31,580 nucleotides of DNA from a virus: the IMG/VR virus record IMGVR_UViG_3300020119_000409, positions 1 to 31,580 of that record. One strand, given 5' to 3'. Below the pieces are notes generated by a model that saw nothing but the letters and a program-made list of their open reading frames with translations, made no database searches and was not told where the DNA came from. Made by a program: the position numbers and the translations under genes. Each line of letters begins with the position of its first letter. Position 1 is the first letter of the stretch. Shown here piece by piece: positions 1 to 31,580 of the stretch.

Positions 1-294
1 TGGTTGAACGGAGAGAAAAGGCTTCACTGGCTCAGCGGGGCTGAGTGGATGCATAACACTTTCTGTGCCGCCATGCAGTCTGGCGCAGTGAAAGATGGGT
101 GGGTGATGGTGCCGGTTGAGCCGACAGAAAACATGATTGTCGAAGGCTTCGAATCCTGGCCTTATGAGTCCTTCAGCGACACAGAGGTGTGGGAAGCATT
201 CCAGGAAATGAGTGGATGCCAGCAGTCGGCACACCTGGCTAAGTTGTGCTGGGCTGCGATGATTGCAGCAGCACCGCAGCAGGACCCGATCTGA
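1..294 (+). CDS. Phage hypothetical protein, 5' end cut by window
   Basis: The reading frame is open to the left edge of the window (the first codon, TGG, is already in frame), so this is the C-terminal part of a longer protein; a TTG at 4 is not a convincing start. About 96 residues are visible. The segment with GWVMVPVEPTENMI, a WP/Y patch and a final AAPQQ is a pattern I recognise from small early or accessory proteins of enterobacterial phages. These have no assigned function. The stop codon overlaps the ATG of the next tiny ORF (TGATG at 292-296), so the two were translationally coupled. No catalytic motif is visible. Confidence 0.7.
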   Translation, partial: WLNGEKRLHWLSGAEWMHNTFCAAMQSGAVKDGWVMVPVEPTENMIVEGFESWPYESFSDTEVWEAFQEMSGCQQSAHLAKLCWAAMIAAAPQQDPI

Positions 295-356
295 TGTCCC
301 GTATTTACATAGCCGGTCTTATGACCGGCATATCAACTTTCGCAGAAAAGGAGTGA
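294..356 (+). pseudogene. Truncated DUF4406 remnant (20 codons)
   Basis: The ATG at 294 overlaps the preceding stop and reads MSRIYIAGLMTGI before ending at TGA 354-356. That start matches the N-terminus of DUF4406 proteins (nucleoside 2-deoxyribosyltransferase-like), which are usually about 100 residues long and begin with a similar RIYIAGPMTG motif. Only the first strand and loop remain, and the proline of the motif is leucine here. The last codons contain AAGGAG (348-353), which is the ribosome-binding site of the next gene. It is therefore either a deletion remnant or a retained leader peptide. Confidence 0.6.
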
Positions 357-359
357 ATC

Positions 360-851
360 ATGGTTAAGCTAACAGAAGAGCGTATTGAACAGTATGCTTT
401 TGATAAGCGGGTATCACTCATTAAAGGGGAGGTGCGGCAGATGGCCAGGAAACTGATAGAGGCGCGCGAAAAACTCAATGCACCGACAAAATCTATTCCT
501 CCACCGCCGCAGGGGCAATTCGCTATTGCCGTTCAGAAAAAGCGAACGCGCAGAGCTGACAGGCCTGGTGAGGCGTTTATAAGAATGCGCCTCAGGGAAG
601 ATATGACCGCCCTTGGCTATGTTAGTAAAACACTACGACTGCAAACTGATGCGGTCGGAAAAAGAATCACAATTGAAATAGACAAAGAATCCCGGCAGTT
701 CAGGGCGCGAATTTCTGACGCGGCGGGTACGGGATATAAGATTAGCTCGGGCTTTCAGTTTGCGTGTCCCTCTGGGTATGTTGATGAATGCGGACTTGGA
801 CGAATAAAGGTGGAGCTGGCTAAAGACGGTTGGTGGTATGGGGTTTACTGA
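360..851 (+). CDS. Hypothetical phage protein (163 aa)
   Basis: ATG 360 has a strong Shine-Dalgarno AAGGAG at 348-353. The N-terminal 40 residues (TEERIEQYA, then GEVRQMARKLIEAREKL) resemble the helical N-terminus of many small lambdoid accessory proteins. After a proline-rich linker (about residues 46-51) comes a basic region (KKRTRRADRP) and then a beta-rich half ending in WWYGVY. I do not recognise a functional domain. It ends 6 nt before the methyltransferase gene and may be co-translated with it, but a functional link is only positional. Confidence 0.7.
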   Translation: MVKLTEERIEQYAFDKRVSLIKGEVRQMARKLIEAREKLNAPTKSIPPPPQGQFAIAVQKKRTRRADRPGEAFIRMRLREDMTALGYVSKTLRLQTDAVGKRITIEIDKESRQFRARISDAAGTGYKISSGFQFACPSGYVDECGLGRIKVELAKDGWWYGVY

Positions 852-857
852 ATAAAA

Positions 858-2405
858 ATGAGCATATCTTCTGACTTGTGGAAAATTGTCGACATCCTGC
901 GCGGCGAGGTTAAATCCTCGCAGTACGGGAAGTTTATTCTGCCTCTGATTTTGCTGCGCCGCCTGGAGCAATCCGGCGGAACCGATCGGCTGCAGTCATT
1001 AAAAACCCGAAAGGAGCTCACCGGCCACATCGCCTCTCAGTCTGATGACGTCCGGCACATTCTCGCTAATTTCGAGTTTGATGAGACGATAAAAAAATCA
1101 TCAGACGCCATTGTGGCGTTGCTTACCACAGCGTTCTCCGGGATAGACCTGCATCCGGATAGGGTGTCATCCCACGACATGGGGATGATATTCGAAGACA
1201 TGATCCACAAGTTCGCTGATGACGACACCGCGGGGGAGTATTACACCCCGCGGGATATCGTTCGGCTCGTCACCGAACTGGTGATCCCACCCACCGTATC
1301 CGGCGCAGTATCCATCTACGACCCGACCTGTGGAACTGGTGGCATGCTCAGCGCGGCGGCGGAGGTTATCCACCGGCGCAACCCGGGCGCGCAAATTGCC
1401 TTGTACGGCCAGGAGCTCAACCCGGAGTCTTACGCTATCTGCCGCGCTGATATGCTGCTGCAGGGAAGGGCGCCGGGAAACATCGAGCTGGGCAATACCC
1501 TGTCAGATGACAAACTCCCGGATCACAAATTTGATTTCATCCTCTCAAACCCGCCCTATGGCGTGGACTGGAAGAAAATCGATAAAGAGGTCAAAGCGGA
1601 GCATGTCAGAGGAAGTGATGGGCGCTATCCTGCTGGCCTGCCGCGCGTCTCCGATGGTTCCCTGCTGTTCGTGCAGCACGTACTCAGCAAGCTGTCACCC
1701 GGCGGCCGGGCGGGCATAGTCCTGAATGGCTCCCCGCTGTTTACCGGCGGCGCCGGGAGTGGCGAGAGTGAAATTCGTCGCTACATCATGGAAAACGATC
1801 TGCTGGACTGCATCATCGCTCTGCCAGCGGACATGTTCTACAACACCGGCATTGCCACCTACATCTGGATCCTGTCGAACGATAAACCCCAGGACCGGAA
1901 AGGAATGGCCACGCTCATCGATGCTGGCGAGAAGTTTGAGAAGATGCGGAAATCACAGGGCAGCAAGCGCAACCAGCTCAGCGACGCACACATCGATGAG
2001 ATCGTTCAGGCGTACACCGGGAACGAACCGGCGGACAAACTGAAAATCTTCCCGTACACCGCCTTTGGCTTTCGCAGGATTACGATTGAGCGGCCGGGAG
2101 AGAATGGCAAGCCGGACAAAGAAAAGCGTGATCACGAAAACGTGCCCCTCAAAGAGAAAATCAGTGATTATTTTATTCGGGAGGTTCACCCGCACGTTCC
2201 GGACGCATGGATAGACACCACGAAGCGCGACGCAAAGGACGGGCGGATCGGCATTGTCGGATACGAGATACCCTTCAACCGGCATTTTTACGTGTACGTG
2301 CCACCCCGTTCACTGGAAGAGATAGATGCGGACCTGCTGAAAGTGAGTGCGGAAATACAGAAAATGCTGGGGGATCTCTTCGGTGAGATTCCGGCAGCCG
2401 AATAA
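858..2405 (+). CDS. hsdM: Orphan HsdM-like N6-adenine DNA methyltransferase
   Basis: The 515-residue product has the full type I modification-subunit layout. A helical HsdM N-terminal domain covers roughly residues 1-110. YYTPRDIV follows at 128-135, the SAM-binding motif I DPTCGTGG at 155-162 and the catalytic motif IV NPPYG at 231-235. Enzymes with this signature transfer a methyl group from SAM to adenine N6, normally as an M2S1 complex that needs HsdS for target recognition. No hsdS or hsdR lies in the following sequence; a terminator comes directly after the stop. The gene looks more GC-rich than the flanking accessory DNA. It may protect phage DNA using a host HsdS, act with an unseen partner, or modify DNA in its own way; the sequence does not decide. 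Confidence 0.93.
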   Translation: MSISSDLWKIVDILRGEVKSSQYGKFILPLILLRRLEQSGGTDRLQSLKTRKELTGHIASQSDDVRHILANFEFDETIKKSSDAIVALLTTAFSGIDLHPDRVSSHDMGMIFEDMIHKFADDDTAGEYYTPRDIVRLVTELVIPPTVSGAVSIYDPTCGTGGMLSAAAEVIHRRNPGAQIALYGQELNPESYAICRADMLLQGRAPGNIELGNTLSDDKLPDHKFDFILSNPPYGVDWKKIDKEVKAEHVRGSDGRYPAGLPRVSDGSLLFVQHVLSKLSPGGRAGIVLNGSPLFTGGAGSGESEIRRYIMENDLLDCIIALPADMFYNTGIATYIWILSNDKPQDRKGMATLIDAGEKFEKMRKSQGSKRNQLSDAHIDEIVQAYTGNEPADKLKIFPYTAFGFRRITIERPGENGKPDKEKRDHENVPLKEKISDYFIREVHPHVPDAWIDTTKRDAKDGRIGIVGYEIPFNRHFYVYVPPRSLEEIDADLLKVSAEIQKMLGDLFGEIPAAE

Positions 2406-2410
2406 AACAA

Positions 2411-2441
2411 AAAAACCCCAGGCTGGTGGCCTGGGGTTTTT
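2411..2441. terminator. Bidirectional intrinsic terminator after hsdM
   Basis: A 10-bp perfect GC-rich stem (2414-2423 with 2429-2438, loop TGGTG) is flanked by an A-run on the left and a T-run on the right, so it can end transcription on both strands. On + it ends the hsdM transcript. On - it would give the 3' end of the proposed antitoxin RNA that starts near 2494. Confidence 0.9.
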
Positions 2442-2494
2442 GTTGTTGGGGAACAGCGGATAACCTGGATTTCCGCAGCCGCCCTTGACGTGAC
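2411..2494 (-). ncRNA. Putative OhsC-like antitoxin sRNA
   Basis: On the reverse strand a possible promoter lies at 2528-2498: -35 TTGAGT at 2528-2523, with TACTAT or TATTAT as the -10, at non-ideal spacings of 16 or 19. Transcription from about 2494 would run to the bidirectional terminator and give an RNA of roughly 85 nt. Its 5' end (2494-2475) is complementary, over about 20 bases with two G-U pairs, to 2659-2678 in the leader of the ShoB-like toxin mRNA. A divergent, short, terminator-ended RNA with 5' complementarity to the toxin leader is the layout of OhsC, OrzO and IstR-1. The RNA start is inferred from promoter-like sequence only. Confidence 0.65.
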
Positions 2495-2496
2495 AA
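2475..2496 (+). repeat. Copy A of a 22-nt repeat (antitoxin seed)
   Basis: This segment and 2659-2680 are identical at 20 of 22 positions. Both differences are C/T transitions that become G-U pairs between the antisense copy of this segment and the sense copy at 2659-2680. Shared core: GCCCTTGA. Confidence 0.85.
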
Positions 2497-2658
2497 AATA
2501 ATAGTAAACTATTCCCCGCAGAACTCAAATGAAAATGTTAGCCAGAAGGCTACAACTTAAGTAGAATCCACCCGTCATGTCATTGCTGTGTATAGGGTTT
2601 ACGCCGACAGATTTTCCCCGCTGAAACGGGTGGTGCCGTCAGAGCTTAAGCCTGGAGC

Positions 2659-2680
2659 GCAGCTGCCCTTGATGTGACAA
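2659..2680 (+). promoter_or_regulatory. Copy B of the repeat: antitoxin target in toxin leader
   Basis: The second copy lies 70-90 nt upstream of the toxin start codon. Toxin mRNAs of the ShoB, ZorO and TisB type are controlled by sRNA pairing at such an upstream ribosome standby region. An 8-bp inverted pair, CCACCCGT (2568-2575) with ACGGGTGG (2624-2631), lies further upstream and could fold the leader. I found no convincing + strand promoter between 2497 and 2640. Confidence 0.6.
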
Positions 2681-2750
2681 TCAACCCGCCAGATTCGGGG
2701 AAATGTAAAAGCTGATCTGACAGGCTGCAATCCTCTGCAGAGGAAAACGG

Positions 2751-2831
2751 ATGATGTTAAGCCGACACCTGGTTAAACAGGTAATACGGGTCATCATTGC
2801 TGTTTTACAGCTGATCCTGCTGTTCCTGTAA
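2751..2831 (+). CDS. shoB: ShoB-like type I toxin (small hydrophobic peptide)
   Basis: This is a 26-codon ORF with AGAGGA about 6 nt upstream of its ATG. The peptide has a short basic N-terminus (RHLVKQVIR) and a hydrophobic C-terminal helix ending IIAVLQLILLFL. From memory, E. coli ShoB is also 26 residues and ends in the same string, with the same basic/hydrophobic pattern before it, so homology is strong. ShoB is an inner-membrane peptide that depolarises the membrane when its antisense RNA OhsC is absent. The cassette is closed by a terminator at 2848-2884 and has a matching divergent antisense RNA on the left. It sits between hsdM and the Q operon as an independent unit. A second ATG at 2754 is possible. 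Confidence 0.85.
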   Translation: MMLSRHLVKQVIRVIIAVLQLILLFL

Positions 2832-2847
2832 TAGCAGGAAACGTAAA

Positions 2848-2884
2848 TAAGGCGCGCCCAGCTTACCGGCTGGCGCGCCTTTAA
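2848..2884 (+). terminator. Terminator of the toxin transcript
   Basis: A 13-bp GC-rich stem (2849-2862 with 2869-2881, one bulged C at 2859) and hexaloop TTACCG are followed by a short T-run. It ends the toxin mRNA 17 nt after its stop codon. Confidence 0.8.
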
Positions 2885-3047
2885 CATTTCCATTCCATCA
2901 ATCCCATCCTAAATTTAATTTACATAATATTTACATTTCCCGCCCTCCCACTACGACCCATAGACCATCAACCCCGAACAATCAAGAATCAGGCGTTAAT
3001 CGCATCAGCAGCTATTGACAATCAATCCCACCTTCAAACTGTGGTTA

Positions 3048-3070
3048 ATCGATCGGTAAAACAGATCGAT
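3048..3070. promoter_or_regulatory. Inverted repeat, candidate operator, in 2885-3196 gap
   Basis: The gap 2885-3196 holds no gene that I can support. It contains a perfect 7-bp inverted repeat, ATCGATC (3048-3054) and GATCGAT (3064-3070), with a third half-site TCGATC at 3080-3085. A TTGACA hexamer lies at 3015-3020, but no good -10 follows at normal spacing. A 12-bp palindrome TTCAGCGCTGAA is at 3132-3143. Together these suggest a regulated promoter for the operon that runs to Q, but no binding protein can be named. Confidence 0.4.
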
Positions 3071-3196
3071 AACTTCAATTCGATCTACGGAGCCTATTAG
3101 ACACATCCAGAAACAGCATCTTAAATGAAACTTCAGCGCTGAAAGGTAAAACGGAAAACCCCCGGCAGGGGAGGATCAATCCTTTGGGATTTCATA

Positions 3197-3382
3197 ATGA
3201 AAATTGAAGACTTGATTGATTTTTTGGTTTCGCATGGAGTTGGAGAGTATCAGGTGAGCGTGCTGCCGGATAATCGATGCATCGCGCGCCCACTTACCGA
3301 ACGTCAGATTATTGTTGAGCCTGAAATGATTATGGAAATGATCGCCAAGAGGGATGCAAAGAACAGCCGACTTGATTTATAA
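3197..3382 (+). CDS. Small hypothetical phage protein (61 aa)
   Basis: An acidic small protein beginning MKIEDLIDFLVSHGV and ending NSRLDL. I recognise no family. The usual ribosome-binding position holds only weak sequence. A good purine stretch GGGGAGG lies at 3167-3173, too far from the ATG for direct use, and is part of possible hairpins (CCCC/GGGG with loop CGGCA, then AGGAT/ATCCT), so translation may depend on leader folding. It is the first gene of the block that leads to ref, ylcG and Q. Confidence 0.6.
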   Translation: MKIEDLIDFLVSHGVGEYQVSVLPDNRCIARPLTERQIIVEPEMIMEMIAKRDAKNSRLDL

Positions 3383-3440
3383 TAATCAAATCAGCCTGAA
3401 CAACTGATACAGCCTTTAGCGCCATCACCGGAGTAATGTG

Positions 3441-3521
3441 ATGACGCCTACAACCGCAATACCCAATTCACACCGCGCAAATCATGGCGGTGTTTCTGTT
3501 CGTGCTGGCGGTGCCGCATGA
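3441..3521 (+). CDS. Possible 26-aa leader peptide before ref
   Basis: ATG 3441 has GGAG at 3430-3433 at good spacing, and the stop overlaps the next ATG (ATGA at 3518-3521), the coupling used by the next two genes. The peptide begins MTPTTAIPNSHRANHGG and matches nothing I know. It may be a translated leader that feeds ribosomes onto ref, or the truncated remnant of a longer gene. Confidence 0.4.
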   Translation: MTPTTAIPNSHRANHGGVSVRAGGAA

Positions 3522-3829
3522 GCAAGAAACACACCTATAAAACCAAATCCGAACAAATCCACCTCGATCGCGTTGCGGCGCTGGGCTGCATTGTCTGTCG
3601 CAATCTGAACCTGGGCGAAACACCCGCGGAAATTCACCACTGCAGTAAAGGCACGGGCCTGTCTGTACGCGCTGATAACTTCCACGTAATTCCTCTTTGC
3701 CACATCCATCACCGTGGCGGTGGCCACGGCGTTGCCATTCATGCTGGCCGTAAAACATGGGAGGCGCACTACGGCACAGAAGGCGAACTGCTGGAACAGG
3801 TGCGCGCAGAAATGGGGCTGCCGTCATGA
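3518..3829 (+). CDS. Ref-like RecA-dependent HNH nuclease
   Basis: The 103-residue product has a CIVC pair (C24, C27), a paired histidine HH at 40-41, and a second metal cluster LCHIHH at 60-65, followed by GVAIHAGRKTWEAHYGT. This is the arrangement of the Ref (recombination enhancement function) family known from phage P1 and common in the nin-like region of lambdoid phages. P1 Ref is a RecA-dependent, HNH-like endonuclease that cuts single-stranded DNA within RecA filaments. Nuclease activity here is inferred from the conserved Cys/His residues. The gene overlaps its neighbours on both sides by 4 nt. Confidence 0.8.
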   Translation: MSKKHTYKTKSEQIHLDRVAALGCIVCRNLNLGETPAEIHHCSKGTGLSVRADNFHVIPLCHIHHRGGGHGVAIHAGRKTWEAHYGTEGELLEQVRAEMGLPS

Positions 3830-3963
3830 CTCATCCGATTATCATCTTCGAACTCCGCCGCAAATGGCACCAGCTGCGCCGCTTTCATATCGCCAGCTCT
3901 GTGCTGGTGGACTACCGCATATTGAAGAACTACGCCGCCCGTTTACTGAAGGAAAAGAAATGA
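3826..3963 (+). CDS. ylcG: YlcG family small protein
   Basis: A 45-residue basic protein with the signature LRRKWHQLRRF, then SSVLVDYRILKNYAARLL, which matches the YlcG family found just upstream of Q in lambdoid prophages such as DLP12. Function is unknown. Both ends overlap neighbouring genes by ATGA (3826-3829 and 3960-3963), so it is translated within a coupled ref-ylcG-Q unit. ATG 3826 is preferred over upstream in-frame codons because of this coupling and the length of known YlcG proteins. Confidence 0.85.
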   Translation: MTHPIIIFELRRKWHQLRRFHIASSVLVDYRILKNYAARLLKEKK

Positions 3964-4712
3964 AACTGGAAGCCATCGTTAAATATTTCTCCCCAAAATC
4001 CATGACGCCCGGCGCGGTTCCCTGCGGTATGACGGCTGACACCCTGACCATCACTGATGTAATGGCTTCACTTGGCATGGTCGCTGCGCAATCAGCGATC
4101 GGCATTGAGCTCTATCTGGCAAAGGCGGGCGTTCTGCCGCCGGATAGCATCACGAACTACATCGAGCAACTGGCGACTGAGCGCAGCAAGAAAAACCGTG
4201 CACTGCAAAAGATGGGAACGCACCGCCGCCGCACATTCCTGCGCACCCTGGCGGAATACGTGTTCCGTGATTACTCGCTCAGCGCCGCCAGCACAGCGAA
4301 ATGCGATTGCTGCAGCGGTACCGGATTTATTGACGCTGAGGTGTTCACGATGAAGGCCTGGCGCGTGCGTGATACCTGGCTCCCGCAGGAGCAAGACAGG
4401 GAGCAGATCCGCGTTATATGCAAACCCTGCAGCGGGAAGGGCGCTATTAAGAATGAATGCCGCTGCCGTGGCCGCGGTGAGGTGCTCGATAAAGAGAAAA
4501 CAGATCTGCAGGGTGTGCCGGTGTATTCGCAGTGCAAACGCTGCGCCGGGCGCGGATACCCACGATTAAAGGACACGGAGATATTCAAGGCGCTCGGCAT
4601 TCCAGAAACAACATGGCGGCGCAACTACAAATTATTCTTCGATAGGCTGGTGGAGCATTGTCACATGGAGGAAGCCAGCGCAGAAAATGCCCTTGGCCGT
4701 GTGACGCATTGA
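3960..4712 (+). CDS. Q: Late antitermination protein Q (phage 82 type)
   Basis: The 250-residue product begins MKLEAIVKYFSPKS, the characteristic start of the phage-82-type Q family. Its C-terminal half contains DnaJ-like zinc-finger clusters CDCCSGTG (115-122), CKPCSGKG (154-161), CRC (167-169) and CKRCAGRG (192-199). Q binds DNA at the late promoter, joins RNA polymerase paused shortly after initiation and makes it ignore terminators. The start at 3960 (ATGA with ylcG) is chosen over in-frame upstream codons. A promoter begins at the base after its stop and a terminator lies 60 bp further, which is the expected target arrangement. Confidence 0.92.
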   Translation: MKLEAIVKYFSPKSMTPGAVPCGMTADTLTITDVMASLGMVAAQSAIGIELYLAKAGVLPPDSITNYIEQLATERSKKNRALQKMGTHRRRTFLRTLAEYVFRDYSLSAASTAKCDCCSGTGFIDAEVFTMKAWRVRDTWLPQEQDREQIRVICKPCSGKGAIKNECRCRGRGEVLDKEKTDLQGVPVYSQCKRCAGRGYPRLKDTEIFKALGIPETTWRRNYKLFFDRLVEHCHMEEASAENALGRVTH

Positions 4713-4742
4713 TTGACAGAAATCAGCATCCGGGATTATATT
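4713..4742 (+). promoter_or_regulatory. Late promoter pR'
   Basis: Perfect -35 TTGACA (4713-4718), 18-bp spacer, -10 TATATT (4737-4742). It starts immediately after the Q stop codon, the position of pR' in lambdoid phages. It should drive the whole late operon once Q is present. A 7-bp hairpin (ACGCCAG/CTGGCGT) follows at about 4750-4769 within the initially transcribed region. Confidence 0.88.
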
Positions 4743-4801
4743 CGCCGCACGCCAGCAAAATCTGGCGTCGGGATTGGCGTCCTGGTATCAGTAAAGCGCA
4801 T

Positions 4802-4823
4802 AACCGCGCTCAGCGGTTTTTTT
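4802..4823 (+). terminator. Promoter-proximal late terminator tR'
   Basis: Stem AACCGC (4802-4807) with GCGGTT (4813-4818), loop GCTCA, then an uninterrupted run of seven T (4817-4823). Lying about 60 bp after the -10, it should stop late transcription when Q is absent. Confidence 0.9.
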
Positions 4824-4853
4824 ATGCTTTAAGCACAGCTACATCCGAATAAT

Positions 4854-4975
4854 GGTGGGGCGTGCAGGGGCGGAGAAATCCGCGCCGGGTCTTTACTGCC
4901 GGTTACGCCAACCCTGTACGTCTCACCACCTCCTGATTGGCGTCAGCGGTGGTGATAATCCTCTACAGTAAAGGG
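4854..4975 (+). ncRNA. Structured leader RNA with possible pseudoknot on rha RBS
   Basis: The + transcript can form a 16-bp helix P1 (4854-4869 with 4912-4927, 13 Watson-Crick and 3 G-U pairs). Inside it is a 5-bp hairpin P2 with a GAAA tetraloop (4870-4883) and a hairpin P3 (4884-4888 with 4899-4903). The P3 loop CTTTACTG (4891-4898) is perfectly complementary to CAGTAAAG (4966-4973), which overlaps the Shine-Dalgarno of rha. A further hairpin, CACCACC (4924-4930) with GGTGGTG (4948-4954), shares four bases with P1. The three G-U pairs would be mismatches on the other strand, which favours function as + RNA. It lies after the late terminator, so it is made only with antitermination. I do not recognise it as a named RNA family. 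Confidence 0.65.
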
Positions 4976-4982
4976 CTATCCC

Positions 4983-5561
4983 ATGACCACCTTAATTTGT
5001 TCTGCTACCCCACACGTTGCTATCCGCGCAAATCGCGTAGTCACCGATTCTATTTCTGTCGCTGAATTTTTCGAAAAGCGGCACGATAATGTTATGGGTA
5101 AAATTCGCGCTGTAATGGCCGAATGCGATCCCTCCTGGCGTCTCCTTAATTTTACGGAGACGTCCTATCAGCGCGAAAATCCCAACGGCGGACCTGGAAT
5201 CTCCACTCCAATGATCGAACTTACCCGCGATGCGTTCGTACTGATCGCTATGGGGTTTACTGGCAAAAAGGCGCTTCAGTGGAAAATTCGTTACATCGAA
5301 GCATTTAACGAAATGGAGGCTGAGCTGCTTCGCCGATCAGTGCCGACCTACCCACCGTTCTCAGCCGACCACGCCAACCGCACCGAATTAATCTACTACC
5401 ATGACTTTAAGCCCATCTTCTGCCGTGTACTGCGCTCTGATGAAATAGTGGCAACACCGGAATCGATAAAGGAATGGATGGAGATGCGCGGGCTGATATT
5501 TTTCACACGTGAAGAACTAAAGAACATGACCTACGGGCAGTGGCTTGTGCTGGTGGAGTAG
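4983..5561 (+). CDS. rha: Rha family phage regulatory protein
   Basis: The 192-residue protein carries the Rha domain at about residues 18-115: VVTDSISVAEFFEKRHDNV at the start, then MIELTRDAFVLIAMGFTGKK and an IRYIEAFNEME helix. Rha proteins are DNA-binding-like phage regulators; in phage phi80 Rha interferes with infection of IHF-deficient hosts. The C-terminal 75 residues (with YYHDFKPIFCRVLRSDE) are less familiar and may be an antirepressor-type C-terminal module. The start is ATG 4983 with AAGGG at 4971-4975. That ribosome-binding site can be paired by the leader RNA upstream, suggesting translational control. Confidence 0.85.
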   Translation: MTTLICSATPHVAIRANRVVTDSISVAEFFEKRHDNVMGKIRAVMAECDPSWRLLNFTETSYQRENPNGGPGISTPMIELTRDAFVLIAMGFTGKKALQWKIRYIEAFNEMEAELLRRSVPTYPPFSADHANRTELIYYHDFKPIFCRVLRSDEIVATPESIKEWMEMRGLIFFTREELKNMTYGQWLVLVE

Positions 5562-5573
5562 ACTGATAAATAA

Positions 5574-5690
5574 CCACTTGAACAATGTGCCATTGAAAAA
5601 GTGGCGGAAATTGGCTACGCTGTTTCTAACGATGGGAAATTACGCCCGTTACGTTACAAGCATCGCAGGAAGCGCAATGGAAAAGATTGA
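5574..5690 (+). pseudogene. Decayed coding remnant without start codon
   Basis: Between stops at 5571-5573 and 5688-5690 a 38-codon frame reads AIEKVAEIGYAVSNDGKLRP and then a basic tail KHRRKRNGKD. It looks protein-like in composition and its stop overlaps the start of the next gene, as a real upstream gene would. It has no ATG or GTG start and is preceded directly by stops after rha. I infer the C-terminal end of a gene deleted when the rha region was rearranged. Confidence 0.35.
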
Positions 5691-5847
5691 GAACCCCAAA
5701 GAATTTGCGGAGTGGCTGCGAGACATCGCGCAGCACATTGAAGAGAGCAGTCCTCTGATTAAGTTGGTCAGAACGGAAAATAAAAACTCTGACAATGGCG
5801 ACGCTATCAAGCTCATAGAGCTGACTTTCAACACCCCACGACGCTGA
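5677..5847 (+). CDS. Small hypothetical phage protein (56 aa)
   Basis: ATG 5677 has AGGAAG at 5667-5672. The product begins MEKIENPKEFAEWLRDIAQHI, an amphipathic helical N-terminus, and ends LTFNTPRR. The frame is open further upstream (to 5545), but that part overlaps rha and a decayed reading frame and has poor start signals, so the short form is preferred. No family is recognised. A terminator follows 17 nt after the stop. Confidence 0.55.
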   Translation: MEKIENPKEFAEWLRDIAQHIEESSPLIKLVRTENKNSDNGDAIKLIELTFNTPRR

Positions 5848-5863
5848 CAATCGCACATCATCA

Positions 5864-5888
5864 AACCTCGCTCCGGCGGGGTTTTTTC
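5864..5888 (+). terminator. Intrinsic terminator
   Basis: 8-bp stem AACCTCGC/GCGGGGTT (one T-G pair), loop TCCG, followed by a T-run. It lies inside the late operon and would need Q-type antitermination to be passed. Confidence 0.85.
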
Positions 5889-5895
5889 GTTTCTG

Positions 5896-5969
5896 CTTTC
5901 CGAAAATCCCACTGTTACCTCATTCCTTACCGGATTGTCGTTAAATCAGGCAGCGGGATTTTCAGAAAG
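5896..5969 (-). repeat. 19-bp imperfect inverted repeat
   Basis: Arms 5896-5914 and 5951-5969 are complementary at 17 of 19 positions, with 36 nt between. Both mismatches are C-A on the + strand but become G-U pairs on the - strand, so a folded RNA would be transcribed leftward. It lies between two terminators in a gene-free stretch (5848-6063). Function is unknown. Confidence 0.5.
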
Positions 5970-5991
5970 ATAACTGCCATCAGTACTCCTT

Positions 5992-6016
5992 CCCCGGTCA
6001 CTTCCGGGGTTTTTTA
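5992..6016 (+). terminator. Intrinsic terminator
   Basis: Stem CCCCGG (5992-5997) with CCGGGG (6004-6009), loop TCACTT, followed by a run of T. First of two tandem terminators just before the lysis genes. Confidence 0.85.
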
Positions 6017-6022
6017 TTCCCG

Positions 6023-6049
6023 ATGCCCGCCACTGCGCGGGCATTTTTT
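6023..6049 (+). terminator. Intrinsic terminator, tandem with previous
   Basis: Stem ATGCCCGC (6023-6030) with GCGGGCAT (6037-6044), six-base loop, followed by six T. Together with the preceding terminator it should strictly block lysis gene expression without antitermination. Confidence 0.85.
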
Positions 6050-6063
6050 ATGGACCAAACAAA

Positions 6064-6411
6064 ATGCCACACAAATCTGGCGCATTCCTGGAGTGGCTGC
6101 GGCTGTTATTTTCCACCCCACATGAGGCATTAGATATCGCGCTTACTCTGGTTCTGGGTGAGCTGGGCCGCTGGTGTCTGGGTGGCGGAAAGTTCCGTGA
6201 ACGCCTGGGCGACCTGATTATTTGCCTGATGCTGTTTTATCTGGTCAGACCGTGGATACCAGTTATTCCGCCAGTGTTTGGTGTAAAGGTGTTGCCTGGC
6301 GCTGTGGCAATCGCCATCGCGCTGCTGGGTAGTCACGGCGTCGGTCAAATCCTCGCTTTCTACTTTAAAAAACGAACAGGCATTAGCCTGACAGGAGAAA
6401 AGAATGGGTAA
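6064..6411 (+). CDS. Phage holin
   Basis: The 115-residue membrane protein begins MPHKSGAFLEWL. It has hydrophobic segments at about residues 21-38, 48-66 and 72-100 and a charged C-terminus (FKKRTGISLTGEKNG). Holins of this type (phage holin family / lysis protein S, similar starts in P1 LydA-like and HK-type phages) assemble in the inner membrane and form holes at a set time so the endolysin can reach the peptidoglycan. It overlaps the endolysin gene by 8 nt. No alternate dual start like that of lambda S is evident. Confidence 0.85.
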   Translation: MPHKSGAFLEWLRLLFSTPHEALDIALTLVLGELGRWCLGGGKFRERLGDLIICLMLFYLVRPWIPVIPPVFGVKVLPGAVAIAIALLGSHGVGQILAFYFKKRTGISLTGEKNG

Positions 6412-6760
6412 TGTATCGCCGCATTTTAATCGCAGTGAATTTGCATGTAAGTGCGGCTGTGGCTTTACCGCGGTTGACGTCGAACTACTGGATGTTCTGG
6501 AAGATGCCCGCACGCACTTCGGTGCGGCCATCACACTGGATTGCGCCTGCCGCTGCGCGAAACACAATGCTGAAGTCGGCGGCGTTCCGGACAGTCAGCA
6601 CCTGCAGGGCATTGCCGCAGATATCAAAGTATCCGGTTATTCCCCGGCGGTCGTCGCTGATTACTTCGAGAGTCAGTACCCGAATAAATACGGTGTAGGG
6701 CGTTATAGCTCGTTCACACACATCGATGTTCGACCGAGTCCGGCGCGCTGGAACGGCTAA
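6404..6760 (+). CDS. Endolysin, peptidase M15A family
   Basis: The 118-residue protein has the M15A zinc-peptidase pattern: SEFACKCGCG at 11-20, zinc ligands H66 and D73 in SQHLQGIAADI, and H106/D108 in THIDVR. These enzymes cut peptide stems or cross-links of peptidoglycan. The protein lacks a signal peptide, so it depends on the upstream holin. ATG 6404 has GGAGAAAAG just upstream, inside the holin's last codons. It is a single-domain endolysin without a cell-wall binding domain, as is normal for Gram-negative hosts. Confidence 0.9.
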   Translation: MGNVSPHFNRSEFACKCGCGFTAVDVELLDVLEDARTHFGAAITLDCACRCAKHNAEVGGVPDSQHLQGIAADIKVSGYSPAVVADYFESQYPNKYGVGRYSSFTHIDVRPSPARWNG

Positions 6761-6782
6761 CGCTACCCACTTAAAAAATGAC

Positions 6783-6806
6783 AGCCTCGCAGAAGCGGGG
6801 CTTTTT
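6783..6806 (+). terminator. Terminator after lysis genes
   Basis: 8-bp stem AGCCTCGC/GCGGGGCT (one T-G pair), loop AGAA, then T-run. It ends the holin-endolysin pair and occupies the place where Rz/Rz1 spanin genes usually start. Confidence 0.85.
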
Positions 6807-6845
6807 ATTACCTAAAAACCAACAAACGAAACTAAGGAACTAACT

Positions 6846-7178
6846 ATGTACGCACTGAAACTGATCACTGTAACTTTCGACGGTCGCCAGGTTGAGACCT
6901 CTCACATTCTGGGTAAATGGTATCGCCTTGAAATGCCTCCGGAGGGTGTGCCGGTAGACGTTATTGCGCGTGTTGAATATTCCAACGATGTGGGCGATAT
7001 CCCATGCTTCGATATTTGCCGCACTGATGAGGCATATATCACGCTACTGACCGGTGAAACCGTTCGCCATGTTGTCCGTGGTGATGCTCAGAAGCGCTCC
7101 GAATTGGCCGCGAAGCTCAAAAAGGAAGTGGAATCCCAGCCCCAACCGAAGAGCTCGATCCCTGCGCTTTCCCGATAG
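6846..7178 (+). CDS. Hypothetical phage protein (110 aa)
   Basis: ATG 6846 follows AAGGAAC at about 6834. The product begins MYALKLITVTFDGRQVETSHILGK, looks beta-rich and ends in a charged helix and a Pro/Gln/Ser tail (QPQPKSS). It has no transmembrane segment or lipobox, so it is not a spanin. I do not recognise the family. It lies between the lysis genes and the metallopeptidase. Confidence 0.65.
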   Translation: MYALKLITVTFDGRQVETSHILGKWYRLEMPPEGVPVDVIARVEYSNDVGDIPCFDICRTDEAYITLLTGETVRHVVRGDAQKRSELAAKLKKEVESQPQPKSSIPALSR

Positions 7179-7233
7179 TCACTACAGAGCGTCATTCCGA
7201 TGGCGCTCGATAATGATTACTGAGGGCGAAAAT

Positions 7234-7872
7234 ATGTTAAGTGGCGATAACCCACGGCCATTTCCGCCAGTTAATTTTATCAATTCTGATAACTGGCTTC
7301 CTTACACGCGGCTAATACCGGCCAGTGAGGTTTGGGAGTGGGTAAGCAATCAAATTCTTAGCGATGCCGGAGGCATTCATAACCCTGACCACATCCACCT
7401 GATTGATGCCGATCTCTGTTTTATGTGGGCGTCAGACTCGTTCGCGAAAAAGGGGCGTGTGGTGCTCGGTCAGGCTGAACAGGTAATGCTGCGCGCCGGT
7501 GGCTGGCAGAAGGCCAGAATGGAACAGCAGATGTATGAATGGTTCGGGCGTATCCCGAAGTTCATCATCACGCTGGCAGCCGACTACTGCTCGCAGTGCA
7601 ACGATCTGGAATTCTGCGCATTGGTAGAGCATGAGCTTTATCACATCGCTCAGGCCACTGATGAATTTGGCGCGCCGAAATTTAATCGAGATACCGGCAT
7701 GCCTACACTGACGTTGCGCGGCCATGATGTGGAAGAATTTGTAGGTGTTGTACGGCGCTACGGTGCCAGCACAGAAGTACAGGAGCTCATTGATGCTGCG
7801 AGTTCACCGGCAGAGGTATCCCATATTAATGTCGCCAGGGCATGCGGAACATGCATGTTAAAGATAGTCTAA
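7234..7872 (+). CDS. Putative phage metallopeptidase
   Basis: The 212-residue product contains HELYH at 133-137 (HExxH zinc-protease signature) within ALVEHELYHIAQ, preceded by a Cys-rich patch YCSQCNDLEFC. This matches the family of putative phage metallopeptidases often encoded just before the terminase genes. The substrate is unknown; processing of a structural or host protein is possible. ATG 7234 is chosen because GAGGG (7222-7226) sits at ideal distance. ATG 7213 in the same frame is an alternative. Confidence 0.8.
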   Translation: MLSGDNPRPFPPVNFINSDNWLPYTRLIPASEVWEWVSNQILSDAGGIHNPDHIHLIDADLCFMWASDSFAKKGRVVLGQAEQVMLRAGGWQKARMEQQMYEWFGRIPKFIITLAADYCSQCNDLEFCALVEHELYHIAQATDEFGAPKFNRDTGMPTLTLRGHDVEEFVGVVRRYGASTEVQELIDAASSPAEVSHINVARACGTCMLKIV

Positions 7873-7902
7873 TTTTTGGACAGGTTTGGACGAGGTTAAT
7901 AA

Positions 7903-8382
7903 ATGGCCGCTCTTAAATCAGAGGTGAAAGCCTTTATCGTTCAGATGGTTGCTTGCTATGACTCCCCCTACCAGGTGATGGAGTCCGTCCAAAAAGAGTT
8001 TGGGATAGCAATCACAAGACAGCAGGTTGAATCCCATGATCCGACAAAGGTCAGTGGGCGAGGATTAGCAAAAAAGTGGGTTGATATGTTTCATCTGGTC
8101 CGAGAGCGATTCCAGACAGAAACCAGCGATATACCGATTGCGAACAAAGCCTATCGACTACGGGTGCTTAACCGCATGTCGCTGAGGGCCGAGGAAATGA
8201 AAAACCTTGGCATGACCGCGCAATTCCTCGAGCAGGCTGCAAAGGAGTGTGGTGACGCTTTCACGAACAGGCAGAAGCTTGAGCATTCTGGTCCGGGTGG
8301 TGGCGCGATTGAAACGATCACCATGAACAAAGAGGACTATAAGGCTGCCCGGCAGGAGATGATGGAGGATGACGACTGCTGA
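7903..8382 (+). CDS. Terminase small subunit (DUF2280)
   Basis: The 159-residue product matches DUF2280: an N-terminal helical DNA-binding half (LKSEVKAFIVQMVACYDSPYQVMESV) and a conserved middle with IANKAYRLRVLNRM. Small terminase subunits recognise the packaging start site and form rings that regulate the large subunit. It overlaps the large-subunit gene by 14 nt, as expected for stoichiometric coupling. Confidence 0.88.
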   Translation: MAALKSEVKAFIVQMVACYDSPYQVMESVQKEFGIAITRQQVESHDPTKVSGRGLAKKWVDMFHLVRERFQTETSDIPIANKAYRLRVLNRMSLRAEEMKNLGMTAQFLEQAAKECGDAFTNRQKLEHSGPGGGAIETITMNKEDYKAARQEMMEDDDC

Positions 8383-9838
8383 GCAAAAGGCATTCGCACG
8401 CAAAGTAGAGTGCGAAGAAGACGGCATGTATTTTGCCCGCTATTTTTTCAAGCAACGCACTGGCGGAAAGATGATTGTCGCCCCTCATCATAAGGTGATC
8501 CAGAAAACACTGGATCGCGTCATTGATGGTGAAATTCAGCGCCTGATCATTAACGTTCCGCCCGGGTACACAAAAACCGAACTGGCAACGATAAATATGA
8601 TGGGGCGCGGCCTCGCACTTAACCGCCGCGCTCGATTTATGCACCTGTCTTACTCGCACAATCTGGCATTGCTCAACTCATCTACCGCACGCAGCATGAT
8701 TAAGTCACAGGCTTTTCAGTCTATGTGGCCCATGTCACTGCGAGATGACGCTGATAGCAAAGCCATGTGGTGGACAGAGCATGGGGGCGGAGTTTACGCA
8801 TCCTCAGCCGCCGGACAAGTTACGGGTTTCCGTGCCGGACATATGGAGCCGGGCTGGCAGGGGGCGCTAATCATCGATGACCCGGTTAAGCCTGATGATG
8901 CTTATTCGGAAATCGTCCGTGACGGGGTAAACAACCGATTTAACGAAACAATCAAATCCCGACTGGCCGTCGAGACAACGCCGATGATTGTGATCATGCA
9001 GCGTATCCATTATCACGATCTCAGCGGCTATTTATTGCGGGGTGGTTCAGGGGAAAAATGGCATCACCTAAATCTCCCGGTGATTATCGATAACTCCCTG
9101 GAGTATCCGGCAGAGAACACCCACGGCATTCAGATCGAACATGGCTTGCCTGATGGCTGGCTCTGGCCATTCAAGCACAACGAATCACACCGCACATCCT
9201 TGTTTGCTCATCGGCGCACCGCTGAGGCGCAGTACATGCAGAACCCGCGGCGCTTTAATGCTGAGGGCGCCCTATGGAATGAGGCGATTATCACTGCCGC
9301 CAAAGACCGGCGGCCGTGGGTGGACCTGAAGCGAACGGTAGTTGGTGTGGACCCGGCGGTGACAAACGAAGAGGGTAGCGACAGCACCGGTATAGTTGTT
9401 TGCAGCGAATACGGCGGCGGCAATGCGCGCGGTTATTCGGTTGATGCTGATTACTCCGGAAAATATAGCCCCAGCGGTTGGGCGCAAAAAGTCATTCAGG
9501 CTGTGGATATTCATGATGCTGACGCTGTTGTAGTCGAAGTAAACCAGGGCGGCGATATGGTTGAATCCACGCTCAGAAACTCGGGTTATGAGGGGCGCGT
9601 TATTCAGGTCAGAGCGTCAAAAGGTAAGTTCGCCCGAGCTGAGCCCATCGTGGCACTTTACGAACTGGGCAAGGTGAAGCACGGCGGCGGCCTTTACGAA
9701 CTGGAGAATCAGCAGCTGGAATACGTACCGGCCACTTCGAAAAAATCACCTGACCGCATTGATGCCCTTGTCTGGGCGATGTCAGAACTCCACCAGCCGC
9801 AAACCTTCAACCTCTCTGATTTTGATTTCGACGATTAA
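8369..9838 (+). CDS. Terminase large subunit
   Basis: The 489-residue packaging motor has the Walker A variant VPPGYTKTE (about 63-71) and Walker B ALIIDDP (about 166-172). The nuclease domain begins VVGVDPAVTNEEG (about 325), with later acidic residues in ADAVVVEVNQGGD and a terminal DRIDALVWA motif. It cuts concatemeric DNA and pumps it into the prohead through the portal encoded next. No intein or truncation is seen. Confidence 0.95.
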   Translation: MTTAEQKAFARKVECEEDGMYFARYFFKQRTGGKMIVAPHHKVIQKTLDRVIDGEIQRLIINVPPGYTKTELATINMMGRGLALNRRARFMHLSYSHNLALLNSSTARSMIKSQAFQSMWPMSLRDDADSKAMWWTEHGGGVYASSAAGQVTGFRAGHMEPGWQGALIIDDPVKPDDAYSEIVRDGVNNRFNETIKSRLAVETTPMIVIMQRIHYHDLSGYLLRGGSGEKWHHLNLPVIIDNSLEYPAENTHGIQIEHGLPDGWLWPFKHNESHRTSLFAHRRTAEAQYMQNPRRFNAEGALWNEAIITAAKDRRPWVDLKRTVVGVDPAVTNEEGSDSTGIVVCSEYGGGNARGYSVDADYSGKYSPSGWAQKVIQAVDIHDADAVVVEVNQGGDMVESTLRNSGYEGRVIQVRASKGKFARAEPIVALYELGKVKHGGGLYELENQQLEYVPATSKKSPDRIDALVWAMSELHQPQTFNLSDFDFDD

Positions 9839-9846
9839 GGATCATC

Positions 9847-11139
9847 ATGGCTTTTAAATTCTGGCGCTGGGGTAGTAGCACTCCACCAGCAGGCTTTTCG
9901 CCACCCGCTGGAGTGTCTCCTGAAACCAGTGATGCACTGGGCGCAGTTATCACCCCGCAGGAAATGTATGACAACGGCGGAATCTCGGCGCGCATTGTGG
10001 ATGTGCTGGCGGAAGAAATGACCCGCGCTGGGTTTGAGCTTTCTGATATCTCTGATGCCATGAAAAAGCAGTCAGATCAGGTGATGAAAAATATCGGGTT
10101 TGAAGATGTCCTTACCCGCGCCATCCGAGAGGCAAGCATTTCAGGCGGGGCCATTATCTTTTTTGGCATCTCAGGATCAGCCGATCAGCGCGCCCCGGCC
10201 CCAGTGACAGGCGAGGTCATTTTTTGTCGCGTGGTGGGTAAAGAAAGTATTGCGGTGCAGGACCGATACGGCAAAGAGAATTTGGCAAAAATAGGCCAGC
10301 CAAAAATCTTGCAGCTCAATTTCGCCGATGGGAGCTCTCTGGATGTTCACGAATCTCGGTGCGCGTTTTTCTACGGAGCGCCAGCGTCAGAGTCAAAGCG
10401 CCAGCAGAACGAGGGTTGGGGCAATTCGCTAATCGATACCTGCAGGGATTCCATCAACAACTACGAAAGCGGGCTGAAATGGGCAAACCGCATTATTGAG
10501 CGCAATCACCAGGGTGTGCTCAAGTCACCCGACCTCGGGAAGAACATTAAGGACAAGGCCGGGCGCGCACTGATGATGAAGCGCCTCATGAAGCTGGATA
10601 TGTTCCGCGGCCCCACCAACACACTGGCGATCGACAAAGAGGAGGAATACGAGATCAAGGCGGTTGCCCTGACCGGCACAAAGGACATCCTCGATAAAAA
10701 CAAGGAAGCCCTGTCCGCCGATTCCGGCATTCCTCAGCTCGTACTCTTTGGCGATCAGCCAAGCGGCATGAACGCCACTGGCAGTGTATCGCTGGAAATC
10801 TGGTACGGGCGGGTAGGTCAGGCGCAGCGAACGCAATGCGCACCGGCCATATCAAAGCTGGTGGAATTCCAGACCGGCACAAAGCCAGAGATAACGTTTA
10901 ACCCACTTCACGTTGCATCTGATAAAGAGCAGGCCGACACGCGCAAAGTTAATGCGGAGGCCGACAAAATCTACTGGGAGTGCGACAGCGTTTCTTCTGG
11001 CGAGCTGCGAAAAAAAGTGGCTGATTATTACGGGGTTGATCCCCGCGTGCAGGTGAACAATGGCGGAGACGAAAAAGACCAAACAACCGAAGCAGGGAAA
11101 GAAAAGCAAAAAGGAGGCGACCCGCTGGCTATATCCTGA
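9847..11139 (+). CDS. Portal protein (DUF1073 / gp6-like)
   Basis: The 430-residue product matches the DUF1073 portal family, with the conserved start region TPQEMYDNGGISARIVDVLAEEMTRAGFEL and a middle segment IIERNHQGVLKSPDLG. Twelve copies normally form the portal ring at the capsid vertex, through which DNA enters and leaves. The C-terminus is charged and low-complexity (EKDQTTEAGKEKQKGG) and overlaps the next gene by 80 nt. Some databases give this family an anti-CBASS name; I see no reason to assign that activity here. Confidence 0.9.
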   Translation: MAFKFWRWGSSTPPAGFSPPAGVSPETSDALGAVITPQEMYDNGGISARIVDVLAEEMTRAGFELSDISDAMKKQSDQVMKNIGFEDVLTRAIREASISGGAIIFFGISGSADQRAPAPVTGEVIFCRVVGKESIAVQDRYGKENLAKIGQPKILQLNFADGSSLDVHESRCAFFYGAPASESKRQQNEGWGNSLIDTCRDSINNYESGLKWANRIIERNHQGVLKSPDLGKNIKDKAGRALMMKRLMKLDMFRGPTNTLAIDKEEEYEIKAVALTGTKDILDKNKEALSADSGIPQLVLFGDQPSGMNATGSVSLEIWYGRVGQAQRTQCAPAISKLVEFQTGTKPEITFNPLHVASDKEQADTRKVNAEADKIYWECDSVSSGELRKKVADYYGVDPRVQVNNGGDEKDQTTEAGKEKQKGGDPLAIS

Positions 11140-11893
11140 GAGCGTTAATATTGATTATCAGTCGGTGCTGTTCAGCAGCCTCGATGACTGGTTCAAGAAA
11201 ATTAATGAGCAGCTTTCTCAAGCCCAGATCCCCCTGGATTTTTTATCTTCCATCTCCACGCTTTCATATCTCTCCGCCAACTTTGGCGCAGATGCCATTA
11301 ACGAACTTGCCGGTTTCTTCAAGCAGGTAGCCATTACCAACGATGGTTACTGGGTGAAGATGGTCAAAATCGGCACCAATACCGATCTGGCCCCGGCGGA
11401 AGTGAATTATGCGCCGGGTGATTCGGTCATTATCGGTGACACCACCGGTATCGATGTTTACCGATCGGAACCATGGCTGCGAGAAATGCAGACCACCTGG
11501 GTACAGGAAAACACCCAGCTCATAAAGTCCATTCCCAAACAGCATCTCGATGATGTGGCAAAGATCACCCAGCAAGCCGTCGATGAAGGCTGGCGCATTG
11601 AGAAGCTGAGAAAAGCCATTCAGGACCGGTTCCACATCCCTGAAAACCGCGCAGTGCTAATTGCTACCGACCAGACGGGGAAAGCCAACAGCGCTGTCTC
11701 TATGCAGCGCATGCGCGATTACGGGATCCGGAAATATAAATGGCGTGGAGCCATGGACTCCCGCGAGAGAAAAGAGCACGTGGATCGCGAAGGGGAAGAA
11801 TTTGATATTGACCATCCGCCAGAAGATGGGCCGCCGGGATATCCAATACGGTGCCGCTGCTGGCCGGAGCCTGTTTGGGATATTGCAGCATGA
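11060..11893 (+). CDS. Head morphogenesis protein (SPP1 gp7 / Mu F-like)
   Basis: The 277-residue protein has a very basic start (KKTKQPKQGKKSKK) and the SPP1 gp7/Mu gpF domain at its C-terminus: RMRDYGIRKYKWRGAMDSRER, an HVDREGEEF segment and the terminal PPGYPIRCRCWPEP. These minor head proteins bind the portal and are injected or retained in the capsid. ATG 11060 has AGGTGA at good spacing, which supports an unusually long (80 nt) overlap with the portal gene in another frame. Confidence 0.88.
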   Translation: MAETKKTKQPKQGKKSKKEATRWLYPESVNIDYQSVLFSSLDDWFKKINEQLSQAQIPLDFLSSISTLSYLSANFGADAINELAGFFKQVAITNDGYWVKMVKIGTNTDLAPAEVNYAPGDSVIIGDTTGIDVYRSEPWLREMQTTWVQENTQLIKSIPKQHLDDVAKITQQAVDEGWRIEKLRKAIQDRFHIPENRAVLIATDQTGKANSAVSMQRMRDYGIRKYKWRGAMDSRERKEHVDREGEEFDIDHPPEDGPPGYPIRCRCWPEPVWDIAA

Positions 11894-12999
11894 CAGAGAC
11901 GATTCTATTTAACGATCGCTCGACGATTCGAGCGACCAGGACGCCAGAAGGATTCCTGATCGACACGCCAATTGTGGGGCGCGTGGGCATCCAGAATTAC
12001 CTGCAGGAGGACGGCTCCACATTACGCCTTCTGCGCCCGCCTGATGAGGTGTTTTCCAAAGACTCACTGGAGAGCATGCAAGGTAAGCCGATCACCATGG
12101 GGCATACGTTCGTCAGTGTGGAGAACGCACGACAGGCGACGATCGGCGCGACATCCTCCGCGGGATTTCGGGACGGTAATTTTGTCAGAACGAAAATCTC
12201 AATTTTTGTTGGCGATGCCATTGAGTCAATCCTTTCCGGAGACACGCAGGAATTATCCCTTGGCTACGGAGCGGTAATACACCCAACCCCTGGCTGGTGG
12301 AACGATCAGACTCTGGAAATTATCTGGAAGAGTGATTCGCCATCACTCCCGGCCAACCTCCCGATTGCTGACTGGCAGGAATTTGATGCTGTTCAGCGAG
12401 ATATCCGCATTAACCATCTGGCAGTTGTTCAGCGCGCCCGCGCGGGACGAGCAGCCCGCTTAAACGTAGACGAGGACGATATGACCTTAGTGAAAGTAAA
12501 AATCGGCGATGCCGAACATGAAGTGCCGGTAGCAGTAAAAACGCAGCTGGATGCACTGCAGGACGCACTTACCCAGGAGCGCAGTAAGAAATCGACCAAT
12601 GAAGCAGCGTTACAGGGGTTGCAGGCCAAAATCGACCAACAGCAAGCCTTGATTGATGGTTTTGGTCAGGAAAAGGAAAGCCTGAAAAAAACGTGGCAGG
12701 CAGAAAATAAAATCCGCGCCGAACTGGAAGTATCAGCCAAACAATTCGGTGTTGCCTGTGACTCTCTCAGCAATAAAGAGATCAAGCTGGAAATGCTCAA
12801 GCGCGCCGGTGCGGGTGATCTGTCCGAAAAGCCTGATGCTTACATTGATGCAGCTTTTGACCTGCGTAAGCCGATGTTTGGTGCTGATGCGGCTGCGTAT
12901 GGCATTGGCGATGGCTTTGGCGGTGGCATGCGCACAATGAGCGGCGCAGATCCTCTGGATGTGGCTTACCAGAATTCTTATACAGCGAAACAGGAGTAA
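11890..12999 (+). CDS. DUF2213 prohead protease-scaffold fusion
   Basis: ATG 11890 overlaps the previous stop (ATGA), giving 369 residues. The N-terminal 170 residues match DUF2213, a capsid maturation protease-like fold, with candidate catalytic H72 in MGHT and S123 in QELSLGYGA. The remainder is a long coiled coil (LQAKIDQQQALIDGFGQEK) typical of scaffolding domains, and a Gly-rich C-terminus. The protein is probably an autoprocessed protease carrying the internal scaffold. The catalytic roles are inferred from similarity to herpes-type phage proteases. Confidence 0.85.
   Translation: MTETILFNDRSTIRATRTPEGFLIDTPIVGRVGIQNYLQEDGSTLRLLRPPDEVFSKDSLESMQGKPITMGHTFVSVENARQATIGATSSAGFRDGNFVRTKISIFVGDAIESILSGDTQELSLGYGAVIHPTPGWWNDQTLEIIWKSDSPSLPANLPIADWQEFDAVQRDIRINHLAVVQRARAGRAARLNVDEDDMTLVKVKIGDAEHEVPVAVKTQLDALQDALTQERSKKSTNEAALQGLQAKIDQQQALIDGFGQEKESLKKTWQAENKIRAELEVSAKQFGVACDSLSNKEIKLEMLKRAGAGDLSEKPDAYIDAAFDLRKPMFGADAAAYGIGDGFGGGMRTMSGADPLDVAYQNSYTAKQE
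12481..12999 (+). CDS. Nested scaffold protein from internal start (predicted)
   Basis: Inside the protease gene, in the same frame, ATG 12481 is preceded by GAGGAC at 12472-12477, an ideal ribosome-binding site. The product would be 172 residues beginning MTLVKVKIGDAEHEVPV and containing the coiled-coil scaffold part only. Lambda C/Nu3 uses the same design, in which a protease-scaffold fusion and a free scaffold share one C-terminus. The start is a prediction from sequence; no other evidence is visible. Confidence 0.55.
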   Translation: MTLVKVKIGDAEHEVPVAVKTQLDALQDALTQERSKKSTNEAALQGLQAKIDQQQALIDGFGQEKESLKKTWQAENKIRAELEVSAKQFGVACDSLSNKEIKLEMLKRAGAGDLSEKPDAYIDAAFDLRKPMFGADAAAYGIGDGFGGGMRTMSGADPLDVAYQNSYTAKQE

Positions 13000-13002
13000 A
13001 AA

Positions 13003-13494
13003 ATGACCATGAAAGTTGATTACACGTTCGCGCCAACGCGCGCACGTCCGGGCATGGCATATGGTCAGTACAACCAGATCGCCACGTATAGCACTGGCGC
13101 AAATGGCGTCAAATCCGGCGCAGTCGTCAGTTATGCCGATGGCGCCGTTACGAATGGCGGGGCTATTCCTGCGGGAATCGTTGTTGACTCTGTATCACTG
13201 CTGGGTCTTGGATTTGCAGATCAGTATGTGAATTCCTGCTGTTCCGTCCTGGAGCAAGGTAAGGCGTGGGCGCTAACGAAGGACGGAAAGACTTTCGCTA
13301 TCAACGATCCCGTTTCCTATGACCCGCTAACCGGAGAGCTTGATCCCGCCGGGACGGAGATTTCTGGCTGGGTCGTCGTCGGTGGAACGCATGACAATCG
13401 CACGCTTGTGCAGGTCATCCCGATGCGCAAGACAGATACCGCCCCAGCGCAGTCACTACAGGGCGCTAAAAAGCCTTCAGATAAAACCGAGTAA
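13003..13494 (+). CDS. Structural cement (decoration) protein
   Basis: The 163-residue product begins MTMKVDYTFAPTRARPGMAYG and is Gly/Ala/Val-rich with beta-type segments (FAINDPVSYDPLTGELDP). This matches the Gp24-like structural cement family encoded between protease and capsid genes in this type of phage. Such proteins bind the expanded capsid surface and stabilise it. The last 20 residues are polar and probably flexible. A second in-frame ATG follows two codons after the first. Confidence 0.8.
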   Translation: MTMKVDYTFAPTRARPGMAYGQYNQIATYSTGANGVKSGAVVSYADGAVTNGGAIPAGIVVDSVSLLGLGFADQYVNSCCSVLEQGKAWALTKDGKTFAINDPVSYDPLTGELDPAGTEISGWVVVGGTHDNRTLVQVIPMRKTDTAPAQSLQGAKKPSDKTE

Positions 13495-13503
13495 GGAAGC
13501 ATC

Positions 13504-14433
13504 ATGACTCAACAGCAAGTTTCTCCGCGCGTTCTGCGCGCCATTCAGTCCACTAACCTGTTCGATTCTGCGGAATCATACCGGGCAGCCGGGCAGTTAA
13601 CTGAAATTATCTCTGGGACGTACACGTTGAAGATGCCGCCACTGGCATCTGGCAACATGTTCATCGTCGATAACACGCCGGATCCGGGCCTTGAACGACT
13701 GGAGGTGACGCGCGTCGATATGATTGGTGGCGCGAGTGAAGATAACCGCAATGGCGGTAACTCTTATGACCGTGTTGATCTGGTTGAAACGTCTGATGGC
13801 CGCCGCGTAATCCGTTACACCAACGTTTACGGATTCTCTATTGATGAAATTGAGCGCGCAGCCAAACGTGGCGTCCCGCTCCAGGGGACCAAAGCCCAGG
13901 CAACCCGTTACGTTCACAACCAGAAATCAAACGATCTGGTGTTCAATGGTGCTGTTGGCGTTGAGGGGCTGTTAAACGATCCGAACATCCCACAGGTTAA
14001 CGCGCCGAAAAAGCTGAGCGCCATGACGGGCGAAGAACTGCTGGATTTCCTCAATCAGCAAATCCTGGCGGCCACAAAACAGACCTTCGGGCGCTTCGTT
14101 ATCGACTCCATCGCTTCCACTCCCACAGCAATGTCTGCGATTGGCACGAAGTTGATCACCGGTACCGCGGCCACCGCCGCGAGCGTTCTTTTTTCCACTG
14201 GTGGCAGCTCAATCACCAATCGTTACAACGCGTATGAAATGTCCAAAGACGGCAGCGACTACATGCTGGTTTACGCAAAAGATCCAGTGGCGGGCAAAGT
14301 GCGAAACCCACTACCGTTCCGCCAGTTGCCACCTCAGTATGCGGGCACCATGTTGGACATTTACTGCATGTCCGCAAGCGGTGGCCTGATGATTTCAGAG
14401 CCAGGCGCATTCCTGCTCATTAAGGGGGTGTGA
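13504..14433 (+). CDS. Major capsid protein (DUF2184)
   Basis: The 309-residue protein matches the DUF2184 HK97-fold major capsid family. It has an N-terminal arm, the segment GNSYDRVDLVETSDGRRVIRY, a helix FSIDEIERAAKRG and a C-terminal domain ending FRQLPPQYAGTMLDIYCMSAS. It forms the icosahedral shell. AAGGAAGCATC precedes the ATG, a strong binding site in line with high expression. Its stop overlaps the next start (TGATG). Confidence 0.92.
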   Translation: MTQQQVSPRVLRAIQSTNLFDSAESYRAAGQLTEIISGTYTLKMPPLASGNMFIVDNTPDPGLERLEVTRVDMIGGASEDNRNGGNSYDRVDLVETSDGRRVIRYTNVYGFSIDEIERAAKRGVPLQGTKAQATRYVHNQKSNDLVFNGAVGVEGLLNDPNIPQVNAPKKLSAMTGEELLDFLNQQILAATKQTFGRFVIDSIASTPTAMSAIGTKLITGTAATAASVLFSTGGSSITNRYNAYEMSKDGSDYMLVYAKDPVAGKVRNPLPFRQLPPQYAGTMLDIYCMSASGGLMISEPGAFLLIKGV

Positions 14434-14864
14434 TGGAAATTCCGGCTGATGTTCAGGCTGTCATTGTGATAGTGAGAGTGGTCGGGCCGGAGTTTGCTGA
14501 TGTTCCGGATGATGTAGTGGCTCAGTGGGTGATCATGGGGCGTGAGTTCCTTCACGATCCAGAAAACTATAAAAGCTGGAACATGGCCCAGGCATACATG
14601 GCATGTCACACGATGTGGCTGAATGGCCTGGGTATTACATCTACTGGCGGCGGTGGCGGTAATCAGCAAACGGCAGGAGCCATTACAAAATACAAAGCAG
14701 GCAATGTCGAAATCCAGTATGCCAATACCTCCTCGAGCACCACCACGGAGGGGAACGATTCAGGCAATGACTCTTATGACGAATGGCTGGAGAAAACGAC
14801 CTATGGTGAAGCGCTGATGGTGTTGGATATCGGCGGCATGGGTGGATTAACCCGCTGGGGGTAG
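14433..14864 (+). CDS. Head-tail adaptor / neck protein (DUF4054)
   Basis: The 143-residue protein has the DUF4054 pattern (VVGPEFADVPDDVVAQWVIMGREF, then WNMAQAYMACHTMWL) and a flexible Gly/Ser/Thr-rich middle. It occupies the neck position right after the capsid gene, where connector proteins that seal the portal are found. The ATG at 14433 overlaps the capsid stop and is preferred over the GTG one codon earlier. The last base of the stop is shared with the next start. Confidence 0.78.
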   Translation: MEIPADVQAVIVIVRVVGPEFADVPDDVVAQWVIMGREFLHDPENYKSWNMAQAYMACHTMWLNGLGITSTGGGGGNQQTAGAITKYKAGNVEIQYANTSSSTTTEGNDSGNDSYDEWLEKTTYGEALMVLDIGGMGGLTRWG

Positions 14865-15334
14865 TGGTGGATAATCGTCCTGACCTGACAAAAGTAAACG
14901 AGCTTTTTGCGCGCATTCTGGAGCTGGGTAAGTACGATATTGCCGTGGGTGTGCCAGCCAGTAAATCGGCGCGCGGCGATGAGTCCGAACTGAATAATGC
15001 TCAGATAGCTGCGGTCAACGAACTGGGCTCAACCGATGGGCGGATCCCTGAGCGTTCATTTATCCGCTCGACGTTAACTGAAAACCGCAATAAATATGCC
15101 CGCATGATGGGGCAGGTTGCCAGAAGAGTCTCGGAGGGGCAGGACGCTCCAGGAATAGCGCTGCATCGAGTTGGCTTTATCATCTCCGCAGATGTGAAGC
15201 ACAAAATCGCCACTGGCCCATTCATCCCCAATGCACCATCAACCATCAAGCGCAAAAAATCCAATAAACCGCTGATCGACAAAGGGCAGCTCGTTCAGTC
15301 CATCGATCACGTAATTAAAAAAAGAGGCGCATAA
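14864..15334 (+). CDS. HK97 gp10-like / tail completion protein
   Basis: GTG 14864 overlaps the previous stop. The 156-residue product has the motif IPERSFIRSTLTENR (about 60-75), followed by a C-terminal FIPNAPSTIKRKKSNKPLID and GQLVQSIDHVI. This is the signature of HK97-gp10-like or virion morphogenesis neck proteins, which finish the head or tail end before joining. Its place between the DUF4054 and sheath genes fits. Confidence 0.75.
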   Translation: MVDNRPDLTKVNELFARILELGKYDIAVGVPASKSARGDESELNNAQIAAVNELGSTDGRIPERSFIRSTLTENRNKYARMMGQVARRVSEGQDAPGIALHRVGFIISADVKHKIATGPFIPNAPSTIKRKKSNKPLIDKGQLVQSIDHVIKKRGA

Positions 15335-15685
15335 GTGATTATGAATCTACGAACGGTCGTAACTGGACCGTTAAGCCAGAAATTTTCTGTCACTCATCCA
15401 GTGAGTAATGACTGGTCCGCTGGCACGGCGGGTGACAATCAGGGTGTTATTGCGCCAGCGAGTAAAGACGAAGCCAAATTTTTACCCGAAGGCACGCGGC
15501 TGTCTCAGTCCATAAGCGTGTATGCCGCCAAACGCTTTGGTTTTGGCGATCTGGTTTCCTGGTTAAACAATAACTACAAAATCGTTCACTATCAGGATTT
15601 CAGCGATTATGGGTATCACTACTGTCTCGCGGTTCGAACTGACGAACCTTCAAACCCTGATCAGTCAGGCTTTGTCGACGTCTGA
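15335..15685 (+). CDS. Hypothetical neck/tail protein (116 aa)
   Basis: GTG 15335 follows directly after the upstream stop and has GAGG (15324-15327) at good spacing; ATG 15341 is the alternative. The product contains FGDLVSWLNNNYKIVHYQDFSDYGYHY near its middle and ends NPDQSGFVDV. Small beta-rich proteins in this position are neck or tail-completion components. The family is not recognised with certainty. It overlaps the next gene by 77 nt in another frame. Confidence 0.65.
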   Translation: MIMNLRTVVTGPLSQKFSVTHPVSNDWSAGTAGDNQGVIAPASKDEAKFLPEGTRLSQSISVYAAKRFGFGDLVSWLNNNYKIVHYQDFSDYGYHYCLAVRTDEPSNPDQSGFVDV

Positions 15686-16148
15686 GCATACGGTTCTGGT
15701 GAAAGCCAGAAATTCCGGTGAGGCGGTGACCGGCGCGCCATTTATTACCGTGAATATGCTTGAGGGGTATGAGCCTGGGCTACCTCAGCGGCGGCAGGTT
15801 GATGACTTTACGGAAGAAATCACTGAGCATCGGGTGGTGATTATCCGCATACAGGGCTATGGCTCAGGTGCGTTCACCATCCTTCAAAGGCTGAGGGCCT
15901 GGTTTGGTAGCTCCCCCGGGATGCAGATGCTAAAGCAAATCGGGGTTTCCTCACCCAGCATAGATTTCCCTAAGGATATATCAGCTGCTGTTTCTACAGG
16001 ATTCGAGGAACGAGCACTGATGAACGCCACGATCTCTTACGCTGACGTTTACCGCATTGAGCAGGAAACCATTGCCGAAGTGCCGTTCTCCGTCATTACC
16101 GATGACCCGCCATCTCAAACCGATTTTACCGTTATCATTCCGGAGTAA
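15609..16148 (+). CDS. LIC_12616-like neck / tail terminator protein
   Basis: The 179-residue protein has a tail-terminator-like layout: a helical N-terminus (LQTLISQALSTSE), a beta core with EHRVVIIRIQGYGSGA, and a C-terminal SYADVYRIEQETIAEVPF. This resembles the LIC_12616 / gp12-like neck family that caps the tail tube and joins it to the head. It starts within the preceding gene and ends 2 nt before the sheath gene. Confidence 0.72.
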   Translation: MGITTVSRFELTNLQTLISQALSTSEHTVLVKARNSGEAVTGAPFITVNMLEGYEPGLPQRRQVDDFTEEITEHRVVIIRIQGYGSGAFTILQRLRAWFGSSPGMQMLKQIGVSSPSIDFPKDISAAVSTGFEERALMNATISYADVYRIEQETIAEVPFSVITDDPPSQTDFTVIIPE

Positions 16149-16150
16149 AT

Positions 16151-17293
16151 ATGTCTCTATCCATTGGCAACGTGGTTAACGTTATCGTTAATCCACCGGC
16201 TGACGTTGTCTCGTCCGCCAATTTCGGCACGGTTGTACTCTTTTCCCCGGCGGCCGTAGATGTTCTGACGGCCCCGGAAATGTACCGTCAATACTCAACC
16301 CTGAAGGCGTTTCAGACAGATTTCCCTGAGGCTGATACTGATGAGTATTTCACGACGACCGCGGAATACTTTTTCGACCAACCTAAGCGTCCACAATATC
16401 TGTACGTCGCAGCCTGGGACGCGGAGAACGTCACCAAGCCCCAGAAGTTGTCCGAGGCTTATTCTGCATTGCATCAATCGTGGGATGGGTGGTATTGCGC
16501 CTGTCCGGTCGGAGCGGTGGCCTCACCGGCTGATCTAATGTCCGCTTCAGAGTGGATTCAGGCTGCAGGTAAAATTCAGGCGCTCACCGATAGTGCCGCA
16601 AGCGATATTGAGCCAGCCACCAGCACACTTAAGCCGCTGATTGATGCCGGGCTTTATCGCACACTGGTACTGTATATGTCTGGTATTGCCGATGGCGGCC
16701 CGTCACCGGTAGTGTCTCTCGCGGCCTTGTTATGCTCCATCGATTTCGATGCGGAAAACAGCATGCTGACGCTGAAATTTAAAGATCTGCCGGGCGTATC
16801 TGTTGATAACTCCATCGATGATACCGCCGCATCCAAATTAACCACTCAGGGTGTGAACTACTTCACCACGTTCGGCACGAAACGCATGGTGGCGGAAGGC
16901 TGGATGCTCGGCGCCACAATGTGGGCTGATGAAGTTATAGGGCTCGACTGGCTGCGCAATCAACTGCAGGTGGATGTGTTCAATGCACTCTCTGAACGAA
17001 ATAAAGTGCCGCTTACCGATCCTGGCGTTGCCGAAATCATGGATGCTGCTGATGCCGTGATGAAGCAGTCAGTACGTAATGGGCTGGTGGCCCCGGGGGC
17101 GTGGGATGGTGATCCGGTCGGAGCCGTGAAAACAGGGGATTATCTGGAAAACGGGTATTACATCTACGCCGATTCTGTTTCCACCCTCTCTGTAGATGAC
17201 CGCAAGGCGCGAAAATGCCCACCCATTGCGATCCTCGCCCATCTTGGCGGTGCTGTTCACAGCGTGAATATCGTCGTAAACACTAACCGCTAA
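16151..17293 (+). CDS. Tail sheath protein (DUF3383)
   Basis: The 380-residue product begins MSLSIGNVVNVIVN and carries the DUF3383 pattern, including an RPQYLYVAAWD strand, FFTTFGTKRMVAEG-like segment NYFTTFGTKRMVAEGWM and ARKCPPIAILAHLGGAVHSV at the C-terminus. DUF3383 proteins are contractile sheath subunits, which makes this phage a myovirus. The tail tube gene follows after 9 nt. Confidence 0.9.
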   Translation: MSLSIGNVVNVIVNPPADVVSSANFGTVVLFSPAAVDVLTAPEMYRQYSTLKAFQTDFPEADTDEYFTTTAEYFFDQPKRPQYLYVAAWDAENVTKPQKLSEAYSALHQSWDGWYCACPVGAVASPADLMSASEWIQAAGKIQALTDSAASDIEPATSTLKPLIDAGLYRTLVLYMSGIADGGPSPVVSLAALLCSIDFDAENSMLTLKFKDLPGVSVDNSIDDTAASKLTTQGVNYFTTFGTKRMVAEGWMLGATMWADEVIGLDWLRNQLQVDVFNALSERNKVPLTDPGVAEIMDAADAVMKQSVRNGLVAPGAWDGDPVGAVKTGDYLENGYYIYADSVSTLSVDDRKARKCPPIAILAHLGGAVHSVNIVVNTNR

Positions 17294-17302
17294 GGAGTAG
17301 CC

Positions 17303-17734
17303 ATGTTATTCGATATCAAACAAATCAGCCTGGTGCTGAACGGGCGCACCATCACGGGGTTCACTACCGATAATGATGCGCTCGACGTGTCATTTAACAA
17401 TGACGCAGGTAAATGGACCATCGGTGCGCAGGGGAAGGGGGTCTGGGTGGCAAGCCCTGACGCCTCAGGTAAATTGACGATTAAGCTGCTGCAGCAGCAC
17501 GCGGATAATTCATGGCTGGCGAATCAGATGGCGCTTCAGCGAAGTGATCCCAAATCATTCACTGCCTATGGAATGAACATTCGCGATCTGCTCAATAATG
17601 ACCTGGTTACCGGGAGCAAGGGTTATCACTCGACCCCAGCGAAATACACCCGCGGTGGGCAGCACAACCCCGGGACGTGGATTATTGAATTTGAGTCTAT
17701 CCAGCAGGTCCTCGGCCTGCCATTTGAGAATTAA
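17303..17734 (+). CDS. Tail tube protein (DUF3277)
   Basis: The 143-residue protein begins MLFDIKQISLVLNGRTITGF and contains LLQQHADNSWLANQMALQRSD, the DUF3277 pattern. It is the inner tube protein and regularly follows the DUF3383 sheath gene. TAAGGAGTAGCC upstream of the ATG is a strong binding site, as expected for a many-copy virion protein. Confidence 0.9.
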   Translation: MLFDIKQISLVLNGRTITGFTTDNDALDVSFNNDAGKWTIGAQGKGVWVASPDASGKLTIKLLQQHADNSWLANQMALQRSDPKSFTAYGMNIRDLLNNDLVTGSKGYHSTPAKYTRGGQHNPGTWIIEFESIQQVLGLPFEN

Positions 17735-17736
17735 TA

Positions 17737-18261
17737 ATGGAACAGCGTAAAGAAATTGTGCTCGACGGCATTACGTATTTCATGACCCCTGCTAACGCGT
17801 ACACAGCATGGGAGAACATTCAGATGCTGCTGGGCGCTATTGGGCGCTCGAAAATGGATCGCCCTGGCGATGGGTCTATTTCAGGCATGATCGGCCTGGC
17901 GTTTTCTGTGATGGATAAACCAGAGCTGGCAGCTGTACAGCGCATGGTGTTCGAGTTCACCGTGGTGAAGCCGGAAACTGGCGCACCGGCCAAACTCATT
18001 GACTGTGGCGAAACGCACTTCAACCAGTACCGATCGCATTTACCGATTTTGCTGGTGGAGGGGGCGCAATACCAGTTCGGGGATTTTTTTACTGGTATCC
18101 GCGACGTGCTCAAAGATCTGTTTCCGGGACTGGGGCAAATGACGGAATTTCTGGAGAAATGCCGCTCGCTGGTGTCCTCCGATCCGACGACGACTCCGGA
18201 GAAGTTGACTGGTTCATCTGGACGCCAGTCATCAGGGAAAAAGCCTCGCTCACGGAGCTGA
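17737..18261 (+). CDS. Tail assembly chaperone
   Basis: The 174-residue product (MEQRKEIVLDGITYFMTPANAY at its start) lies between tube and tape measure genes, where tail assembly chaperones are encoded. Its last 30 residues (DPTTTPEKLTG and onward) are low-complexity and read over the start of an overlapping frame at -1. A run of seven T at 18084-18090 is in the exact phase of a T TTT TTT slippery heptamer, so a -1 extension is possible. However, the frame entered just after it looks non-coding for about 30 codons. Confidence 0.78.
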   Translation: MEQRKEIVLDGITYFMTPANAYTAWENIQMLLGAIGRSKMDRPGDGSISGMIGLAFSVMDKPELAAVQRMVFEFTVVKPETGAPAKLIDCGETHFNQYRSHLPILLVEGAQYQFGDFFTGIRDVLKDLFPGLGQMTEFLEKCRSLVSSDPTTTPEKLTGSSGRQSSGKKPRSRS

Positions 18262-18341
18262 AAACCACCTGGTCTCTCTCTGATCTGATGGCCTTTCATG
18301 ATGCTCTGGTGGTAGCGGATAAGATGCAGGAGCGGGAATAG
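18159..18341 (+). CDS. Overlapping second chaperone ORF (DUF6889-like)
   Basis: In the -1 frame relative to the chaperone, this ORF reads EVDWFIWTPVIREKASLTEL, then TTWSLSDLMAFHDAL. This is the typical sequence of the second product of tail-chaperone pairs. It overlaps the first gene by 103 nt. ATG 18159 has GGAG too close to be efficient (3 nt), so expression by frameshift or by coupled reinitiation are both open. The protein-like part begins around 18200, so the true junction may lie close to there. Confidence 0.65.
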   Translation: MPLAGVLRSDDDSGEVDWFIWTPVIREKASLTELKTTWSLSDLMAFHDALVVADKMQERE

Positions 18342-18345
18342 AATT

Positions 18346-18362
18346 GGCCCGCGGTGCGGGCC
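18346..18362. terminator. Hairpin between convergent genes
   Basis: Perfect 7-bp stem GGCCCGC/GCGGGCC with loop GGT, between the chaperone ORF and the convergent reverse-strand gene. No clear T-run follows on either strand, so termination activity is uncertain. Confidence 0.45.
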
Positions 18363-18368
18363 ATGCTC

Positions 18369-18962
18369 TTACATGAAAGTTTCTTGCTTATGGGACTGCT
18401 TGATATTCGTAATAACCTCAGCAAGCGCTGCATCAACTGGTTTGAATAGCGATTGATTTGGCTCGATTGTGAATGTTCGGCTATCCACTGTCAGCGGGAA
18501 TGCACCCTGCAATTCACTGCCATAAACAATTCGAGATTCAATTTTTACGGCAAAACCTACGGTTGATGTAATGTCCAGACCCTTAATCTTATCCTTTTCA
18601 GCTTTGCTGGAATTGACCTCCTGAATGAATCCTTTGAGTTGTTGTTTAAATTCTTGCTCAGCGGATTCAGGGCTGATACCAGTCAAATGAATAACGGGTG
18701 TTTCATTTTTTAAACCAAACTGTGTGGCAACTTCTGGGGAAAGGTCAAATCTGATTTCGCTTTCCTTGCCCATATAAATGGTTACTTCAATAAATTCGCG
18801 CTCGCTGTTGACTTTACCCAGGCGCACAGCGCCACCCTCGACATTAAGGATGTTTTGGGACGGGTCTGGCGAAAAACTGTGTTTAATACCTTCGATGTTG
18901 ATCAACGCTGCACTAATGATTAGCCCTGCTGAAATAATTGTCGCACCCAACGCCTTATTCAT
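18369..18962 (-). CDS. Reverse-strand moron: membrane-anchored protein of unknown function
   Basis: The 197-residue product has one N-terminal hydrophobic segment (residues 5-22, GATIISAGLIISAALI), which is a signal anchor or signal peptide without a lipobox. A polar periplasmic-type domain follows with VRLGKVNSEREFIEVTIY, and a central helix EQEFKQQLKGFIQEVN. I recognise no family. It is the only reverse-strand gene in the phage part of the window, is visibly more AT-rich than its neighbours, and has GGAG before its ATG. These are marks of a moron, expressed from the prophage independently of late genes. A role in envelope change or superinfection exclusion is a guess. Confidence 0.75.
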   Translation of the reverse strand: MNKALGATIISAGLIISAALINIEGIKHSFSPDPSQNILNVEGGAVRLGKVNSEREFIEVTIYMGKESEIRFDLSPEVATQFGLKNETPVIHLTGISPESAEQEFKQQLKGFIQEVNSSKAEKDKIKGLDITSTVGFAVKIESRIVYGSELQGAFPLTVDSRTFTIEPNQSLFKPVDAALAEVITNIKQSHKQETFM

Positions 18963-18984
18963 GACATTTCTCCATTATTAAAAA

Positions 18985-19016
18985 AGCATATTTTATTTAT
19001 TGCCAGCTAATATGCT
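18985..19016. promoter_or_regulatory. Inverted repeat in moron promoter region
   Basis: Perfect 8-bp arms AGCATATT (18985-18992) and AATATGCT (19009-19016) with 16 AT-rich bases between. It lies just upstream of the reverse-strand gene and before the tape measure start, and could bind a dimeric regulator. A reverse-strand TAAAAT could serve as a -10, but no good -35 is visible. Confidence 0.5.
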
Positions 19017-19034
19017 GCACATAAAAGGCGCATT

Positions 19035-20810
19035 ATGATCATTAATGAGTTTCTTTACGCGCTTGGCTTTAAAGTCGATGAGTCCGGCGCTAAATCTTTT
19101 GTTTCTGCGCTCGGTGGAGTTGATCAGGCTGCGCAACACAGCACTAAATCTATGATGCACGCTGTTACCGCCGGTACGCTGCTGGCCCACGGACTGGAAA
19201 GGGCTAGTGAACTGCTGGGCGAAGTCGGCCATAGCTTCCTCGAAAATGCTGAGCACATCGAGAATGCCAGAGTCACTATGGAGGCGCTGTACACCACAGC
19301 GGCTGAAGGTGACGAAAAATTTAAGTGGCTGTGGGCGTTCGCGCAGAAAAACCCGGTAATGGGGATGGATGCAGCCACTGAGATTTTCATGGCGCTTAAA
19401 AATAACGGCATCGATCCTACCACTGAATCCATGAAGGCATTCGGTGATGCTGCGTCGGCAATCCCATCGGTCGCCAAGATGATCCCACAAGGCATTGCGG
19501 AGCTCATCGAGGGCCGTTATAACGCTGGCGGCGTTCTGGCCCCGTTGATTAACCTGCATGGTGCCGGAAAAAACCGCGTCTATGAAGGTAGCTATGTCGA
19601 CAAGGCGGGCATCAAACAAAACGTCACGCTCGATTTCAATAATGCAGAGCAGGCCACCGATCAGTTTGTTCAAATCCTCAAAAACCGCTTTGGTGGATCC
19701 ATGGAGGCGCACGCTAAAACATGGTTCGGCCTGACCCAAAAAATGAAGACTGACTGGATGGTATTCACTCAGTTCATTATGAGTAATGGAGTTTTTGACG
19801 AGTTGAAAACCCAACTCGGCGCATTGCTGGATCAGTGGGAGGCGTTTACCAGGACGGATGATTTCCGCAGAATGATGCTATCAGCCGCCGATATTGGCGC
19901 CGAGGTTGTTGCGGTGCTGGGCCAGGTTGCGCAGTGGCTCGGAGTGATAATTGATGTCGTCGGAAACCTGTCTATGGGGGGTAATGAATTAATTACCGGC
20001 GGTTTCTTCCTGCTGCTGCTCGATGGCTCAATTGTGAAAGCGATCGGCGCGGTCGTTAAAGGCATTCAGGCGATCTCTGAGGCGGAAAGTGTCATGGCAT
20101 TAATCGCCCAAGCCAATCCGCTTATCTGGATTATCGATGCTGTTGCGCTGCTGGCTATCGGCATCGGCATCCTCATAAAAAAATGGACTGATTTCCGAAA
20201 TGGTATTCTTGAAGCTGGCGCGCTGAAAGACTTCTTCACCTCCGCAGGGAAATGGCTGGCTGAGTTCGGCGCTGGCTGGTTGTATTACCTCGATATTATC
20301 AAAATAAAAATGCTGGAACTTGCGGATCTGGTTGGTGGATTAGATGCGAATGGGCAAAAACTGCTGGCCGATCTGAAGAAAGAAACTGCGGGCGGTAAAG
20401 ATGCGATGGAGGCGCGGGCAGGCAAAGAATTTGTGGACGATCAGGCGCATCGCCAAAAACGCGCCGATGTCATCGGCTCGGTCGCTCGTGCGCATCCTGC
20501 GTGGACCACCGAGCAGGATATTGGCTGGATTAAACAAAACCGGCCAGCAACGTACCGTGAGCTCTTTAAAGCGCCAGATAAACTGAAATCAGCTCCACCA
20601 TCGCCGATCCCAACAGAGGCCAACACGCGCACTCAAGCAACAGCCGGACAGAGCCAGCTCATTAACTCTTACCGCATGGATAATGTGGTGGTGCAGGCGA
20701 ATAATCCCCAGGAGTTTGCTCAGCAGATGGCTGCAGCATCAAAACAGGCATATGGCGATCACCAGGCCGCAACGCTCAATCACGGCAACGGAGGGAGAAA
20801 ACCGGGATGA
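19035..20810 (+). CDS. Tail tape measure protein
   Basis: The 591-residue product is the longest in the tail module. It begins MIINEFLYALGFKVDESGAK and has long helical stretches (AAQHSTKSMMHAVTAGTLLA). Two hydrophobic regions lie near residues 318-330 (GGFFLLLLDG) and 358-385 (NPLIWIIDAVALLAIGIGIL), followed by a polar C-terminus. Tape measure proteins set tail length and help DNA cross the inner membrane. At about 1.5 A per residue this predicts a tail near 90 nm, which is an inference. It overlaps the next gene by 4 nt. Confidence 0.9.
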   Translation: MIINEFLYALGFKVDESGAKSFVSALGGVDQAAQHSTKSMMHAVTAGTLLAHGLERASELLGEVGHSFLENAEHIENARVTMEALYTTAAEGDEKFKWLWAFAQKNPVMGMDAATEIFMALKNNGIDPTTESMKAFGDAASAIPSVAKMIPQGIAELIEGRYNAGGVLAPLINLHGAGKNRVYEGSYVDKAGIKQNVTLDFNNAEQATDQFVQILKNRFGGSMEAHAKTWFGLTQKMKTDWMVFTQFIMSNGVFDELKTQLGALLDQWEAFTRTDDFRRMMLSAADIGAEVVAVLGQVAQWLGVIIDVVGNLSMGGNELITGGFFLLLLDGSIVKAIGAVVKGIQAISEAESVMALIAQANPLIWIIDAVALLAIGIGILIKKWTDFRNGILEAGALKDFFTSAGKWLAEFGAGWLYYLDIIKIKMLELADLVGGLDANGQKLLADLKKETAGGKDAMEARAGKEFVDDQAHRQKRADVIGSVARAHPAWTTEQDIGWIKQNRPATYRELFKAPDKLKSAPPSPIPTEANTRTQATAGQSQLINSYRMDNVVVQANNPQEFAQQMAAASKQAYGDHQAATLNHGNGGRKPG

Positions 20811-21589
20811 CAACAACCATCATTGCGAATAGCGGCACATTCGAGTTCGATGTGGTTTTAGGGGAGTCTCATTCATCGCCGCTGAAGATCACCGAGAACC
20901 CCATTGAAAGCGGTTCCCTGATTGCGGATAGCGCCATATTGATGCCGAGGCCGCTTGAAATATCTGGAATAATGGTGGATTACAATCCAGACGATACGCC
21001 TTTCAGTAAGAAGGCTGATTCACTTCATGTACGTGAGCCGGATTTTATTAATTCTGTTCCTGTACCAGCGGCCCTTAAGGGGATCACCAGTCAAACGGTA
21101 TCCTACGTCAACAGGACTATTGACCTTGTGGCCTCCACCGCCTCACAGTTGGTTGGTGGCGAAACCGGGCAGCGCGCTCTGGCGCCATGGTTGCCTGATC
21201 TCCTTCCGGTTGATGTAAGTGACCTCACCGTCAGTGATAAGCGTATTTCTGATGCTTACAATGCACTACGCAATATTCAGCGATCCGCTGTGCCGGTACA
21301 GATAATTACGGGCACAACCTCTTATGACTCTGTTCTGATCCTTGATGTAAGAGTGCATATCACTAAAGAAAAAGCCGCAGTTTTCACCATCCCATGCAAA
21401 GAGGTTTTCATTGTGGAGACTCAAACAGCCGGTGGTGTTAGCGTGCCAACAGGAAAGGGAAAGACCTCTGGCCGCACTACAGCTCAAACAGCAAATACCC
21501 AGAACAAAGGCGAAGTATCACCACCGCAAGTTGATATCAGTGATACTGATCCTGAGGCGCTCAAACAATCAATAACTGTGAGAGGGTAA
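20807..21589 (+). CDS. Dit-like baseplate/tail protein
   Basis: The 260-residue protein begins MTTTIIANSGTFEFDVVLGES. It has a central LQ/IRS segment in NALRNIQRSAVPVQIITGT, followed by YDSVLILDVRVHITKEKAAVF. This is a beta-rich layout like Dit-like N-terminal domains that connect tube and baseplate. The last 55 residues are Thr/Gly/Gln-rich and probably disordered. Its place after the tape measure fits a tube-initiator role. Confidence 0.72.
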   Translation: MTTTIIANSGTFEFDVVLGESHSSPLKITENPIESGSLIADSAILMPRPLEISGIMVDYNPDDTPFSKKADSLHVREPDFINSVPVPAALKGITSQTVSYVNRTIDLVASTASQLVGGETGQRALAPWLPDLLPVDVSDLTVSDKRISDAYNALRNIQRSAVPVQIITGTTSYDSVLILDVRVHITKEKAAVFTIPCKEVFIVETQTAGGVSVPTGKGKTSGRTTAQTANTQNKGEVSPPQVDISDTDPEALKQSITVRG

Positions 21590-21591
21590 TA

Positions 21592-21909
21592 ATGGGGGCT
21601 TTTCTTTTGCCGGTCACATCCGCGCCGCGTCAGCAGATGACATTTACTGCTGGTGGGCTTCGCGCCAAATTAACGCTGTTTTATAACCCCGTTCCTGATG
21701 GCGGGCAGTGGCATTTAGATCTTGAGGATGCCGATAGTGAAGAGGTTCTCGTTTCAGGTTATGCACTGGTATGCGGGACGCCCATTCTGCGGCGCATGAC
21801 ATTGCCATTTTTCTTTCGCCTGATAGATAGCAGTGGGCTCGATCTCAATCCTTATGGCGGAAACGACATGGGGATGAGGTGTAAACTTTATGTGGTGGAG
21901 AAGGTTTAA
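21592..21909 (+). CDS. Pam3 gp18-like baseplate plug protein
   Basis: The 105-residue product, with GGLRAKLTLFYNPVPDGGQWHLDL and a C-terminal PYGGNDMGMRCKLYVVEKV, matches the small plug protein family described from the cyanophage Pam3 baseplate. The plug closes the tube end in the pre-contraction state. It is encoded exactly between the Dit-like and hub genes, and its stop shares one base with the next start. Confidence 0.75.
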   Translation: MGAFLLPVTSAPRQQMTFTAGGLRAKLTLFYNPVPDGGQWHLDLEDADSEEVLVSGYALVCGTPILRRMTLPFFFRLIDSSGLDLNPYGGNDMGMRCKLYVVEKV

Positions 21910-22772
21910 TGCAGCAATATGGCAGGCAATATATTTTGCAGGTCGGTAATGAGAGCGAATCGATTCGAATAAATAACCTCAGGGTGAAATTTAAAATAAA
22001 ACACACCCACGATAAAAAACCTAATCACGCCACATTCAGCATTTACAACCTTAATCCGACACATCGAAATCTTATAACCCAAAAGCAATATACCAAAGTG
22101 GCTCTGTTGGTTGGTTATGGGACGCTGGATGATTGCCGCCTGCTTTACGCGGGACAAATTTCAAAGCCAAAAACATTGCGTGAGGATATGGATTTTGTCA
22201 CGGAACTGGAGTGCGACGATGGCGCCACTGATTACCGAAATGCCTTTATGAGCGTCACGCTATCCGCAGGTAGTACGCACGGCGATATCATTGAGCAATG
22301 CCTGAAGACTATGCCTAACGTCCAGCCGGGTGTCATTGGTGTTGATAGTGATGTCACGCTCACCAGAGGGCGGGTGTGTTACGGCTCGACAAGAAGCGTC
22401 ATCGGCCAGATCGCAAATCACCATGATGCTGACTGGTCCATTCAAAATGGGCGACTGATCATCCTGAAAGCTGATTACTGCCAGCCGGGTGAGGCCGCGG
22501 TAATAAGCCAAAAAACCGGCATGATTAAATCACCCAGGGTAACGAACGGCGGTATGGAGGTTTCCTGTCTGCTTAATCCCATGATTCAGGTGGGAGGGTT
22601 AATCCGCATCGATTCCATTGTTGATGATTATGATGGTGACTACAAAGTAACCACTATTGAAAGTAACGGTGACACTCATGGCGAAGACTGGACGAGTGTT
22701 ATAACCGCGGTTAACGGCAAATTTAAAAAGGCCAAAAAAGTTAAAAAATCCAAAAAGAAAAAGGGGGGCTGA
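21909..22772 (+). CDS. Baseplate hub protein
   Basis: The 287-residue product has the hub pattern: an N-terminal strand region INNLRVKFKIKHTHDKKPNHA with FSIYNLNP, then VALLVGYG and LLYAGQISKPK, and a second domain with GSTRSVIGQIANHHDADW. Such proteins form the central ring that holds the spike. The final 15 residues are almost all lysine (KKAKKVKKSKKKK), which may bind DNA or just be flexible. Start and stop overlap neighbours. Confidence 0.8.
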   Translation: MQQYGRQYILQVGNESESIRINNLRVKFKIKHTHDKKPNHATFSIYNLNPTHRNLITQKQYTKVALLVGYGTLDDCRLLYAGQISKPKTLREDMDFVTELECDDGATDYRNAFMSVTLSAGSTHGDIIEQCLKTMPNVQPGVIGVDSDVTLTRGRVCYGSTRSVIGQIANHHDADWSIQNGRLIILKADYCQPGEAAVISQKTGMIKSPRVTNGGMEVSCLLNPMIQVGGLIRIDSIVDDYDGDYKVTTIESNGDTHGEDWTSVITAVNGKFKKAKKVKKSKKKKGG

Positions 22773-23512
22773 TGCTTTATCCAACAGATAACGCCTCTCT
22801 GGATTCAAGCATTGATCTGGGCAATGCAGATCAGGCGTACAACCTGCGCGTCTCTTCACCAGCTATTGTCAAATCCTTTGATGGGCGTCAAACGGTGAGT
22901 GTTCAAATGGTGGCGCATGGTCTGGATGATTCAGGTCAGGAAGAACCACTTCCGTTACTGGTAGATGTTCCCGTTCAGTTTCCGCGAGGCGGTGGCTTTG
23001 CGTTGACATTCCCGATCAAACCAGGAGATGAGGGGCTGGTGGTTTTTTCCGATCGCTGCATTGATGGCTGGTTTTCCTCTGGGGAAACAGGTGTACCGCC
23101 AGATCACCGCCAACATGATTTGAGTGATGCGATGTTTATTCCCGGTATTTCTTCGCTGAAAAGAGTTATCGGCAATTTTCGCAATGATGCGATCGTCATG
23201 CGTCAACTGGAGGGGCCTGGTTATGTGTCCATTGATGACGCAGGTAATGTGGATATTGATGGAGCCATGCTGACCGTCCATTGCCAGGCTCGGTTCATGA
23301 AGCCTGTTGTGATGGATGACACACTGAATGTGGCGGGAATGTTCACCTACACTGCAGGGATGACCGGCAGCGGAGGCGAGGGCTCTGTAGCGAGCATTAC
23401 CGGTACGATGGACATCAATGGAGAGGTGACGCTCAACGGTGTGAAAGTGAGCCTTCACCGGCATCCTGAGAATGGAGACGGAGGAGGCATAACCGATGGA
23501 CCACAGAACTAA
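22772..23512 (+). CDS. Gp138-like membrane-puncturing spike
   Basis: The 246-residue product has an OB-fold-type N-terminal half with QTVSVQMVAHGLD and FALTFPIKPGDEGLVVFSDRC, then DLSDAMFIPGISSL, followed by repetitive beta-helix sequence (VDIDGAMLTVHCQ, TMDINGEVTLNGVKVSLHRH). This matches Gp138_N-type spikes. The trimer forms the needle tip that pierces the outer membrane on contraction. The HxH pair near the end (SLHRHPE) could hold an ion at the tip. Confidence 0.88.
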   Translation: MLYPTDNASLDSSIDLGNADQAYNLRVSSPAIVKSFDGRQTVSVQMVAHGLDDSGQEEPLPLLVDVPVQFPRGGGFALTFPIKPGDEGLVVFSDRCIDGWFSSGETGVPPDHRQHDLSDAMFIPGISSLKRVIGNFRNDAIVMRQLEGPGYVSIDDAGNVDIDGAMLTVHCQARFMKPVVMDDTLNVAGMFTYTAGMTGSGGEGSVASITGTMDINGEVTLNGVKVSLHRHPENGDGGGITDGPQN

Positions 23513-23515
23513 CAG

Positions 23516-23545
23516 CCCTGGCAAATGCCGGGGTTTCGCTTTTAT
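23516..23545 (+). terminator. Weak terminator-like hairpin within tail operon
   Basis: Stem CCCTGGC/GCCGGGG with loop AAAT or similar (one T-G pair), followed by TTTCGCTTTT. It would reduce expression of distal baseplate genes unless antitermination is active. Confidence 0.55.
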
Positions 23546-23556
23546 AAGGGGTAGTG

Positions 23557-23904
23557 ATGCGAACCCGGCGAGTTGATTCAAACAATGACTGGACCTTTGG
23601 CGCCGGAAGGCAGAGTTACGCGACGCAATCAGAAGCGGTAAGGCAGAAAGTAAAAACGCGCCTGCAGATGTTTCTGGGGGATTGGTTTCTTGATCAGGCT
23701 GTTGGCATTGACTGGATCACCGAGATGGCCAGTCGCAACATGACGACGAAAACTTTAAGCGATGCCAGATACTGCATCCTTCAAACGGCGGGCGTTCGCT
23801 CGCTGGACAAGTTCACCTATACCCAGGAATCCAAAACCAGAAAACTCTCTATTTCCGCAACCTACACCGACATTTACGGACAAACTAACGAGGTAACAGC
23901 CTGA
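23557..23904 (+). CDS. Baseplate wedge protein (gp25/GPW-like)
   Basis: The 115-residue product begins MRTRRVDSNNDWTFGAGRQSY. It has a conserved core in VRQKVKTRLQMFLGDWFLDQAVGIDW, where FLGDWFLD is typical of the gp25/gp46-like wedge proteins encoded just before baseplate J. AAGGGG at 23546-23551 supports ATG 23557; a GTG one codon earlier is possible. Its stop overlaps the next ATG. Confidence 0.78.
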   Translation: MRTRRVDSNNDWTFGAGRQSYATQSEAVRQKVKTRLQMFLGDWFLDQAVGIDWITEMASRNMTTKTLSDARYCILQTAGVRSLDKFTYTQESKTRKLSISATYTDIYGQTNEVTA

Positions 23905-25058
23905 TGGGGAAGTTAACACCGCAAGGGTACGTCGCCGACCAGCTCACGGATATTTTCGATCAGTTCATGGCGGGGATGAAGGGAATTTATGGCGACGACA
24001 TTCTGATTGATGCCGATGACCCAGATGGTCAGTTGACGGGGATCCTTGCGCAAATGCGCGCCGATGTTGAGGGCGTGATTCTGGCGATTTACCAGGCAAA
24101 CGATCCAGACAATGCAACGGGAACCTGGCTCGAGCAGAAGGTGGCCTATGCTGGCGTTGAGCGTCAGGATGCGTCCTACTCTTACCTTAGGGATGCTCAG
24201 ATTGCTGGTGACGCTGGGAAGCTCGTTAAAACGGGTTTTATCGTCAAGGATTCAAATGGCATTCAATGGATCACTGAAACAGATGCGACGATAGGCACTG
24301 ATAAAACAACCCTTCATGACTTCAGGTCCCAACAGCTTGGGCAGTTCGTTGTGGCGGATGATACCGAGCTCGAGATTGTCACAATCACCTCTGGAGTAAA
24401 TTCAGTTACCACCACCACACCATCGGAGTTGGGCTATGAAGAGGAGACGGATCCACAATTACTGGCACGTTTCTACCGTTCGCGCAGCAGACCGTCACAG
24501 AATACAGTCGACGGAACAGTTGGTGATCTCTTTTCCGTGCCGGGCGTTATTGATGTGGTCGCTCTGGAAAATTACACCGATGCAGTGGATGAGAATGATG
24601 TTTCCCCTCACACAGTTAATTACGTTGTGGATGGCGGAGATCAAAAAGCAATTGCGCAGGTCATTTACAACAACTGGCCAGGTACTGGATTGCAGGGGGC
24701 TATCTCCGTTCAAGTCATTCGGCCACGCAGTAAGAGGGCCGTGAATATTCTTTTTGACCGGCCAATGCCTGTTGATATGGCAGCACAAATTACAATTGGC
24801 AGAAGAAAGAATTTTACCGCAATCGACACTACTGGAATTCAGAACAATATTACCAACATGGCTTTCAATATTGGCGAATCTGTTTATCAGGATGATCTTG
24901 TTGATGAAATAAAGAAAACACCAGGTTGTTACGTCAAATCGATCCTGTATGGCCGGAAGGGCTCCACGCTAACCGATACACCGGTTGTGCAGATGGGGGC
25001 AGTAGAAAAGCCACGCTTTCTTTCTGGTGACGTGGCAGTAACCGTGACGGATGAATAA
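23904..25058 (+). CDS. Baseplate J-like protein
   Basis: The 384-residue product matches the baseplate J family: DPDGQLTGILAQMRADVEG and NATGTWLEQKVAYAGVER in the N-terminal part, YEEETDPQLLARFYRSRS in the middle, VSPHTVNYVVDGGDQKAIAQ and VNILFDRPMPVDMAAQI in the C-terminal part. Six copies build the wedge ring that changes shape to trigger sheath contraction. Confidence 0.92.
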   Translation: MGKLTPQGYVADQLTDIFDQFMAGMKGIYGDDILIDADDPDGQLTGILAQMRADVEGVILAIYQANDPDNATGTWLEQKVAYAGVERQDASYSYLRDAQIAGDAGKLVKTGFIVKDSNGIQWITETDATIGTDKTTLHDFRSQQLGQFVVADDTELEIVTITSGVNSVTTTTPSELGYEEETDPQLLARFYRSRSRPSQNTVDGTVGDLFSVPGVIDVVALENYTDAVDENDVSPHTVNYVVDGGDQKAIAQVIYNNWPGTGLQGAISVQVIRPRSKRAVNILFDRPMPVDMAAQITIGRRKNFTAIDTTGIQNNITNMAFNIGESVYQDDLVDEIKKTPGCYVKSILYGRKGSTLTDTPVVQMGAVEKPRFLSGDVAVTVTDE

Positions 25059-25060
25059 AA

Positions 25061-25636
25061 ATGAGCACGTACTCTGATTTGCTCGTTATCCAGTATGCAG
25101 ATAAACCGCGCGCCAGAGCAACAATCAATCTCCTTGCCGACCAGTGGGCGCAAAGCTTTTCTGGTGCCGCCAGCATTCCCGAGATGCTCAATATCGACAC
25201 GTCCGCGGGTGTTAACCTGGATATTGTTGGAAAGATAGTCGGTCAGGATCGCACACTCTCCGGAGCGGTAGCGCGCGAATATTTTGCGTTCGTTGGCAAC
25301 CCTAAAACTAAAGGCTTTCGCATATCCAAAGTGGGTGGTTCGCCATGGTATCACCACGGCGACGCGCTAAATGAATCGGTCTCTTTAACAGATACTGAAA
25401 TGCGAACCCTAATACGGGCGCGTTGCGTTAAAAATTTCAGCAATTGCAAAATTGATGATGTGGAGCGCGCATGTGAACTTCTCTTTGGTGCCAGCGGATA
25501 TTTATTGGATCAACTCGCCAATTCAGTTTGGCAAATAACAACTTTTAGCGCAGAGGATTTTGTTTTATTCGCTGCTAAGACACTGGGCATACTTCCGCGC
25601 GCAGCTGGCGTCCGGTACGAATTTATTGAGGGATAA
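25061..25636 (+). CDS. DUF2612 baseplate/tail protein
   Basis: The 191-residue product matches DUF2612, encoded directly after baseplate J in this phage type. It has DQWAQSFSGAASIPEMLNID and AGVNLDIVGKIVGQDRT near the start, and LRTLIRARCVKNFSNCKIDD-like sequence MRTLIRARCVKNF later. It likely works as the gpI-like wedge or fibre-connecting protein. The fibre gene follows 2 nt after its stop. Confidence 0.85.
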   Translation: MSTYSDLLVIQYADKPRARATINLLADQWAQSFSGAASIPEMLNIDTSAGVNLDIVGKIVGQDRTLSGAVAREYFAFVGNPKTKGFRISKVGGSPWYHHGDALNESVSLTDTEMRTLIRARCVKNFSNCKIDDVERACELLFGASGYLLDQLANSVWQITTFSAEDFVLFAAKTLGILPRAAGVRYEFIEG

Positions 25637-25638
25637 TC

Positions 25639-27015
25639 ATGACCCAAGGCATCCGCCCTGATGGGCAAATTTTCGCATCACAGGCCGTAAGTGGTGAACT
25701 GGAAGACTTTCCCGCTGAAACCCGAGGCTGGGGGGTGACTGTTGACGGAAACGACGGGGCAGGGAATAAAGTCACGGATCCAACGGATGGAATCCCACCA
25801 ATGGAGTGGATGAATGGAATTCTCAATAAACTGAGCGCTCAGATTTTCTGGAATATGCGCCACGCGATTCCAGCGTGGGCAACAGGAGCCTGGGACGCCG
25901 GGGCGTTCATCACCTACTCAGGATGGGTGTATTACAATGCCTCTACAGCAGAAACATCGGAGACGCCGGGATCTGGTTCGGCTTGGGTGAAATTATTCCC
26001 ACTATCGGGAATGGATGGCCGATACCTGGAGATCAGTAAAAACCTTGAAGAAATTGCCGCCGAGGGTGCAACTGCACAGGGTGAGGCTCGCGATAATCTG
26101 GGGCTTAAATCTGCAGCGACTCATGACGTCACCACATCCCACACAGACGAGACGGCCGGGCATGTACTGCAGGTGGGTGATTTTGGCCTCGGTAGTGTTG
26201 CACCACGTACATCAGTGGTTGCCAGTAATAATTATGACTTAATCCCGACAGATCTTCCGTCCGGGTACTGGACGCATGTTGTGTCCGGCGGACCGTTTGC
26301 GTACACCTTTACGCTTTATCAGGATGGAGGCGCAGCGAAACAAAGCCGCCATTTAATTATTCCGTCAAGTCCGACTGGAAAAATTGCATTTCGTTGGGAT
26401 GGTGCAACGGCGACGGGCAGTAAAGATTATCAATATTTCTATACTGATAAAAATAAACCAACTGCTGCTGACGTTGGGGCATTGCCAATTATTGGCGGGA
26501 CGTTAACAGGTAATCTCGAAATTTCAGATGGCGCGCCTCTTTTAACATTTACGGATACAAACCAGATACCTGTTAAGAAATATATTTTTGTGTGTGATGG
26601 TGGTGATTTTCGATTAGATGAAGATAGCACTACTGGGAATAACGTATGGAAATGGTCCAGTTTAACAAATGAATTGACTATTAACGGTGAATTGGTGCCA
26701 TCAAATTACGCTAACTTTGATGCAAAGTATCAAAAAATAAACACAGCTTCAAAAGCGGCAAACGGCTGGTTTAAAGATACGAACACGGGAATGATTTTCC
26801 AATGGGGACATAACACTTCTTCCGTCGTTGGGAATGCGACCGTTACTTTCCCGATCGCCTTTCCTAATGCGTGCTTAAACGTTCAAAACTCCTGGATCAG
26901 GGGCGCAAATAACCCTGGGGAAAATCCGTGGGGGTTTGTGTCGAGTTTTAACAATACAACAGCAAGCATAACGGGCGATGCTAATGGTTCGTACTGGTTT
27001 GCAATGGGGTATTAA
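25639..27015 (+). CDS. Tail fibre / receptor-binding protein
   Basis: The 458-residue protein has a conserved baseplate-attachment start ([19 protein letters not shown], then [15 protein letters not shown]) and a middle with [11 protein letters not shown]. Fibre-type spacers ([20 protein letters not shown]) follow. The C-terminal domain, from about residue 375, has GMIFQWG, then [13 protein letters not shown] and SYWFAMGY, a gp53-like receptor-binding fold. The last 600 bp are clearly more AT-rich than the front, suggesting exchange of the tip by recombination. Confidence 0.9.
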
Positions 27016-27017
27016 CG

Positions 27018-27443
27018 ATGATTATTTTTTACAGTGCGGCGAGTAATGCATTCTATCCGGAAACGTTAAAGGCCACCTACGATGCCGCAGGGTCGTGGCC
27101 TACAGATGCAGTAATAGTTGATCATGATGTTTACACCGAATTTGCAGCCAATGAAGTGCCAGAAGGAAAAATACGCATAGCGGGTGATGACGGTATGCCA
27201 GCATGGGGAGACGTCCCGCCTCCAACCCATGATGAGCTGGTATCCCAGGCTGACAATAAAAAAAGCCAGCTTCTGAATGATGCGAGCGTGGCGATCTCGC
27301 CTTTGCAGGATGCTGTGGATCTCGGTATGGCAACTGATGATGAGATCGCACAGCTGAACGCGTGGAAAACCTACCGCGTAAACGTGAACCGCGTTGATAC
27401 CAGCCTGGCTCCTGACATTATCTGGCCTACACCTCCAGCCTGA
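27018..27443 (+). CDS. Tail fibre assembly chaperone
   Basis: The 141-residue protein begins [22 protein letters not shown] and ends with the caudoviral tail-fibre-assembly signature [16 protein letters not shown], then [11 protein letters not shown]. These chaperones trimerise or protect fibres and are usually matched to the fibre tip encoded just upstream, as here. A terminator follows. Confidence 0.93.
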
Positions 27444-27466
27444 TAAATGCGCGTGAGAAAAATAAC

Positions 27467-27492
27467 AACCCGCCATAGAGCGGGTTTTTTTA
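27467..27492 (+). terminator. Terminator after tail fibre operon
   Basis: Stem AACCCGC (27467-27473) with GCGGGTT (27480-27486), loop CATAGA, then a T-run. It marks the end of the compact structural operon. Confidence 0.9.
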
Positions 27493-27509
27493 TACCTCTG
27501 GAACTCACT

Positions 27510-27719
27510 ATGAAGCTTATCCAGTGCCAAAAGCACTGCGCTGCGCTATCAGGAAAAGGGCGCGCCAGCTGCTGTGAATATCTTATCGAATCCCGCCGAC
27601 AGTGCCTCGAGTGCCCGGTGTGGTTTACCCCGAAATTTCCCCGCCATATTTACTGCTCCGATGCCTGCAGGATGAAGGGATACCGCCGCCGGAATGGGCC
27701 AAAACCCGCCGTAATGTAA
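27510..27719 (+). CDS. Small Cys-rich protein, possible zinc ribbon
   Basis: The 69-residue product begins MKLIQCQKHCAALSG and contains CLECPVWFTPKFPRHIYCSDACRMKG. The CxxC ... CxxxC spacing is like small zinc-finger or zinc-ribbon proteins. The upstream ribosome-binding sequence is weak (CTGGAACTCACT). ATG 27510 lies just after the terminator. Function unknown; nucleic-acid binding is possible from the zinc-site pattern and basic tail. Confidence 0.6.
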   Translation: MKLIQCQKHCAALSGKGRASCCEYLIESRRQCLECPVWFTPKFPRHIYCSDACRMKGYRRRNGPKPAVM

Positions 27720-27723
27720 AACC

Positions 27724-27741
27724 GTTACGCACGTGCGTAAC
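27724..27741. promoter_or_regulatory. Perfect 18-bp palindrome
   Basis: GTTACGCACGTGCGTAAC is a perfect palindrome immediately after the Cys-rich gene and 75 bp before the Gly-rich gene. It could be an operator for a dimeric regulator or a short hairpin with loop ACGT. TATAAC at 27780-27785 is a possible -10 downstream, with no good -35. Confidence 0.5.
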
Positions 27742-27816
27742 ATTCTGATAACTCGATAGAAACCCATCATCAACCTGTCTATAACCACAGTGCATATCAC
27801 TCGATTAGGGGGATTT

Positions 27817-28806
27817 ATGCGCAACCTGACAGGTGGCGATTATGACGACAACGAATACCCAGAAGACCCGAAACCGGCAAGCCCGGTTAGCCAGGGTCCA
27901 TCTGTTGTGCGCGTGCCGTCTGATTCGCCGAAATGTGACGATGAGGGGAATTCTGAAATGGAACATCCGTTCAAGAATGAAGTTGAGATTAAAGGTTTTC
28001 CTGTTCCTTATCCTATGCACGGCGGCTACGGTGGTGGCTACGGCGGCGGGTGTGGATTTGGTGGGGACGGTTTCGGCGGTGGCATCGGCGGTCTGCTGGT
28101 TGGTGCGCTGTTAGGCCGTGGATTTGGCTTCGGCGGTGGCTTTGGTGGCGGCAACGGTGGTTGCGGCGACAATGGCCGCGTGCTGGAAACCGCTATTCTG
28201 CAGCAGCTGGGTAACGTACAGGCCGCCGTGCCACTGACCGCTCTGCAAACGCAGGCGCAGGTCGCAGAAAGCACCGGCAGCATCAACAACACCACGCTGC
28301 AACAGACCCTGATGCTGGGTGGCGAAATTGCCCGCGCATCGCTGGCCGGTCAGCAGGGTTTTGCCAACGTCAAAGATTCGGTCCAGAACAGCTTCGCTGT
28401 GCTGAATGCCGCAGTGCAGAACGCAACATCAGCTACAAACATCGGCACTTTGACCACTGCCATCGCAATGCGTGATGACGGCGACAAGACCCGCGCGCTG
28501 ATCAGCTCTATCGACCGTGACAATCTTAACCGTCAGTTGACGGTCGCAGAGAACACGATCACCGAGCTGCGTCTGAATCATTGCCGCCGTGAAGATACCC
28601 ACGGTCTGGAAATTCAGATGACCAACAACCAGAACCAGAACCAGCTGCAGTTCCAGGCTCAGGCACAGGGAATCAGTTTCCTGCATCACGGGCTGGCGGA
28701 GTGCAATCAGCTGGCACGCGCGACCAATCAGAACGTACTGGTGGGAAACCAGGGCGTGACGACTACCGGCCCGCAGACCGCCAACCCGACGAACGTAAAA
28801 GTTTAA
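27817..28806 (+). CDS. Gly-rich phage protein, possibly virion-associated
   Basis: The 329-residue product has an acidic N-terminus (GDYDDNEYPEDPKP), a Gly-rich block at about residues 69-118 (GGYGGGYGGG, GFGFGGGFGGGNGG), and a long helical Ala/Gln/Asn-rich C-terminal part ending NPTNVKV. AGGGGGA at 27806-27812 supports ATG 27817 over ATG 27790. Amyloid- or fibre-like self-association, or a decoration or internal virion role, is suggested only by composition. No family is recognised. Confidence 0.7.
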   Translation: MRNLTGGDYDDNEYPEDPKPASPVSQGPSVVRVPSDSPKCDDEGNSEMEHPFKNEVEIKGFPVPYPMHGGYGGGYGGGCGFGGDGFGGGIGGLLVGALLGRGFGFGGGFGGGNGGCGDNGRVLETAILQQLGNVQAAVPLTALQTQAQVAESTGSINNTTLQQTLMLGGEIARASLAGQQGFANVKDSVQNSFAVLNAAVQNATSATNIGTLTTAIAMRDDGDKTRALISSIDRDNLNRQLTVAENTITELRLNHCRREDTHGLEIQMTNNQNQNQLQFQAQAQGISFLHHGLAECNQLARATNQNVLVGNQGVTTTGPQTANPTNVKV

Positions 28807-28820
28807 CGGTAAGCGATTTA

Positions 28821-28845
28821 AACCGGCCCTTCGGGGCCGTTTTTC
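28821..28845 (+). terminator. Terminator after Gly-rich gene
   Basis: Stem CGGCCC/GGGCCG closed by the stable tetraloop TTCG (28830-28833), followed by five T. Confidence 0.9.
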
Positions 28846-28870
28846 TGGATCTGGATGTCGAGGATAGAAA

Positions 28871-29251
28871 ATGTATCCGTATGCCAATATGCCCCAGGCG
28901 AATCCGCTTGCCGGGCTCAATCTTTTTGATCCGCAGGTTAGGCAGTATATTGCCCAGCAGTATCCGCAATATGCGCACATGCTCCCTCAGTACCCACAGC
29001 CACAATATCAACCCCAGTACGTGCAGCAGCAATATTCTGCGTCGCCGCCTACTACCCCTGATTTTGGGCTTTCGCTTGCTGAGCAGCAGTTTCTTTATCA
29101 CAACGCGAACCTGATCCCGGCGTTTTACCAGACACCCGACGGGAAAGCGCTAAATAAAATGTTGGTGGAAGGGATGCAAAAAATGCTGGGGGTGAGTAGT
29201 GGCGCTAATACAGCCGCAGGGTCGCCCGCCCAACCCGGGCAGGCCACCTGA
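28871..29251 (+). CDS. Pro/Gln/Tyr-rich protein, last phage gene
   Basis: The 126-residue product has a Tyr/Pro/Gln-rich middle (QYPQPQYQPQYVQQQY, about residues 40-57) and a folded-looking segment GLSLAEQQFLYHNANLIPAF, then a helix GKALNKMLVEGMQKMLG. GAGGA sits 7 nt before the ATG. It is the last phage gene before the attachment site and follows the Gly-rich gene, so the two may act together. The family is not recognised. Confidence 0.65.
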   Translation: MYPYANMPQANPLAGLNLFDPQVRQYIAQQYPQYAHMLPQYPQPQYQPQYVQQQYSASPPTTPDFGLSLAEQQFLYHNANLIPAFYQTPDGKALNKMLVEGMQKMLGVSSGANTAAGSPAQPGQAT

Positions 29252-29302
29252 CGACGGCGATTATGATGAACGGGAATCGATAGCCATGGAAGGCAAAAAA
29301 AC

Positions 29303-29330
29303 GTCCGAATCTCGTCCGAACATGTCCGAA
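29303..29330. repeat. Three GTCCGAA repeats near the attachment site
   Basis: GTCCGAA occurs at 29303-29309, 29314-29320 and 29324-29330, spaced about one helical turn (11 and 10 bp). Phased short repeats within 150 bp of the recombination core are typical of arm-type integrase binding sites. The stretch 29252-29447 has no supportable gene. Confidence 0.5.
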
Positions 29331-29365
29331 ATTTTGGGTAACTATATGATTTTCTGTGCCTGAAA

Positions 29366-29406
29366 ACGCATCATGATTGGGGTGTTTTTTAATCTGAGTG
29401 ATGCGT
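29366..29406. repeat. Inverted repeat in the right attachment arm
   Basis: 8-bp arms ACGCATCA (29366-29373) and TGATGCGT (29399-29406), with 25 bases between that include a run of six T. It could be a protein-binding site in the attachment arm or a weak hairpin. Confidence 0.4.
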
Positions 29407-29447
29407 ATTTTGTTGAAATGAAAGGAAAAAATAAAATCGAGGAATAA

Positions 29448-29473
29448 ACAGGAATCGTATTCGGTCTCTTTTT
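29448..29473 (+). ncRNA. sdsR: 3' segment of sdsR (ryeB) sRNA; prophage-host junction
   Basis: The sequence around GTATTCGGTCTCTTTTT is, from memory, the 3' end of the SdsR/RyeB sRNA, including the loop and right arm of its terminator. The left arm of that terminator is absent: the bases before 29448 are phage-like AT-rich DNA. SdsR is a sigma-S-dependent sRNA that normally lies upstream of pphA on the same strand, the position and orientation seen here. This is therefore the right att site, with the phage having recombined within the sRNA's 3' end. The complete sdsR is expected at the other prophage end. The exact core length cannot be set from one end. Confidence 0.8.
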
Positions 29474-29608
29474 ATCTGCATGAAAGTAAAAGTCTTTTCC
29501 TGTCTTCACTCATTGCAGATGAGGAACCTCCTGCGCCTCGGATTTAACCATACCACAATCTGGCAGGCGAAAGTCCAGCGCTTTTTGGCGGTTTTGTTAA
29601 ATTTTTGT

Positions 29609-29628
29609 GTGGTGGCGGACGCCACCAC
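29609..29628. terminator. Hairpin downstream of virK-like gene
   Basis: 8-bp stem GTGGTGGC/GCCACCAC with loop GGAC, just after the stop of the reverse-strand VirK-like gene. On the reverse strand it is not followed directly by a T-run, so it may be an imperfect terminator. Between 29474 and 29608 I see no gene; a 7-bp repeat pair ATCTGCA/TGCAGAT (29474-29480, 29514-29520) lies there. Confidence 0.45.
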
Positions 29629-29633
29629 CTCGG

Positions 29634-30575
29634 TTAAAAGCGGGCGTTAATCCCTTCGGCGATTTCATCCAGCAGGCCAAAACGGCGGCGGTATTCGGCG
29701 CGTTTTTTACTGGCGATTTCCTCAAGCGATTTGCGTTCCATCTGTAACGGCAGCTGCCAGCGGAAGCGGGAGATTTTCTCGCCTTCGATGGAGGCCCAGA
29801 ATTCGTCATAGCTGGCGTGGAAATGGCGGCCTTTGCTCAGGCGATAGCGCAGGGCGCGGAAGACGTGGCCTTCATCGCTGACGGCGTAAATGGCTTTGAT
29901 ATCGCTGTGGGCAGCAAGGTTAAAAATCACCTCCATCAGCACGCGTTTTGGGAACAGGCCATGGCAGGCGCGGGTCGCTTTCTTGATCGTTTCGCGCGTC
30001 ACACCGCGACGGGGACCCTGCAGCCCGCCGATCACTAACGCCGAATGATCGCCTTCCGGCACGACGCTGAAGGTCACACTCGCCAGCAGCGTCTCTTCTT
30101 CATCGCGCAACCACAGGGTGCTTTCACCTTCGCGCTCTGCTTTGCTGGCGGACGAAGCATAGACGGCGTAACGCGCGTCATCCTTCGCCTGGAAATGGAC
30201 GATCGGCTGTGCGACGGGATGGGTAAGGGCATTGGCCAGGCTGGTATCTGGCAGGGCATCGAGCCACTCATAGTGGCGAACAACTGCCTCCGCGCGCTGG
30301 TTGGAATTGATACCGCGCGTCAGATACTGACGATGGGTTTTGCTCGGCAGCGTGACCTGAGCGGCCAGCAGGCGGTCGAAATCAGCGCGATGGGCCAGCG
30401 CGCTCAGCATGCGATTTGTCGAAGACCAGAACAGCAAAGAGCGCAGAAAGAACTTAATTCGATAGTCGCGCTTTCTCCAGATAGGCCCAGGGATAAGCTG
30501 ACCGTTTGTCAGAGCGGAGATAATATTGGCAGGCTGTGCGTCTGGCACATCAATTTGCAGGCTGGTATTCGACAC
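29634..30575 (-). CDS. VirK/YbjX family protein (DUF535)
   Basis: The 313-residue product has the DUF535 pattern: GPIWRKRDYRIKFFLRSLLF near the start, VVRHYEWLDALPD, then EGDHSALVIGGLQGPRRG and RALRYRLSKGRHFHASYDEFW, ending in a basic helical tail. VirK (Shigella, Salmonella) and YbjX (E. coli) belong to this family and are linked to envelope integrity and peptide resistance, often under PhoP control. The start is GTG at 30575 with GAGGT upstream. It is a host gene in the sdsR-pphA interval. Confidence 0.88.
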   Translation of the reverse strand: MSNTSLQIDVPDAQPANIISALTNGQLIPGPIWRKRDYRIKFFLRSLLFWSSTNRMLSALAHRADFDRLLAAQVTLPSKTHRQYLTRGINSNQRAEAVVRHYEWLDALPDTSLANALTHPVAQPIVHFQAKDDARYAVYASSASKAEREGESTLWLRDEEETLLASVTFSVVPEGDHSALVIGGLQGPRRGVTRETIKKATRACHGLFPKRVLMEVIFNLAAHSDIKAIYAVSDEGHVFRALRYRLSKGRHFHASYDEFWASIEGEKISRFRWQLPLQMERKSLEEIASKKRAEYRRRFGLLDEIAEGINARF

Positions 30576-30743
30576 GATGGTGACCTCATTAGAATTCTGA
30601 ATCTATTCTAAGGGGCGGGATGCGTCGATTTAAGAGCGGCTAAACCTTTATTCCTGCTTCGTTTAATGATGATTGAAGTTAGCAACATCATCGAGCCAGA
30701 TCCTGATAAGTGTGTATTAGCTATACTTCTTCATGGAGGGGCT

Positions 30744-31388
30744 ATGTACCAGATTCTTGAAGGTCATCACTGGCGTCACGTCTGGGTTGTGAGCGACATT
30801 CACGGTTGCTGGCAACGGCTGATGGATGAATTAAAACGCCTTCATTTTAATCCCTATGAGGATTTGCTTATTTCCGTGGGGGACCTGATCGATCGCGGCC
30901 CGGACAGCGTGAAATGTTTAGCGCTGATGCAGGAAAATTGGTTTCGCGCCGTGCGCGGGAATCATGAACAAATGGCTCTGGATGCGCTCAGTAATAATGA
31001 TTTTGCACTCTGGACGATGAACGGCGGAATTTGGTTTTCTCGCCTGACGAACCCGCAAAAATTAGATGCAATCGCGCTGCTCGAAGCCTGTCGGCAATTA
31101 CCCTATATTATTGAAATCACCTGTGCCAATGGGCTCAACGTGATTGCTCACGCCGATTACCCCTCTGAAATCTACGAACGGGATAAGCCCGTCAGCCGCA
31201 GCCGCGTGCTGTGGGAGCGGGGGAGACTCACCCATCTGATGAGCGGTCACGGCGAGGGGATTTCCGGGGCGGACCATTTCTGGTTCGGGCATACGCCGCT
31301 GAATACGCGTTTTGATTTCGGGAATTTACATTACATCGACACCGGCGCCGTGTTTGGCGGCACCTTCACCCTCGCGCAACTCCAGTAG
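30744..31388 (+). CDS. pphA: Serine/threonine protein phosphatase PphA
   Basis: ATG 30744 with GGAGGGG just upstream gives 214 residues, close to E. coli PphA (218). The PPP-family metal-site motifs are in order: SDIHG (17-21), GDLIDRG (46-52), RGNHEQ (71-76), and a later IAHADYP and HFWFGHTPL. PphA removes phosphate from proteins and, in E. coli, signals misfolded envelope proteins through the Cpx pathway. It neighbours sdsR and yebW as in E. coli and converges on yebW with no bases between the stops. Confidence 0.93.
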   Translation: MYQILEGHHWRHVWVVSDIHGCWQRLMDELKRLHFNPYEDLLISVGDLIDRGPDSVKCLALMQENWFRAVRGNHEQMALDALSNNDFALWTMNGGIWFSRLTNPQKLDAIALLEACRQLPYIIEITCANGLNVIAHADYPSEIYERDKPVSRSRVLWERGRLTHLMSGHGEGISGADHFWFGHTPLNTRFDFGNLHYIDTGAVFGGTFTLAQLQ

Positions 31389-31580
31389 CTAAAAGTCACT
31401 GTATTCCTGAGCCGGGGTCCAGAAGCTGTCGATAAACTCCTCGACCGGGTAGCAGCCGCCGTGGCGAATGCGTTGCTCTTTTTTGGAGGCAACACACTGC
31501 ATTTCGCTGTTATAGACATCAATCACGATGTCATCGCAGCCGCCGTCCAGATAACAAACAAAGAGTACCAGTGCGAACAT
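31389..31580 (-). CDS. yebW: YebW (DUF1482 family)
   Basis: The 63-residue reverse-strand product begins MFALVLFVCYLDGGCDD and ends DSFWTPAQEYSDF, the full length and both conserved ends of YebW. Function is unknown; the N-terminus is hydrophobic and there are four cysteines. Its start codon lies at the last three bases of the window, so the upstream region is not visible. Confidence 0.93.
   Translation of the reverse strand: MFALVLFVCYLDGGCDDIVIDVYNSEMQCVASKKEQRIRHGGCYPVEEFIDSFWTPAQEYSDF

Follow-up and report, generated by a model that had tools for sequence, protein, structure and literature searches.

The folded RNA leader of rha in this phage belongs to the C4 antisense RNAs, an already described family of phage switches, known first from phage P1, that cover the ribosome site of an antirepressor gene, here rha. 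The DNA examined here, referred to as the window, is the 31,580-nt stretch from positions 1 to 31,580 of the IMG/VR virus record IMGVR_UViG_3300020119_000409. Whereas the initial annotation had recognised no known family in this leader, the Rfam C4 model RF01695 matches it at 70.4 bits against a cut-off of 45. The features of the locus, with the evidence for each, are as follows.

3960..4712, plus strand: antQ-type antitermination protein Q gene (Pfam Antiterm PF03589, 5.5e-41), adjoining isrK as in Gifsy-1
4713..4742, plus strand: sigma-70-like promoter TTGACA-18-TATATT for isrK/C4 (sequence; identical promoter in Gifsy-1, L202)
4749..4823, plus strand: isrK sRNA, overlapping c4-a1b1, with a second, upstream set of C4 target sites (RF01394, 70.9 bits, cut-off 50)
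4774..4780, plus strand: b1, TTGGCGT, complement of b' (sequence; duplex -10.3 kcal/mol)
4789..4796, plus strand: a1, CAGTAAAG, complement of the C4 loop a' (sequence; covariation)
4802..4825, plus strand: isrK intrinsic terminator, with proposed read-through into a C4 and rha mRNA (sequence)
4848..4933, plus strand: C4 antisense RNA (RF01695, 70.4 bits, E 5.6e-12, cut-off 45)
4852..4971, plus strand: small ORF of 39 codons through C4, positioned as orf45 of Gifsy-1 (sequence; comparison of C4 loci)
4853..4869, plus strand: 5' arm of the main helix P1, partner 4912-4928 (folding; alignment)
4870..4883, plus strand: hairpin 1, loop GAAA (folding; alignment)
4884..4903, plus strand: hairpin 2, which displays a'; loop GTCTTTACTG (folding; alignment)
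4891..4898, plus strand: a' antisense loop, CTTTACTG (sequence; covariation with a2 and a1)
4905..4911, plus strand: b' single strand, ACGCCAA (sequence; two alleles, each with corresponding b1 and b2)
4912..4928, plus strand: 3' arm of the main helix P1 (folding; alignment)
4924..4954, plus strand: conserved competing hairpin with b2, TTGGCGT (4937-4943), in its loop (alignment)
4966..4973, plus strand: a2, CAGTAAAG, overlapping the rha Shine-Dalgarno sequence (sequence; covariation)
4983..5561, plus strand: rha (Phage_pRha), the putative regulated gene (PF09669, 4.5e-26)

Much of the architecture proposed in the initial annotation was borne out by sequence and folding. The 16-bp helix with three G-U pairs is formed by GGTGGGGCGTGCAGGG (4854-4869) and CCCTGTACGTCTCACC (4912-4927) and is extended to 17 pairs by U4853-A4928; the GAAA-capped hairpin and the second hairpin are both present; and the alternative hairpin described as competing with the main helix (CACCACC, 4924-4930, with GGTGGTG, 4948-4954) would claim main-helix bases 4924-4928. 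The minimum free energy is -61 kcal/mol, compared with -45.6 +/- 3.65 for shuffled sequences (z -4.2). As had also been claimed, the loop of the second hairpin is fully complementary to the rha Shine-Dalgarno region: a' (CTTTACTG) pairs without mismatch to a2 (CAGTAAAG) across the Shine-Dalgarno sequence AAAGGG (4970-4975), upstream of the ATG at 4983, and the chance of such an 8-nt loop match within about 45 nt before a start codon is about 0.2% by our own arithmetic. The single loop-to-ribosome-site pseudoknot of that account was right as to this contact, but it overlooked a second one, in which b' (ACGCCAA, 4905-4911) is complementary to b2 (TTGGCGT, 4937-4943). Both target sequences are repeated upstream inside isrK, as b1 (4774-4780) and a1 (4789-4796). 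The window thus holds the C4 family features of a' and b' facing a2 and b2 at the following gene's ribosome site together with an upstream a1/b1 copy, and the further feature, control of an antirepressor-type gene, is suggested by the position of rha and by the homology of its predicted product, which matches Phage_pRha and a PHROG anti-repressor.

The upstream part of the locus is an element shared by two Rfam families, isrK (RF01394) and c4-a1b1 (RF03163), at 4736-4823, as is also seen in L202 and L208; the c4-a1b1 model itself scores 45.9 bits at 4736-4788, just under its cut-off of 46.7. A promoter and a terminator flank isrK in the same arrangement as in Gifsy-1. Since this sigma-70-type promoter (TTGACA-18-TATATT, 4713-4742) lies directly before isrK, transcription of isrK and C4 need not depend on antitermination, contrary to the earlier view that the leader lies after the late terminator and is made only with antitermination, although the neighbouring AntQ may affect read-through. 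Further upstream, at 858-2405, the window contains a gene for a type I restriction N-6 DNA methylase (HsdM-like).

Comparison across loci shows that the fold and both contacts are maintained. A pattern search of IMG/VR DNA gave 66 C4 loci including the window, with 30 distinct loops, and 65 C4 sequences were aligned. In this alignment none of the 17 main-helix pairs is lost in more than one sequence, and most of them vary with compensatory changes on both sides, as do those of hairpin 1. The competing hairpin retains six of its seven pairs in 63 or more of the 65 rows and the innermost (4930-4948) in 48. The longest complement between a loop and its own ribosome-site region averages 8.5 nt over the 30 loops, against 4.1 nt for swapped loops and a highest mean of 5.1 nt among 300 swaps, and the same holds for the upstream a1 (6.9 nt own, 4.8 swapped, highest swap 5.3). 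Duplex energies follow suit (-12.85 kcal/mol for cognate loops and targets vs -6.64 when swapped), and as controls the cognate loops reach 4.3 nt against coding sequence and 4.6 nt as direct repeats. The loop-swap controls carry no phylogeny model; because the distinct loops are many, falling into 21 clusters when up to two mismatches are allowed, inheritance alone is an unlikely cause of the loop-target match. The b' strand occurs as two alleles, ACGCCAA and TTTCCAC (L203, L204 and L207 vs the rest), and the b1 and b2 of each locus correspond to its allele. Both contacts covary with both copies of the target. The initial annotation had named loss of the P1 pairs or of the loop-ribosome-site match in homologous leaders as evidence that would count against it; on inspection, pairs and complementarity are both preserved. 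The small ORF running through C4 was considered as the conserved feature and rejected, as its frame and end vary between loci: of 63 scored loci, 29 have the ORF entering the target in frame, and at the others its end points differ. Among 48 genes located 3' of C4, 16 encode Rha, and the ORF6N, Bro-N and P22_AR families also occur; isrK-C4 precedes Rha in ST64B, mEp460 and E. coli prophages.

Taken as a whole, we consider it highly probable that a C4 RNA, probably released by processing of the isrK read-through transcript, pairs with b2 and a2 and blocks the translation of rha. The transcript would begin at the promoter at 4713-4742, yield isrK and partly pass the terminator into C4 and rha; read-through is the expected source of C4, as this promoter and the terminator at 4802-4818 frame isrK. 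Once processed out of the read-through transcript, the folded C4 would display two antisense stretches, a' in the loop of hairpin 2 and b' in the junction strand, which are predicted to pair with a2 and b2 ahead of rha. Since a2 covers the Shine-Dalgarno sequence, rha would remain untranslated while C4 is present. The b1 and a1 sites of isrK may in turn bind C4, and would then either relieve repression by acting as a decoy or offer C4 a place from which to act on read-through. Rha is a predicted antirepressor-type regulator, and the C4 module would thus help to hold lysogeny, if Rha has this function in the present phage. Accordingly placed in a known antisense switch, rha comes with exact pairing sites that can be mutated.

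The P1 system, RF01695 with c4-a1b1 (RF03163) in P1 and P7, has the same fold and the same order of promoter, b1, a1, C4 (a', b'), b2, a2 and target gene. We located P1 c4 at 48337-48422 of NC_005856. Its pairings (a' CACTAAC with GTTAGTG, b' CTGTCAA with TTGACAG) differ in sequence from those of the window, its targets are the icd/ant genes rather than rha, and the window isrK, unlike its P1 counterpart, directly follows the Q gene. The isrK/STnc1160/anrP locus of Gifsy-1 resembles the window in carrying antQ, isrK, C4 (RF01695, 69 bits) and then an antirepressor-like gene. Its b1 and b' are identical to those of the window, whereas loop and Shine-Dalgarno sequences differ, and the anrP product has an ORF6N domain where the window encodes Rha, a comparison of Rha with AnrP showing no sequence relationship. 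The CI RNA (seqA-seqC) of phage P4, named as an analogue in PMC4825925, is likewise an antisense RNA with one target upstream and one downstream; it is described as acting via transcription termination and is likened to C4 by description.

Three other readings of the leader have to be weighed against a separate C4 RNA. A purely cis-acting leader, in which isrK and C4 are parts of one mRNA fold (b1 with b'), rha is silent through this fold or through coupling to the small ORF at 4852-4971, and free isrK RNA opens the fold, is unlikely in our judgement, even though it is the published model for Gifsy-1, supported there by native gels and compensatory mutants (PMC4825925), and although b1 and b' of the window are the same and its small ORF ends within a2. 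This reading leaves unexplained why the a' loop tracks the Shine-Dalgarno sequence (a2) so closely, the small ORF is inconstant (in frame into the target at 29 of 63 loci), and the c4 RNA of P1 is described as acting in trans (PMC8546580). In Gifsy-1, anrP translation of 4 units rose to 926 with C159U alone and to 484 with C162U alone, and came down to 327 and 224 units when these b' changes were paired with matching b1 changes, which the authors attributed to cis structure and coupling to orf45 (PMC4825925); compensation is partial, as the double mutants stay well above wild type (224-327 vs 4). On a Gifsy-1 numbering that begins at L202:1547 and places A107 at the orf45 start codon, b1 contains G28 and G31 and b' contains C159 and C162, so that by our numbering the published G28A/G31A and C162U/C159U changes are b1:b' mutants. 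In L202 (1547-1790), orf45 has its start at the 5' boundary of C4 and continues through this RNA, and orf45 mutants are thus also C4 mutants. The IsrK mutants of Gifsy-1 can be reread in terms of C4 and then count in favour of the C4 model, a reading that is offered here and not by PMC4825925, the text of which mentions neither 'phage P1' nor 'C4 RNA'. STnc1160, directly 3' of IsrK, is apparently processed from the read-through transcript (PMC4825925), and both RNAs are highly expressed in Salmonella under all conditions tested (PMC7067206). However, constitutive co-expression of STnc1160 made IsrK toxicity stronger, not weaker (PMC4825925), which fits poorly with a simple trans repressor.

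The intramolecular pseudoknot of the initial annotation, in which a' pairs with the Shine-Dalgarno sequence of its own transcript and no processing takes place, seems to us quite improbable. It accords with the exact complementarity on one strand and with the conserved competing hairpin, but the upstream a1/b1 copies, for which it has no need, stay in step with the loop, and the P1 c4 RNA, besides being described as acting in trans (PMC8546580), has a precursor that is given in the literature as a substrate of RNase P. The proposal of a riboswitch or riboregulator held insofar as the leader is a folded regulatory RNA with a competing helix and a loop that pairs with the rha ribosome site; it did not hold for the riboswitch. 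A compact junction fold with a competing helix would suit a ligand-binding riboswitch, yet the most exposed elements are freely varying pairing sequences that are matched elsewhere, and no riboswitch family was matched when Rfam covariance models were run against the window RNA. We rejected this reading, to which we assign very little probability, as Rfam places the RNA in a known antisense family.

A separate C4 RNA acting on rha thus being the preferred reading, the same design seems to extend to a second family. Instead of C4, sRNA-Xcc1 (RF02221) lies ahead of the closest Rha relative that we found (L002, 51% identity) and of those of L003 and L005, and at all three loci 7 nt of its second-hairpin loop are perfectly complementary to the rha Shine-Dalgarno sequence. 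This orphan family has been linked to virulence regulators and integrons and discussed as a virulence-linked trans-acting sRNA; it has been treated as a possible virulence or host-targeting RNA, with its regulatory role upstream of symE left open (PMC12444791, PMC12189769). Like C4, it has a main helix, two hairpins, an a' loop antisense to the Shine-Dalgarno sequence, a b' strand matched downstream, and an upstream target copy followed by a terminator. Its consensus, AATACAA..CCCGAAAGGG, is different, the window shows no RF02221 match up to E 1 over 4600-5100, and the L005 RNA, the one locus tried, gives no match to the C4 model even at E 10; we thus claim a likeness of design and not common descent.

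Pattern scans of viral contigs and genomes yielded 155 sRNA-Xcc1 loci with 122 distinct loops, and 16 of 18 sampled loci passed the RF02221 cut-off. Complementarity of the loop to the downstream region averages 6.34 nt (swapped 4.26 +/- 0.08, highest of 1000 swaps 4.57), with 90 loops reaching 6 nt where 11 are expected (highest 24), and at loci with an assigned start codon the complementary stretch usually ends 7-11 nt ahead of it. The upstream site (6.59 nt own, 4.56 swapped, highest 4.88) and b' (4.83 own, 3.05 swapped, highest 3.53) behave alike. In two multi-copy Xanthomonas genomes the match of a loop to its own upstream site is 6-8 nt and to the others mostly 4-6 nt, with one cross-match of 7 nt, a comparison that is only indicative because some automated loop calls were shifted into the stem. 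The 88 genes identified 3' of sRNA-Xcc1 include Rha (15), Bro-N (15), ORF6N (10), KilA-N (7), AntA (6), P22_AR_N (5) and SymE (3).

sRNA-Xcc1 is thus very likely a C4-type self-targeting antisense RNA, the second-hairpin loop and junction strand of which pair with the Shine-Dalgarno region of the next gene, of an antirepressor family or symE, and with an isrK-like leader upstream. On this view a single control module, widespread in proteobacteria, would exist in two forms, C4 and sRNA-Xcc1, which either branched from one another or were invented twice. This provides a concrete hypothesis for the function of sRNA-Xcc1, and no paper in the open-licence literature combines 'sRNA-Xcc1' and 'antirepressor'. 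The two RNAs have one set of antirepressor gene families in common as downstream neighbours, with a private pairing code at each locus. Both sites are present at 106 of the 155 sRNA-Xcc1 loci and the upstream site only at 26, the latter including L378, L351, L348, L360, L402, L409, L424 and L428, mainly from Xanthomonadaceae. At these upstream-only loci the loop complement lies 93-100 nt before, in the leader, with none at the next gene, which suggests control of terminator read-through.

One contig (L174, 843-1672) carries an isrK-C4 and an sRNA-Xcc1 module in tandem, each before its own gene. The SymE_toxin domain was found in 3 of the 88 proteins encoded downstream of sRNA-Xcc1, and in L404 (1862-2209) and L427 sRNA-Xcc1 stands before a short SymE-like gene with a match between loop and Shine-Dalgarno sequence; symE with sRNA-Xcc1 is reported as the most widespread integron cassette of Xanthomonas (PMC12444791). 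The isrK-C4 region of the window has stops in all three frames. In L203 (1149-1436), L206 (1180-1464), L207 (1149-1436) and L209 (1209-1433), Phage_ASH (PF10554) covers isrK-C4 in frame, and proteins annotated as 'ash family protein', as well as long Rha N-termini, may be translations of the isrK-C4 RNA.
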